Shown one piece after another: positions 1-44,403 of a DNA stretch of 44,403 bases (positions within the stretch are counted from its first letter, which is position 1; each line of letters begins with the position of its first letter). Source of the stretch: Orenia marismortui DSM 5156. Lineage in GTDB: Bacteria; Bacillota; Halanaerobiia; Halobacteroidales; Halobacteroidaceae. The position numbers and the translations under genes were made by a program. The stretch lies in NCBI RefSeq assembly GCF_000379025.1, contig NZ_KB900617.1, positions 1-44,403 on the forward strand, given 5' to 3'. The notes beneath the pieces were generated by a model that ran no database searches, was not told the origin of the DNA, and saw only the letters and a list, made by a program, of their open reading frames with translations.

Positions 1-70
1 AAAGGAGTAAGAACTAGACTGTTTAAAGCAGTAAAGTCATTGCTTTAATTATCAAAAGAGGAGTTTTAAA

Positions 71-99
71 CTTTTACCTACAGAAACTTGACACTATCC
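71..99. mobile_element. possible insertion-sequence terminus at left edge
   Basis: The stretch containing CAGAAACTTGACACTATCC resembles the terminal inverted repeats of IS256-type (mutator) elements, which often end in a TTTACACAGAAA..GACACTA pattern. Just before it, bases 1-48 read open in frame 1 (KGVRTRLFKAVKSLL then stop) and could be the tail of a gene entering from the left. I do not recognise that tail as a transposase C-terminus, so the IS assignment rests on the terminus alone and is weak. Confidence 0.2.
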
Positions 100-114
100 T
101 AAGCCATAGATTAT

Positions 115-143
115 TTGATATAACCTCTGCAATATAGTAAAAT
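115..143 (+). promoter_or_regulatory. sigma-A promoter of the 2H phosphoesterase gene
   Basis: TTGATA (115-120), a 17-base spacer and TAAAAT (138-143) form a good housekeeping promoter about 48 bases upstream of the likely TTG start at 191. Confidence 0.5.
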
Positions 144-190
144 ATATATAAATCATTTATTATTGACGTTCTTATTTGGAGGAATTTAAT

Positions 191-760
191 TTGATTAAAC
201 CCGCAGTTTTAGAAGAAGAGTTATTCATTGTTTTAATCCCTGAAAGAAAGGATTTAAACCCTGCACTGAAGCTTCAAAAAGATATTTCAGAGCAATATAA
301 TCTATATGAAGGTGGAATCTATCCTCAACTACATATCACCCTAGATAGAATAAATAAAGATGCTCTTAATTCTGCTAAAAATATTATAAGAGATATCTCC
401 AAAAAAATTGATGAAATTGATATTAGGATCAATAATTTTAAATGCCTACAAATAAAAGAAAAGTTTTTAGTGCTTCAAGTAAATAAAACAGAATCTTTGC
501 TTAATTTAAGCAACAAACTGCATAATAGATTAACTGAACTAGGAATATCAACTATTGATAATTATAATGAATGGGAATTTCATATGAGTTTAATCAGTAA
601 TCAATTTGCTAAAAATAAAATTCCTGAAAAAGATCTTAGTGAATTATGTTTAACACTTGATGGAATCCCACAGAATATATCTACTAAGGCAAAAGAAATT
701 CAAATTTGGCGACCTACTCTAGATCCAGAAAAAAAATGTATAGCCAGTTTTAAGTTATAA
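191..760 (+). CDS. 2'-5' RNA ligase / 2H phosphoesterase family protein
   Basis: Member of the 2H phosphoesterase (LigT-like) superfamily, which act on 2',5' or cyclic phosphodiester bonds in RNA or nucleotides. Two signature HxT/Sx motifs are visible: HITL near residue 48 and HMSL near residue 131, spaced as in the two-lobed fold; total length of 189 aa is typical. A TTG at 176 is also in frame, but GGAGG at 178-182 lies inside it and is 8 bases ahead of TTG 191, so 191 is the translational start. It is a single-gene unit with its own promoter, convergent with the gene at 809. The substrate cannot be read from the sequence. Confidence 0.75.
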   Translation: MIKPAVLEEELFIVLIPERKDLNPALKLQKDISEQYNLYEGGIYPQLHITLDRINKDALNSAKNIIRDISKKIDEIDIRINNFKCLQIKEKFLVLQVNKTESLLNLSNKLHNRLTELGISTIDNYNEWEFHMSLISNQFAKNKIPEKDLSELCLTLDGIPQNISTKAKEIQIWRPTLDPEKKCIASFKL

Positions 761-808
761 TCAAATAGAATCAATTTTCTGCTTGTTATCTTCTACTTTA
801 AATAAGTA

Positions 809-1030
809 TTAATCATCATGATTATATAAATTCCGTAAAATTGTAGTTAATAAAACTACAAAAGCTGTTATCATAATAGCATATAGAAATCTAGCTATAA
901 CCCCTTCTTTTTCTAGGACATACAGAGTGTCAAAAAGACCCTGCACTGCATTATTCCAAGCCAAAGCTGCTACAAAAGCTAGAGCAGCACTAAACATAGT
1001 AAGCATCTGTTCTAGAAGTTTATCCTTCAA
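809..1030 (-). CDS. DUF5654-like small membrane protein
   Basis: A 73-aa protein starting MKDKLLEQM with two hydrophobic segments (about residues 10-28 and 45-63, the latter FLYAIMITAFVVLLTTILR) and a conserved-looking AALAWN motif, the pattern of the DUF5654 family of unknown function. The frame extends to a GTG at 1039, but AGAGGTGAT overlaps that codon and is well spaced for the TTG at 1030, so 1030 is taken as the start. It has no obvious operon partner: the gene upstream (1186) is separated by a strong hairpin terminator. Confidence 0.6.
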   Translation of the reverse strand: MKDKLLEQMLTMFSAALAFVAALAWNNAVQGLFDTLYVLEKEGVIARFLYAIMITAFVVLLTTILRNLYNHDD

Positions 1031-1140
1031 AAAAATCACCTCTGTAAAGACTATGATAAACCAGGGTAATAAATTACCTATTTAGGGTGATCTTCTATTA
1101 GTCTAAACTATCTTTTACTTCACAATTTTATAGCACTATT

Positions 1141-1176
1141 CATAAATCCCGGCAAATTAATTTGCCGGGATTTATG
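1141..1176 (-). terminator. perfect 18-bp-arm hairpin ending the chemotaxis operon
   Basis: An uninterrupted palindrome centred on AAATT|AATTT with CCCGGC/GCCGGG in the stem lies 10 bases after the stop of the last receptor gene. The U-tract on the minus strand is weak, but position and stem strength fit the end of the minus-strand che operon. Confidence 0.7.
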
Positions 1177-1185
1177 AATTACTTA

Positions 1186-3300
1186 TTAAAATCTCTCAAA
1201 ATCATCCTCATCAAGATTCATCATTTTAGATAAATCCTCTACCTCTTCTTGTTTCACTTTACTTTTAGTGCTTTCTAAATAATCAAATTTATTATTATTC
1301 AAATCTAATTTAAATCTATTAACTATTTGAGACATATCTTTAGCTTCTTCATTTAAAACTTCACTAGAACTAGCAATCTCCTCTACCATAGAAGCATTAT
1401 CTTGAGTTACTTGATTTAACTCTTCTACTGCTTCTTGAATCTGATTAGCTGCTGAACTTTGTTGTTCCATAGCAGCTGCTATCTCTTCAATTGCTTGAGA
1501 ACTTTGATTACTATTCTCTACAATCTCTTTTAGGGCATATCCTGTCTTCTCTACTAAGTCATTTCCTTCTTCAATCTGTCCAATAATAGCATTAATTAAT
1601 TTATCTATTTCTTTGGCAGATTCTGCAGTTCTACCAGCAAGATTTCTAACTTCTGCAGCTACTACAGCAAAACCTTTACCATGTTCTCCTGCTCGGGCAG
1701 CTTCTACTGCTGCATTTAAAGCTAATAAGTTAGTTTGAAAAGCAATATCATTAACTACTGTAATAATATCAGCTATCTCCTTACTGCTTGCTGTAATCTT
1801 AGACATAGATCTCATAGTTTCATCTACTATTTCAGAACCTTTATTAACAGTTTCTTTACTATCTCGAGCAAAATCATTTGCTTCTTCTGAACTGGCTGCT
1901 ACTTCTTGAATAGAAGCATTTATTTCCTCAATTGTTGCTGATACCTCTTCTAATGAAGATGCTTGCTCTTGAGTTCTTTCTGATAGATCCTGATTTCCCA
2001 TAGAGATTTCATCAGCCGCATTACCAACTGTTGCCGATGATTCTTGTACTTGATATAATGCTTTATTCAAAGAATCGATAGTTTCATTAAGATTATCTGA
2101 CATCTTCTTAAGTTCATTTTTAGCATCAACAGAAACTTTTTGAGTAAAATCTCCATCGGCCACTCGGGCTAATACTTTTTCAATATCACGGATTATTTCC
2201 TGCAAAGAATTAATTGTGTTATTAACACTCTTAGCCATTTTACCTAGCTCATCATCACTATCAAATTCAACCTCTTCACTAAAGTCACCATCTTCTACTT
2301 TAGCCAAAACTTTTCTAATGCTTTTAATTGTTCTACTAATATATTTCGTTATAACCCAGGCGATAGCTATTCCAGTTGCTACTACTATTATTAAAAGAAT
2401 TAAATTAATAACATTAGTAGTGTTAATTTGATTTTGCATATCTGTTTTGAATTTTTTTCTTAAACCTTCTAGTTCATTTTCTACTGCTCTAGCTTTACTT
2501 ACCATAGTACTTTCTGCTGTTTTTTCATTTTCTATAGCTTGTACATAATTATTAAACGCCACTTGATAATTATTAACCGCTTTAATAATATTGTTTATAT
2601 CACTTCGATTATTATCTTTTTCCCAAAGCTTTTCTTTAATTTGCTCAACCTGAGTAGTGATTTCTTGAATATTTTCATCAAATAATTTTAGATATTTCTG
2701 ATCTTCTTTGATAACAAAATTCTTTTCTTCAATTCGTGTATCTAAAATTCCCTTAATTATTCTATTGGCATCATATGCTATTTCAAGTTCTCTATTAATA
2801 ACTTCTATACTTTGATTATTATTTATCACTTTACTAATTTCTACCTTTTGTTCTTTTTTGAAATCTTCGGCAATTCGAATAGCATTCCTAGCAGATTTGA
2901 CCATACTCTGGTCAGCATTCTCTTCCTTTTGATAATATTCTTCGTATTTATCAAAAGCTTTTTTATAATCATTTATATTATTAATAATATTATCCATAAC
3001 AGTTCTATCTTCTTGCTTGTCCAACTTATCTTTGGTATTTCTTGCTTGTTGAATCATATCTTCCACTTCAGAATTAACTTTACTAAGATACTCTTCATTA
3101 TTTCGTAAAATAAAGTTTTTCTCTTGAGTTCTAATTCCTTTCATATACTTAATCATTCGATTAGCATCATCAGCAATTTCTACCTTATTTTCTACTCTAT
3201 TGAAACCCAGATAACTAAATCCTCCTACAATAACCGCTAAAATAATTACTATGCCAAAACCTAATCCTAATTTGCTTCCTACTTTCAAATTTTTAAACAT
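1186..3300 (-). CDS. methyl-accepting chemotaxis protein, helical bimodular (HBM-like) sensor, tandem HAMP
   Basis: Transmembrane chemoreceptor of 704 aa. Transmembrane helices lie at about 11-31 and 297-319. The extracytoplasmic region between them is all helical and visibly duplicated: a DANRxIK...EKNF segment at 46-63 recurs at 178-195, 132 residues later, as expected for an HBM-type four-helix sensor. Two consecutive HAMP-like units follow (both with DGDF, about 320-373 and 377-425), then the MCP signalling hairpin with its highly conserved tip ([21 protein letters not shown]). The C-terminus ends DEDDFERF, matching the tail of the dCache receptor upstream. Last gene of the che operon, 83 bases after cheD. 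AGGGGGGCAG serves as ribosome site. Ligand unknown; HBM domains in other bacteria bind small organic acids. Confidence 0.9.
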
Positions 3301-3383
3301 ATTACTGCCCCCCTTAGATTTAATTTGAATACTTACGATCCAACATAAAATTTAATTACAATAACTATCTAGTAATCTTATAT

Positions 3384-3872
3384 TTAGTATAGTATCTTCG
3401 GCAGTATATTTTTTATTTTTCTTAAATAAACACTACCACCAGCACAAAAATAAATCTGCCTACCATAATTGCCCCCAACATCTTCTGCAATAATTGGAAT
3501 CTTCTCTTTACTAAGAATTTCTCGTGCTAGTTTAATATTTTCTAAAGCTATATTACTATATTGAATTTTAGCAACCTGTCCACCACCAAAAATCTTTGCC
3601 TTTAAATTTTTAGAATTTGCTCCCAAATGAATCATTCTTTCTAATAATAAAGCTATTGCATCTACTCCATACTTAGCTCTGTTATTATTACTTCTACTAT
3701 AACTTTTAGTAGGTAACATAAAATGATTCATACCATAAATCGAATTATTGGAGTCCAGTAAACATACTGCTACACAAGAACCTAATAAGGTAGAAATTAC
3801 TAAATTATTATCTTTAAATACATAGATGTCTCCAGCAAAAATCTCTTTAATTCTTTTTCTTTTAGTAATCAT
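3384..3872 (-). CDS. cheD: chemoreceptor glutamine deamidase CheD
   Basis: CheD deamidates receptor glutamines to glutamates, tuning chemoreceptor output. The 162-aa protein has the catalytic Cys33 in TLLGSCVAVC and His50 in GMNHFMLP, the Cys-His arrangement of the family, and the C-terminal GGNYGR segment. It lies between two receptor genes, 13 bases after the upstream one. The ribosome site is poor (AAAGAA), so translation may be coupled to the upstream receptor. In Bacillus and Thermotoga CheD partners with the phosphatase CheC; no cheC is present here, so regulation of CheD must differ or cheC lies elsewhere. Confidence 0.92.
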   Translation of the reverse strand: MITKRKRIKEIFAGDIYVFKDNNLVISTLLGSCVAVCLLDSNNSIYGMNHFMLPTKSYSRSNNNRAKYGVDAIALLLERMIHLGANSKNLKAKIFGGGQVAKIQYSNIALENIKLAREILSKEKIPIIAEDVGGNYGRQIYFCAGGSVYLRKIKNILPKILY

Positions 3873-3885
3873 AATTGTTTATTCT

Positions 3886-5871
3886 TTAGAACCTTTCAAA
3901 ATCATCTTCATTAAAATCAATTCTACTATTCTCTTCTAAAAGATCAAATTCTTGTTGATAATTCTCATTGACTCTTTCTTCAAAATCAGTCTCAATATTA
4001 ATATTTCCTACTTGTAAGTTTAATTTAAATCTCTTAATAATCTTTAATAACTCTTCAGCTTCATCATTTAAAGAATCGCTAGCACTAGACATTTCTTCAA
4101 CCATAGAAGCATTCTGTTGAGTCACTTGATTTAACTCATCAACTGCCCCTTGTATCTGATTAGCTGCAGAAGATTGTTCTTCCATAGCTGCCGCAATCTC
4201 TGATATCGATTGAGATGTTAGTTTGCTATTCTCCACAATTTGTGATAAAGAATTACCTGTTTCTTCAACCAATTGGTTACCATTTTCAATTTGGCTAATA
4301 ATATTAGTAATTAGCCTTTCTATCTCTTCAGCAGATTCAGCGGTTCTACCAGCAAGATTTCTAACCTCTGCTGCTACTACAGCAAAGCCTTTACCATGTT
4401 CTCCAGCCCGAGCTGCTTCTACTGCTGCATTAAGAGCTAATAAGTTGGTCTGAAAAGCAATATCATTAACTACTGTAATGATATCAGCTATTTCCTTACT
4501 ACTTGCCGTTATCTCAGACATTGATCTCATAGTTCTATTCACAACTTCTGAACCTTCCTCAACTACTTCCATAGTCTGCTGAGATAGATTATCTGTATCT
4601 TCAGAGTTAGCAGCTACCTCTTGGATTGAAGCTGTAATTTCTTCTATAGTAGCAGACACTTCCTCTAAGGAGGAGGCTTGTTCTTGAGTTCTCTGTGATA
4701 AATCTTGATTACCACTAGCAATTTCATCAGAAGCATCAGTTACATTAATTGAAGCCTGTTGCACCATTTTCATAACTCTACTTAAATCATCAATTGTCTT
4801 ATTTAAACTTCTAGCCATTTGACCTAATTCATCATTACTTTTTACTTTAACTTTTTCACTAAAGTCTCCTTTAGCTAGTTTAGATAAGATTCGCTGAACT
4901 TTATTAATAGTTTTAGAAATAGAACCAGACATAAAGAAAACAATTAAAGAAATAATTATAAATAAAATAATATAACCAATAGTTGATTTTCTAACTATCT
5001 CATCTGCTGCTACTGTTAACTCTTTAACTGGTACTGTTAAACCTAATGACCAATCAACTCCAGCAATTGGATGATAATAAACATATTTGTCTTCTCCTGC
5101 AAAAGTATAACGTGCTACATCATAATTTTCTTCTACCATTTTCTCTACTATACTGACCAATTCTTTATTAACAAGATCATTACTTGTATCCAATAAATTT
5201 AAATCAAATACATATTTAGCTTGAGGGTGGGATAAAGTTAAGCCATTATCATCTATCATATAAGCATAACCTGTTTCACCTAATCTAAAATTATTGATGA
5301 TTTTCTGTAATGGTTTTAATAGAACATTTCCTGCTAAAAATGATACAACTTTTCCTTGCTTATCTCTAATTGGAACTGCAATTACAAAAACATCTTCACC
5401 ACTTAATTTTGAATTAACAGGATCACCAATTACTAAATCTTTAGTTTGTTTAATTTCCTTAAAGTAATCTCTTGTACTTAAATCATAAATATTTTGATCA
5501 TATGTAGTCCAAGCTTGACCTTTTAAATTGATCAACATTAAATTAGCAAAGGTTCCTTTAAGAGAGTTAGATTCTATCTTATCTATTATAGGCCATACTT
5601 CTTCTAATTCTTGATCCCAGTCAGAAGACAATTCTAGTGAATTAGCTAAGATTTTAACTTCATTCTTCTTAGCCCCTAACCAATTATTTATTACTTGGCC
5701 ATTATTTTTAACCTGTTCTAAACCATTCTGTTCAACTGTCTGGGTCACATTATCTATCACTAAATTGTAGTTTTGATATAATAATCCCCCTAAAATAATT
5801 ATTAATGGAATTAAAATCGAAACAAGCAATTTATTTCTAACTGTTAATCTTCTTTTTATAAAGTCTAACAT
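3886..5871 (-). CDS. methyl-accepting chemotaxis protein with dCache sensor domain
   Basis: Chemoreceptor of 661 aa. A transmembrane helix at about 14-33, a roughly 250-residue extracellular dCache_1-type domain (features such as [25 protein letters not shown] and the [13 protein letters not shown] strand), a second helix at about 292-312, one HAMP (KGDFSEKV), and the MCP hairpin with a fully conserved tip. It ends NEDDFERF. dCache domains commonly bind amino acids or other small metabolites; the ligand cannot be assigned. AAAGGAGGT is 7-8 bases before the ATG; the gene follows cheB by 15 bases, so it is co-transcribed with its own adaptation enzymes. Confidence 0.92.
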
Positions 5872-5886
5872 AAAAAACTACCTCCT

Positions 5887-6936
5887 TTAATCATTTAAAT
5901 AACTTATGATCTTTTCTACTATTTGATTTAATGCTACTATTTCTGTTGCTGCTCCTATCTCTATAGCCCTTTTGGGCATCCCAAAGATAGTAGAGCTTTC
6001 TTGGTTTTGGACTAAAGTATAACCTCCAACTTCTTTAATTCTTCTTAACCCTTTTGCTCCATCACTTCCCATTCCTGTTAGCAAAACAGCAATTACTGAC
6101 GAATCAGCAAGCTGAGCTAAGGAATTAAAGCTTACATCTACTGCTGGGCGTTGATAATTAACTTTTGCTCCTCTTAGCAATTTAACATAATATCCAGCAC
6201 GACGCTTTTTTACTTCCAAATGATAACCTCCAGGAGCAACTAAAGCTTGTCCAGCAAGAATTTGATCTCCATCTTCTGCTTCTTTAACTTTGATCTTAGA
6301 AATTTGATTTAGATTTTCAGCAAAGGTCTTAGTAAACTCCTTAGGCATATGTTGAATAATCACCACCCCTGGAATATCATCTGGCATCTGAGGTAAGATT
6401 TGTCTAAGTGCTCTTACCCCTCCAGTAGAAGCACCTATAGCAATAATTCTATTCTTTACTTTCTTTTTAATCTTTATTGGAGCATTAGCTTTGGAATTAG
6501 TAGATATATTATATCCTTTTAACTTTCTGACCTCTACCTTAGCAGCAACTGCAAGTTTGTCCAGCAGCTCTCTTTGAAATTCTATTCTCATCTCTCTTTT
6601 AGCTAAATTAGGCTTAGCAACAAAGTCAACTGCCCCTAATTCTAAAGCCTTTAAAGTAACTTGACTACCTTGAGAAGTTAAAGTACTAACCATTACTACT
6701 GGCAATGGATGAGCTATCATCAATCTTTTCAAAAATTCTAGACCATTCATTCTAGGCATTTCTACATCTAGAGTTAATATATCTGGGCTTAACTTTTTTA
6801 TCTTTTTTACTGCTAAAAAGGGATCTCTAGCAGTTCCTACCACTTCTAAATTAGGACTTCTTTCTACAGTACTTTTCAACAATTGTCTTACTACTGGAGA
6901 ATCATCAACTATTAATACTCTGACTTTCTTACTCAT
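5887..6936 (-). CDS. cheB: chemotaxis response regulator protein-glutamate methylesterase CheB
   Basis: Removes methyl groups from receptor glutamates and is activated by CheA phosphorylation. N-terminal receiver (about 5-125) with the acidic pair D11/D12 and phospho-acceptor D57 (TLDVEMPRM). C-terminal esterase (about 160-347) has the catalytic triad in IGASTGG (Ser), QHMPKEF (His) and LLTGMGSDGAKG (Asp). Length 349 aa is normal. AGGAG precedes the ATG by 10 bases. Sits between cheR and the dCache receptor, in the usual pairing with the methyltransferase. Confidence 0.95.
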   Translation of the reverse strand: MSKKVRVLIVDDSPVVRQLLKSTVERSPNLEVVGTARDPFLAVKKIKKLSPDILTLDVEMPRMNGLEFLKRLMIAHPLPVVMVSTLTSQGSQVTLKALELGAVDFVAKPNLAKREMRIEFQRELLDKLAVAAKVEVRKLKGYNISTNSKANAPIKIKKKVKNRIIAIGASTGGVRALRQILPQMPDDIPGVVIIQHMPKEFTKTFAENLNQISKIKVKEAEDGDQILAGQALVAPGGYHLEVKKRRAGYYVKLLRGAKVNYQRPAVDVSFNSLAQLADSSVIAVLLTGMGSDGAKGLRRIKEVGGYTLVQNQESSTIFGMPKRAIEIGAATEIVALNQIVEKIISYLND

Positions 6937-6988
6937 CTAATCTTAACTCCTATCATCAATTGTTTTTATGATCCTGTTTATAATAATT

Positions 6989-7825
6989 TTAAGTAATTTT
7001 CTGATAAGTAGTTTTATAAACTGATCTCCACTTTTGTTCTACCTGTCTACTACTATTTATAGACTCTGAATGACCTAAAAATAAATAACCATCACTTTTT
7101 AATTTTTGATAAAACTGCTTAATGATCTTCTCTCTAGTTTTGGGCCTAAAATAAATAAACACATTTCGGCAGAATATAAAGTCTAAATTATCTTTAATCG
7201 AACTATCTTCAAGTTGATTTAAGTTTAATTTTTTAAATTCTATTAGATCGCGCAGTTCTTCTTTAGCTTTAAATAGATTAGCTTGTTTTCCTCTTCCTAA
7301 CTTAAAATACTTCTTTAATAGATCATAAGGGATTGCATTTACCTTATCATAAGAATAAATTCCCTCTTTCCCAGTTTTTAAAACATCAGTGTTAATATCT
7401 GTGGCCAATATTTTAATATTCCAACTTGTATTAATAAAATATTCTCTAAGTATAATAGCTAAACTGTAAGCCTCCTCTCCGCTAGAACATCCTGCACTCC
7501 AAACTCTAATACTTTTATTTTTATTTCTTTTTTCTATTCTAGGAAGCACCTGCTCTTTTATAAACTTAAAATGATATTCTTCTCTAAAAAATTTAGTTAC
7601 ATTAGTAGTTAATATATTATATATTTGGGATAACTCCTGGGGGGTATTAATTAGATATTGATAATACTCTTCAAAGCTTGTTAGGCCTAGTTTATATAAT
7701 CTTTTAGAAAGCCTAGAATTGACCATTGCTCTTTTTTTGTCATGTAAATTTACTCCAATAGACTTATAAATTAAGCTACTTATTTTTTGAAAAATATCAT
7801 AATTAAGAGTATAATTTCTATTCAT
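6989..7825 (-). CDS. cheR: chemoreceptor methyltransferase CheR
   Basis: SAM-dependent protein-glutamate O-methyltransferase acting on the receptors. 278 aa with the helical N-terminal domain (about 8-75) and a Rossmann methyltransferase domain: VWSAGCSSGEEAYSLA is the SAM-binding loop, and ILATDIN and FIFCRNVFIYF are the characteristic downstream motifs. It starts 2 bases after the cheW stop, using GGTGG inside the end of cheW, so the two are translationally coupled. A tether-dependent CheR would be consistent with the aromatic C-termini of both receptors in the operon, but the relevant beta-subdomain loop cannot be judged by eye. Confidence 0.95.
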   Translation of the reverse strand: MNRNYTLNYDIFQKISSLIYKSIGVNLHDKKRAMVNSRLSKRLYKLGLTSFEEYYQYLINTPQELSQIYNILTTNVTKFFREEYHFKFIKEQVLPRIEKRNKNKSIRVWSAGCSSGEEAYSLAIILREYFINTSWNIKILATDINTDVLKTGKEGIYSYDKVNAIPYDLLKKYFKLGRGKQANLFKAKEELRDLIEFKKLNLNQLEDSSIKDNLDFIFCRNVFIYFRPKTREKIIKQFYQKLKSDGYLFLGHSESINSSRQVEQKWRSVYKTTYQKIT

Positions 7826-7827
7826 AA

Positions 7828-8412
7828 TTAATCCACCATCTCTTTTATATCTTCTTCACTTCCTTTAAAATCAGTAGTCTCTTCTTTACTTTCTTTTGAA
7901 TTTAACTTATTAATTCTTCTAAACTCTTCAAAAGAAACTATCTTATTTAATTCTAATAACATAACTAATCTATCTTCTAATTTAGCCATACCTCTAATAA
8001 AGGTCATATCCACTTCTGAACCAAAGTCTAAATCATCTTGAATATCTTCTTTAGAAAAACTAATAATATCAGATACCTGATCAACTATAACTCCAACGAT
8101 TTTATCTTTGATTTCTAAAACTATAATTACAGTAAAATTATCATAATCTCGTAATTCTAATCCAAATTTCTTTCTCAAATCAATAACTGGAATTACTTCA
8201 CCTCTAAAATTAATTACTCCTTTAACTACCTCTGGTGCATTAGGCATCTTAGTTGGGTTAATATAGCGAATAATCTCTTGAACTTTTAAGACATCTACTC
8301 CATACTCTTCTTCCATTACTTTAAAGGTTAAAAATTGATTCTCAGCAGAAATATTGGTTAATTGTTGATTCAAAATGTTCATTGTATTATCTTGTTGCTC
8401 TGTTTTTCTCAT
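7828..8412 (-). CDS. cheW: chemotaxis coupling protein CheW
   Basis: Scaffold linking receptors to CheA. The CheW fold spans about residues 20-155 (FLTFKVMEEEYGVDVLKVQEI, VIPVIDLRKKFGL, ending FIRGMAKLEDRLVMLLEL). The protein is longer than the usual 150-160 aa owing to a 20-residue N-terminal extension and an acidic C-terminal tail (SKEETTDFKGSEEDIKEMVD). The frame opens at a GTG at 8424, but GGGGTG is 9 bases ahead of ATG 8412, which is taken as the start (194 aa). Lies 91 bases downstream of cheA. Confidence 0.93.
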   Translation of the reverse strand: MRKTEQQDNTMNILNQQLTNISAENQFLTFKVMEEEYGVDVLKVQEIIRYINPTKMPNAPEVVKGVINFRGEVIPVIDLRKKFGLELRDYDNFTVIIVLEIKDKIVGVIVDQVSDIISFSKEDIQDDLDFGSEVDMTFIRGMAKLEDRLVMLLELNKIVSFEEFRRINKLNSKESKEETTDFKGSEEDIKEMVD

Positions 8413-8515
8413 GATTAAATTCACCCCACTTTTTTATTGACTATTATCTATCATCCTATAATTTTAGCTATTTATTTTTTCTAGTAGTTAATAGCTATTA
8501 ACAGTAGCAAATTTC

Positions 8516-10618
8516 CTATCTTGTCGCCATTTTAATAACTGTAGCTATATCCAATATCATTGCTACACTACCATTTCCTAAAATAGTAGCTCCAGCCATA
8601 CCTTCTACATAGGTATAATTCTCTTCCAAACTCTTAACCACTGCCTGTTGTTGACCAATTATCTCATCTACCAATAAACAGGTCTTTTTGCCTTCATCAT
8701 GAACGATTACTACAATGGCTTTAGTAGGATCTGTTGCTTTAGCTTCTAAATTAAATACTTTGTGTAGACGAGTTAAAGTAATATATTCATCTCTAACCTT
8801 AACAACTTCCCCTTTACCCTTTACCGTCTTTAGATCTTTTTTTAATGGTTGAATAAACTCATAAATTGAATTTAATGGGATAATAAAGGTCTCTTCACCT
8901 ACTTTTACTACCATTCCATCAATAATTGCTAACGTTAAAGGTAATTTTAATTTAAAGGTAGTTCCTTTACCTAGTCGAGTAGAGATATTAACTGTTCCCC
9001 TTAATTTTTCAATATTACTCCTAACTACATCCATTCCTACTCCTCTACCTGAAGTTTCAGTTATCTTCTGGGCTGTAGAAAAACCTGGTGCAAATATTAA
9101 ATTATATATTTCTTCGTCCTTTAAATCATCCTTCTGGCCAACAACACCCTTTTTCTTTGCTTTCTCTAATATTTTTTCTTTATCAAGACCTTGACCATCA
9201 TCAGAAATTTCTATCACAATATGTCCTTCTTTATGATAAGCATTTAAAGTAATCTTACCCTCTTTACTCTTTCCTGCTTCTTCCCTTTCAGCTGGTAACT
9301 CAATACCATGATCAATAGCATTTCTAATCATATGTTTTAAAGGATCTGCTATTTTTTCAATAATATTTTTATCTAACTCTGTTTCTTTACCTCTGATATC
9401 TAATACAATCTCTTTACCCTGCTTCCGAGAAAGATCTCTTACTAATCTTCTAAAACGCATAAAAGTATTAGCAATTGGAACCATTCTTACTTTCATAATC
9501 TCCTCTTGTAAATCTTTAATCCATTTTTCTACTTCATCAAAGGCAGTTAACAATTCTGTATTCTTATGACCACCTTCTTTAAAAGCCAACTCTCTTACTT
9601 TAGCTTGGCTAATTACTAATTCAGACATAGTATTCATTAATTTTTCTAACTTATTTGTATCAACTTTAATACTACTTTTTTCTTGCACATTTCTACTTTC
9701 TTTCTGTTCTTTAACCACTTTTTCAATCTGCTTTTCACTTACTTTCCCACTATCAGCTAAAATTTGACCTAATTTCTTCTGTTCTTCTAATGCATCTTTA
9801 ACATCATCTTCTGTTATAATACCTTTTTCTACTAAAATTTCTCCAGTTAATTTATCAGCTAGACTGATATCTAGGCCTTGATCAAAATCAAAATTTTCTG
9901 TAATCTCTTCAATTTCAATCTCATTATCAAATTCAATAAAGATAAATACTTCCTTTATTCTATCAATAGAAACTTGAGTTTTAATCAATAATGTAAAAGT
10001 AAGGTAACATTTTTCTGGATCCATTTCATATATCTCAGGAATTCTAGATAAATTTATATTATTATCTATAACTTCAGAAAAATCTTCTAACTCCTTAATT
10101 AATGCTAAAGGGTCTGTTCCAGTTTCAAAAACATTTTCATTCAATTTTAATTTAATTCGATAAACTTTTTCGTCAACTTTTGATTTTTCTAATTTATTAG
10201 CTGTATTCTTAAAATTAACTTCTTCTGAATTTTTACTTTTTAAAAGGCACTTAAAAGATTTGCTAATCTCATGGATCTTCTGGTCATCGATTACATATCC
10301 AGGATTAATAATCTCTTGAAGCATTTCTTCAACTATATCCCTACTTTCTAATAACAAACTGATAATCTCCCCATTAATTTCTAAATAATCATTTCTAATT
10401 TGATCTAATAAATCTTCAGCATGGTGGACAAAATCAGCAATCTTGCTTAAACCTGTTAGTCCTGCACTTCCTTTTAAAGTATGCATACTTCTAAATATCT
10501 TATTAATTAACTCTTGATTTTCAGTTTCATTTTCCAATTGCAATAAGTCTATTTCCAATTCTCCTAATATTTCCTTTGCCTCTTCAATGAAAATATTTAC
10601 TAAAGCTTCTTCCCCCAT
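8516..10618 (-). CDS. cheA: chemotaxis histidine kinase CheA
   Basis: Central kinase phosphorylating CheY and CheB. P1 HPt domain (about 1-110) with phospho-acceptor His46 in MHTLKGSAGL. A P2-position domain (about 135-245, with the GTDPLALIKELEDFSEV pattern) is followed by an unusual helical segment at about 253-313 containing two similar units (GEILVEKGIITEDDVKDALE and GQILADSGKVSEKQIEKVV). Then come P3 dimerisation (about 318-383), the P4 ATPase with N-box HMIRNAIDHGIE, G1 DDGQGLD and G2 GRGVGMD, and the P5 CheW-like domain to residue 700. AGGAGGTG precedes the ATG. All catalytic boxes look intact. Confidence 0.95.
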   Translation of the reverse strand: MGEEALVNIFIEEAKEILGELEIDLLQLENETENQELINKIFRSMHTLKGSAGLTGLSKIADFVHHAEDLLDQIRNDYLEINGEIISLLLESRDIVEEMLQEIINPGYVIDDQKIHEISKSFKCLLKSKNSEEVNFKNTANKLEKSKVDEKVYRIKLKLNENVFETGTDPLALIKELEDFSEVIDNNINLSRIPEIYEMDPEKCYLTFTLLIKTQVSIDRIKEVFIFIEFDNEIEIEEITENFDFDQGLDISLADKLTGEILVEKGIITEDDVKDALEEQKKLGQILADSGKVSEKQIEKVVKEQKESRNVQEKSSIKVDTNKLEKLMNTMSELVISQAKVRELAFKEGGHKNTELLTAFDEVEKWIKDLQEEIMKVRMVPIANTFMRFRRLVRDLSRKQGKEIVLDIRGKETELDKNIIEKIADPLKHMIRNAIDHGIELPAEREEAGKSKEGKITLNAYHKEGHIVIEISDDGQGLDKEKILEKAKKKGVVGQKDDLKDEEIYNLIFAPGFSTAQKITETSGRGVGMDVVRSNIEKLRGTVNISTRLGKGTTFKLKLPLTLAIIDGMVVKVGEETFIIPLNSIYEFIQPLKKDLKTVKGKGEVVKVRDEYITLTRLHKVFNLEAKATDPTKAIVVIVHDEGKKTCLLVDEIIGQQQAVVKSLEENYTYVEGMAGATILGNGSVAMILDIATVIKMATR

Positions 10619-10629
10619 CTTTACACCTC

Positions 10630-11010
10630 CTAACGAACAAACTTCTTAACTACACCTATTAATTGCTCTGGATTGAATGGTTTTACTAACCAACCGGCTG
10701 CTCCTGCTTGCTTTCCTTCTTCCTTCATTTTATCCTGAGATTCTGTTGTCAGAATTAAAATTGGAATAAATTTAAAATTTCTATCCTTCTTTACTTCTTT
10801 AGTAAAGGTGATTCCGTCCATCTTTGGCATATTAACATCAGTAATAATCATTTTAGGTCTTTCACTAATTGAACTATTCTCTGCTAATTTATCTAAAGCA
10901 TCTTGTCCATCCTCTGCTAATATGACATCATACCCCTCCTTTGTTAAAGTATATTTAACTGATGAACGTACTGTTTTGGAATCGTCTGCAACTAATATTT
11001 TTTTGGACAT
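10630..11010 (-). CDS. cheY: chemotaxis response regulator CheY
   Basis: Stand-alone receiver of 126 aa. The acidic pair is D9/D10, the phospho-acceptor D58 (ITDVNMPKMDG), the switch Thr in ILTTES and the conserved Lys110 in LVKPF. When phosphorylated by CheA it should bind the flagellar switch. Located between the STAS gene and cheA with 6- and 11-base gaps. No dedicated CheC/CheX/CheZ phosphatase gene is in the window, which makes the operon's first gene of interest. Confidence 0.93.
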   Translation of the reverse strand: MSKKILVADDSKTVRSSVKYTLTKEGYDVILAEDGQDALDKLAENSSISERPKMIITDVNMPKMDGITFTKEVKKDRNFKFIPILILTTESQDKMKEEGKQAGAAGWLVKPFNPEQLIGVVKKFVR

Positions 11011-11016
11011 TGAATA

Positions 11017-11307
11017 TCATTCCTCTCTCATTTCATAATCTAAAATTTCATTGACTCCTAATAATTTCAATGTTTCTTCGATTTCTTTACTAATATTATC
11101 CAATTTGAGACTAATCTTTTCCTTTAAAAATGTTTTCTCTAAAGATAAGAGCAGTTGAATTCCTGCAGCATCAAGCCTTTCAACTTGATAACAATCAAAG
11201 ATTAAATTCTTTTTCTCTTCTAATTTACTGATTACTTCTTCTTTAAAGGGATATATAGTAAATATAGTTAACTCTTTAGGTAATTCTAAGGTTAATTCTT
11301 TTACCAC
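11017..11307 (-). CDS. STAS-domain protein in chemotaxis operon
   Basis: A 96-aa single STAS domain, the fold of anti-sigma-factor antagonists such as SpoIIAA. The segment VERLDAAGIQLLLSLEK aligns with the SpoIIAA phosphorylation loop (D-S-S-G), but Ala replaces the phosphorylatable Ser. GTG start preceded by GGGGGTG; six bases separate it from cheY, so it is a bona fide operon member. STAS proteins recur in che operons of Firmicutes and Deltaproteobacteria with no settled role. Loss of the Ser suggests a structural or constitutively bound role rather than a kinase switch, which is inference. Confidence 0.8.
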   Translation of the reverse strand: MVKELTLELPKELTIFTIYPFKEEVISKLEEKKNLIFDCYQVERLDAAGIQLLLSLEKTFLKEKISLKLDNISKEIEETLKLLGVNEILDYEMREE

Positions 11308-11385
11308 TAGCTACACCCCCTTTACTTAATAATAAGTATTATTTTACTACTCTCTTATAATTTAGTTAATTACTCTATTTTTTCT

Positions 11386-13248
11386 CTAAAATAGAGTTAA
11401 TTCTCCTCCCGCGCTTCCCACATCAACTTCTAAATCTACCATTTCGTCTTGTGCTGTCTTTCTCTCAATATAACTTGTAAATTTGTCTAATAACTTCTCT
11501 AATTTTTCATTATTGCTATTCCAGTTACTCTTACCTATCTTGGCTAGATAGTAGTCCTTTATTTCTACTACTTCTCTTTGAATTGTTTCTAAAGATTTTA
11601 TAACTTCTTCCCCTACTTCTCTTAAAGTAAAGCAATCTCCTATCTCTTTATTTACACCTTTAACCTCCAAGAAGAGTCTATTAATTGCTTTATTTAATCC
11701 TTGAACTGCTTCTTTGATTAACTTCTTAGTCAAAAATAGGTCTTCTTTTGATTGTCCTATCAATTGATTAGATTTTTTTATTAACTTCTGATTATTCATA
11801 GCCAACTCTATAAAATGACTATAGTTATCTTCTAGTTCCTCTTTTAACTCATGATATAATTCATCATTATGATTACTAGAAGCTATAAATTGTTCTATAA
11901 TGGACTCTATATCTGTAACAAAGGAATGTTTATTATTAGTTATTCTAGAAAATTCAATTTTAGCTAAAAATTTAATCTTGGTAAATTGATTAGCTATATT
12001 GTTGGTTTCATAAAAGCTTTCTTCAATAGCTTTCATATTATCATAAAAATCACCTTCGTTTTTTGCCAAACTATAATATCTACCTTCAATCTTAGTTAAT
12101 TTTTTTCCTAGTTTATTGATAAACTCATCTAAATTTTCATATATTCTCTCAATACTTATCATATCTTTTTTCTCTTCTTTATTATTATCTTCAATTAGAA
12201 ATGAAGTTATCTCCTCACCATCTTTCTCAAGACCTATTAAATCTGAATTAATTTTATTGAATTTATTATTAATTTCAAATAAAGAGTCATCTAATTGTTT
12301 TAATATATTAGAACTTAACTTTTTGGAAAGATTAGAAACTTCATTAAGAAAGATTAAGATATCTAGATTTTCATCAATGGAATCATTACTATTTAATTTA
12401 TCAATCTCTTCCTTCATACTTTGAGTAATCTCGATTAAATTTTCTAAATTCTGTCTAATAATATCTTGGTTCTGTAATAAAATAATAATATCATAGATTG
12501 GTTCTACTACCTCTTTGATATGATCCATAAAGTCCTTCAATAACTTCGAAATTCCTGATAAAGAATCTAAAACAGCAGAAAAAATTTCTTGGCTTTCGAG
12601 ACTATAGTTATTAGCCACCTCTTCTTCAGAAGAAGTTAATTCTTCTAAATCACCTTCAAAACTTTTGTACCATTTTTGCAACTCTAAAATACTTACTTGA
12701 ATAAGTTGATATTTATCCTTGATATTGCTCGTTAATTGCTTAATTTTATTTGATATTACCCTAAAGCCAGCTCCTTCTCTTCCTGTTTTGGCCGAAAATA
12801 TAATTGCATTAATCGATAAAATTTCTAAATCATTTAACACCTCTTCTAACTCTTGAATTAAATTTAATAATTTCACAAATTCAGCCTGTTCATCATCGCT
12901 TTTGTTAATGAACCCTTCTAAGCTATGGGTAACCTCAAACCTTGAGGATAAAACCTCATATACTTTAGCAATTCTTGATTGTAAATTTTCTAAAATTTCT
13001 GATATTTTAAAATTAGCTGACCTAGATTCTCTATGGTTATTTTCTATAAAGTAATTAATTAATAATTCAGTCTCTTCAATGGTCCCATCAATCTCCTCTT
13101 CAATCTCTGGTAATTTATCTGAAATGTGTCCATAAAATTCTTCAGTCTTAGATATCATTTTCTCTAATAACTCTACATTATTATCTAAAATATTATTAAT
13201 CTTCTTTAATTTACTTCCTTTATTATCTATTGAGATTGAATTGTTCAA
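11386..13248 (-). CDS. cytosolic MCP-like coiled-coil protein with CheZ-like DxxxQ motif
   Basis: First gene of the che operon, 620 aa, almost entirely helical, with no transmembrane segment. Residues 141-172 resemble a degenerate MCP hairpin tip (LSINAIIFSAKTGREGAGF versus LLALNAAxEAARAGExGxGF). A second, weaker tip-like segment (IKFLAKIEFSRI) lies at about 424-435, suggesting an internal duplication. Residues 257-271 read LLQNQDIIRQNLENL, which matches the CheZ phosphatase helix pattern (QD..xQ; D262 and Q266 here). The C-terminus ends GGELTLF. The frame opens at ATG 13272 without a ribosome site, whereas AAAGAGGTGAT lies 6 bases before TTG 13248, so 13248 is preferred. Role inferred: soluble signalling scaffold and possible CheY-P phosphatase. 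Confidence 0.6.
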   Translation of the reverse strand: MNNSISIDNKGSKLKKINNILDNNVELLEKMISKTEEFYGHISDKLPEIEEEIDGTIEETELLINYFIENNHRESRSANFKISEILENLQSRIAKVYEVLSSRFEVTHSLEGFINKSDDEQAEFVKLLNLIQELEEVLNDLEILSINAIIFSAKTGREGAGFRVISNKIKQLTSNIKDKYQLIQVSILELQKWYKSFEGDLEELTSSEEEVANNYSLESQEIFSAVLDSLSGISKLLKDFMDHIKEVVEPIYDIIILLQNQDIIRQNLENLIEITQSMKEEIDKLNSNDSIDENLDILIFLNEVSNLSKKLSSNILKQLDDSLFEINNKFNKINSDLIGLEKDGEEITSFLIEDNNKEEKKDMISIERIYENLDEFINKLGKKLTKIEGRYYSLAKNEGDFYDNMKAIEESFYETNNIANQFTKIKFLAKIEFSRITNNKHSFVTDIESIIEQFIASSNHNDELYHELKEELEDNYSHFIELAMNNQKLIKKSNQLIGQSKEDLFLTKKLIKEAVQGLNKAINRLFLEVKGVNKEIGDCFTLREVGEEVIKSLETIQREVVEIKDYYLAKIGKSNWNSNNEKLEKLLDKFTSYIERKTAQDEMVDLEVDVGSAGGELTLF

Positions 13249-13498
13249 GTTATCACCTCTTTCTATTAACATTAAAGAAATATAATCAATAAGATCAAAT
13301 ATTATTACAAATATGTATTGCTAGGGCTTGATTATATAAACTTATTATTATATACTTTATTATTTCTTGATATAATAGCTTTTTCCTTTCTCTTTTTTGG
13401 AAAATAAACCACTTTTATTTTAAAATTTTATTTCTTTTGCACTGTATTATATAAAATAAATCAACTCTACTAGATCCTTTATTGAAAACATTCAAAAA
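13249..13498. other. upstream region of the chemotaxis operon
   Basis: AT-rich intergenic DNA with several TATAAT-like hexamers on the minus strand (for example near 13330-13375). No convincing -35 partner and no TAAA-N15-GCCGATAA sigma-D promoter could be found by eye. The operon promoter must lie here, since the stretch ends at the terminator of the next minus-strand gene. Confidence 0.4.
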
Positions 13499-13535
13499 AC
13501 AAATAAAAGTGTGATTTTTATCACACTTTTATTTG
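13499..13535 (-). terminator. terminator of the HD-GYP gene
   Basis: Perfect 17-bp inverted repeat around a 3-base loop, located 34 bases past the HD-GYP stop on the minus strand. The A/T-rich base of the stem supplies a U-rich end in either direction. Confidence 0.75.
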
Positions 13536-13568
13536 TTAATCTATATTTTTGTTTTTTTCTATATTATC

Positions 13569-14189
13569 TTACAAATCATAATATTCTTTTAAAATTCCTA
13601 TAAATAAATTTACTAAACCAGGATCAAATTGACTTCCAGCATAACTTTCTAACTCAAGTATTGCTTCTACCACACCTAAGCCTTTTTTATAACATCTATC
13701 AGTAGTCATGGCATCAAAAGAATCAGCTATGGCCAAGATTCTAGCATCTAACAAAATATCTTCTTTAGAAACTCCATAAGGATAACCACTACCATCATAA
13801 CGTTCATGATGTTGAAGAATTATAGTTTCAACCTTTTTTAAGTTATTGCTTTCATTCAAAAATTTAGAAGCTTTAATTGGATGTTCTTTAATTATTTGAT
13901 ACTCTTTTGTACTCAATTTACTTGCTTCATTTAAAATTTGCTTTGGGATATCTAGTTTGCCTATATCATGAAATAAGGCTGCATAAGCTAATTCTTTAAG
14001 CCTTTTTCTGGATAATTCTAAGTTCACACCAATAAGTAATGAATAATTATATACATTCAAGCTATGTTGATACAAAGCTTGATCTGAACTTTGAATTTTA
14101 TTTAATAAATAAAGAAAAAAATCAAAATTGCTAACATCCCTACAGAATCTTTTCTTTAATCCCTCTTCTAAATTTTGACTTACTAGCAT
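13569..14189 (-). CDS. HD-GYP domain protein, probable cyclic-di-GMP phosphodiesterase
   Basis: A 206-aa, essentially single-domain HD-GYP protein. H74-D75 in FHDIGK form the metal-binding HD pair; HHERYDGSGYP at 127-137 is the full HD-GYP signature, followed by ILAIADSFDAMTTDR. All residues expected for c-di-GMP hydrolysis are visible. There is no receiver or PAS input domain; about 20 unassigned residues precede the catalytic core. GGAAGGAGAG precedes the ATG. Monocistronic, upstream of the che operon, so it may help link c-di-GMP level to motility, but that is inference from position. Confidence 0.85.
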   Translation of the reverse strand: MLVSQNLEEGLKKRFCRDVSNFDFFLYLLNKIQSSDQALYQHSLNVYNYSLLIGVNLELSRKRLKELAYAALFHDIGKLDIPKQILNEASKLSTKEYQIIKEHPIKASKFLNESNNLKKVETIILQHHERYDGSGYPYGVSKEDILLDARILAIADSFDAMTTDRCYKKGLGVVEAILELESYAGSQFDPGLVNLFIGILKEYYDL

Positions 14190-14307
14190 TTTTCTCTCCT
14201 TCCTTTCTTAAATAAACATAACTCCGATAGGTATAATCGAAAGGATCTAAATAAATTTTTAGCTACTTTCTAACTTATATAGTTAATTTTATAATACTTA
14301 GAATAAT

Positions 14308-14333
14308 AAAACTGTGTGCTAGCACACAGTTTT
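14308..14333. repeat. perfect 26-bp palindrome upstream of the HD-GYP gene
   Basis: AAAACTGTGTGC|TAGCACACAGTTTT-type symmetric sequence with no loop, about 120 bases upstream of the HD-GYP start and below the rubrerythrin terminator. Could be an operator for a dimeric regulator of the HD-GYP gene or a second terminator; TTTTATTATT follows it on the minus strand. Confidence 0.5.
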
Positions 14334-14375
14334 GCACTTTTATATTAGATAAATCAGGAGATTTAGTTGATAAAT

Positions 14376-14411
14376 AAAAAAGGTTGAACCCTCTAGAGAG
14401 TTCAACCTTTT
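14376..14411 (-). terminator. terminator of the fprA-dfx-rbr cluster
   Basis: Stem AAAAGGTTGAAC / GTTCAACCTTTT around a 10-base loop with its own CTCTAGAG palindrome; a run of A on the plus strand gives the U-tract for minus-strand transcripts, 14 bases after the rubrerythrin stop. Confidence 0.85.
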
Positions 14412-14424
14412 ACAAATTAATTTA

Positions 14425-15000
14425 TTAATAATTTTTTTCTTTTAATTCAAAGAATTCTTGAGGATGTGCACAAGCAGGACACTTCTTAGGTGCTTCTTCT
14501 CCTTCATGTACATATCCGCAGTTGTCACACTTCCACCTTACAGTTTCATCTTTAGCAAATACTTTTTCTTCTCTGACATTTTTTAATAACTTTAAGTATC
14601 TCTTCTCATGTTCTACCTCTACTTCAGCAATCTTTCTAAATACTGCAGCAATTTCAGCAAATCCTTCTTCTTCAGCTACATCAGCAAAATGAGGATATAA
14701 TTCAGTATGCTCTTCATTCTCCCCAGCAGCTGCTGCTTCTAGATTCTCTTCTGTAGTTCCAATAACTCCCGCTGGATATGCAGCAGTAATCTCTACATCT
14801 CCACCTTCTAAGAACTTAAAGAATCTTTTAGCATGCTCTTTTTCATTTCTGGCAGTTTCTAAAAATATATTAGCAATTTGGCGATAACCTTCCTTTTTTG
14901 CTTGAGAAGCAAAGTATGTATATCTAGTTCTTGCTTGAGATTCTCCTGCAAATGCCTTTAATAAATTCTTTTCAGTTTTTGTTCCTTTTACACTAGCCAT
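14425..15000 (-). CDS. rbr: rubrerythrin
   Basis: Peroxide reductase of anaerobes. The N-terminal ferritin-like diiron domain carries the ExxH-type ligands ([41 protein letters not shown]). The C-terminal rubredoxin-like [Fe(Cys)4] site is WKCDNCGY...[11 protein letters not shown]. The frame opens at 15009, but GGAGG abuts that ATG and is 9 bases ahead of ATG 15000, giving a 191-aa protein starting MASVKGTKT. It follows dfx by about 100 bases holding a heptad repeat, so it may be read from the fprA-dfx transcript or its own promoter. Receives electrons from rubredoxin or an NADH-linked reductase such as that at 42146. Confidence 0.95.
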
Positions 15001-15068
15001 AATTATCATCCTCCAAGTTTATACTTACTAACCTTTATTACTAACACTTCTTACTATCTTACTTTTTT

Positions 15069-15106
15069 TACTGGTTACTTGTCACTCATTACTAGTTACT
15101 ACTTTA
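15069..15106. repeat. degenerate heptad repeat between dfx and rbr
   Basis: Five to six consecutive 7-base units begin with ACT (ACTGGTT, ACTTGTC, ACTCATT, ACTAGTT, ACTACTT). The run directly abuts the dfx stop codon. Similar heptads occur inside the MITE-like element at 38130. Confidence 0.6.
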
Positions 15107-15487
15107 CTATGCTTTCCACAAACCATGAATATTACAGAATTCTCTAACTTCAACTATCTCATCTTTAGAAACTTTAAATTCTGCAACTGGCTTATCTCCA
15201 GCCTTCAACTCAGCACGAAGAACCTTATCTTCAGTTAATACCTCAATAAATCTAATTAAATGTTCTTCTGTCATTGGATGTAAAGTAGTTCCAACAGTTA
15301 CCTTTACTCCACCTTCAACCTCTTCTACAACTGGTACATGCTTTTCATTAGCAGCATCTTCAGTCTGAGCTTCTAATTTAACCATATTTTCTCCACAACA
15401 TACTAAAGGAGCTGGACCAGCCTGAACAAATTCCACAACATTTCCACAGTGCTCACATTTGTAAATCTCTCTTAATTGATTTGCCAT
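15107..15487 (-). CDS. dfx: desulfoferrodoxin (class I superoxide reductase)
   Basis: Reduces superoxide to hydrogen peroxide without making oxygen. N-terminal desulforedoxin-like centre I with Cys11, Cys14, Cys30, Cys31 (CEHC...VCC). Centre II ligands are H50 (in EKHVPV, which also carries the catalytic Glu-Lys pair), H70, H76, C118 and H121 (CNIHGLW). 126 aa is the standard length. It starts 2 bases after the fprA stop and its AGGAGG lies in the fprA coding end, so it is translationally coupled to the flavodiiron protein. Confidence 0.96.
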   Translation of the reverse strand: MANQLREIYKCEHCGNVVEFVQAGPAPLVCCGENMVKLEAQTEDAANEKHVPVVEEVEGGVKVTVGTTLHPMTEEHLIRFIEVLTEDKVLRAELKAGDKPVAEFKVSKDEIVEVREFCNIHGLWKA

Positions 15488-15489
15488 TA

Positions 15490-16653
15490 TTAAATCTCCT
15501 CCTTTAAATTATCTGTGACTTCTTTTAACTGACTTTCGTCAGGTATATATTGAACCTTGATTTGATCAAGGAGTTCAAACCTACAATCAGCTAATACATC
15601 TTCAACCTGTCCAATACTCTGTCCCCCCCATCCATAAGAACCAAAAGCTAATCCTATTCTGTTCTTAGGTGCTAAACCTTTTAAATAAGTTAAAAAGGCT
15701 GCTACTGATGGTAACATATTATTATTCAAAGTAGGTGATCCTACACAGATGTATTTAGCTGTTAAAACCTCTGTAATTATATCTGACCTATGATTTACAT
15801 CCAAATTCATCATCTTTGTACTAATCCCTTTGCCTTCAAAAGCATCTTGTATAGCATAAGCAAGCTTCTTAGTAGACTTCCACATCGTATCATAAATTAT
15901 CAATGCTTTTTCGTCAGTTTCATTAGCTGACCATTTTTGATACTTCTCCATAATTTCTGTTACAAAACTTCTCCAAATAACACCATGGGATGGTGCAATT
16001 ATATCAATCTCTAGACCTTTAGCCTTTTCTAAAACTCCTTGTACCTGCCTTCCATAAGGCATTACAATATTTGCATAGTATTTTTTAGCTTCTTCCATTA
16101 CAATATCAAAGCTTGCTTGATCAGCAAATCTCTCTGAACTAGCATAATGTTGGCCAAAAGCATCATTAGAAAATAAAATTTTCTCCTCTGGTAAATATGT
16201 TACCATATTATCTGGCCAATGTACCATTGGGGTTAAAACAAAGTTTAAAGTCCTTTGACCTATATTTAACTCTGTTCCTGGCTTAGCAACCTCAAAGTTC
16301 CAATTTTTACTATCATAATGTGCCTCTAAACCAGCTTTTCCCTTTGGAGATGTGATAAGTTTAGCATTTTTAGCAACTTTCATCAATTGTGGCAATCCAC
16401 CAGAATGGTCCATCTCTACATGGTTAGATATTACATAATCTATTTTAGATGGATCTATAATACTAGAAATCCTCTCTATCATTTCATCATATAGATAATG
16501 TTTAACAGTATCTATTAGTATAACCTTCTCATCAATAATTAGATAGGCATTATATGTAGAACCCCTTTGAGTTAAGTACCCATGGAAATCTCTTAAATCC
16601 CAATCTATACCTCCTACCCAATATATATCTTTTTTGATTTCTTTTGCTCTCAT
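15490..16653 (-). CDS. fprA: flavodiiron protein (FprA-type A-type flavoprotein)
   Basis: Four-electron O2 reductase (or NO reductase) of anaerobes. Metallo-beta-lactamase-like domain with diiron ligands H78, E80, D82, H83 (HVEMDHSGG), then His in TPMVHWPDN and PSHGVIW. C-terminal flavodoxin domain from about residue 250 has FMN-binding loops (IIYDTMWKSTKK, GSPTLNNNMLP, GSYGWGG). 387 aa is typical. First gene of the fprA-dfx(-rbr) unit. Its ribosome site TAGGAGGT lies 4-11 bases before the ATG and its surroundings (16657-16674) are complementary to the candidate Fur-controlled sRNA at 32735-32840. A Fur-like box lies about 160 bases upstream. Confidence 0.95.
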   Translation of the reverse strand: MRAKEIKKDIYWVGGIDWDLRDFHGYLTQRGSTYNAYLIIDEKVILIDTVKHYLYDEMIERISSIIDPSKIDYVISNHVEMDHSGGLPQLMKVAKNAKLITSPKGKAGLEAHYDSKNWNFEVAKPGTELNIGQRTLNFVLTPMVHWPDNMVTYLPEEKILFSNDAFGQHYASSERFADQASFDIVMEEAKKYYANIVMPYGRQVQGVLEKAKGLEIDIIAPSHGVIWRSFVTEIMEKYQKWSANETDEKALIIYDTMWKSTKKLAYAIQDAFEGKGISTKMMNLDVNHRSDIITEVLTAKYICVGSPTLNNNMLPSVAAFLTYLKGLAPKNRIGLAFGSYGWGGQSIGQVEDVLADCRFELLDQIKVQYIPDESQLKEVTDNLKEEI

Positions 16654-16811
16654 TACTTTACCTCCTAAATTAATCTAAATAGAATATCCTGCATATCCCC
16701 TATAAAAAATAATTTCTGCAAAGATATTTTCCTTTATATATTATATTAGATACTATTAGTAACAATTCCTTTTTTTAATAAGTAAAAATTTAATTTTTTT
16801 GGTTTATTTTT

Positions 16812-16830
16812 GATAATGATTTTCATTATC
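16812..16830. promoter_or_regulatory. Fur box upstream of fprA
   Basis: GATAATGATTTTCATTATC is an 8-3-8 inverted repeat matching 17 of 19 bases of the classical Fur box. It lies about 160 bases upstream of fprA in the 420-base gap between fprA and bioY. A possible fprA promoter (TTGTTA, then TATAAT about 16 bases on, minus strand near 16740-16765) lies between the box and the gene, so the box would act from upstream. No other element was seen in this gap apart from the bioY promoter and operator. Confidence 0.6.
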
Positions 16831-16970
16831 TCAGTTTTTGGTGTAATTTACTCTTTTAGTTATTGTTATATTCATTTATTTACAAATAAGGCCAAAAGAT
16901 TAGTGGGTTTTTATTAATTAACTTATTAGCTTCATAAAGATAAAAACTCTAATTCAATATTTAAAATACA

Positions 16971-17000
16971 TTGACAAAAATCGTAATATTCTGTTATAAT
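16971..17000 (+). promoter_or_regulatory. sigma-A promoter of the bioY pair
   Basis: TTGACA (16971-16976), an 18-base spacer and TATAAT (16995-17000), both consensus hexamers. The expected start point is about 17007, at the edge of the BirA operator. Confidence 0.85.
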
Positions 17001-17007
17001 ATTTTTG

Positions 17008-17037
17008 TTGTTAACCATCAATTTTTTTGGTTAACAT
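17008..17037 (+). promoter_or_regulatory. BirA (biotin repressor) operator
   Basis: TTGTTAACC, 12 bases, GGTTAACAT: the palindromic biotin operator of Firmicutes (TGTTAAC-N14-GTTAACA). It starts where transcription should start, so holo-BirA would block bioY transcription when biotin is plentiful. Confidence 0.85.
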
Positions 17038-17072
17038 ATCATTTTAATATTTTCTTAAAGGAGGAAATTACT

Positions 17073-17642
17073 ATGAAGACCAACACTAAATCAATGGTAC
17101 TAGTAGCCCTTTTTGCAGCACTTACTGCTATCGGCGCTTTTATTAAAATACCAACACCTTTTGGAGTACCTTTCAGTCTACAACCTTTATTTGTTATTTT
17201 TGCAGCAAACTTATTAGGAGCTAGACTAGCTTTACTTAGTCAATTAGTTTATATCTTTATTGGCTTAATTGGTATCCCTATCTTTACTCAAGGAGGAGGA
17301 CCAAGCTATGTATTACAGCCTACCTTTGGCTATCTAATTGGTTTTGCAATAGGTGCTTATGTAATTGGAAAATTGATCGAAGCTAAAGAAAAGAATTTCA
17401 AGAACTTTATTTTATCCAATTTAGCTGGACTTGTTGTCTTTTACCTTTTTGGAGTAGCTCATCTGTACATAGTTCTTAACTTCTATTTAGGCAAAACATA
17501 TCCAATTACTCAAGCGTTAGTAGGCGGATTCTTAATCTTCTTGCCTTTTGATATTATCAAAGCTATAATATCAGCTTTAATATCTAAAGAAGTTATTAAT
17601 AGAATAGAAGATGCTGTTCCTATTACAAAGTCAAAAAATTAA
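17073..17642 (+). CDS. bioY: biotin transporter S component BioY (first copy)
   Basis: Membrane-embedded substrate-binding component of an ECF-type biotin transporter. 189 aa, six hydrophobic helices, and the BioY landmarks: AALTAIGAFIKIP near the N-terminus, PFSLQPLFV, and the GGGPSYVLQPTFGYLIGF loop. The frame is open from 16971, overlapping the promoter, but AAAGGAGG sits 8 bases before ATG 17073. The upstream BirA operator confirms biotin as substrate. No ECF ATPases or EcfT are in the window, so it would use the shared energising module or act alone. Confidence 0.92.
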   Translation: MKTNTKSMVLVALFAALTAIGAFIKIPTPFGVPFSLQPLFVIFAANLLGARLALLSQLVYIFIGLIGIPIFTQGGGPSYVLQPTFGYLIGFAIGAYVIGKLIEAKEKNFKNFILSNLAGLVVFYLFGVAHLYIVLNFYLGKTYPITQALVGGFLIFLPFDIIKAIISALISKEVINRIEDAVPITKSKN

Positions 17643-17661
17643 AATTATTATTTAATCTGGA

Positions 17662-18234
17662 GTGATAAAAATTAAAACTAAAGATCTTGTATTAGCTGCA
17701 TTATTTGCTGCTTTAACAGCAGTAGGGGCTTTTATTAAAATCCCTATTCCTTATGTACCTTTTACATTACAGGTTTTATTTGTATTTTTTGCAGGTAGTT
17801 TATTGGGTAGTAAGCTAGCTTTAATTAGTCAATTAGTTTATTTGGGAATTGGCTTAATAGGTATTCCTATTTTTACCCAAGGTGGAGGACCTGGTTATAT
17901 CTTACAACCCACCTTTGGATATTTACTAGGTTTTGCAAGTGCTGCTTATATAATTGGTAAAATCATTGAAAATTTAAAAAAACAAAATTTTATTAACTTT
18001 TTCCTAGCTAATTTAGCTGGCTTAGCTATAGTTTATCTATTTGGTGTAATTTATCTCTATCTTAATCTAAATTTTATAACTGGAACTACTATTAGTCTAG
18101 CTAAAGCAATAAAAATTGGGTTTTTACTTCCAATCCCTGGTGATTTGCTGCTTTGTATAATCGCATCTCTAATATCTAAAAAAGTTCTTAATCAAGTTAG
18201 AGAGGCACTACCTATTATGAATATTAGAAATTAG
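17662..18234 (+). CDS. bioY: biotin transporter S component BioY (second copy)
   Basis: A tandem paralogue of the preceding gene: the same AALTAVGAFIKIP, GGGPGYILQPTFGYLLGF and six-helix layout over about 190 aa, clearly a gene duplication with divergence in the middle and C-terminal helices. It lies 19 bases downstream and ends at a terminator, so both copies are in one BirA-controlled operon. Start is unclear: GTG 17662 overlaps the only ribosome site (GGAG 17659-17662), while ATT 17671 is 8 bases past it; no ATG or TTG is nearby. A second substrate, or dosage, could explain the duplication. Confidence 0.88.
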   Translation: MIKIKTKDLVLAALFAALTAVGAFIKIPIPYVPFTLQVLFVFFAGSLLGSKLALISQLVYLGIGLIGIPIFTQGGGPGYILQPTFGYLLGFASAAYIIGKIIENLKKQNFINFFLANLAGLAIVYLFGVIYLYLNLNFITGTTISLAKAIKIGFLLPIPGDLLLCIIASLISKKVLNQVREALPIMNIRN

Positions 18235-18236
18235 TC

Positions 18237-18267
18237 AAAAGAACTTGTCCTTTAGGCAAGTTCTTTT
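18237..18267 (+). terminator. terminator of the bioY operon
   Basis: AAAAGAACTTG / CAAGTTCTTTT stem around a 9-base loop, starting 3 bases after the bioY stop. Confidence 0.85.
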
Positions 18268-18484
18268 CTAATTTTATAAATTTCACGCTATTATTCTACT
18301 ATACAATCAAGTACAACTATTTACACTTCTTAAGATACTTACTTTGAGTATAAAATATTAATTATATCTATTGAAGAATCAGTGTTAGAGTCGCTTAGTC
18401 ATCGGATAAATTTCATAATTATATCTAATTATGATAAAATATATCGTAATATAAGCATAATTAAAATTATAAAGGAGTGGAGCT

Positions 18485-18976
18485 ATGAACTTATCAATAA
18501 TCGCAGCCATGGATAAAAATCAATTAATTGGAAAGAAAAATAAAATGCCATGGTATCTTCCTGCTGACTTATCTTACTTTAAGAAGCTTACAAGTAAACA
18601 TATTATAGTTATGGGTAGAAGAACCTTTGAGTCAATTGGAAAGCCACTTAAGAATCGTAGAAATATAGTATTAACTCGCAATACTGATTATTCAATAGAT
18701 GGTTGTGAGATAATGCATTCAATTGATGAGATATTAAACACCTTCATTAATAGTAATGAAGAAATCTTTATTATTGGTGGGGCAGAAATCTATAAGTCAT
18801 TTCTTCCCTATGTAAATAGACTATATATAACAAAAATAGATCATGAATTTGAAGGAGATACCTTCTTTCCTAAAATAGATTGGAATAAATGGAAGAAAAC
18901 ATCAGAGAAAAATGCTATTAAAGATACAGATAATCCATACACTTATAGTTATCATATCTATGAAAGAATAACTTAA
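18485..18976 (+). CDS. folA: dihydrofolate reductase
   Basis: Reduces dihydrofolate to tetrahydrofolate with NADPH. 163 aa, typical of the bacterial chromosomal enzyme. Motifs: IAAMDKNQLIGKKNKMPWYLPADL, with the active-site Asp in LPADLSYFK; VMGRRTFESIGKPL (NADPH-binding); FIIGGAEIY; and the C-terminal YTYSYHIYERI. AAAGGAGTGG lies upstream of the ATG. It stands alone: no thyA is adjacent, unlike many Firmicutes. The 250-base upstream gap contains AT-rich DNA without a clear promoter or riboswitch. Confidence 0.95.
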   Translation: MNLSIIAAMDKNQLIGKKNKMPWYLPADLSYFKKLTSKHIIVMGRRTFESIGKPLKNRRNIVLTRNTDYSIDGCEIMHSIDEILNTFINSNEEIFIIGGAEIYKSFLPYVNRLYITKIDHEFEGDTFFPKIDWNKWKKTSEKNAIKDTDNPYTYSYHIYERIT

Positions 18977-19071
18977 GATAGCAGAATATATACATAGATA
19001 AATTATATAGAATTAGAACCTAGAAAACTACCTAAGCTAAAGTTAAACTCTAGTGTTAGGCATCTCTTGAA

Positions 19072-19143
19072 ATGATTTATGAAGACATTCATCTAGAAGA
19101 ATATACCCCTCATCTTCCAATTAAAGGAGAAGTATCAGTATAA
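19072..19143 (+). pseudogene. possible short gene remnant
   Basis: A 23-codon open stretch (start MIYEDIH, end PIKGEVSV) with protein-like composition and no ribosome site, preceded by stops in the same frame. It might be the tail of a decayed gene after folA. I do not recognise the family. Confidence 0.2.
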
Positions 19144-19174
19144 TCTTTTAATAAACAACATCATCATATAATAT

Positions 19175-19208
19175 AAAAAAGTAGTAGGGAGTTCCCTACT
19201 ACTTTTTT
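19175..19208. terminator. bidirectional terminator between folA and korB
   Basis: AAAAAA-GTAGTAGGGA-GT-TCCCTACTAC-TTTTTT: a strong 10-bp stem with A- and T-runs on both sides, 20 bases past the korB stop. Confidence 0.9.
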
Positions 19209-19228
19209 ATAACTTTCCCTTGATAATC

Positions 19229-20086
19229 TTATTTCATCTCTTCGATCAAATCTTTAAAATCGCTAGGTTTAGTCTTTTCCTTGACTAATGCCTTATCCCC
19301 TATTTGAGGATGCTTGTCTCTAAAGATTGGCATATCTTCATTCTTATAAATTATTCCTAATGGAATTTTTTCGCCCCACTCCTCTGATTTCTTTAAGGCT
19401 AATTCATAATTACTTGGATCATAATCAGCATCTAATTCATAAACTCTTTTCGTATACCATTGATAAGTGTTAACCTTATTAAAGGAAACACAAGGTTGCA
19501 AAATATCTATCAAAGCATAACCTCGATGATTTAAAGCTGCTTTCATCATTTCTTTTAGATGTTCTTTCTTAGCAACAAAGCTTCTAGCTACAAAGCTTGC
19601 TCCCATAGCAACTGCAAATTTAATTGGATTAAAAGGATTAGCTGTAATTCCGTTAGGTTGAGTTGAAGTAGTAATATCATGACCTGTAGTAGGCGAAGCT
19701 TGCCCTTTAGTCAGACCATAAATTTGGTTATCATGAACAAAATGAGCGATATTAAGATTACGTCTGATATTATGAAGAATATGATTACCACCTTCACCAT
19801 AAGTATCTCCATCTCCTGATTCTACAATAACCTTCATCTCAGGGTTAGCAATTCTCATACCCATAGAAGGAGGTAATGCTCTCCCATGTAATCCATTGAA
19901 TCCATTGACTTTGATATAATGAGGCATCTTAGCTGCCTGTCCAATCCCTGTAAACATTGTTACTTGTGAGGGTTTAAGTTCTAACTCTGCTAGAGCTTCA
20001 GCTAAACATTTGCGTAAAGGAATATCACCACACCCTGGACACCAAGCTGTCTCTCGATTAGGTTCATAAATCTCTGGGTTTACCAT
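19229..20086 (-). CDS. korB: 2-oxoacid:ferredoxin oxidoreductase, beta subunit (KorB type)
   Basis: TPP-binding subunit of a 2-oxoacid:ferredoxin oxidoreductase (2-oxoglutarate is most likely for this architecture; pyruvate or other oxoacids cannot be excluded). Residues C16 and C19 (WCPGCGD) plus the Cys in LQPCVSFN are the [4Fe-4S] ligands. The TPP/Mg motif is ESGDGDTYGEGGNHILHNIRR with HDNQIYGLTKGQASPTT downstream. 285 aa. The start overlaps the korA stop by one base (TAATG), and the ribosome site is inside korA, so synthesis of the two subunits is coupled. Confidence 0.9.
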   Translation of the reverse strand: MVNPEIYEPNRETAWCPGCGDIPLRKCLAEALAELELKPSQVTMFTGIGQAAKMPHYIKVNGFNGLHGRALPPSMGMRIANPEMKVIVESGDGDTYGEGGNHILHNIRRNLNIAHFVHDNQIYGLTKGQASPTTGHDITTSTQPNGITANPFNPIKFAVAMGASFVARSFVAKKEHLKEMMKAALNHRGYALIDILQPCVSFNKVNTYQWYTKRVYELDADYDPSNYELALKKSEEWGEKIPLGIIYKNEDMPIFRDKHPQIGDKALVKEKTKPSDFKDLIEEMK

Positions 20087-21807
20087 TAATCCATCACCTC
20101 TTCCTTAACAGCTTCATAAATTTCTCGACCAGTAAAAGGACGTCCATCATATTTCACAAGTTCATGTTCTATCATAATACCAGTTTCAGAACTAATTAAG
20201 CGAGAAAACTGAGCTGTTCCATTATTTTCAACCATAATCGATACTTTATCATAAATTCTATCCTCTAGCTCTTCAATTGGAAGTGGCCAAACATCTCCAA
20301 AAGATAAGAGAGCAACCTCATATCCATCCTCTTCTAATAATTTTCTAGCTTCCTGTAATGGGCCATAGGTAGATCCCCATCCTATTAATAAATAAGCTGC
20401 GTCATCTGGACCTATATATTCAGGTTCTTCTAAATCATCTAAGATTAATTTATCAACCTTATCAAATCTTTTGTTTACCATCTTGACTCTTGTTTCTGCA
20501 TCTTCAATAATATGACCATCCTCATCATGTTCATCACTGTCAACTAGTACTATATCATCATCTAATTGTCCTGGATATGCCATTGGTGATATTCCATCTG
20601 GAGTAAATTGATATCGCTTATAATCACTCATATTCTTAGCTTCATCATCTGAAATAAATCCATTATAGATTTCAAGAGAATCTAGATCAAATGCATCTAC
20701 ATTAACTTCAGCATCTGCTAAAAATTGATCACTTAATAAAATAACGGGAATTTGATATTTCTCTGCTATATTTAAAGCTCTAAAACTTTGATAAAATGCA
20801 TCTTCAGCATCTCTTACTGAAATAACCATCTTTGGAAAATCACCATGTCCTGCATTAACAGCAAATAATAAGTCTGCCTGCTCTGTTCGTGTAGGCAATC
20901 CTGTTGCTGGACCAGGTCGCTGTACATCAACAATAACTAAAGGAAGTTCTGCAATCCCAGCAAAACTTACCGCTTCAGTCATTAATGCAAAACCACCACC
21001 AGAACTTCCAGTCATAGACCTAACACCACTATAAGAACCACCTAATGCCATCATAATAGCAGCAATCTCATCTTCTGCTTGCTCTACTACTATACCCAAG
21101 TCATTCTGCCTTTTAGCTAAATAATTCATTACTCCAGTTGCAGGAGTCATTGGATAAGCAGAATAGAATTTAACTCCACCAACTGCTGCTCCCATTCCTA
21201 TAGCTTGATTTCCATTAATTAATATCTGATTATCATTACTCTCTACCTTAGGCAACTCTATTCTAGTCTTAGCTACCTCTGCCTTTTCATAACCTTTACG
21301 TAATGCTTCTATATTCATCTGCTTAATATCCTCAGCACGTCTGAAATATTCCTCTAATACCTCTTCAGCAATCTTTAAATCTAAACCTAATAATTTAAGT
21401 ACAACTCCTACAAAGACAGTATTAGCCACTCTTCCATTTCCAATATCTTGAGCAATTAAAGCAGCTTCTAAGGTGAAAATTTCCTTATCTTTATTATTTT
21501 CTCTTAATTCACCCTGATAGGATTCTCCATTATAAATCATAATCCCATCATCTTTAACAAAGTCCTGATGAATCTCTACACCAGCTTTATTTAAAGCTAA
21601 TAAGATATCTTGTTCATCCTTTGGACCAGTAATCTCCTCATCACCGATTCTTATTTTCATAAAATTGTGTCCACCACGAACCCTAGATTCATAATTCTTA
21701 GTTGAATAGATATTATAACCATGCTTAAAGAAAATTTTACTTAAAATGAAGTTAAGGGTATTTAAACCCTGACCAGCCTCTCCGGCAATTACTAAATTTA
21801 AATCCAT
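20086..21807 (-). CDS. korA: 2-oxoacid:ferredoxin oxidoreductase, fused gamma-alpha subunit (KorA type)
   Basis: 573-aa fusion. An N-terminal gamma domain (about 1-185, GEAGQGLNTLNFILSKIF and SRVRGGHNFMKIRI) is joined to the alpha subunit (about 190-573) with GNQAIGMGAAVGGVKFYSAYPMTP, EDEIAAIMMALGGSYSG, RSMTGSSGGGFALMTEAVS and DVQRPGPATGLPTRTEQADL. This fused form is the one seen in Mycobacterium KorA. It makes or consumes reduced ferredoxin in central carbon metabolism. GGGAGG precedes the ATG. No separate ferredoxin-like delta subunit accompanies the pair. Confidence 0.9.
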   Translation of the reverse strand: MDLNLVIAGEAGQGLNTLNFILSKIFFKHGYNIYSTKNYESRVRGGHNFMKIRIGDEEITGPKDEQDILLALNKAGVEIHQDFVKDDGIMIYNGESYQGELRENNKDKEIFTLEAALIAQDIGNGRVANTVFVGVVLKLLGLDLKIAEEVLEEYFRRAEDIKQMNIEALRKGYEKAEVAKTRIELPKVESNDNQILINGNQAIGMGAAVGGVKFYSAYPMTPATGVMNYLAKRQNDLGIVVEQAEDEIAAIMMALGGSYSGVRSMTGSSGGGFALMTEAVSFAGIAELPLVIVDVQRPGPATGLPTRTEQADLLFAVNAGHGDFPKMVISVRDAEDAFYQSFRALNIAEKYQIPVILLSDQFLADAEVNVDAFDLDSLEIYNGFISDDEAKNMSDYKRYQFTPDGISPMAYPGQLDDDIVLVDSDEHDEDGHIIEDAETRVKMVNKRFDKVDKLILDDLEEPEYIGPDDAAYLLIGWGSTYGPLQEARKLLEEDGYEVALLSFGDVWPLPIEELEDRIYDKVSIMVENNGTAQFSRLISSETGIMIEHELVKYDGRPFTGREIYEAVKEEVMD

Positions 21808-21964
21808 TGACTTCCCTCCCTCTATAAATTAAATTTATCTCACTCATGCTCATTCATTCTTAGAATTTCGTTTTCTTATAAAAAAGGAATATGGATTTAA
21901 TTATTAAAACCAATTAATATTTGGAATTGAAAGGATAAACTAACCCCAAAAACTTAACAATTAT

Positions 21965-22150
21965 TTTAAAAAATATGGTCGCTTATTGGAACTCCACATC
22001 TCCATGGTAGTTTAACCTCCCATATCTCCCAGGATCTATGTCCCTACATTCCTTCGTTCTACCTATCCATGGGTGGAGGCTGGATATGCTCCTTGTCAGG
22101 GTCTATGCCCGTATTGAAAAAATTAATTCCAGCTCTTCCAGTCTTCCTTT
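21965..22150 (-). ncRNA. IS110/IS1111 non-coding end, candidate bridge RNA (seekRNA)
   Basis: This 3' non-coding segment stands out by base composition and repeated short complementary blocks when read on the minus strand: GGGCATAGACCC, CATATCC...CCTCC against GGGAGATATGGGAGG, and CCATGG boxes repeated at two places. IS110-family elements encode a bridge RNA in the non-coding end that pairs with donor and target DNA; in the IS1111 subgroup it lies downstream of the transposase, as here. The exact transcript ends and guide loops cannot be set by eye. Confidence 0.55.
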
Positions 22151-22237
22151 TTCAAAGTACTTACTCTAAGAAAAACAAACATAAATAATTGATTTATATT
22201 ATAAAATTTACATTCCAATAATTTACTTTAAATATCT

Positions 22238-23521
22238 TTAAGCAGCTTCCTGTAAATTTGAACGCTTAATATCTCTAAATAATTTTTCACTATCATATTT
22301 CACTTGCTTTTTCCATAAGGCAAATAATACTCTAATTAATTTGCATGATAAAGCTACTAGGGATTGCTTTTTCTTCAAAGGGTTTTCAGAGCGAGTTGTG
22401 TAGTATTCATGAAGTGCTTTAAACTCTTCGTTCTTTGCTACCAGAGGCAGCATCACTCTATATAGTAAAGCTCTCAATTTAGCTCTTCCCCTTTTAGTAA
22501 TACAAGTTCTTCCCTTATGTTTGCCTGAACTATTTTCCATTAAATTCAACCCTGCTAGCTTTTGTATTTGTCGTGGATGTTCATAGTTATTTATATCTCC
22601 AACTTCTGAAATAAATCCTGCTACTGTCTTTATTCCTACCCCTTTGATACTTAACATTGATTCTGAACCTGGTACTTTCTTTAATAACTCTTCTATTTTA
22701 TTGGTTAATTCTTCGCTTTGATTTGTTATATTTTCATATTGATCTAAGAAATAATTTAATTCAAACTTTGCTATTTCAGCTCCTTCAGTTAAACCTACTG
22801 AATTTTCAGCAGCTCTTATAAGCTTTTTAGCTCGTTTTATTCCAACTGCTCTTTTAACTTTTTTCTTCCAAATTGAAACTATTTCTTCTGGTGTCATTTT
22901 TACTACTTCAGACGGCAGAGGAAATGTCTTTAGTGTAACTAAAGACGCCTTTCCATCCCAACCTTTAAATACTGTTAAATATTCAGGAAAATACTTATCA
23001 ATAAACTGATGTATCTTTCCTACTACCCGTTGTAAATCTTTATTTAATCTTTCCATATGGGTCATTGCTACACGAACATCAGCATAAACACCAACTGGTA
23101 TATTAGGCTCTGAATAGCGCCCATCTTTAACTAATTGAGCTATTACTTTAGCATCTTTCTTATCATTCTTTGTCGGAGAATTATCATCTAACTCTTTACT
23201 TCTCTTTGTATGACTTGGATTGACTAATACCAACTTTATTTCCTTGCATCTTAAAAGTTGAGCTAAATTCAACCAATAATGACCTGTTGGCTCCATTCCA
23301 ACTATTATATCTTCTTTCTCATATTGATCTTTTAATTTAAACATCCACTTTGAAAAGTTATCAAATCCTTCTTTTGAATTTTGAAAAGCTAACGCTTTTC
23401 CGTATTCAATACCACGATAATCTTGAGCTCTTGCAACATGCTTTTTCTTTGCAATATCAACCCCAATCACTAAAGTTGAAGTTTTTACTTGCATTATTTT
23501 ACGATTTCGATTATAATTCAT
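22238..23521 (-). CDS. IS110-family transposase (DEDD recombinase)
   Basis: 427 aa. N-terminal RuvC-like DEDD domain: D22 (VIGVDIAKKKHV), E77 (GMEPTGHYW), D120 and D123 (TKNDKKDAKV). The C-terminal Transposase_20 domain has SIKGVGIKTVAGFISEVG and the catalytic-serine region around S332 (ENSSGKHKGR). Both halves are full length and uninterrupted, so the element may be active. AAGGAGG lies 10 bases before the ATG. A hairpin (23547-23565) lies between a TATAAT-like -10 and the ribosome site and may limit expression. Confidence 0.9.
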   Translation of the reverse strand: MNYNRNRKIMQVKTSTLVIGVDIAKKKHVARAQDYRGIEYGKALAFQNSKEGFDNFSKWMFKLKDQYEKEDIIVGMEPTGHYWLNLAQLLRCKEIKLVLVNPSHTKRSKELDDNSPTKNDKKDAKVIAQLVKDGRYSEPNIPVGVYADVRVAMTHMERLNKDLQRVVGKIHQFIDKYFPEYLTVFKGWDGKASLVTLKTFPLPSEVVKMTPEEIVSIWKKKVKRAVGIKRAKKLIRAAENSVGLTEGAEIAKFELNYFLDQYENITNQSEELTNKIEELLKKVPGSESMLSIKGVGIKTVAGFISEVGDINNYEHPRQIQKLAGLNLMENSSGKHKGRTCITKRGRAKLRALLYRVMLPLVAKNEEFKALHEYYTTRSENPLKKKQSLVALSCKLIRVLFALWKKQVKYDSEKLFRDIKRSNLQEAA

Positions 23522-23546
23522 TTTATGAGTACCTCCTTTTTATTTA

Positions 23547-23565
23547 GGGATCTTTTAGATACCCC
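23547..23565 (-). promoter_or_regulatory. leader hairpin before the IS110 transposase
   Basis: GGGATCTTTTAGATACCCC can fold with arms GGGATCT / AGATaCCC around TTT-rich loop bases. It lies just upstream of the ribosome site. The rest of the gap to 23786 is AT-rich with nothing recognisable. Confidence 0.4.
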
Positions 23566-23786
23566 GTATTATATCAGGAGGTGCTCTTTTTGTCTATCTA
23601 GATATTTATTTATTACAGGAATGCTCCTTGTTAATAAAAGTAGCAGACATCTCTGTTATTGTACTCATTATTCTAAAAAAATATAACATAATATAAAATA
23701 CTGCATTAATTTTTTAGATATTGCTAACTTGATATTATATAGATTATTATCATAAAAATTAAAATTATTTATACAAATTTGTCACA

Positions 23787-23834
23787 ATCTAATAAAAAGC
23801 AATTCACATTAATGTGAATTGCTTTTTATTAGAT
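23787..23834 (-). terminator. terminator of the encapsulin operon
   Basis: A perfect 24-bp-arm palindrome (core AATTCACATT/AATGTGAATT, AAAAAGC at the base), 15 bases past the encapsulin stop. Ends in A/T runs suitable in both directions. Confidence 0.85.
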
Positions 23835-23849
23835 ATTAAGATACTAATC

Positions 23850-24644
23850 TTATTCTAAAACAATAGCTGCTTCAGGAGCATCAATTCTAAATGTAAAGGA
23901 TTCAGTTAAGAAAAATTCTATCTCTTCACCCTTCTGTTCTTTAAAACCAATAGACATATCTTGACCAACAATCAGCTTGAAATCTTCTCCACGATTTGAA
24001 ATTAATAAACCTTTATTCTTTAACTCAGGAACAGGAACTACTTCTCCCTCTAAAAGTTCTTCTAATCTCTTCTTAATAGGATAACCTTTATCATCTAATT
24101 TATATAATAAGGAATAGACATCTGGACCTAACAATAAAGAATAAGGTCCTTCTACATCTTCTTTAATCAAGTTTTGTACTCCTTCAGCAACTGCTGAAAC
24201 TAATCCCTCTTCTCCAATATTAACTATATCATAAGGTGATTCATCTAAAATACCATTAATTTTTGCCTCATTTAAACCATAAAAAATTGCATTATTCTCT
24301 GCTGTAGCAATCTTTTTTACAGCTTCTGCTAAAGAGTCGGTATCAACATCTTCAGCTCCTCGTACTAAAGAATCTATCTCCTCCACTTTCATTGTAAAGG
24401 GAACCTCTAACTCGATCAAAGGTAGGACATGACGTTTAGAATAAGAAATTCCATCTTCAGAAGAATCATTTAATACTACTCGTCTCCCAGTATTAACAGC
24501 AGCAAATTCAATCCCTTTAGGACCTACAAAGTCAACAAATTTACGCCCTTTTAACTTTATCGCTAATCTTTCTCTTGCTTCTTGGTCAATAAATTGCCAA
24601 GCTTCTTCAGTTATTGGAGCTAATGAACGTTTTAGATTACTCAT
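23850..24644 (-). CDS. family 1 encapsulin shell protein
   Basis: HK97-fold protein that self-assembles into a protein nanocompartment. 264 aa with the family 1 (linocin M18-like) N-terminus NLKRSLAPITEEAW, GRKFVDFVGPKG, and the C-terminal FTFRI..PEAAIVLE. It starts 21 bases after the stop of the encapsulated ferritin gene, with AAGGAGGAG as ribosome site. The cargo upstream carries a C-terminal targeting peptide, so the pair should form an iron-storage compartment. Confidence 0.95.
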   Translation of the reverse strand: MSNLKRSLAPITEEAWQFIDQEARERLAIKLKGRKFVDFVGPKGIEFAAVNTGRRVVLNDSSEDGISYSKRHVLPLIELEVPFTMKVEEIDSLVRGAEDVDTDSLAEAVKKIATAENNAIFYGLNEAKINGILDESPYDIVNIGEEGLVSAVAEGVQNLIKEDVEGPYSLLLGPDVYSLLYKLDDKGYPIKKRLEELLEGEVVPVPELKNKGLLISNRGEDFKLIVGQDMSIGFKEQKGEEIEFFLTESFTFRIDAPEAAIVLE

Positions 24645-24665
24645 AGTATCTCCTCCTTATTGAGA

Positions 24666-25022
24666 TTATCTTAAATTATTTATACCTAGAGAATTGTCAC
24701 TAGAAGTACTTAAATCTTCACTATCCTCTTCCTCATCATCTTCTATTGCAGTAATATCTCCTTCTGTAAATAAAAACTCACGCAAGTACTCATCCCACTG
24801 AGGATAATTGCGCCTTAACCATTCTAATCCCATGCAAGCATGTTCGATCTCTTCATCACGATTATGTTCTACTATTGCTTTAATTTGTGGATCTTTAGTA
24901 GCAGCCGCCCGCTGATTATACCAATCTACAGCCTCCAGTTCTTCGATTACACTTTGAATCATCCGGTGAAATTCTTTTACTTCTTCAGGTAAATTTGCTT
25001 CATGATAACCTTCACTTCCCAT
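24666..25022 (-). CDS. encapsulated ferritin (EncFtn) cargo protein
   Basis: Half-ferritin that oxidises and mineralises iron inside the encapsulin shell. From the ATG at 25022 the protein is 118 aa. Residues E28 and E58/H61 (EELEAVDWYNQR, RDEEIEHACM) match the inter-subunit ferroxidase ligands E32, E62 and H65 of the Rhodospirillum protein. A disordered acidic tail (about 89-107) ends in the encapsulin-targeting peptide SLGINNLR. The frame extends to 25058, but GGGGAG 8 bases before ATG 25022 decides the start. First gene of the operon, with its own promoter at 25069-25097. Confidence 0.93.
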   Translation of the reverse strand: MGSEGYHEANLPEEVKEFHRMIQSVIEELEAVDWYNQRAAATKDPQIKAIVEHNRDEEIEHACMGLEWLRRNYPQWDEYLREFLFTEGDITAIEDDEEEDSEDLSTSSDNSLGINNLR

Positions 25023-25060
25023 AATTTTAGCTCCCCTTCCGAAATTGTTAGTAATCATTC

Positions 25061-25097
25061 TTATTACTATTATAATAAAGTGATGTCATATTGTCAA
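25061..25097 (-). promoter_or_regulatory. sigma-A promoter of encFtn-enc with PerR-like box
   Basis: On the minus strand TTGACA (25092-25097), 17 bases, TATAAT (25069-25074), both consensus. Overlapping the -10, TTATAATAGTAATAA (25061-25075) matches 12 of 14 defined bases of the PerR box TTATAATNATTATAA. A PerR repressor there would switch the compartment on under peroxide stress. Confidence 0.65.
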
Positions 25098-25317
25098 GAA
25101 AAAGCAATATGCCCAAATATAAACTATTATCTATTAAGAATTCTGTTTCATCCTATATATATTAATTCCAAAAATAGTTCATTACTAATTTGAGTAAACA
25201 AATATAGGTTGTACAAAAATATAAAATTCTTAAAAATTATAAAACATAAAAAATACTCTTCTGGTTATTATAATAAATAAGTATAAATTATCATAAAAAA
25301 TAAAGGAGAATATCATT

Positions 25318-25589
25318 TTGGTACACGATTAAATTATTGCTCAAAACCTTCGTTCAACCTTCGGAGGAAAAGGAAAAAAGAAAGATGCACTTAGATCTTT
25401 TAACTATGTATCAAAAGCAGAAAAGATACGTTCAAAACTATTTCTAAATGAAGCCAGAGGAGCCGTAGATAGTAACAAAGATTATGGTCTAGAATATGTA
25501 AGTGTCTGTGAAATTTCAATTATGCTACTCCAGATAAATATCCAATCTCTGGATCTATTAAGGAACAATTTAAAGGGTTTCGTAAATAG
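25318..25589 (+). pseudogene. decayed rubrerythrin
   Basis: AAAGGAG leads to a TTG at 25318, then an in-frame stop (25330-25332) and IIAQNLRSTFGG, close to the NLRxAFGGES start of rubrerythrins. The middle is much shortened (no intact four-helix diiron domain). At 25510 a single missing base in a Gly codon shifts the frame; past it NFNYATPDKYPISGS...EQFKGF is a rubredoxin-like tail in which the CPIC cysteines have become Tyr and Ser. Stop, deletion, frameshift and lost metal ligands make it clearly non-functional. Confidence 0.65.
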
Positions 25590-26001
25590 AGATTATATTA
25601 ATTTAGAATTCACAATGTACAATCAAGTTTAAATATCTTAATAACAGCCGATATACTTTATTAAGACTGAGTTAAAGAGTTATTAATTAAAAATCAAAAT
25701 ATCACAAAAGAGTATCTTTTAATATTCCCTGTAGAATTACCTTTTTCAACTTCGTAGATCAAAATCGAAAAAAACGATTGGTAGGTACTTTTAAGTGAAT
25801 TTAAACAAAAATAATTCTCAAATATTAAGCTATTCTTTTACCTTTAATTATTAGAATTTCTGTTAATCTGCTGCACAGAAGTCTTTGTATTTTTTAAACA
25901 AAACAGTAGTTCAATTTATATTTACCAAATTAACTTATACTTTTTCAAATTTTAATTATCAATTATAAATTGTACATTGTAAGTTATAAAACCAAGGAGG
26001 A
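25590..26001. other. intergenic DNA before the superoxide reductase
   Basis: Very AT-rich. AATGTACAAT near 25614 and TTGTACATTG near 25971 form a distant inverted pair. No open frame of substance and no clear promoter was found; the superoxide reductase promoter presumably lies near its 3' end. Confidence 0.4.
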
Positions 26002-26007
26002 ATGATA

Positions 26008-26355
26008 ATGAAGTATTATGAAGTTAAACAAGCTGATGATCCAAATAACAAAACAGTTCTAGAACAAAAACACATTCCAGTAATAACTGCACCAGATAAA
26101 GTTAAAAAAGGAGAATTTTTTGATATTACTATTAAAATGGGAGAAATTGATCATCCAGTAGAACCAGGTCATTTTATTCAATATGTTGATTTATATGCTG
26201 AGTACTATCATTTAGGTAGAGCTAATTTTACTCCTGAAATGAAACCCGAGGTAACATTTAAAATTAAATTAGAAGAATCTTGTACCCTAAGAGCTTATGA
26301 ACTATGCAATTTACACGGCCAATGGGAGGGAAATAAAAAAATTACTGTAGAATAA
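26008..26355 (+). CDS. sorA: class II superoxide reductase (neelaredoxin type)
   Basis: One-domain superoxide reductase with only the catalytic centre II. Ligands from the ATG at 26008: H22 (KHIPV), H49 (DHP), H55 (GHF), C100 and H103 (CNLHGQWEG). The N-terminal desulforedoxin cysteines of the desulfoferrodoxin at 15107 are absent. 115 aa. The frame opens at ATG 26002, but AAGGAGG is only one base away from it and 7 bases from ATG 26008. It sits next to the encapsulin operon and the dead rubrerythrin, within an oxidative-stress neighbourhood. Confidence 0.9.
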   Translation: MKYYEVKQADDPNNKTVLEQKHIPVITAPDKVKKGEFFDITIKMGEIDHPVEPGHFIQYVDLYAEYYHLGRANFTPEMKPEVTFKIKLEESCTLRAYELCNLHGQWEGNKKITVE

Positions 26356-26358
26356 AAA

Positions 26359-26385
26359 AATCAAGAGGGATAATCCCTCTTGATT
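26359..26385. terminator. terminator shared by sorA and the PAS kinase gene
   Basis: AATCAAGAGGGA / TCCCTCTTGATT with a 3-base loop. The A-run on its left gives a U-tract for the minus-strand kinase gene; sorA ends 4 bases before it. Confidence 0.85.
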
Positions 26386-26414
26386 CCTCTACATCAACTA
26401 TTATTTAGAATTAA

Positions 26415-29252
26415 TTACATTAAATCAATAGAGTAAATATCAGAAAATTCTATATTTATCATTTCAACTATTTCATCAGTCTTATCATAATTAACTACCT
26501 GTTCTATACCATCTTCCTTACTAATCACCTTAATAGGTAATTCTATAATAAATTCTGTTCCTTTCCCATACTCACTATCTACAGATATAGTACCATTGTG
26601 CTTTTCAACCAGCTCTTTTACTAAAGATAGTCCAATCCCACTACCCTCATGACTTCGACTTAAAGATTCATCTACTTGTTTAAACCTTACAAAAATATCA
26701 TCTAACTTAGGCTTAGGAATACCTATACCAGTATCTTTAATAGATATGACTACATCATCACTCTTCTTATAAATGTTAACAAAAATAAAACCTTTTGGGT
26801 CTGTAAATTTAATAGCATTTGATAGTAAATTCAAAATAATTCTTTCAATCTTATCTAAATCACAAGCTATTATTATCTCTTCAACTTCAGTATCAAAGAT
26901 TAAGTTTATATCTTTAGTTGCAGCATATTGAGCTACTGATAAGGCAATATCTTCAACAACACTTACAATATTATAATTAGAAAAATTCATCTTTAAGAAT
27001 CCAACATCTAATTTGGTTATATCAATTAAATTGCCAATTATTCTTAATAGTCTATAACAATTCTGCTTAATCATCTTTCTATATTTCAATCTTGAACTAT
27101 TATTAAGATCTGCTAATTTTTCACCTTTTGAACTATCCAGCATTTGTAAACCACAAAGTATAATATTCAAAGGTGTTCTTAATTCATGGGATATATTGGC
27201 GAAAAATTGTGTTTTAAGTTTATTATACTCTTCAATCTCTTTTAACTTTAATTTTTCTTTAATAATCTTCTTCTGTAATTTTTCAGCTTTCTTTCTTTCA
27301 CTTATATCTCTTACAACAGTAATTATATATATATCATCTTCATGAAAAAAAGAGACACCACCAACTTCAGTATCAATTATACTACCATCAGCAAGAATAA
27401 ACTTTTCCTCCATAAATTCTATACTAGTCTCTTCCTTCAGTAATTTTTCTCTACGTTTAATAACATCCTCTTTATAATCGGGATGAACTTCAATTAAATT
27501 TCCATTTAATAATTTTTCGAATGATACCCCAAAAATTTCTTCAATATTATCACAATTAATCAATTTTAAAGCTTCTTGATTAGCTAAAACAACTTTATCT
27601 TCTTTAAATAAAAATATAGCATCAGGTAGTAATTCAATAAGTAAATGATATAGTTCTTTATTCTTCTTTAATTCTTTTTCAAAATGTTTCCTTTCTGATA
27701 TATCCCTCACAACAGACATAATTGCAGTTTTATCTTCATGAATAAGTGGAATTCCAGCTAACTCTAGATTTAAGATTTGATTATCAGATTTTCTGATAAA
27801 CTTCTGTTCCAAAAATGGAGACAATTTTCTATCTTCAATAACCCTTTTCAATCTTTTAGCTGCAATCTCTTTATAATTAGGATGAATTTGCAATAAATTA
27901 TTTTCTTCTTCTCCAATAAGTTCTTTTGTATCCTCAACTCCTAATAATTTTGCCCAAGCTTTATTAGCAAATGCAATTCTTCCTTCATCAATAATAACAA
28001 CTCCTTCAGGGAGTAATTCCAAAAGTTTCTTGTATTTTTCTCGGCTCTTCTTTAACTCATTTTCAGTATTCTTTATCTCTGAAATATTAATAATAGAGGC
28101 TGCTTGACCAATTATCTTACCCAATTCATCCTTAATTAGATTAACAAAGAGGAGTACATCAAATTTAATCCCTTCCCTACTTCTAGCTATAGTTTCACCT
28201 ATCCAATAACCTTTATTATGTAAAGTCTTTCTTGTTTCTCTCACAAATTTAGCACTATTCCAGATTCCTAATTCTAAAGTATCTTGCCCTACAACCTGAT
28301 TTAAATTATCATAGCCCCACATTTTCAAAAAACTATCATTAACGTAAACTATATTACCTTTTAAATTGGTATAAAGAATTGCATTTAAAGATTTTTCTAT
28401 TATCTGCTCTTTAATCTTCAATTTTTCTTTTACTTTCTTAGATTCTGTTATATCTTGAATGATGGTTGTTAAATAACTTTCTCCAGAATAATTAAAAGAA
28501 AAGACCTGACTTACAACATCTAGCTTTCTACCATCCTTTCTAATAATCTGATGCTCAATCTTCTTAATATCATTCTGCCCTGTTTGAACCTCTTTTCTAT
28601 CTTCTAAAATTGTAGCTAAAACATCTTCAGGAAATTCAACTAAATCCACTATATCTTTTCCTATAACCTGACTCAAATCTTCATATCCATTCAAGCTAAC
28701 TCCAACATTATTTGCAAGAACTACTTTACTATCTTTTTGTACTAGTATCCCATCAGGTAGATTATTAACTATTTTCTTATATAAAAGTTGATTCTTTATT
28801 AGCTCATCTTCAAGATTTATACACTCTGTAACATCTCTAAAACTCCATACATTACCATAACGTTCACCTTTAAACATAAGTGGGCGGAAGAATCTCTCAA
28901 ATAATCTGCCATCTTTAAATATAATAAAATCCAAATTCTCTTTTCCCTTTTTTTCAATTTCCTTTAATCCCTTTATGAACTTATTTGGATACTTTAATTG
29001 TTTTTTTACAGTATCTAATACTTCTTTCTCTCGACTTGTTTTTATAACTTCTTTTGCAATTCTCCACATTTTACAAAAATTATCATTATACTCAATAAAA
29101 GTACCATTATTATCAGTAACTAATATGCCATCTGCTGTAGATTCTAAGATAGATTTTAATATTTCTTTCTCTTTTGACAATTCTTCCACTATTTTTTTAT
29201 TATTCCTATTAGATTCTTCCATAATAACTCCATCATCTTCTTTTAATTTCAT
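26415..29252 (-). CDS. multi-PAS sensor histidine kinase
   Basis: Soluble kinase with five PAS domains in a row (starting near ILKSILESTADGILV, KIVNNLPDGILV, IIEKSLNAILY, LLELLPEGVVI and LIELLPDAIFL), several with PAC-type ends (VVRDISERK). Then HisKA with His near residue 700 (FFANISHELRTPLNII) and an HATPase with N-box LLSNAIKFTD, G1 KDTGIGIP and G2 GSGIGLSLV. The start is uncertain: ATG 29252 has a weak GGTGG, ATG 29222 has GGAG only 5 bases away; the frame is open to 29294. No response regulator is adjacent, so it is an orphan. PAS signals and partner are unknown. Confidence 0.88.
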   Translation of the reverse strand: MKLKEDDGVIMEESNRNNKKIVEELSKEKEILKSILESTADGILVTDNNGTFIEYNDNFCKMWRIAKEVIKTSREKEVLDTVKKQLKYPNKFIKGLKEIEKKGKENLDFIIFKDGRLFERFFRPLMFKGERYGNVWSFRDVTECINLEDELIKNQLLYKKIVNNLPDGILVQKDSKVVLANNVGVSLNGYEDLSQVIGKDIVDLVEFPEDVLATILEDRKEVQTGQNDIKKIEHQIIRKDGRKLDVVSQVFSFNYSGESYLTTIIQDITESKKVKEKLKIKEQIIEKSLNAILYTNLKGNIVYVNDSFLKMWGYDNLNQVVGQDTLELGIWNSAKFVRETRKTLHNKGYWIGETIARSREGIKFDVLLFVNLIKDELGKIIGQAASIINISEIKNTENELKKSREKYKKLLELLPEGVVIIDEGRIAFANKAWAKLLGVEDTKELIGEEENNLLQIHPNYKEIAAKRLKRVIEDRKLSPFLEQKFIRKSDNQILNLELAGIPLIHEDKTAIMSVVRDISERKHFEKELKKNKELYHLLIELLPDAIFLFKEDKVVLANQEALKLINCDNIEEIFGVSFEKLLNGNLIEVHPDYKEDVIKRREKLLKEETSIEFMEEKFILADGSIIDTEVGGVSFFHEDDIYIITVVRDISERKKAEKLQKKIIKEKLKLKEIEEYNKLKTQFFANISHELRTPLNIILCGLQMLDSSKGEKLADLNNSSRLKYRKMIKQNCYRLLRIIGNLIDITKLDVGFLKMNFSNYNIVSVVEDIALSVAQYAATKDINLIFDTEVEEIIIACDLDKIERIILNLLSNAIKFTDPKGFIFVNIYKKSDDVVISIKDTGIGIPKPKLDDIFVRFKQVDESLSRSHEGSGIGLSLVKELVEKHNGTISVDSEYGKGTEFIIELPIKVISKEDGIEQVVNYDKTDEIVEMINIEFSDIYSIDLM

Positions 29253-29483
29253 TACAATCCACCACCAAATATATAATATTAATTTAAAGAGCATTAGAAA
29301 TTTAATTTATACTACAAATAACACTTCTTAAGTTTAATATTCTATAAAATCCAATAATATCCTTCTGAGGGGTAAATATTTAGTAATTGATATTCTTAGA
29401 AGTGGTAGATTCTAATTGAATTTTCATATTTATATAAAAATCTATCCCAAACAGAATTATAAGTGATTAATTTTCTTATAACT

Positions 29484-30479
29484 TTAATCTTTTAACTTTA
29501 AAATATAATCATAGGCTACTAATGCAGCTTTTGCCCCTTCTCCTGCTGCTATAATAATTTGCTTAAAGGGCACAGAAGTTACATCACCTGCTGCAAAAAC
29601 TCCTTCAACACTAGTTTTACTACCACAATCAATCTCTATCTCGCCATACTTATTCAAACTCAACTTATCTGCAACAAAATCTGTATTTGGAACGAGACCT
29701 ACTTCTACAAAAACTCCATTTATATTAACCTCTTTTTCTTCACTAGATTTATTATCCCTAAGTATAACAGTCTCTACCATTTGCTCCCCTTTAATTTCTA
29801 ATACTTCATGTTCAAATAAGATCTCTACATTATCAAATTGCTTTAATTTATCAATCAGAACTTGATCTGCTGTTAATTTATCTAAGTCTTGGACCAAAGT
29901 TACATGTTCTGCTACTTTAGCTAAATCAATAGATGCCTCTATTCCCGAATTCCCACCACCAACAACTACTACTCTTCTATTCTTATACAATGGGGCATCA
30001 CAAGTAGCACAATAGGAAACCCCTCTTCCAGTTAACCTTTCTTCTCCTTTAACCCCCAAAGTTCTAGAAACCTTACCTGTTGCAATAATAAGTGCTCTTG
30101 CTTTGTAAGTTTGCCCCTCTGTAGTTGTTAATTTTTTAATTTTATCGTTAACATTTATAGCTGTAACTTTAGACCTTTCTTTAAATCCTATTTCAAATTG
30201 TTTCACTTGAGCTTTAAACTTATCTACTAACTGTACTCCTTCAATATATCTATATCCAATATAATTCTCTATATCAACTGTATAAAGTAATTGCCCTCCT
30301 ATATCTTCTGTAATTAATCCAGTATCAATTCCCTTTCGCATACAGTAAACAGCAGCTGCTAATCCTGCTGGCCCACCCCCAACAATTAAAATATCATAAA
30401 TTTTATCACTCTTTAAAGGAACGGCTTTATTGTTTGCTTTGTCATCTTCAGATAAATTCAAACTCGAATTAATATCCAT
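29484..30479 (-). CDS. AhpF-like FAD/NAD(P)H disulfide reductase without N-terminal domain
   Basis: Thioredoxin-reductase-fold flavoprotein, 331 aa. FAD motif ILIVGGGPAGLAAAVY, redox CxxC in YCATCDAPL, NAD(P) motif VVVVGGGNSGIEASIDLA, C-terminal FAD motif GVFAAGDVTSVPFKQIIIA. The sequences TVDIENYIG, DQVLIDKLKQFDNVEILF and FVEVGLVPNTDF are closer to the AhpF flavoprotein core than to typical TrxB, but the tandem thioredoxin-fold N-terminal domain of AhpF is absent, replaced by about 26 polar residues. A partner glutaredoxin or peroxiredoxin would be encoded elsewhere. A GTG at 30482 is possible; GGGGGAG favours ATG 30479. Confidence 0.85.
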   Translation of the reverse strand: MDINSSLNLSEDDKANNKAVPLKSDKIYDILIVGGGPAGLAAAVYCMRKGIDTGLITEDIGGQLLYTVDIENYIGYRYIEGVQLVDKFKAQVKQFEIGFKERSKVTAINVNDKIKKLTTTEGQTYKARALIIATGKVSRTLGVKGEERLTGRGVSYCATCDAPLYKNRRVVVVGGGNSGIEASIDLAKVAEHVTLVQDLDKLTADQVLIDKLKQFDNVEILFEHEVLEIKGEQMVETVILRDNKSSEEKEVNINGVFVEVGLVPNTDFVADKLSLNKYGEIEIDCGSKTSVEGVFAAGDVTSVPFKQIIIAAGEGAKAALVAYDYILKLKD

Positions 30480-30563
30480 CACTAACTCCCCCTTATAACA
30501 GAAATAAACTTTAAAATAAATTACTCTTATTTAATATAATTCTCAATTTATAATGCTTTTATT

Positions 30564-30584
30564 AAATAGATTATTAATCTATTT
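30564..30584. promoter_or_regulatory. 10-1-10 palindrome upstream of the AhpF-like gene
   Basis: AAATAGATTA-T-TAATCTATTT, a perfect inverted repeat 85-105 bases upstream of the AhpF-like start. Possible operator; not a match to Fur or PerR consensus. Confidence 0.4.
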
Positions 30585-30700
30585 GATATCCTCTCTAACA
30601 TAAATCATTTTAAAGCTTTATTTGAACCTTATAATAATTTAATAAATTTAGAATATTAGTTAATAAAGTAGGACCAGCCTCACGGCTGGGACCCCTTGTC

Positions 30701-30732
30701 AAACTGTACGTACGGTTTTCCCGTATACAGCT
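30701..30732 (-). ncRNA. group II intron domain V
   Basis: A 32-base hairpin beginning AGC (the catalytic triad) with a GAAA-type loop in ACGGGAAAACCGT and a complementary 3' arm ending CAGTTT; followed by the domain VI stem formed by CCAGCC and GGCTGG. Confidence 0.8.
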
Positions 30733-30807
30733 TTCGGTTATTGGTGCTCCTTATCAGAGAGTAAGTCTTCGACTCTATGTTACCATAGATGTATATTTTA
30801 CCCTTAA

Positions 30808-31975
30808 TTAGAGCACATCAGTAAGTAATGATTGAAGTCCTTTATCTCTTAGATAACTATTTGAAAAGCGATAATTTTGATACATTATCGCCTTTTTCTT
30901 TTCGATAAACGAACGCATTCTCATTCTAATCCATTTATCCAACCTCGTAAACAAAGTCTTCACATTTCCTATCTTGAAATAGTTACCCCAACCTCTCAAA
31001 ACTGGATTTAATTTTGCAATTATTACTTCTACAGGAAAAGGTCTAGTTCTTCTAGTAATCTTTCTTACTTTGTTTTTGAATTTTGTTATTGCTTTATCTT
31101 TAGGTCTCTTGTATTCAGAATGGTGAAATTTGAATCCTAGAAATTCAAATCCATCATAAAAGTTAGTTACTACCGTCTTACGAGGATGAAGTTTCAACTT
31201 CAATTCATCCTCTATAATTTTACGGGTAACTTTTAACGCTCTCTCTTTGCTTTCGCTTATTTTTAGTTAAGATTACAAAGTCGTCAGCAAAGCGGACTAT
31301 TTTGTAACCTCGACGAGTCATTTTCTTATCAAAGTAATGTAAATAGATATTAGCTAATAGAGGAGAGATGACACCTCCTTGAGGTGTCCCTTCTCTAGTT
31401 TCTTCTCTACCTTCTTCAGTCATAACTCCAATTGTCAGCCATGACCTGATAATATCTAATACCCAACCATCACTTATATATTCCGCTATAAAATCCATTA
31501 ATAACTCATGGTCTATAGTATCAAAATAAGATTTAATGTCTGCGTCTACCACCCAGTAGTAACCTTGTTCTTTATATTTCTCTATCTTTTCTATCGCATC
31601 GTGAGCAGCCTATTAGGTCTGAAACCAAAGGAACATTCACAAAATTCTCGCTCAAAGTATATTTCTAGTACTTGCCTCACTGCTTGTTGAGCAATTCTAT
31701 CTTTGATTACTGGAATACTAGTTGGTCTCTTTTCTCCATTTCCTTTGGAAATGTACGTCCGTAACACTGTGTAATGGCTCGTAAGTATTCTCTATCAGCT
31801 GTTTCTATGAAGTTCTCGCATATTCATCTTGTAATTATTTTTAAACTCTTCTATGCTTACATTATCAACTCCACCACAGCCACCATTATCCAGTACTTTT
31901 TGTCCTGCAATATATAAGTGAAATTTCTTTGTGATTTTATCCTTCAAACTATATAGAGTTCGAAATTTTAACACC
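30808..31975 (-). pseudogene. ltrA: group II intron reverse transcriptase/maturase, frameshifted
   Basis: All parts of an RT are recognisable but in different frames: a start-proximal segment (GGVDNVSIEEFKNN), then SIPVIKDRIAQQAVRQVLE and SFGFRPNR, then [39 protein letters not shown] and RFADDFVIL (the catalytic FADD), and finally a maturase/thumb segment (KLHPRKT, GFEFLGFKF, RGWGNYFKIGN). One-base losses near 31610 and 31740, a stop near 31795 and a frameshift near 31210 break the gene. The intron RNA could only move with a maturase supplied in trans. Confidence 0.85.
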
Positions 31976-32734
31976 TATCCTAACTTCACTACTTACTAGT
32001 TCTTCCTGTCTCACCTTAATATCTTAATCCCTATATTCATAGCACTCCTGAGCACGTCTCTAAGCTCTCACCAATCGCACCTCTCAGTTTACCATTACTT
32101 AGGTTATGGTGTTCTCTAGGTTATCCATACTTTACAGTTATGATTTCCTGTTTGTAATTCTACTAGAACCCACTATAGTACTAGTGTTTAAACCACTCAA
32201 AATTAAGATATCATTAGTAATCAAATCTTAAACTTCAATAACCTAGATATCCTTCGCTATAATCAACTTTCGTTGATTTTTTTTCTCACTACTATGATAT
32301 CTTCTGAACTCTAATATATCATCACTCTGGCTTTCCTGTTGGAGTTATACCATCACTTATCTCTATAGATTTCTATAAAGAATTATATTAGAGATTCCCT
32401 CGGTCAATTACGTAAACCCTACAATCATTCCGACCCTAATCACACCTAGTTTTCTAACATGGGCACTTCCAGTTACACGTATTTACCAGCGCTACCTGTC
32501 TCTCCTTTGTACAGAGCCCCAAGCTAACATTGGACTTCCCCGTTTTTATGGCGGGTCGCCAAAGCTAAATGCCACCTCTGGTTCACATATTGTTCCGGAC
32601 TGATTGCTCATCTCAAACTCTTCAGATTCTACCTCACGGTAGACACCCTGCTACTGTTGATTTCACACACCGTACTGGCGAAAACAGCATGGATAGGATT
32701 TTCACCTACTGTTTACTAAATCTACGAGGCACAC

Positions 32735-32840
32735 ATAAAAAAAGGCTAGCAGTAATTACTGCTAGCCTTAAGCTCTAAATAATGCTATTAATTTTAGGAG
32801 GTAAATCATATAAAACAAAATTAATTGATAATTATTATCA
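32735..32840 (-). ncRNA. candidate Fur-regulated small RNA with anti-Shine-Dalgarno segment
   Basis: Transcription from the promoter at 32847-32875 would start at about 32840 and run only about 105 nt to a strong terminator (perfect stem 32742-32769 followed by eight U). There is no ribosome site or credible reading frame. A single-stranded-looking AU-rich stretch carries ACCUCCU (complement of 32796-32802). Bases complementary to 32793-32805 match the fprA translation-initiation region over 13 contiguous bases, plus 5 more after a one-base bulge. Architecture resembles iron-sparing sRNAs such as RyhB or FsrA in logic, not in sequence. It could instead be the leader of a lost gene. Confidence 0.5.
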
Positions 32841-32875
32841 ATTACTATTATAACAATTAATCTTATCTTTATCAA
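32826..32875 (-). promoter_or_regulatory. sigma-A promoter with perfect 7-1-7 Fur box
   Basis: Minus strand: TTGATA (32870-32875), 17-base spacer, TATAAT (32847-32852). Directly downstream, TGATAATTATTATCA (32826-32840) is an exact match to the Gram-positive Fur consensus TGATAATNATTATCA, covering about +1 to +15, where binding would block transcription when iron is replete. Confidence 0.75.
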
Positions 32876-33149
32876 GAGTTTTTTAGTTCTTAGTTAAATC
32901 GATTTATATTTTTTATCTATATTGGTAAATTAGCAATATTATTATAAAAGTTTTTTTATACTATTGATAACTAATATCATTCATGTTATAATTAATAAGG
33001 ATTAACTCTTTAAAAATTTCTTCTGCTAATAGAGGTCTACTATTAAATCTCCTCTATAAGATTATAACCCTCAGCATCTAATACTTCAAGACACCATAAA
33101 AAAATCAAATAAACAAAATGAGATAACATAACAAAAGGAGAGATAAATA

Positions 33150-33398
33150 ATGAAATCAACAGGTATTGTTAGAAAGATAGATGAATTAGGTAGAATTGTT
33201 ATTCCAATTGAATTAAGAAGAACGCTAGGTATCGATGTAAAAGATCCATTAGAAATTTATGTAGACAATGATAGAATTATATTTAGAAAATATGAGCCTG
33301 CTTGTACTTTCTGTGGAAATGCTAGTGATACCATAGACTTTAAAAATAAAATTGTTTGTAATGAATGCATCACTGAGATGCAAAATAATATTGCTTAA
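33150..33398 (+). CDS. AbrB-family transition-state regulator
   Basis: 82 aa. N-terminal AbrB/SpoVT swapped-hairpin DNA-binding domain (MKSTGIVRKIDELGRIVIP, ELRRTLGIDVKDPLEIYVD). The C-terminus holds a CxxC...CxxC zinc-ribbon-like pair (CTFCGN and CNEC), common in clostridial AbrB homologues but not in the Bacillus subtilis protein's multimerisation domain. AAAAGGAGAG lies upstream of the ATG. Stand-alone gene followed by a terminator. The 310-base upstream gap shares its left part with the sRNA and has a small TAGAGG/CCTCTA hairpin near 33029-33056. Confidence 0.88.
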   Translation: MKSTGIVRKIDELGRIVIPIELRRTLGIDVKDPLEIYVDNDRIIFRKYEPACTFCGNASDTIDFKNKIVCNECITEMQNNIA

Positions 33399-33407
33399 TT
33401 TTGTTTT

Positions 33408-33436
33408 AAAACGGGAGATCACCTCCCGTTTTTTTA
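33408..33436 (+). terminator. terminator of the abrB-like gene
   Basis: AAAACGGGAG / CTCCCGTTTT with a 5-base loop followed by a T-run, 10 bases past the stop. Confidence 0.9.
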
Positions 33437-33662
33437 TATTTTAACTCAAAATTCTGTATCATCTACTAAAATTATAATCTCTATCTAATCTAGCATATTG
33501 TAAAAAATAGACTTTTTTAAAGGTAAAATCGAGTAATTATAGAATTAAGTATATATATTTTTAATTTTCAAACTACTAAAGAAAGCAAATAATTAAAGAT
33601 CCACTATATATCTATTCACTGATTAATCTAACTATTAGTATGTCTTGGAAGGGGAGAATTAA

Positions 33663-35636
33663 ATGAAATTTAATTTTAGCTATCATCGGATTATTCTAAG
33701 CTTATTATCAATATTTAAATATAAGAAATTTAGTAAAAAGAATAAATTATTTTTTAAAAATATCTACTTTCCCTCTATTTATATGAGCTCAGTAATAAAT
33801 CAACCTTACAATCAAGAAAATATATTACCCTACTACTTAAATAGTTATAAAGAAGGAATTATAGGAATTATATTTTTATTCATCTTTCTCATACTTCTCC
33901 TCATTAATAATACTAAAGTAAATAAAATAAAAGATAAATTAACTATAGAAAAGAATTTTACAGAAAATATAATAAATACTGCTAATACTATAATTATAAC
34001 TTTAGATTCTAATGGAAAAATTCTAAGTTTTAACCAACATGCTGAAAAAATAACTGGCTACCAATCGGAAGAAATTATAAATAAAAATATTTATAAAACA
34101 CTTATACATAAGGATTATAGAAGTAAAGCACTTCAAACTTTTCATGAAAATTATAATCATGAACAAATTAAAGATAATGAAGTTCTAATCATTTGTAAGA
34201 ATGAACAACAAAAACTAATTTCTTGGAATGTATCACCAATTAAAAATCAAAATAAGGGTCTAAATAACACATTAATAATTGGAGTAGATATCACTAAAAA
34301 TAAAAGAGCTGAAGAAGCTTTAAAATATCAAGCTTTCCATGATAACTTAACTGGTCTACCTAATCGTGAGTTCTTCAATAAGCAACTTCTTCATGAAGCT
34401 GAGATAGCTAAAAATAATCATAAAGGATTTGCAGTCTTTTTTTTAGATCTTGATAGATTTAAGTTAATTAATGATATGTATGGACATCAAACTGGTGATC
34501 TAATACTTCTAGAATTAAGTAATAGACTTATAAGCACTCTTCCTAATAGATACACCATAGCTAGAATGGGTGGTGATGAATTTATAGGTATCTTACCAGG
34601 AATAACAAAAGCAAAATTACAAATTCCAAGAATAATAAATCATTTGATAAAAATATTTGATGATCCTTTTGTTATAAATGATCATGATTTTGTATTAACT
34701 GCTAGCATAGGCATTTCAATCTATCCTGAGGATGGGCTTGATGAAGAAACACTTTTAAAAAATGCAGACACAGCTATGTACAAAGCAAAAGAAGATGCAG
34801 GAACATCCTTTCAACTCTATAACCATAATATGAACTTACAAGTTAACGAAAAAATATTTATGGAAAACAACTTAAGAAGAGCTATAGAAAATCAAGAACT
34901 TACAGTATATTATCAACCAATAATAGATATAAAAACTGGAAAAATAAAAAAGGCAGAAGCTTTAGTAAGATGGGAACATCCTGAAGAAGGTATAATCTCT
35001 CCAGCTAAATTTATACCTTTAGCTGAAGAAACAGGATTAATAATTCCCTTAGGTTCATTTGTATTAAAAGAAGCTTGTCAGCAACTTCAAGATTGGATTA
35101 ATATGGGATATCATCCCATAGAGATTTCTGTTAATCTATCTGCCCAGCAATTTCATAAATCTAATTTAAAAGAAACAGTTGATAATATTTTAGATGAGAC
35201 TGGATTAAATCCTGAATTATTAGGGCTGGAAATTACAGAAAGTATAGCTATACAGAATGTAGAATCAACCATCTCTGTACTAAATGAATTTAAAAATATG
35301 AAGGTTAAAATCTTATTAGATGATTTCGGGACAGGCTATTCATCTTTAAGCTATCTTGTTAAATTTGCTGTAGATATAATTAAAATAGATCGCTCTTTTA
35401 TCACTAATTTTCCTAATCATAGCAAAAGAAGTGCTATTGTATCAGCAATTATAGCTATGGCTAATAAACTAACCATGAAAACAGTTGCTGAAGGTGTAGA
35501 AAGTTGGGATGAAATAAAGTGTTTAAATGAATATAAATGTGATGAAGCTCAAGGATATCTCTTTAGCAAACCAATACCTGCAAAAGAGTTTGAAAATTTA
35601 CTCAAAAATAATATAGAATTTAAAATGCATGCATAA
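33663..35636 (+). CDS. PAS-GGDEF-EAL bifunctional cyclic-di-GMP protein
   Basis: 657 aa. One transmembrane helix at about 65-82, a PAS domain at about 98-212, GGDEF at about 221-380 (active-site GGDEF at 303-307) and EAL at about 400-650 (EAL at 432-434, then EITES, DDFGTGYSSL, KIDRSF and AEGVES). Both catalytic sites look intact, so either synthesis or hydrolysis of c-di-GMP is possible. No RxxD inhibitory site precedes GGDEF. GGAAGGGGAG precedes the ATG. The long basic N-terminus (first 35 residues) is unusual. The stop codon lies next to the terminator stem. Confidence 0.92.
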   Translation: MKFNFSYHRIILSLLSIFKYKKFSKKNKLFFKNIYFPSIYMSSVINQPYNQENILPYYLNSYKEGIIGIIFLFIFLILLLINNTKVNKIKDKLTIEKNFTENIINTANTIIITLDSNGKILSFNQHAEKITGYQSEEIINKNIYKTLIHKDYRSKALQTFHENYNHEQIKDNEVLIICKNEQQKLISWNVSPIKNQNKGLNNTLIIGVDITKNKRAEEALKYQAFHDNLTGLPNREFFNKQLLHEAEIAKNNHKGFAVFFLDLDRFKLINDMYGHQTGDLILLELSNRLISTLPNRYTIARMGGDEFIGILPGITKAKLQIPRIINHLIKIFDDPFVINDHDFVLTASIGISIYPEDGLDEETLLKNADTAMYKAKEDAGTSFQLYNHNMNLQVNEKIFMENNLRRAIENQELTVYYQPIIDIKTGKIKKAEALVRWEHPEEGIISPAKFIPLAEETGLIIPLGSFVLKEACQQLQDWINMGYHPIEISVNLSAQQFHKSNLKETVDNILDETGLNPELLGLEITESIAIQNVESTISVLNEFKNMKVKILLDDFGTGYSSLSYLVKFAVDIIKIDRSFITNFPNHSKRSAIVSAIIAMANKLTMKTVAEGVESWDEIKCLNEYKCDEAQGYLFSKPIPAKEFENLLKNNIEFKMHA

Positions 35637-35670
35637 TTAAAAGGCCAAGTTTAAACTTGGCCTTTTAATT
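35635..35670. terminator. bidirectional terminator
   Basis: Perfect 18-bp-arm palindrome (AATTAAAAGGCCAAGTTT and its complement) that begins inside the stop codon of the GGDEF-EAL gene and ends 3 bases before the end of the convergent gene at 35673. Confidence 0.85.
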
Positions 35671-35672
35671 AT

Positions 35673-35957
35673 CTACCTAATACTCAAGTGTCCTTCTAAA
35701 TCTCTTTTCATCAGAGTATAGCTATCAGAATTTTTAGATTCGATTAGAAAATGATCTCCTTCTAAGTCTGAAATAAAATCATTAAATCCCTGCCTCTTTA
35801 AATAATTATTAAGATCAAAAATACTATCACTTTCCCCTAAAAGTACTTTATCACCTACAAACTTGCCATTGAGATAAACATGATATCTATCATGTTCTAA
35901 TTTAAGATCATCTCTTATATCTGTATCTCCATGATAAAAATTAGGAAAGAAAGACAT
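35673..35957 (-). CDS. hypothetical protein
   Basis: 94 aa, not recognised. Soluble, acidic-basic mixed, rich in Asp, with an HVYLNGKFVGDKVLLGESDSI segment suggesting a small beta-hairpin domain. No cysteine motif, signal peptide or membrane segment. The ribosome site is weak (GGGAT 6 bases before the ATG). Ends at the shared terminator, with a 144-base gap to the methyltransferase gene upstream. Probably real because it fills the space exactly between terminator and upstream gap in a coding-like frame. Confidence 0.5.
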   Translation of the reverse strand: MSFFPNFYHGDTDIRDDLKLEHDRYHVYLNGKFVGDKVLLGESDSIFDLNNYLKRQGFNDFISDLEGDHFLIESKNSDSYTLMKRDLEGHLSIR

Positions 35958-36101
35958 ATTAAAATCCCAATTATTGAAAAAAGTTATTTTTATATCCCCC
36001 TTTATAGTTTAAAATTCTAATATTTCTTATCTACAGTATTTCACTCCTGTAAAATAATATAAGTGGAGATATTTGTAATATAAATACTATTAAGCTTTAT
36101 A

Positions 36102-36677
36102 CTATACTTTCTTCCCTACTAAAGCATATTGTTCATTGCTTAAGTCTACCTTTTTAAGCAATTCTATATTATAATCTTCTAAAATATTTATTAAATCTTC
36201 TATTGATATCCTTTCATCATATGGTGGGCCTCCTTTAGTCTTTACCTTCTTCCAGTCAATAATAGCTAACTTGGAATTTACTTTCATTTTATTTAAGTAA
36301 TTTTCTAGAAACTCACCTATATCCTCTACCTCATGCATTACATTTGAGATTAGCATAAAGTCAATAGATTCATCAGAAATATTAGCATTATGTTCTTCTG
36401 ATTTTATAACCTCTATATTCTCTATACCTTCATCTTCTATAATTTCTTTTAAATAATCTAACATCTCTACTGAAGTATCTAGAGCAAATACTCTTCCCTT
36501 AGCACCAACTATCTCTGCTGCTGCTAAAGTAAAATAGCCTATTCCACAACCTATATCTGCTACATAATCTCCCTCTTCTAACATTAAGTTATATAAAGTA
36601 TCTTTAGGTGGTAAAGTTCTCCTTCGCTCTGGGTTATCTAATTTCTCTTTATTTTTAGGATTAAATTTATGAGCCAT
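36102..36677 (-). CDS. class I SAM-dependent methyltransferase
   Basis: 191 aa Rossmann methyltransferase. SAM-binding motif I VADIGCGIGYFTLAAAEIVG, motif II acidic residue in VFALDTSVEML, and motif IV-like FMLISNVMHEVED. Similar to UbiE/Coq5-like or arsenite-type small-molecule methyltransferases; the substrate is not determinable. GAGAGGAGAGG lies upstream of the ATG. It is about 60 bases downstream of the alcohol dehydrogenase gene and may share its transcript. Confidence 0.85.
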   Translation of the reverse strand: MAHKFNPKNKEKLDNPERRRTLPPKDTLYNLMLEEGDYVADIGCGIGYFTLAAAEIVGAKGRVFALDTSVEMLDYLKEIIEDEGIENIEVIKSEEHNANISDESIDFMLISNVMHEVEDIGEFLENYLNKMKVNSKLAIIDWKKVKTKGGPPYDERISIEDLINILEDYNIELLKKVDLSNEQYALVGKKV

Positions 36678-36734
36678 AATTCCTCTCCTCTCTTAGATAA
36701 AAATATATATTTAATTTAAAATGTTTGACTAAAA

Positions 36735-37898
36735 TCAAAAAACTTTAGCTAAAATTGCTTTAATCTCTTCTACTTCTGGTTCTTGAGGATTATTTTCCAT
36801 ATCACCATGACTACAAGCTAATCTAGCAAGCTCTAATAACTCATCTTTTTCAACATTAAAATCTCTTAATTTGGACTTGATATTAAATTTTTTGTTAATA
36901 GCTTTTAACTCTTCAACTAAAGCATTAATAATCTCTTCCTCAGCTAGCTCTTTTATCTTTATTCCCCATGCTTCTGCTATATCAATATATCTATCCTCTA
37001 CTATCATTGAATTATACTCTACTACATAGGGCAAAACCATAGAAATTCCTAATCCATGTGGGATTCCATAGTTAGCACCTAAGACCATCGAGATAGCATG
37101 AGCAGCTCCTACCCCTGCTTGAGAAATAACTATTCCACTTAAAGTAGCTCCTAAAGATAAATTCGTCCTAGCCTTTAGATTTCCTTCATCTTCATAAATA
37201 TCATAAATTCCTTCTTTAATTAATTTAAGTGATCTAATAGATAATAAATCTGATATCAAACTAGACTTTGGGGATACATAAGCTTCTATAGCTTGGCATA
37301 GTGCATCTACAGCTGTATTTACTGTAATACTTTTAGGTAAAGTAAAAGTAAGTTCAGGATCTACTATAGCGACTTCTGGAAAGATATAATGGGAAAATAA
37401 TATTCTCTTGGTGTAATTACCTTTGTCAGTTATTACTGCTGCTGGAGTAACCTCACTTCCTGTACCTGCTGTTGTAGGTATAGCTACAATTGGTAAAATA
37501 TCTTTTTTAATTCCAGAAACCCCAATCTTGCCATCAACCAAATAATCTATTATTTTAGCAGGATGAGTACTAGCTACAGAAATTCCTTTAGCAGAATCAA
37601 TACTACTCCCTCCCCCTAAAGCAATTATAAATTCACAATTATTGTCCTGTGCAAATTTAGCGCCCTTATCTATAATTTCAGATGATGGATCAGGCTCTAC
37701 TCCACTAAAGATCTTATAGTCTATCCCTGCTTCAGCTAAATACTCTTCTAAAACAGTTAAAATGCCTACTTTAAACATTGTTTTATCAGTAACAATTAAA
37801 GCTCTATTACCATAATCATTAATTAATTGACCTATTTCAGCTAACTTTCCTGCACCAAAAATAATTTTAGTAGGACTAAAATATTCAAAATCAAACAT
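36735..37898 (-). CDS. iron-containing (group III) alcohol dehydrogenase
   Basis: NAD(P)-dependent alcohol/butanol dehydrogenase family, 387 aa from ATG 37898. NAD-binding GGGSSIDSAKG, PTTAGTGSEVTP, and metal-site region HAISMVLGANYGIPHGLG with a downstream CSHGDMENNP. The frame reaches ATG 37913, but that codon overlaps the GGAGG that is 8 bases ahead of ATG 37898. Likely role is reduction of fermentation aldehydes to alcohols. The physiological substrate is not visible. Confidence 0.92.
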   Translation of the reverse strand: MFDFEYFSPTKIIFGAGKLAEIGQLINDYGNRALIVTDKTMFKVGILTVLEEYLAEAGIDYKIFSGVEPDPSSEIIDKGAKFAQDNNCEFIIALGGGSSIDSAKGISVASTHPAKIIDYLVDGKIGVSGIKKDILPIVAIPTTAGTGSEVTPAAVITDKGNYTKRILFSHYIFPEVAIVDPELTFTLPKSITVNTAVDALCQAIEAYVSPKSSLISDLLSIRSLKLIKEGIYDIYEDEGNLKARTNLSLGATLSGIVISQAGVGAAHAISMVLGANYGIPHGLGISMVLPYVVEYNSMIVEDRYIDIAEAWGIKIKELAEEEIINALVEELKAINKKFNIKSKLRDFNVEKDELLELARLACSHGDMENNPQEPEVEEIKAILAKVF

Positions 37899-38129
37899 AG
37901 CTATTACCTCCATAATTATAGATTTAGAATATACTAGTCCTAGTATGTTTAAAGTTTTAAATCTTTATTTTGAAAATAAGCAACTAATATACTAAAAAGT
38001 AGAAGGCTACTCGTATCTAACAAGCAGAACCTTCTTGACTGATAACTTATCAATCAATACTATACCTTAGTAGAGCTGGGATATAACTCTCTAAGACTAA
38101 AATAAAATCTAAATATATTGTTATAGAAA

Positions 38130-38232
38130 GATATTGCGACAGTTTCGGAGTTAGGCGTTAGGAAATGGGGGATAGGAAGACCTTACTAACTCCTATAACC
38201 TATGACCTATCACCTAAAAGTGTCCCAATATC
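38130..38232. repeat. MITE-like element with terminal inverted repeats and internal heptads
   Basis: GATATTGCGACAGTTT (38130-38145) and the complement AAAGTGTCCCAATATC (38217-38232) match at 14 of 16 positions. Between them are heptads CCTATAA CCTATGA CCTATCA and a GGAGTTAG/CTAACTCC inverted pair, so the whole 103-base unit can fold. It is non-coding. Other contents of the 37899-38275 gap are AT-rich DNA without a recognisable gene. Confidence 0.55.
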
Positions 38233-38275
38233 CCCATTAAATCCCACTTTTAACTTAGACAACTATAAAAAATAA

Positions 38276-38331
38276 AACACCCTTTAAATATACATAGGTT
38301 CTTAGACCTACATACAGTTCTAAAGAGTGTT
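38276..38331 (-). terminator. terminator of metK
   Basis: Outer arms AACACCCTTTA / TAAAGAGTGTT (11 pairs with one G-U) enclose a second, imperfect TACATAGGT/ACCTACATA arm; 29 bases past the metK stop. Confidence 0.7.
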
Positions 38332-38359
38332 ATTATTACATTAAACCTTTATTTAATTA

Positions 38360-39541
38360 TTATAAACCTGCTTCTTCTTTTAATAGATCAACCTTATCTG
38401 TTCTTTCCCAAGGAAGATCTAAATCATCTCTGCCAAAATGTCCATAAGCAGCCACTTGACGATAGATTGGTTTACGCAATTCTAAATTATCAATAATTTT
38501 TCCTGGACGTAAATCAAAATGTTTATCGACCAACTCTTCAATCTTTGTTTCATCTATCTTAGCAGTAGCAAAGGTATCTACCATAATAGATACAGGACGT
38601 GCTACACCTATTGCATAAGATAATTGAACCTCACATTTGTCAGCTAAACCAGCAGCTACAATATTCTTAGCAACATAACGAGCTGCATAAGCTGCAGAAC
38701 GATCTACCTTGGTAGCATCCTTGCCAGAAAAAGCTCCACCACCATGACGAGCCATTCCACCATAAGTATCAACAATTATCTTACGCCCTGTTAAACCTAC
38801 ATCACCTTGTGGCCCACCGATTACAAAGCGACCTGTAGGGTTAATAAAATATGTAGTATTCTCATCCAATAATTTTGGATCTATTACTGGTTTTACAACC
38901 TGTTCAATTAAATCTTCTCTAATCTGTTCTAAGCTTATTTCAGGATGATGTTGAGTAGAAATGATAATTGTATCAATTCTAACTGCTTTATCCCCTTCAT
39001 ACTCTACAGTTACCTGTGTCTTCCCATCTGGTCGTAAATAGTCTAAGATTTCTTCTTTTCTTACAGTTGTTAAGCGATGAGCTAGTTTATGGGCTAAAGT
39101 AATTGGTAATGGCATTAATTCTTCTGTCTCATTAGTAGCATAACCAAACATTATACCCTGGTCTCCTGCTCCAATCTCTTCTGTTTCTATACCTTCCTTT
39201 GCCTCCAAAGCTTCATCTACCCCTTGAGCAATATCTGCTGATTGTTCATCAATAGAAGTTAATATAGCACAAGTTTCAGAGTCAAAACCATACTTTGCCC
39301 GAACATAACCTATCTCTTTAACTGTATTTCTAGCGATTTTAGGAATGTCAACATAACAAGCTGTAGTAATCTCACCTGAAACAAGAATCATCCCGGTAGT
39401 AACTGTAGTTTCACAAGCAACTCTTGCTTGGGGATCTTTAGCCAAAATTGCATCTAATACTGAATCTGAGATTTGATCAGCTATTTTGTCTGGATGCCCT
39501 TCAGTAACTGATTCTGATGTAAAAAAATATCTTTTATTCAT
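38360..39541 (-). CDS. metK: S-adenosylmethionine synthetase
   Basis: Makes SAM from methionine and ATP. 393 aa from ATG 39541 ([19 protein letters not shown]), with signature [12 protein letters not shown], the [19 protein letters not shown] loop, and [10 protein letters not shown]. The frame is open to 39607, but GAGGAG just upstream of ATG 39541 and homology place the start there. Controlled by the SAM-I riboswitch in its leader, a direct end-product feedback. Confidence 0.97.
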
Positions 39542-39679
39542 AACTTTTTCTCCTCTCTTAATAACTGCTAATATAAGGTTTATACTATTCTTTTTAATTA
39601 CTATCAAACATAATCTAGTGATTTATCTAAAATTTAATAGATTTAATTGAAGAAACTTTAAGGGTGCAAATTTCAAATA

Positions 39680-39813
39680 AAAAATCTCTCCCTAAAGGAG
39701 AGATCGGTATAATATACATCTCCCAAGGAAACCCCTTGCAGGAATTAGCACCTTTCCCCATCTTAGGTGGTTGCCGAGCTTCATAGGGCCTGTCCCTCCA
39801 CTACTCTTGATGT
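39680..39813 (-). promoter_or_regulatory. SAM-I riboswitch (S-box) with terminator
   Basis: Minus strand: aptamer 39716-39813 has the hallmark blocks AAGAGTAGTGGAGGGAC (kink-turn side), CCCTATGAAGCTCGGCAACC and GGTGCTAATTCCTGC, closed by ACATC/GATGT. Downstream is an intrinsic terminator (ATCTCTCC / GGAGAGAT, 39684-39704, then U-run). SAM binding would favour termination. The remainder of the metK leader to 39542 has no further element that I can see. Confidence 0.93.
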
Positions 39814-39920
39814 TGTTATTTGTATTTTAAATTTATTACCATAGTTAGTTTAACACTTTCAATTAAAGCTGTCAATAAGTATCAATTAATTATTTTAGAA
39901 AATTAAAACTGACCAACACC

Positions 39921-40616
39921 TTATATTTCAACATCAACTCTATGATTAAGCTCAACTGCTTTCTTGCTTATATTACAATTGTAGGCATAAACCTCTACAC
40001 CTTTTTCAATAGCTTCCTTCAATTTTTCTGCAAATTTAAGATCAATTCTCTGATGGGGAATAAACTTATAAGCATCATCTCTTTGAATGATAAATATCAC
40101 CCCAACCCGATAGCCTTCTTTTTTAGCTTTTATTAACTCGTCTAAGTGCCTTCTACCTCTTTTGGTTGGAGCATCTGGAAATTTAGCAACTCCATTCTCT
40201 ACTAAAGTTGCCGATTTTACCTCAACTAAACATTTTTCTTCGCCATTTTTCAAAAAGAAATCTAATCTGCTCTTTCCATAACTATATTCCCCTTTAATCT
40301 CACTGTATCCCGTAAATTCTTCTAAATCCTCTTCTAATAATGACTTTTCTACAATTTTATTAGTTAAATGACTATCTATTGAAACTAGAGTATTATTGTA
40401 TTTAACTAGCAATAAACTATACTCTGTTTTGCGATTTGTGTTAGGATAATGAGCTAAATATACCTTAGTTTTTGGAAGCATTAATTCCTCCATCCTACCT
40501 GGATTTGGAACATAAGCTACAACCTCTTTTCCATCTAACTCAACTTTAGCAACAAATCTATTTTCTCTACTAATTAATTTCCCTTCCTGTAATTCATCTA
40601 ACTCAACTAATGCCAT
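39921..40616 (-). CDS. sfsA: SfsA family DNA-binding/nuclease protein
   Basis: 231 aa, full-length SfsA. N-terminal OB-like region (FVAKVELDGKEVVAYVPNPGRM) and a C-terminal restriction-endonuclease-like core with KSRLDFFL, CLVEVKSATLV (E-x-K), FPDAPTKRGRRHLDEL and VIFIIQR. Named in E. coli as a sugar-fermentation stimulator; nuclease activity has been reported for the family. AAAGGAG precedes the ATG. Monocistronic, transcribed towards metK's leader. Confidence 0.93.
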   Translation of the reverse strand: MALVELDELQEGKLISRENRFVAKVELDGKEVVAYVPNPGRMEELMLPKTKVYLAHYPNTNRKTEYSLLLVKYNNTLVSIDSHLTNKIVEKSLLEEDLEEFTGYSEIKGEYSYGKSRLDFFLKNGEEKCLVEVKSATLVENGVAKFPDAPTKRGRRHLDELIKAKKEGYRVGVIFIIQRDDAYKFIPHQRIDLKFAEKLKEAIEKGVEVYAYNCNISKKAVELNHRVDVEI

Positions 40617-40756
40617 ATCTATTACTCCTTTCTTAAAGATACCTTTTTCAAAAACCAGAAAATGTATTTAACTTCCCATTATTTACAGATTGAGATTTGA
40701 TCTAACATATGTTATTCTAATTTCAGCCCACCAATATAAAAGGAGGTTTTTTCAAA

Positions 40757-41800
40757 TTGTTAAGAAATATGCATTATATAATTGCTCTATTATTGACTCT
40801 AATACTAGTATTTGCGATGGTCACAACAAGTTATGCTTATGAAAGCTATACAGTTAAAGCTGGGGATTCATTATTTAAAATTTCTAAGAAATTTAATCTA
40901 AGTGTCTCTACTTTAGCAAAAATTAATGATATTACTAATCTTAATTTAATTTATTCTGGGCAGAGAATAAAGTTACCTGCAACGGAGAAAAAAACTAGCT
41001 CAAATTCTTCAGTTGTTAAAGCAACTTCAGAAAAAGATTATAAAAGAACATCTAGTAATCTAAGTAATTCAACTAAATCAAACTCAACAAAATATAGTAC
41101 AAGTTATAGTAATTTCAATTGGAAAGAAGATAAAGATAATGTAGTTAAAGCTAAACCCCAAAAGGAATCAGAAGTAAATAAAGTATATCGTCGTGGTCCT
41201 AAGACCATGCAAGTTGCTTTAACATTTGATGATGGGCCAGATCCAGTATTTACTCCACAAGTTCTTGATGTTTTAAAAGAAAATAATGTTAAAGCTACCT
41301 TCTTCTTAGTAGGAAAAAGAGTTACACAAAATCCTAGTATTGTTAAAAGAATCTATGAAGAAGGGCATACTATCGCTAGTCATTCTTGGTCTCATGCTGA
41401 CCTTGTAAAACTAAATCAAGATGAATTGGCAAAAGAAGTAATAGATACAGAAGAAGCTATTGAAAATATTATTGATAGAAAAACTGGATTAATAAGGCCA
41501 CCTTATGGATCAATATCTGATACAACACTTGATCAGTTGCAAAATATGGGGTATAAAGTGATTAATTGGTCTATAGATTCATTAGATTGGAAAGCTAAAA
41601 ACAAAGAAGAAGTCATAGAAAGAACAGTACCAGATTTTCATAAAGGTGCTATTATTCTATTTCATTCTGCTGGTGGAAAAGGACAAAGCTTATTGCCTAC
41701 TATCAATGCATTAGAAACTATTATTAATGAGCTGAAAGCTAAGAACTTTAAGATGGTTACTGTAAACGACTTATTATCCTTATCTGCTTACAAAAGTTAA
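40757..41800 (+). CDS. LysM-containing polysaccharide deacetylase
   Basis: 347 aa exported enzyme. Signal peptide about 1-27 (hydrophobic core, TTSYA cleavage), LysM peptidoglycan-binding domain at 31-74 (YTVKAGDSLFKISKKFNLS), a Ser/Lys-rich linker (75-150), and a NodB deacetylase domain from about 152. NodB motifs: TFDDGPDP, HSWSHADL, RPPYGSIS, WSIDSLDW and ILFHSAGG. Likely deacetylates peptidoglycan or chitin-like glycans at the cell surface. Start is TTG 40757, 10 bases past AAAAGGAGG; ATG 40769 is too far. Confidence 0.9.
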   Translation: MLRNMHYIIALLLTLILVFAMVTTSYAYESYTVKAGDSLFKISKKFNLSVSTLAKINDITNLNLIYSGQRIKLPATEKKTSSNSSVVKATSEKDYKRTSSNLSNSTKSNSTKYSTSYSNFNWKEDKDNVVKAKPQKESEVNKVYRRGPKTMQVALTFDDGPDPVFTPQVLDVLKENNVKATFFLVGKRVTQNPSIVKRIYEEGHTIASHSWSHADLVKLNQDELAKEVIDTEEAIENIIDRKTGLIRPPYGSISDTTLDQLQNMGYKVINWSIDSLDWKAKNKEEVIERTVPDFHKGAIILFHSAGGKGQSLLPTINALETIINELKAKNFKMVTVNDLLSLSAYKS

Positions 41801-41811
41801 GTTAAGTTCAA

Positions 41812-41833
41812 GTCAAGCCTAGCTAGGCTTGAC
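41812..41833. terminator. hairpin between convergent genes
   Basis: GTCAAGCCTAG|CTAGGCTTGAC, perfect 11-bp arms, between the deacetylase and the DUF1450 gene. T-runs are poor on both sides, so the strength is uncertain. Confidence 0.5.
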
Positions 41834-41879
41834 ATTACATAAGAATAAATAACCCTGTCAAAAGATGAAGACAAATTGT

Positions 41880-42095
41880 TTATAATTCTTCTTTAATCCT
41901 GTTATATAACTCATCTATAGTCTCTGCTTGAAGCAAATCACCATCTACTAAAGCAAAAGGCCCAATTGCACAATCACCACAAAATCCCAAACAGGATTCT
42001 ATCTCTACACTTACATCCTCAAAATCTTCTATTTTAGTTATCAACCCTTCAACACCATGAACAAAGTTATTTTCGCAAAAACTTACTACTGGCAT
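41880..42095 (-). CDS. DUF1450 (YuzB-like) small protein
   Basis: 71 aa with the DUF1450 pattern: PVVSFCENN, then SCLGFCGDCAIGPFALVDG. The Cys-rich CxxxCxxC plus the N-terminal Cys suggest a thioredoxin-like small iron-sulphur or redox protein; function is unknown. TGGAGG precedes the ATG. It lies 50 bases downstream of the flavoprotein reductase gene, an association that suggests a redox pair, which is inference. Confidence 0.8.
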   Translation of the reverse strand: MPVVSFCENNFVHGVEGLITKIEDFEDVSVEIESCLGFCGDCAIGPFALVDGDLLQAETIDELYNRIKEEL

Positions 42096-42145
42096 TATTC
42101 CACCTCCATATGATTAGAACTTTAGCTATTCACTCTTATAATTTA

Positions 42146-43351
42146 CTATCTATTCTTTATTATCTCTATTAACTCTTCAACTGATACATTATCAAAATTT
42201 AACTCATCTAAGTCTAAACTTTGATTAATAGCCTTTCTTAATATAGCCGATTTACTCATATCACCTATTACAATTGCCCCTATTATCACTTTATCTTTGA
42301 TTAAGATTTTAATATACTTATCTTCTTTCTCTTCATAAATTACATCTGTCGCCTTCTGATTATTATTATCTCCCATAGAAAATAAAGAAATTCCAAAAGC
42401 TCTGAGCATAACTGTTGGGGTAAGATGTTCATAAGTAGCATCTTGACCTGCAATATTATACCCTGCTATCTTACCTTGCTCAATAGCAATAGGCCACAAA
42501 CCAAAACCTTGATTGTCAAGTTCTGAAACATCACCAACTGCATAGATGTTAGAATAGTTACTTTGCATTCTATTATTTACAACGACTCCAAAATCCGTCT
42601 TGATATTTGTTCCTTCTAATAAATCTAAATTAGGTCTAATTCCAGTAGAGTAAATAATCATATCACACTCTACCTCTTTTTCTTCACCAGTTATAAAGCC
42701 TTCAACCTTTGCTTGACCAACTATCTCCTTAATTGAGGTAGCAGCTAAGATCTGAATATTATGTTCACTAACCTTTTTCTCTAAGATATCACATGACTTT
42801 TCATCTAATTGTTGGGGCATTAAATATGGACATATCTCAGCAATCATAACATCCTTACCTGCTTGAGAGAGAACCCATGCCATCTCTAAACCTAATACTC
42901 CTCCTCCAATAATCAAAATCTTATTACTCTTTTCAGTATAATTCTTAATTTTTCTTGAATCTTCTAAATTCCTTAGAGTAAAGACTCCCTTCTTATCTAT
43001 TCCTTCAATTGGGGGAGCAGCGTTTCTAGCACCATTAGCCAATACTAATTCACTATAACTTACTCTCGTAGAATTATCTAAAATTATTTCCTTCTCCTTT
43101 GGTGATATAGATACAACCTTTGTACCTAAATTAAGCTCTACATTATTTTCATCATACCATTCCTTCTTCTCTAATAAAATCTGATCTGCCTTGATTTCAT
43201 TTAATAGACCTTTAGATAATTTTATTCGATTATAAGGATAAGTCTCTTCTTCACCAAATAATTTTATTTTACAATCTTTATCATACTCTCTAATAGCTTT
43301 AATTGCACTAATAGCAGCTATACCACTACCTACTATTGCTACCTCTTTCAT
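42146..43351 (-). CDS. rubredoxin/nitrite-reductase-type NAD(P)H FAD oxidoreductase
   Basis: 401 aa two-dinucleotide-fold flavoprotein: FAD motif VAIVGSGIAAISAIKAIRE, YPYNRIKLSK, GARNAAPP, NADH motif ILIIGGGVLGLEMAWVLS, and IYAVGDVSEL. The order and length match NADH:rubredoxin oxidoreductase (NROR) and NirB/NasB FAD domains. In clostridia NROR feeds rubredoxin, flavodiiron protein, desulfoferrodoxin and rubrerythrin, all of whose acceptors occur at 14.4-16.7 kb. AGAGGAGG precedes the ATG. Assignment to rubredoxin is by family and context, not proven. Confidence 0.82.
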   Translation of the reverse strand: MKEVAIVGSGIAAISAIKAIREYDKDCKIKLFGEEETYPYNRIKLSKGLLNEIKADQILLEKKEWYDENNVELNLGTKVVSISPKEKEIILDNSTRVSYSELVLANGARNAAPPIEGIDKKGVFTLRNLEDSRKIKNYTEKSNKILIIGGGVLGLEMAWVLSQAGKDVMIAEICPYLMPQQLDEKSCDILEKKVSEHNIQILAATSIKEIVGQAKVEGFITGEEKEVECDMIIYSTGIRPNLDLLEGTNIKTDFGVVVNNRMQSNYSNIYAVGDVSELDNQGFGLWPIAIEQGKIAGYNIAGQDATYEHLTPTVMLRAFGISLFSMGDNNNQKATDVIYEEKEDKYIKILIKDKVIIGAIVIGDMSKSAILRKAINQSLDLDELNFDNVSVEELIEIIKNR

Positions 43352-43507
43352 TAATTTATCCTCCTCTATTTAAGTTCTTAAAATTATTCTCTCTATTCTT
43401 AGCATTTATTATTAACAATACTTAGCTATTTCTATTAAGATTAGTACTAATCTTAATAGGTAAATTATTAATTATAGAATTCTAAAACAATTCAATTATA
43501 TTATTTC

Positions 43508-44403
43508 TTAAATTGCAATATTAAATTGAACTAGTTTCAAACTGTAATAATTTGGTTAATTAGTTATATAGAATTTCTCTTAGTTGATCTTCAAAAGCTT
43601 CATCAGGAGTTAGGTATCCTAAAATTTTTCTTGGTAGAGTATTACACCAGTTTTGAACTCTAGCAATAGATTCAATAGAGAATTCACTTATACTTCTGCC
43701 TTTAGGTATAAAACGTCTTATGAGACCATTATGACGTTCATTGGTACCTCTTTCCCATGATGAATAGGGATGAGTAAAATATACTTTTGTATCAACTATT
43801 TCTTCTATAGAACCTAGCTCTGAAAATTCAGAGCCATTATCGCAGGTAAAGCTTTTAAATACATTAGAAAAAAGCTCTCCAGAGTCTTTGATTAGTTTTA
43901 ATATAGCATTTTGAACAGATTCAGCTGTTTTACCAGGAATTTTACGAATGATTTCTTTACGAGTCATGCGCTCTGTCATAGTGAGTAAAACTTCATCATT
44001 TTTATTCTTTTTACCAATAACAGTGTCAATTTCCCAATGCCCAAATTCGCTGCGATCATTAATATTTTCAGGGCGTTCATCGATACTTGTGCCAAGTTTC
44101 TTTTTATTACGCTTAAGACATTTTGATTTTGAAGAACGTTTAAGCTTCAATGGCAAATCAATATTGCTAATCTGAAGTAGTCCAAGATCTATATAGTTAT
44201 ATAGAGTTTTAGTGCATACCATCTCTGACTTTGAGAATTTGTTATGCAGCTTTGCTGCACCACAAATAGAATCAAGAGATTGTTTATGCTCGCAAAATAA
44301 CTCTATAACATAATCAATGAATGTTTCACATTCTAAAAGCTTAAATTTCGGTCCGCAATTTTTACGATTAGATTCATAAACTTTTTGACCAGCGTCAGGG
44401 AAG
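43508..44403 (-). mobile_element. IS30-family element, truncated by the window edge
   Basis: The 3' end of an IS30-like element. A candidate terminal repeat with TTGCAATATTAAATTGAAC lies at about 43513-43532, about 30 bases past the transposase stop, resembling IS30 ends. The other end is outside the window, so its completeness is unknown. Confidence 0.65.
43560..44402 (-). CDS. IS30-family transposase, C-terminal 281 codons
   Basis: The frame is open without a stop from the window edge (44402) to 43560, including FPDAGQKVYESNRK upstream of the first internal Met at 44222, so the gene simply runs out of the window and is not truncated by mutation. The DDE core is complete: D in HWEIDTVIGKK, D in FTCDNGSEF, and E in GTNERHNGLIRRFIPKGRSI. 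The upstream helix-turn-helix (CGAAKLHNKFSKS, TLYNYID) is partly visible. No frameshifts seen. Confidence 0.9.
   Translation of the reverse strand, partial: FPDAGQKVYESNRKNCGPKFKLLECETFIDYVIELFCEHKQSLDSICGAAKLHNKFSKSEMVCTKTLYNYIDLGLLQISNIDLPLKLKRSSKSKCLKRNKKKLGTSIDERPENINDRSEFGHWEIDTVIGKKNKNDEVLLTMTERMTRKEIIRKIPGKTAESVQNAILKLIKDSGELFSNVFKSFTCDNGSEFSELGSIEEIVDTKVYFTHPYSSWERGTNERHNGLIRRFIPKGRSISEFSIESIARVQNWCNTLPRKILGYLTPDEAFEDQLREILYN

Follow-up and report, generated by a model that had tools for sequence, protein, structure and literature searches.

The first gene of a chemotaxis operon in Orenia marismortui DSM 5156 encodes an MCP-like protein in which a receptor-type coiled coil is followed by an invariant motif with the aspartate and glutamine of CheZ-type phosphatases. 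Judged from its sequence, this protein would be accessory to a second chemosensory system, combining a receptor-derived coiled coil with a CheZ-like CheY-P phosphatase helix; we give this reading a probability of about 0.55. It would probably act as the off-switch for the CheY signal of its own operon. The first-pass annotation of the window (the whole analysed stretch of 44,403 nucleotides) had described an MCP-like protein with a DxxxQ motif and proposed a combined scaffold and CheY-P phosphatase: the observation is confirmed, and the phosphatase proposal is partly supported by sequence comparison. CheY-P would dock on the CheZ-like helix as it does in CheZ, with D262 engaging the conserved CheY lysine and Q266 positioning the attacking water, and the MCP-like part may hold the phosphatase at the array or couple it to CheA/CheS. 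The CheY of the window has intact catalytic residues. We infer both the association of the MCP-like protein with the array and a function of its C-terminal tail.

The operon and its receptor-like first gene

The open reading frame runs on the minus strand from 13248 to 11386 and encodes 620 residues from a TTG start (13248–13246), with a good ribosome site, AGGTGAT, directly before it; an alternative in-frame ATG at 13272 gives eight more residues (628 in all). Counted from the TTG, the positions initially assigned to D262 and Q266, four apart, are correct, and both lie in QNQDIIRQNLENL (residues 259–271, window positions 12474–12436). The degenerate hairpin tip, noted earlier as lying about 100 residues before the motif, is located at residues 147–166 (NAIIFSAKTGREGAGFRVIS) and precedes QNQDIIRQNLENL by about 95–115 residues. 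All genes of the operon are on the minus strand, in the order MCP-like gene, STAS, cheY, cheA, cheW, cheR, cheB, MCP, cheD, MCP. The features are as follows.

11386–13248, minus strand: MCP-like scaffold with CheZ-type motif (ORF call and orthologues)
13252–13258, minus strand: ribosome-binding site AGGTGAT, before the TTG (sequence)
12751–12810, minus strand: degenerate MCP hairpin tip NAIIFSAKTGREGAGFRVIS, residues 147–166 (Pfam MCPsignal, E 3e-7)
12436–12474, minus strand: CheZ-type motif QNQDIIRQNLENL, residues 259–271, with D262 and Q266 (invariant in 15 long homologues)
11944–11970, minus strand: FLAKIEFSR, residues 427–435, second conserved stretch, long members only (homologue alignment)
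11389–11409, minus strand: conserved C-terminal tail GGELTLF (homologue alignment)
11017–11307, minus strand: STAS-domain protein, CheS-like in position and domain (Pfam STAS, E 1e-13)
10630–11010, minus strand: CheY, catalytic residues conserved (Pfam and residue check)
8516–10618, minus strand: CheA (Pfam)
7828–8424, minus strand: CheW (named from sequence; conserved neighbour)
6989–7825, minus strand: CheR (named from sequence; conserved neighbour)
5887–6936, minus strand: CheB (named from sequence; conserved neighbour)
3886–5871, minus strand: transmembrane MCP (named from sequence)
3384–3872, minus strand: CheD (Pfam CheD, E 4e-28)
1186–3300, minus strand: second transmembrane MCP (named from sequence)

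Open reading frames and Pfam comparison reveal no cheC, cheX, fliY or cheZ among the genes of this operon. Several further features of the window were recognised by eye: an HD-domain (HD-GYP-like) protein on the same strand directly upstream of the operon (13569–14189), a tandem pair of similar small membrane proteins with the look of BioY-type transporter components (16971–18234), an IS110-like transposase (22238–23521) and part of an IS30-like transposase (43560–44222).

The protein is homologous in sequence to the MCP hairpin. It matches Pfam MCPsignal (PF00015) with E 3e-7 and 30.7–30.8 bits, below the cut-off of 34.6; the domain is matched in all 15 long members, at least nine short relatives pass the cut-off, and among PDB sequences the profile matches MCPs best (E 4e-14). 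The window protein shows no transmembrane, HAMP or sensor domain. Its AlphaFold model is all helical (pLDDT 80, pTM 0.55), with a long helix at 120–257, a break at 258–259 and a helix at 260–287 that starts at the motif. The model of a 218-residue relative, of low confidence (pLDDT 62), has the motif in a hairpin (70–124/128–171), on its second helix. Two plasmid-derived rows were excluded from an alignment submitted for folding. CheZ itself is a dimeric four-helix bundle built of two helical hairpins; both models are helical and carry the motif on a late helix. Foldseek and VIA-align searches with the two models return mostly unrelated helical bundles, CheZ not among them, and do not discriminate between such folds. 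The FLAKIEFSR stretch, which lies in the C-terminal half, resembles another degenerate MCP tip and suggests an internal duplication in long members, of which it is possibly the second hairpin tip.

Conservation of the motif and its relation to CheZ

A bare DxxxQ proves nothing, because composition alone predicts about one in a protein of 620 residues (1.2 expected, one found), and the two residues might stand four apart in a coiled coil by chance. The longer pattern QxQDxxxQ, by contrast, is expected 0.0014 times, yet it is invariant in 15 of 15 long homologues, with identity down to 24% in the full-length alignment, and in 19 short relatives—34 proteins in all. Such conservation already contradicts a chance origin, to which we give next to no credence. 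Orthologues thus keep the motif, whose loss the first-pass annotation had held to speak against a phosphatase. Q259, Q261, D262, Q266 and E269 are each invariant in the 15 full-length homologues. Residues 259–270 form the best-conserved 12-residue stretch of the long family, ahead of the MCP tip, and in the short family the motif shares the top place by the same measure.

Full-length members are found within the same class, in Orenia metallireducens, Halanaerobacter, Natroniella, Fuchsiella and Candidatus Frackibacter among others, and a few occur in other genomes of the phylum. A scan of genome contigs with a single protein as query gave no match, and a scan with the alignment gave five orthologues. 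Profile search uncovers a wider family of MCP-like proteins of 313–427 residues in Bacillota and Proteobacteria, plasmid members included. The supposed new arrangement is not peculiar to this operon: it is that of a larger family whose members are annotated as MCP. Short members share one layout: the MCP tip is followed by QFQD[IL]xxQ, a YTTxxERxxH stretch and a C-terminal NVELF-like tail; several begin with a hydrophobic segment. The long- and short-family profiles match each other with E 3.6e-16 and the motif in register, and the short-family profile finds exactly one match in the O. marismortui genome, the motif of the MCP-like gene (E 3.8e-4). On these profiles, the two families are homologous across tip and motif.

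The gene keeps company with cheY: at most loci it adjoins cheY or STAS-cheY. Long members mostly directly precede STAS-cheY-cheA, several short members stand in the order cheA-STAS-[MCP-like]-cheY, and none of the clusters checked contains a CheC, CheX or FliY homologue. A Pseudomonas plasmid has the order [MCP-like]-cheY-STAS-cheA, and on a Methylobacterium plasmid the member adjoins a response-regulator gene with cheA nearby; these two came from weak plasmid tblastn matches with the C-terminal segment (E about 1 and 8), and their motif, tail and neighbouring genes assign them to the family. The long protein also occurs in extra copies, one with no che genes recognised beside it (L084:9408-11528, genome G147) and one after cheR-cheD-MCP (L080:3212-5032, genome G050).

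One genome, G351, separates the two parts. In its cluster, cheA is followed by a small protein at the place of STAS, then by cheY, a motif-plus-tail protein and a separate MCP-tip protein. The motif-plus-tail protein (L105:1129-1782, 217–218 residues) carries QFQDITRQ and LGNNVELF behind a hydrophobic N-terminal (membrane) segment and lacks the MCP tip; the overlapping gene that follows (L105:1730-2992, 420 residues) has the MCP tip but no QxQDxxxQ motif. Since the protein is split into two genes here, the motif-plus-tail part forms a unit, which in this one case is encoded apart from the tip.

We compared both families with a CheZ profile of seven sequences, one of them E. coli CheZ (confirmed at 99.5%). 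When the motif region of the 19 short members is aligned to it, D143 and Q147 fall in register, with a score of about 30; same-family windows that lack the motif reach no more than 22, ordinary MCPs no more than 17 and reversed sequences no more than 16. The hhalign E-values of 3.7e-4 to 5.2e-4 (probability 37% at E 3.7e-4) apply to a single comparison among coiled coils. The long-family profile with the window protein aligns in the same register, but with E 0.43, no better than decoys. The suggested profile comparison thus bears out the active-site register in short relatives and gives no significant direct match for the window protein. Several short members give sub-threshold matches to Pfam CheZ (PF04344; E 0.002–0.02, at best 18.5 bits against a cut-off of 30.7), no long or short member reaches the cut-off, and the window protein has no match. 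Because the long family shows no significant direct similarity to CheZ, the window protein is tied to CheZ through its relatives and its motif: D262/Q266 and their counterparts in long members have the catalytic spacing of D143 and Q147, and the short relatives have it in register.

The same non-significance would fit another account, in which the QxQDxxxQ helix is a conserved interface (to CheY, CheS, CheA or in dimer packing) devoid of phosphatase activity, and the protein serves the second array as scaffold or adaptor. Long-family conservation beyond D and Q (Q259, R265, N267, E269, N270) also exceeds what catalysis needs. However, the residues held in common with CheZ are the catalytic pair, and in short relatives the FQD-[IL]-x-x-Q surroundings are shared as well; we consider a pure interface unlikely.

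Phosphatase genes elsewhere and the second chemosensory system

The genome of O. marismortui has two CheA, and a separate cheW-cheA-cheY-cheB cluster exists besides the operon of the window. The initial claim that cheC, cheX and fliY are missing holds for the operon but not for the genome: CheC with CheD, FliY, and CheX are present elsewhere. Matches to PF04509/PF13690 lie on contig C7, and none is at the MCP-like gene. Among 28 family-bearing genomes, every one has at least two CheA, which links the family with an additional chemosensory system, and every one has CheC-type genes elsewhere. The latter count rules out the family as a genome-wide substitute for CheC-type genes.

The first-pass annotation had reckoned as evidence against itself a cheC, cheX or fliY gene elsewhere that accounts for all phosphatase activity, and half of this is found: such genes exist. 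CheC, CheX and FliY could then clear the CheY-P of both systems, leaving the motif as a relic, the more so as all 28 relatives carry CheC-type genes. Yet FliY and CheC adjoin flagellar genes on a contig other than that of the window, a separate cheW-cheA-cheY-cheB cluster exists, and invariance at 24–30% overall identity is unexpected for a relic; this possibility appears very remote.

A further route for signal termination is offered by Sinorhizobium CheS, a STAS-only protein that, bound to CheA, affects the binding and dephosphorylation of CheY1 (PMC12654446). The STAS protein of the window, as judged by domain and position, resembles CheS, and its gene stands between the MCP-like gene and cheY in the window and at many homologous loci. 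It might end the signal through CheA as CheS does, with the MCP-like protein as a receptor or adaptor only. This route is nevertheless compatible with a DxxxQ phosphatase, as rhizobia with CheS also have CheT, which carries a DxxxQ motif (PMC12654446), and it leaves the invariant motif unexplained; as the whole explanation it seems improbable. CheT of Sinorhizobium meliloti and Agrobacterium is described as a CheZ-like DxxxQ phosphatase from the same cluster as CheS (PMC12654446). Given this parallel with the window operon, a cryptic DxxxQ protein alongside STAS and CheD may be a recurring plan of such operons.

Implications and comparison with known systems

How second chemosensory systems switch off CheY-P often lacks an explanation, since CheZ, CheC and CheX may be missing from their operons. 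If true, a phosphatase module inside a receptor-like protein would supply one for a class of such systems, found in Bacillota and Proteobacteria. More tentatively, and with somewhat less than even confidence, we suggest that the QxQDxxxQ motif with its NVELF-like tail marks an unrecognised and widespread class of CheY-P phosphatases on chemoreceptor coiled coils, serving STAS-containing second systems, in which a receptor-like protein ends the signal and with which CheZ may share ancestry. Where annotation was seen, family members are labelled only as 'methyl-accepting chemotaxis protein', and the literature searched, with incomplete coverage, holds no description of a CheZ-type motif in MCP-like proteins. 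A phosphatase module inside a receptor-like protein would also make control of the phosphatase by the state of the array directly testable, and would offer a hint at the origin of CheZ.

Compared with MCPs of PF00015, such as the soluble Thermotoga receptor 3g6b, the window protein has the same hairpin tip pattern, NA...G..GxGF..(V/I), but its tip is degenerate and below the cut-off, and it has about 300 extra residues with the DxxxQ segment. With the CheC, CheX and FliY phosphatases it would share the role on CheY-P, while family and motif are unrelated. CheT, compared by description only, is again CheZ-like and carries DxxxQ, has no significant homology to chemotaxis proteins already known, and belongs to a system with CheS (STAS) and CheD; it stands, however, as a protein on its own, one that binds CheR (PMC12654446). 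The likeness to CheZ itself comprises D and Q four apart, in short relatives within the FQD-[IL]-x-x-Q context, a motif on a late helix in the models, a conserved hydrophobic C-terminus and a gene near cheY. CheZ ends in a peptide that binds CheY; the conserved tail of the MCP-like family has another sequence. The MCP-like family differs from CheZ in falling below the PF04344 cut-off, in being joined to an MCP-type coiled coil, in its tail (GGELTLF/NVELF, against the DDLLDSLGF type of CheZ) and in serving a second, STAS-containing system.

Follow-up and report, generated by a model that had tools for sequence, protein, structure and literature searches.

Iron-sparing RNAs and the Orenia locus

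The characterised iron-sparing RNAs under Fur control come from Bacillus, Staphylococcus and Gram-negative bacteria (passages of PMC9410917 and PMC12871923). FsrA of Bacillus subtilis is a Fur-regulated iron-sparing small RNA (sRNA) of 84 nt (passages of PMC12871923 and PMC9410917), while IsrR of Staphylococcus is 174 nt long and combines two Fur boxes with three stem-loops and three C-rich regions (passages of PMC9410917). Here we describe a candidate RNA gene of comparable design in Orenia marismortui DSM 5156, located on the minus strand of a 44,403-nt stretch of contig NZ_KB900617.1 (hereafter, the window). On these predictions the Orenia RNA would be like FsrA in its Fur-type control, short length, C-rich pairing with ribosome-binding sites and iron-protein targets, and differs in having one CCUCCU core where FsrA has C-rich regions (passages of PMC12871923 and PMC9410917). 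With IsrR it would share a Fur box at the promoter, C-rich pairing with Shine-Dalgarno sites and iron-sparing targets, but it is only about 105 nt long, with one box and one core (passages of PMC9410917). RyhB and PrrF of Gram-negative bacteria follow the same Fur-repressed, iron-saving logic; however, they belong to another phylum than Orenia, and are described as Hfq-dependent and lacking C-rich Shine-Dalgarno binding (passages of PMC9410917).

Compared with 4227 Rfam families, the whole window gave no FsrA match at gathering level, nor did positions 32650-32950 up to E 10 (best sub-threshold family Esr41, E 0.12, 20 bits where the cut-off is 102), nor loci L114, L115, L346, L351 and L299 up to E 1. 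Rfam does hold a model of FsrA. The Orenia RNA appears to resemble FsrA and IsrR by function, belongs to neither of them and matches no Rfam family. In open-licence PubMed Central we found no paper combining Orenia and small RNA and recognised no report of an Orenia sRNA, and the papers found there on Halanaerobium, small RNA and Fur look unrelated by their titles and abstract openings.

The promoter, Fur box, fold, conservation, lack of a conserved reading frame, independence from the downstream gene and complementarity to iron genes seen at this locus point to what is probably the gene of a Fur-repressed, trans-acting, iron-sparing sRNA. With iron present, Fe-Fur sitting on a palindrome at the start site would block the promoter; when iron is scarce, an RNA of about 105 nt would be made, with its own terminator as the end point. 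The core of this RNA, UUACCUCCUAAAAU, consists of ACCUCCU and specific flanks, and ACCUCCU also occurs in the 3' tail of 16S rRNA. The core would pair with the Shine-Dalgarno region of the mRNAs for ferritin, the diiron flavoprotein FprA and nitrogenase component 1, and in a second Orenia genome also for a NifU-domain scaffold and desulfoferrodoxin, keeping ribosomes off these messages and sparing iron for essential uses. If this is true, the anaerobic, halophilic Halanaerobiia have a separate iron-sparing RNA that reaches the same solution with a different sequence, and ferritin and nitrogenase are suggested as sRNA targets.

Architecture and conservation of the predicted RNA gene

The window's genome (G000, 3.46 Mb) was compared with the other two Orenia genomes, G001 and G002, the latter apparently Orenia metallireducens. 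The promoter proposed in a preliminary description of this DNA, TTGATA-N17-TATAAT, is present on the minus strand (32875-32847) and scores 11/12. Its -35 element TTGATA (32870..32875) is TTGACA in G001 and G002, while the -10 element TATAAT (32847..32852), which follows a 17-bp spacer and has TG before it, is invariant in all three genomes. The Fur box TGATAATAATTATCA, an exact 7-1-7 match at 32826..32840, likewise lies where it had been placed, at about +1 to +15. This palindrome, TGATAATTATTATCA, is the sole exact copy in the window and one of three in the G000 genome. In a sample of 1214 AT-rich windows of 85 nt, drawn from 400 kb of G000, none reached its score of 14/14. The best 7-1-7 match of the sRNA's box falls from 14/14 in G000 to 12/14 in G002 and 10/14 in G001; because the G001 score is so low (equalled in 358 of the 1214 random AT-rich windows), Fur control of that copy is less certain. 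Against a longer consensus the G001 box scores 14/19, which was reached by 41 of the 1214 random AT-rich windows.

The predicted sRNA of about 105 nt (32736..32840, minus strand) has its ends placed by promoter and terminator and contains no conserved reading frame. None of 200 shuffles folds as well as the G000 transcript (z -4.0); with the three RNAs compared, the z values are -4.4 in G000, -4.4 in G001 and -2.9 in G002. Between the Fur box and the terminator, inside 32791-32804, sits the C-rich segment UUACCUCCUAAAA with the ACCUCCU that had been pointed out before; its invariant part, ACCUCCUAAAAU (32791..32802, minus strand), is where the RNA is proposed to pair with mRNAs. The CCUCCU bases are left unpaired in the predicted G000 folds and in the minimum-energy fold of the G002 RNA. 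The G001 minimum-energy fold pairs three of the 12 core bases, and the G000 centroid structure pairs the AAAAU end. The intrinsic terminator hairpin (32742..32769, minus strand) has a stem of 12 bp and a 4-nt loop in the RNA. The earlier figure of 14-bp arms arises because the DNA is a 28-nt palindrome; the hairpin itself was correctly described, but the U tract after CC counts seven residues (T at 32743-32737) rather than eight. With its own promoter and terminator and no conserved open reading frame, the locus has the predicted features of an independent short transcription unit.

The same block adjoins the same divergent gene for an AbrB/MazE-domain regulator (33150..33398, plus strand in the window), used here as a synteny marker, in all three Orenia genomes. 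The copies in G001 and G002 (loci L114 and L115) consist of TTGACA-17-TATAAT, a GATAAT-type box, ACCTCCTAAAAT and a terminator, so that the relatives hold a conserved promoter-box-core-terminator block and not an mRNA continuing into a protein gene, the finding that would have spoken against the preliminary description. After the -10 element, 58 of 119 columns are identical across the three species, including the 12-nt invariant core. The only invariant runs of at least five columns are TATAAT, ACCTCCTAAAAT and CAGTA, and a 12-column run was matched in 67 of 10000 column shuffles. Terminator stems vary in sequence between species, each still folding as a strong hairpin; covariation in these three sequences was not above that of shuffles (62/500). 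At the divergent promoter of the abrB-like gene, TGATAACTAATATCA overlies the -35 element (window 32964-32992, plus strand) and matches the Fur box at 12/14 positions, with a similar box in all three Orenia.

A covariance model built from the three Orenia copies recovers them at E 1e-16 to 1e-24 and gave no convincing copy in the 56 other genomes searched in the class. Outside Orenia its best match (genome G043, E 3e-5) is a distinct C-rich element; all others have E 0.06 or worse. As far as tested, the sRNA gene thus appears restricted to Orenia; a diverged copy elsewhere could be missed, as the search was run with Infernal's stricter filters. BLAST of the 146-nt element against 61 genomes gave some match in 23, and the 11 non-element loci inspected proved to be short AT-rich or box-like matches; plasmids gave no match to the element. 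The pattern TACCTCCTAAAA alone is present in 50 of 59 genomes; read on the opposite strand, it is a strong Shine-Dalgarno site. A pattern applied across the phylum (398 genomes) had two matches, which say little because its spacing fails even on the window's own copy, while a looser class-wide pattern recovered all three Orenia copies. Among the 22 other matches of the phylum- and class-wide patterns, the 11 inspected were coding starts or coding sequence, as judged by eye. The G043 element (C37:3185-3316, plus strand; L299), from a different family of the class, comprises a promoter, a box-like sequence, the C-rich UACCCCUUAAUCACC and a terminator, and is possibly of the same functional kind as the Orenia sRNA.

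Two bases past the U tract in the window begins a group II intron (30660..32734, minus strand, 3' end approximate; RF00029 at 30735-30663; RVT_1 and GIIM domains), which is not part of the sRNA. Its 5' end is placed by the consensus at the GTGTGCC at 32734. The intron is missing from the same place in G001 and G002 (L296, L297). The protein it encodes looks broken, since separate frames carry its RVT_1 and GIIM parts (30808-31552, minus strand). Bacterial-C introns insert just after intrinsic terminators (passages of PMC8919778), and the window's intron is like them in its position after a terminator. Further downstream lies a gene for a pyridine nucleotide-disulphide (TrxB-like) oxidoreductase (29484..30482, minus strand), also not part of the sRNA. 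In the gap between terminator and TrxB-like gene in G002 lies a possible long, GC-richer hairpin, as judged by eye (L296:1742-1836).

This arrangement invites the reading that the element serves, under Fur control, as 5' leader or attenuator for the TrxB-like flavoprotein gene: strand and order are the same in all three genomes, with a gap of about 355 nt to the gene in G002 and of about 137 nt to what is left of it in G001. However, a terminator is present in each species, an intron of about 2 kb intervenes in the window, and the G001 gene has decayed to an 87-codon remnant while promoter, core and terminator stay intact there. Because of the intron and this decay the element can hardly be the gene's leader, and we set that highly improbable reading aside. 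Still harder to credit is a small protein gene, be it a minus-strand frame of 13 codons including CTCCTA or a plus-strand frame behind AGGAGGT. AGGAGGT does stand at the usual spacing from a plus-strand ATG in G001 and G002, and a minus-strand ATG occurs at the same place in G000 and G002. Yet the plus-strand frame has 16 amino acids in G001, 39 in G002 (the frame changing after an indel) and no start in G000, whereas the minus-strand ATG is ATA in G001 and its frame has no visible ribosome site upstream in any of the three copies. With neither frame nor start conserved, both versions were rejected. A chance promoter-like assembly in AT-rich DNA, beside a terminator serving merely as an intron target, seems equally far-fetched: such DNA does yield many promoter-like matches (19 observed in the 2.2-kb region against 11.6 expected), but the whole block is kept in order across three species and the exact Fur palindrome is rare.

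Predicted targets in the three genomes

The core complement, ATTTTAGGAGGTRA, was searched with at most one mismatch in the three Orenia genomes, giving 84 sites, from which 83 distinct contexts were recovered. When a gene-start match is defined as a site lying 4-13 nt upstream of the start codon in a frame that is 45 codons or longer, there are 39 such matches (15 in G000, 13 in G001 and 11 in G002). A Pfam scan covered 34 of them, leaving out three frames below 60 codons and two judged internal, and recognised six iron proteins: ferritin (G000 and G001), a NifU-domain protein (G001), FprA/ODP (G000), nitrogenase component 1 (G000; read as NifD from sequence) and desulfoferrodoxin (G001). Among 60 random background genes of G000, the only one recognised as encoding an iron protein was that of a radical SAM enzyme. 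The enrichment has a Fisher p of 0.008 with an iron grouping defined after the hits were seen, and of 0.02 either with ferritin counted once or with DUF116 also counted as iron (2/60). RNA genes aside, the only perfect 14-mers at gene starts belong to ferritin (G000) and the NifU-domain gene (G001). The target search from the CCUCCU segment, advised in the preliminary description, thus yields an excess of iron genes across the three genomes together; in G002, no recognised iron protein appears among the products of the 11 gene-start matches.

Within the window, the predicted target site AATTTAGGAGGTAA (16658..16671, minus strand) is the ribosome-binding site of fprA (15490-16653), the gene named earlier as the window's best complement, and it does rank first of 35 gene starts chosen from 48 open reading frames. 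A one-mismatch Fur box (16811-16825) lies in the interval that separates fprA from a divergent gene; control of fprA may thus be transcriptional as well as by the sRNA. Elsewhere in the window, an encapsulated-ferritin-like gene (24666-25103, minus strand) is preceded by TTGACA-17-TATAAT and then GTAATAAGAATGATTAC, with a weak covariance match (E 0.7); by Fur-box score, even its best site does not rise above background.

Pairing energies were ranked against 321 gene starts out of 400 kb of G000, each Orenia species' own RNA core being paired with its own genes. Ferritin, fprA and nifD each rank 6 in G000 (5 of the 321 background starts equal or better), where the NifU-domain gene ranks 74 and desulfoferrodoxin copy b 110. 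The G001 ranks are 4 for both ferritin and the NifU-domain gene, 33 for fprA, 90 for nifD, and 35 and 246 for desulfoferrodoxin copies a and b. In G002, pairing is mostly poor (ferritin 82, fprA 146, nifD 149, NifU-domain 51, desulfoferrodoxin copy a 164 and copy b 45). Genes of relatives in which no RNA copy was found were paired against the G000 RNA. There, ferritin ranks 180 and 255 (two genomes) and fprA 292, 150 and 105 (three genomes), and in view of these poor values, the pairing of ferritin and fprA seems specific to Orenia. In such relatives the NifU-domain gene has ranks of 12, 107, 18 and 23 (12 in G004, 18 in G006, 23 in G007), and on account of the good ones its match may only reflect a strong ribosome site. 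The core was used for these energies since those of the whole RNA body may be inflated by long AT duplexes; with the whole body, 5, 3 and 17 of the 321 background starts equal or better ferritin, fprA and nifD, respectively. The strongest of the 321 background starts belongs to a NuoF-like Fe-S subunit.

Some of these results would also suit a real Fur-controlled sRNA with another job, its CCUCCU broadly damping strong Shine-Dalgarno sites or serving one unknown target. In the scan, 28 of the 34 gene-start matches are not recognised iron proteins, eight Fe-S-motif genes taken as a group had no pairing shift (p 0.76), most of the predicted targets pair weakly in G002, and genomes without a found RNA copy have a NifU-domain match of almost the same quality. 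We nevertheless regard such a role as unlikely, given that iron genes are enriched over random genes (6/34 against 1/60) and that predicted pairing with three of the targets depends on the flanks of the core. When the flanks were shuffled and ACCTCCT kept, the energy was as good in only 17 of 300 cases for ferritin, 19 of 300 for fprA and 3 of 300 for nifD, but in 123 of 300 for desulfoferrodoxin copy b. Sequence evidence as a whole supports the reading first offered for this locus, an RNA made under iron starvation that would block ribosome binding.

A second candidate C-rich RNA and other Fur boxes

A second sRNA-like candidate occurs at G002:C23:30426-30611 (plus strand; L351:1530-1712) and G001:C6:69059-69244 (minus), the two copies being 93% identical, and is matched at G000:C1:134468-134663 (minus; E 4e-9) and at G004:C5:96407-96590 (minus; E 3e-5, lacking the first loop sequence). 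It has a near-consensus promoter, a Fur-type box of 13-16 out of 19, C-rich hairpin loops (UUCCUCCCCUU and AAGCCUCCCUU) and terminators; CCUCCCC is found in three copies and GCCUCCC in all four. Two-sided changes in at least one sequence keep 10 of the 37 pairs of its predicted structure. It adjoins an fprA paralogue in G001, G002 and G004, with rubrerythrin and desulfoferrodoxin genes also nearby in G002, and does not favour the iron targets of the first RNA (ranks 93-185). One may tentatively picture, though we would not expect it to prove right, that Orenia spares iron by two Fur-type sRNAs, a system that arose separately in Halanaerobiia. The first would copy the ribosome's anti-Shine-Dalgarno sequence, add specific flanks and so compete with the 30S subunit for the ferritin, FprA and nitrogenase messages, and the second would act as a C-rich-loop RNA, its hairpin loops encoded beside a diiron flavoprotein gene.

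Fur-family proteins number four in G000 and three each in G001 and G002. Genome-wide, boxes with at most one mismatch are only modestly more frequent than a reversed-pattern control (26 against 18, 21 against 14 and 30 against 15). Five of 15 inspected loci with a box of at most one mismatch lie inside genes. Other inspected boxes precede a Fur-family gene in G002 and, in G001, genes for pyruvate formate lyase, rubrerythrin, an Rrf2 regulator and a [2Fe-2S] thioredoxin-like protein, a set consistent with an iron or peroxide regulon. The box before pyruvate formate lyase, CGATAATTATTATCA (G001:C5:64376; L199), also occurs at G000:C5:59819 and G002:C5:155475, the gene itself having been checked in G001, and hints at an iron-sparing switch of pyruvate metabolism. 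A perfect Fur box at G000:C2:335328-335342 (L201) follows a promoter-like sequence; no long reading frame is evident over several hundred bases, and the site may mark a long leader or a further RNA.
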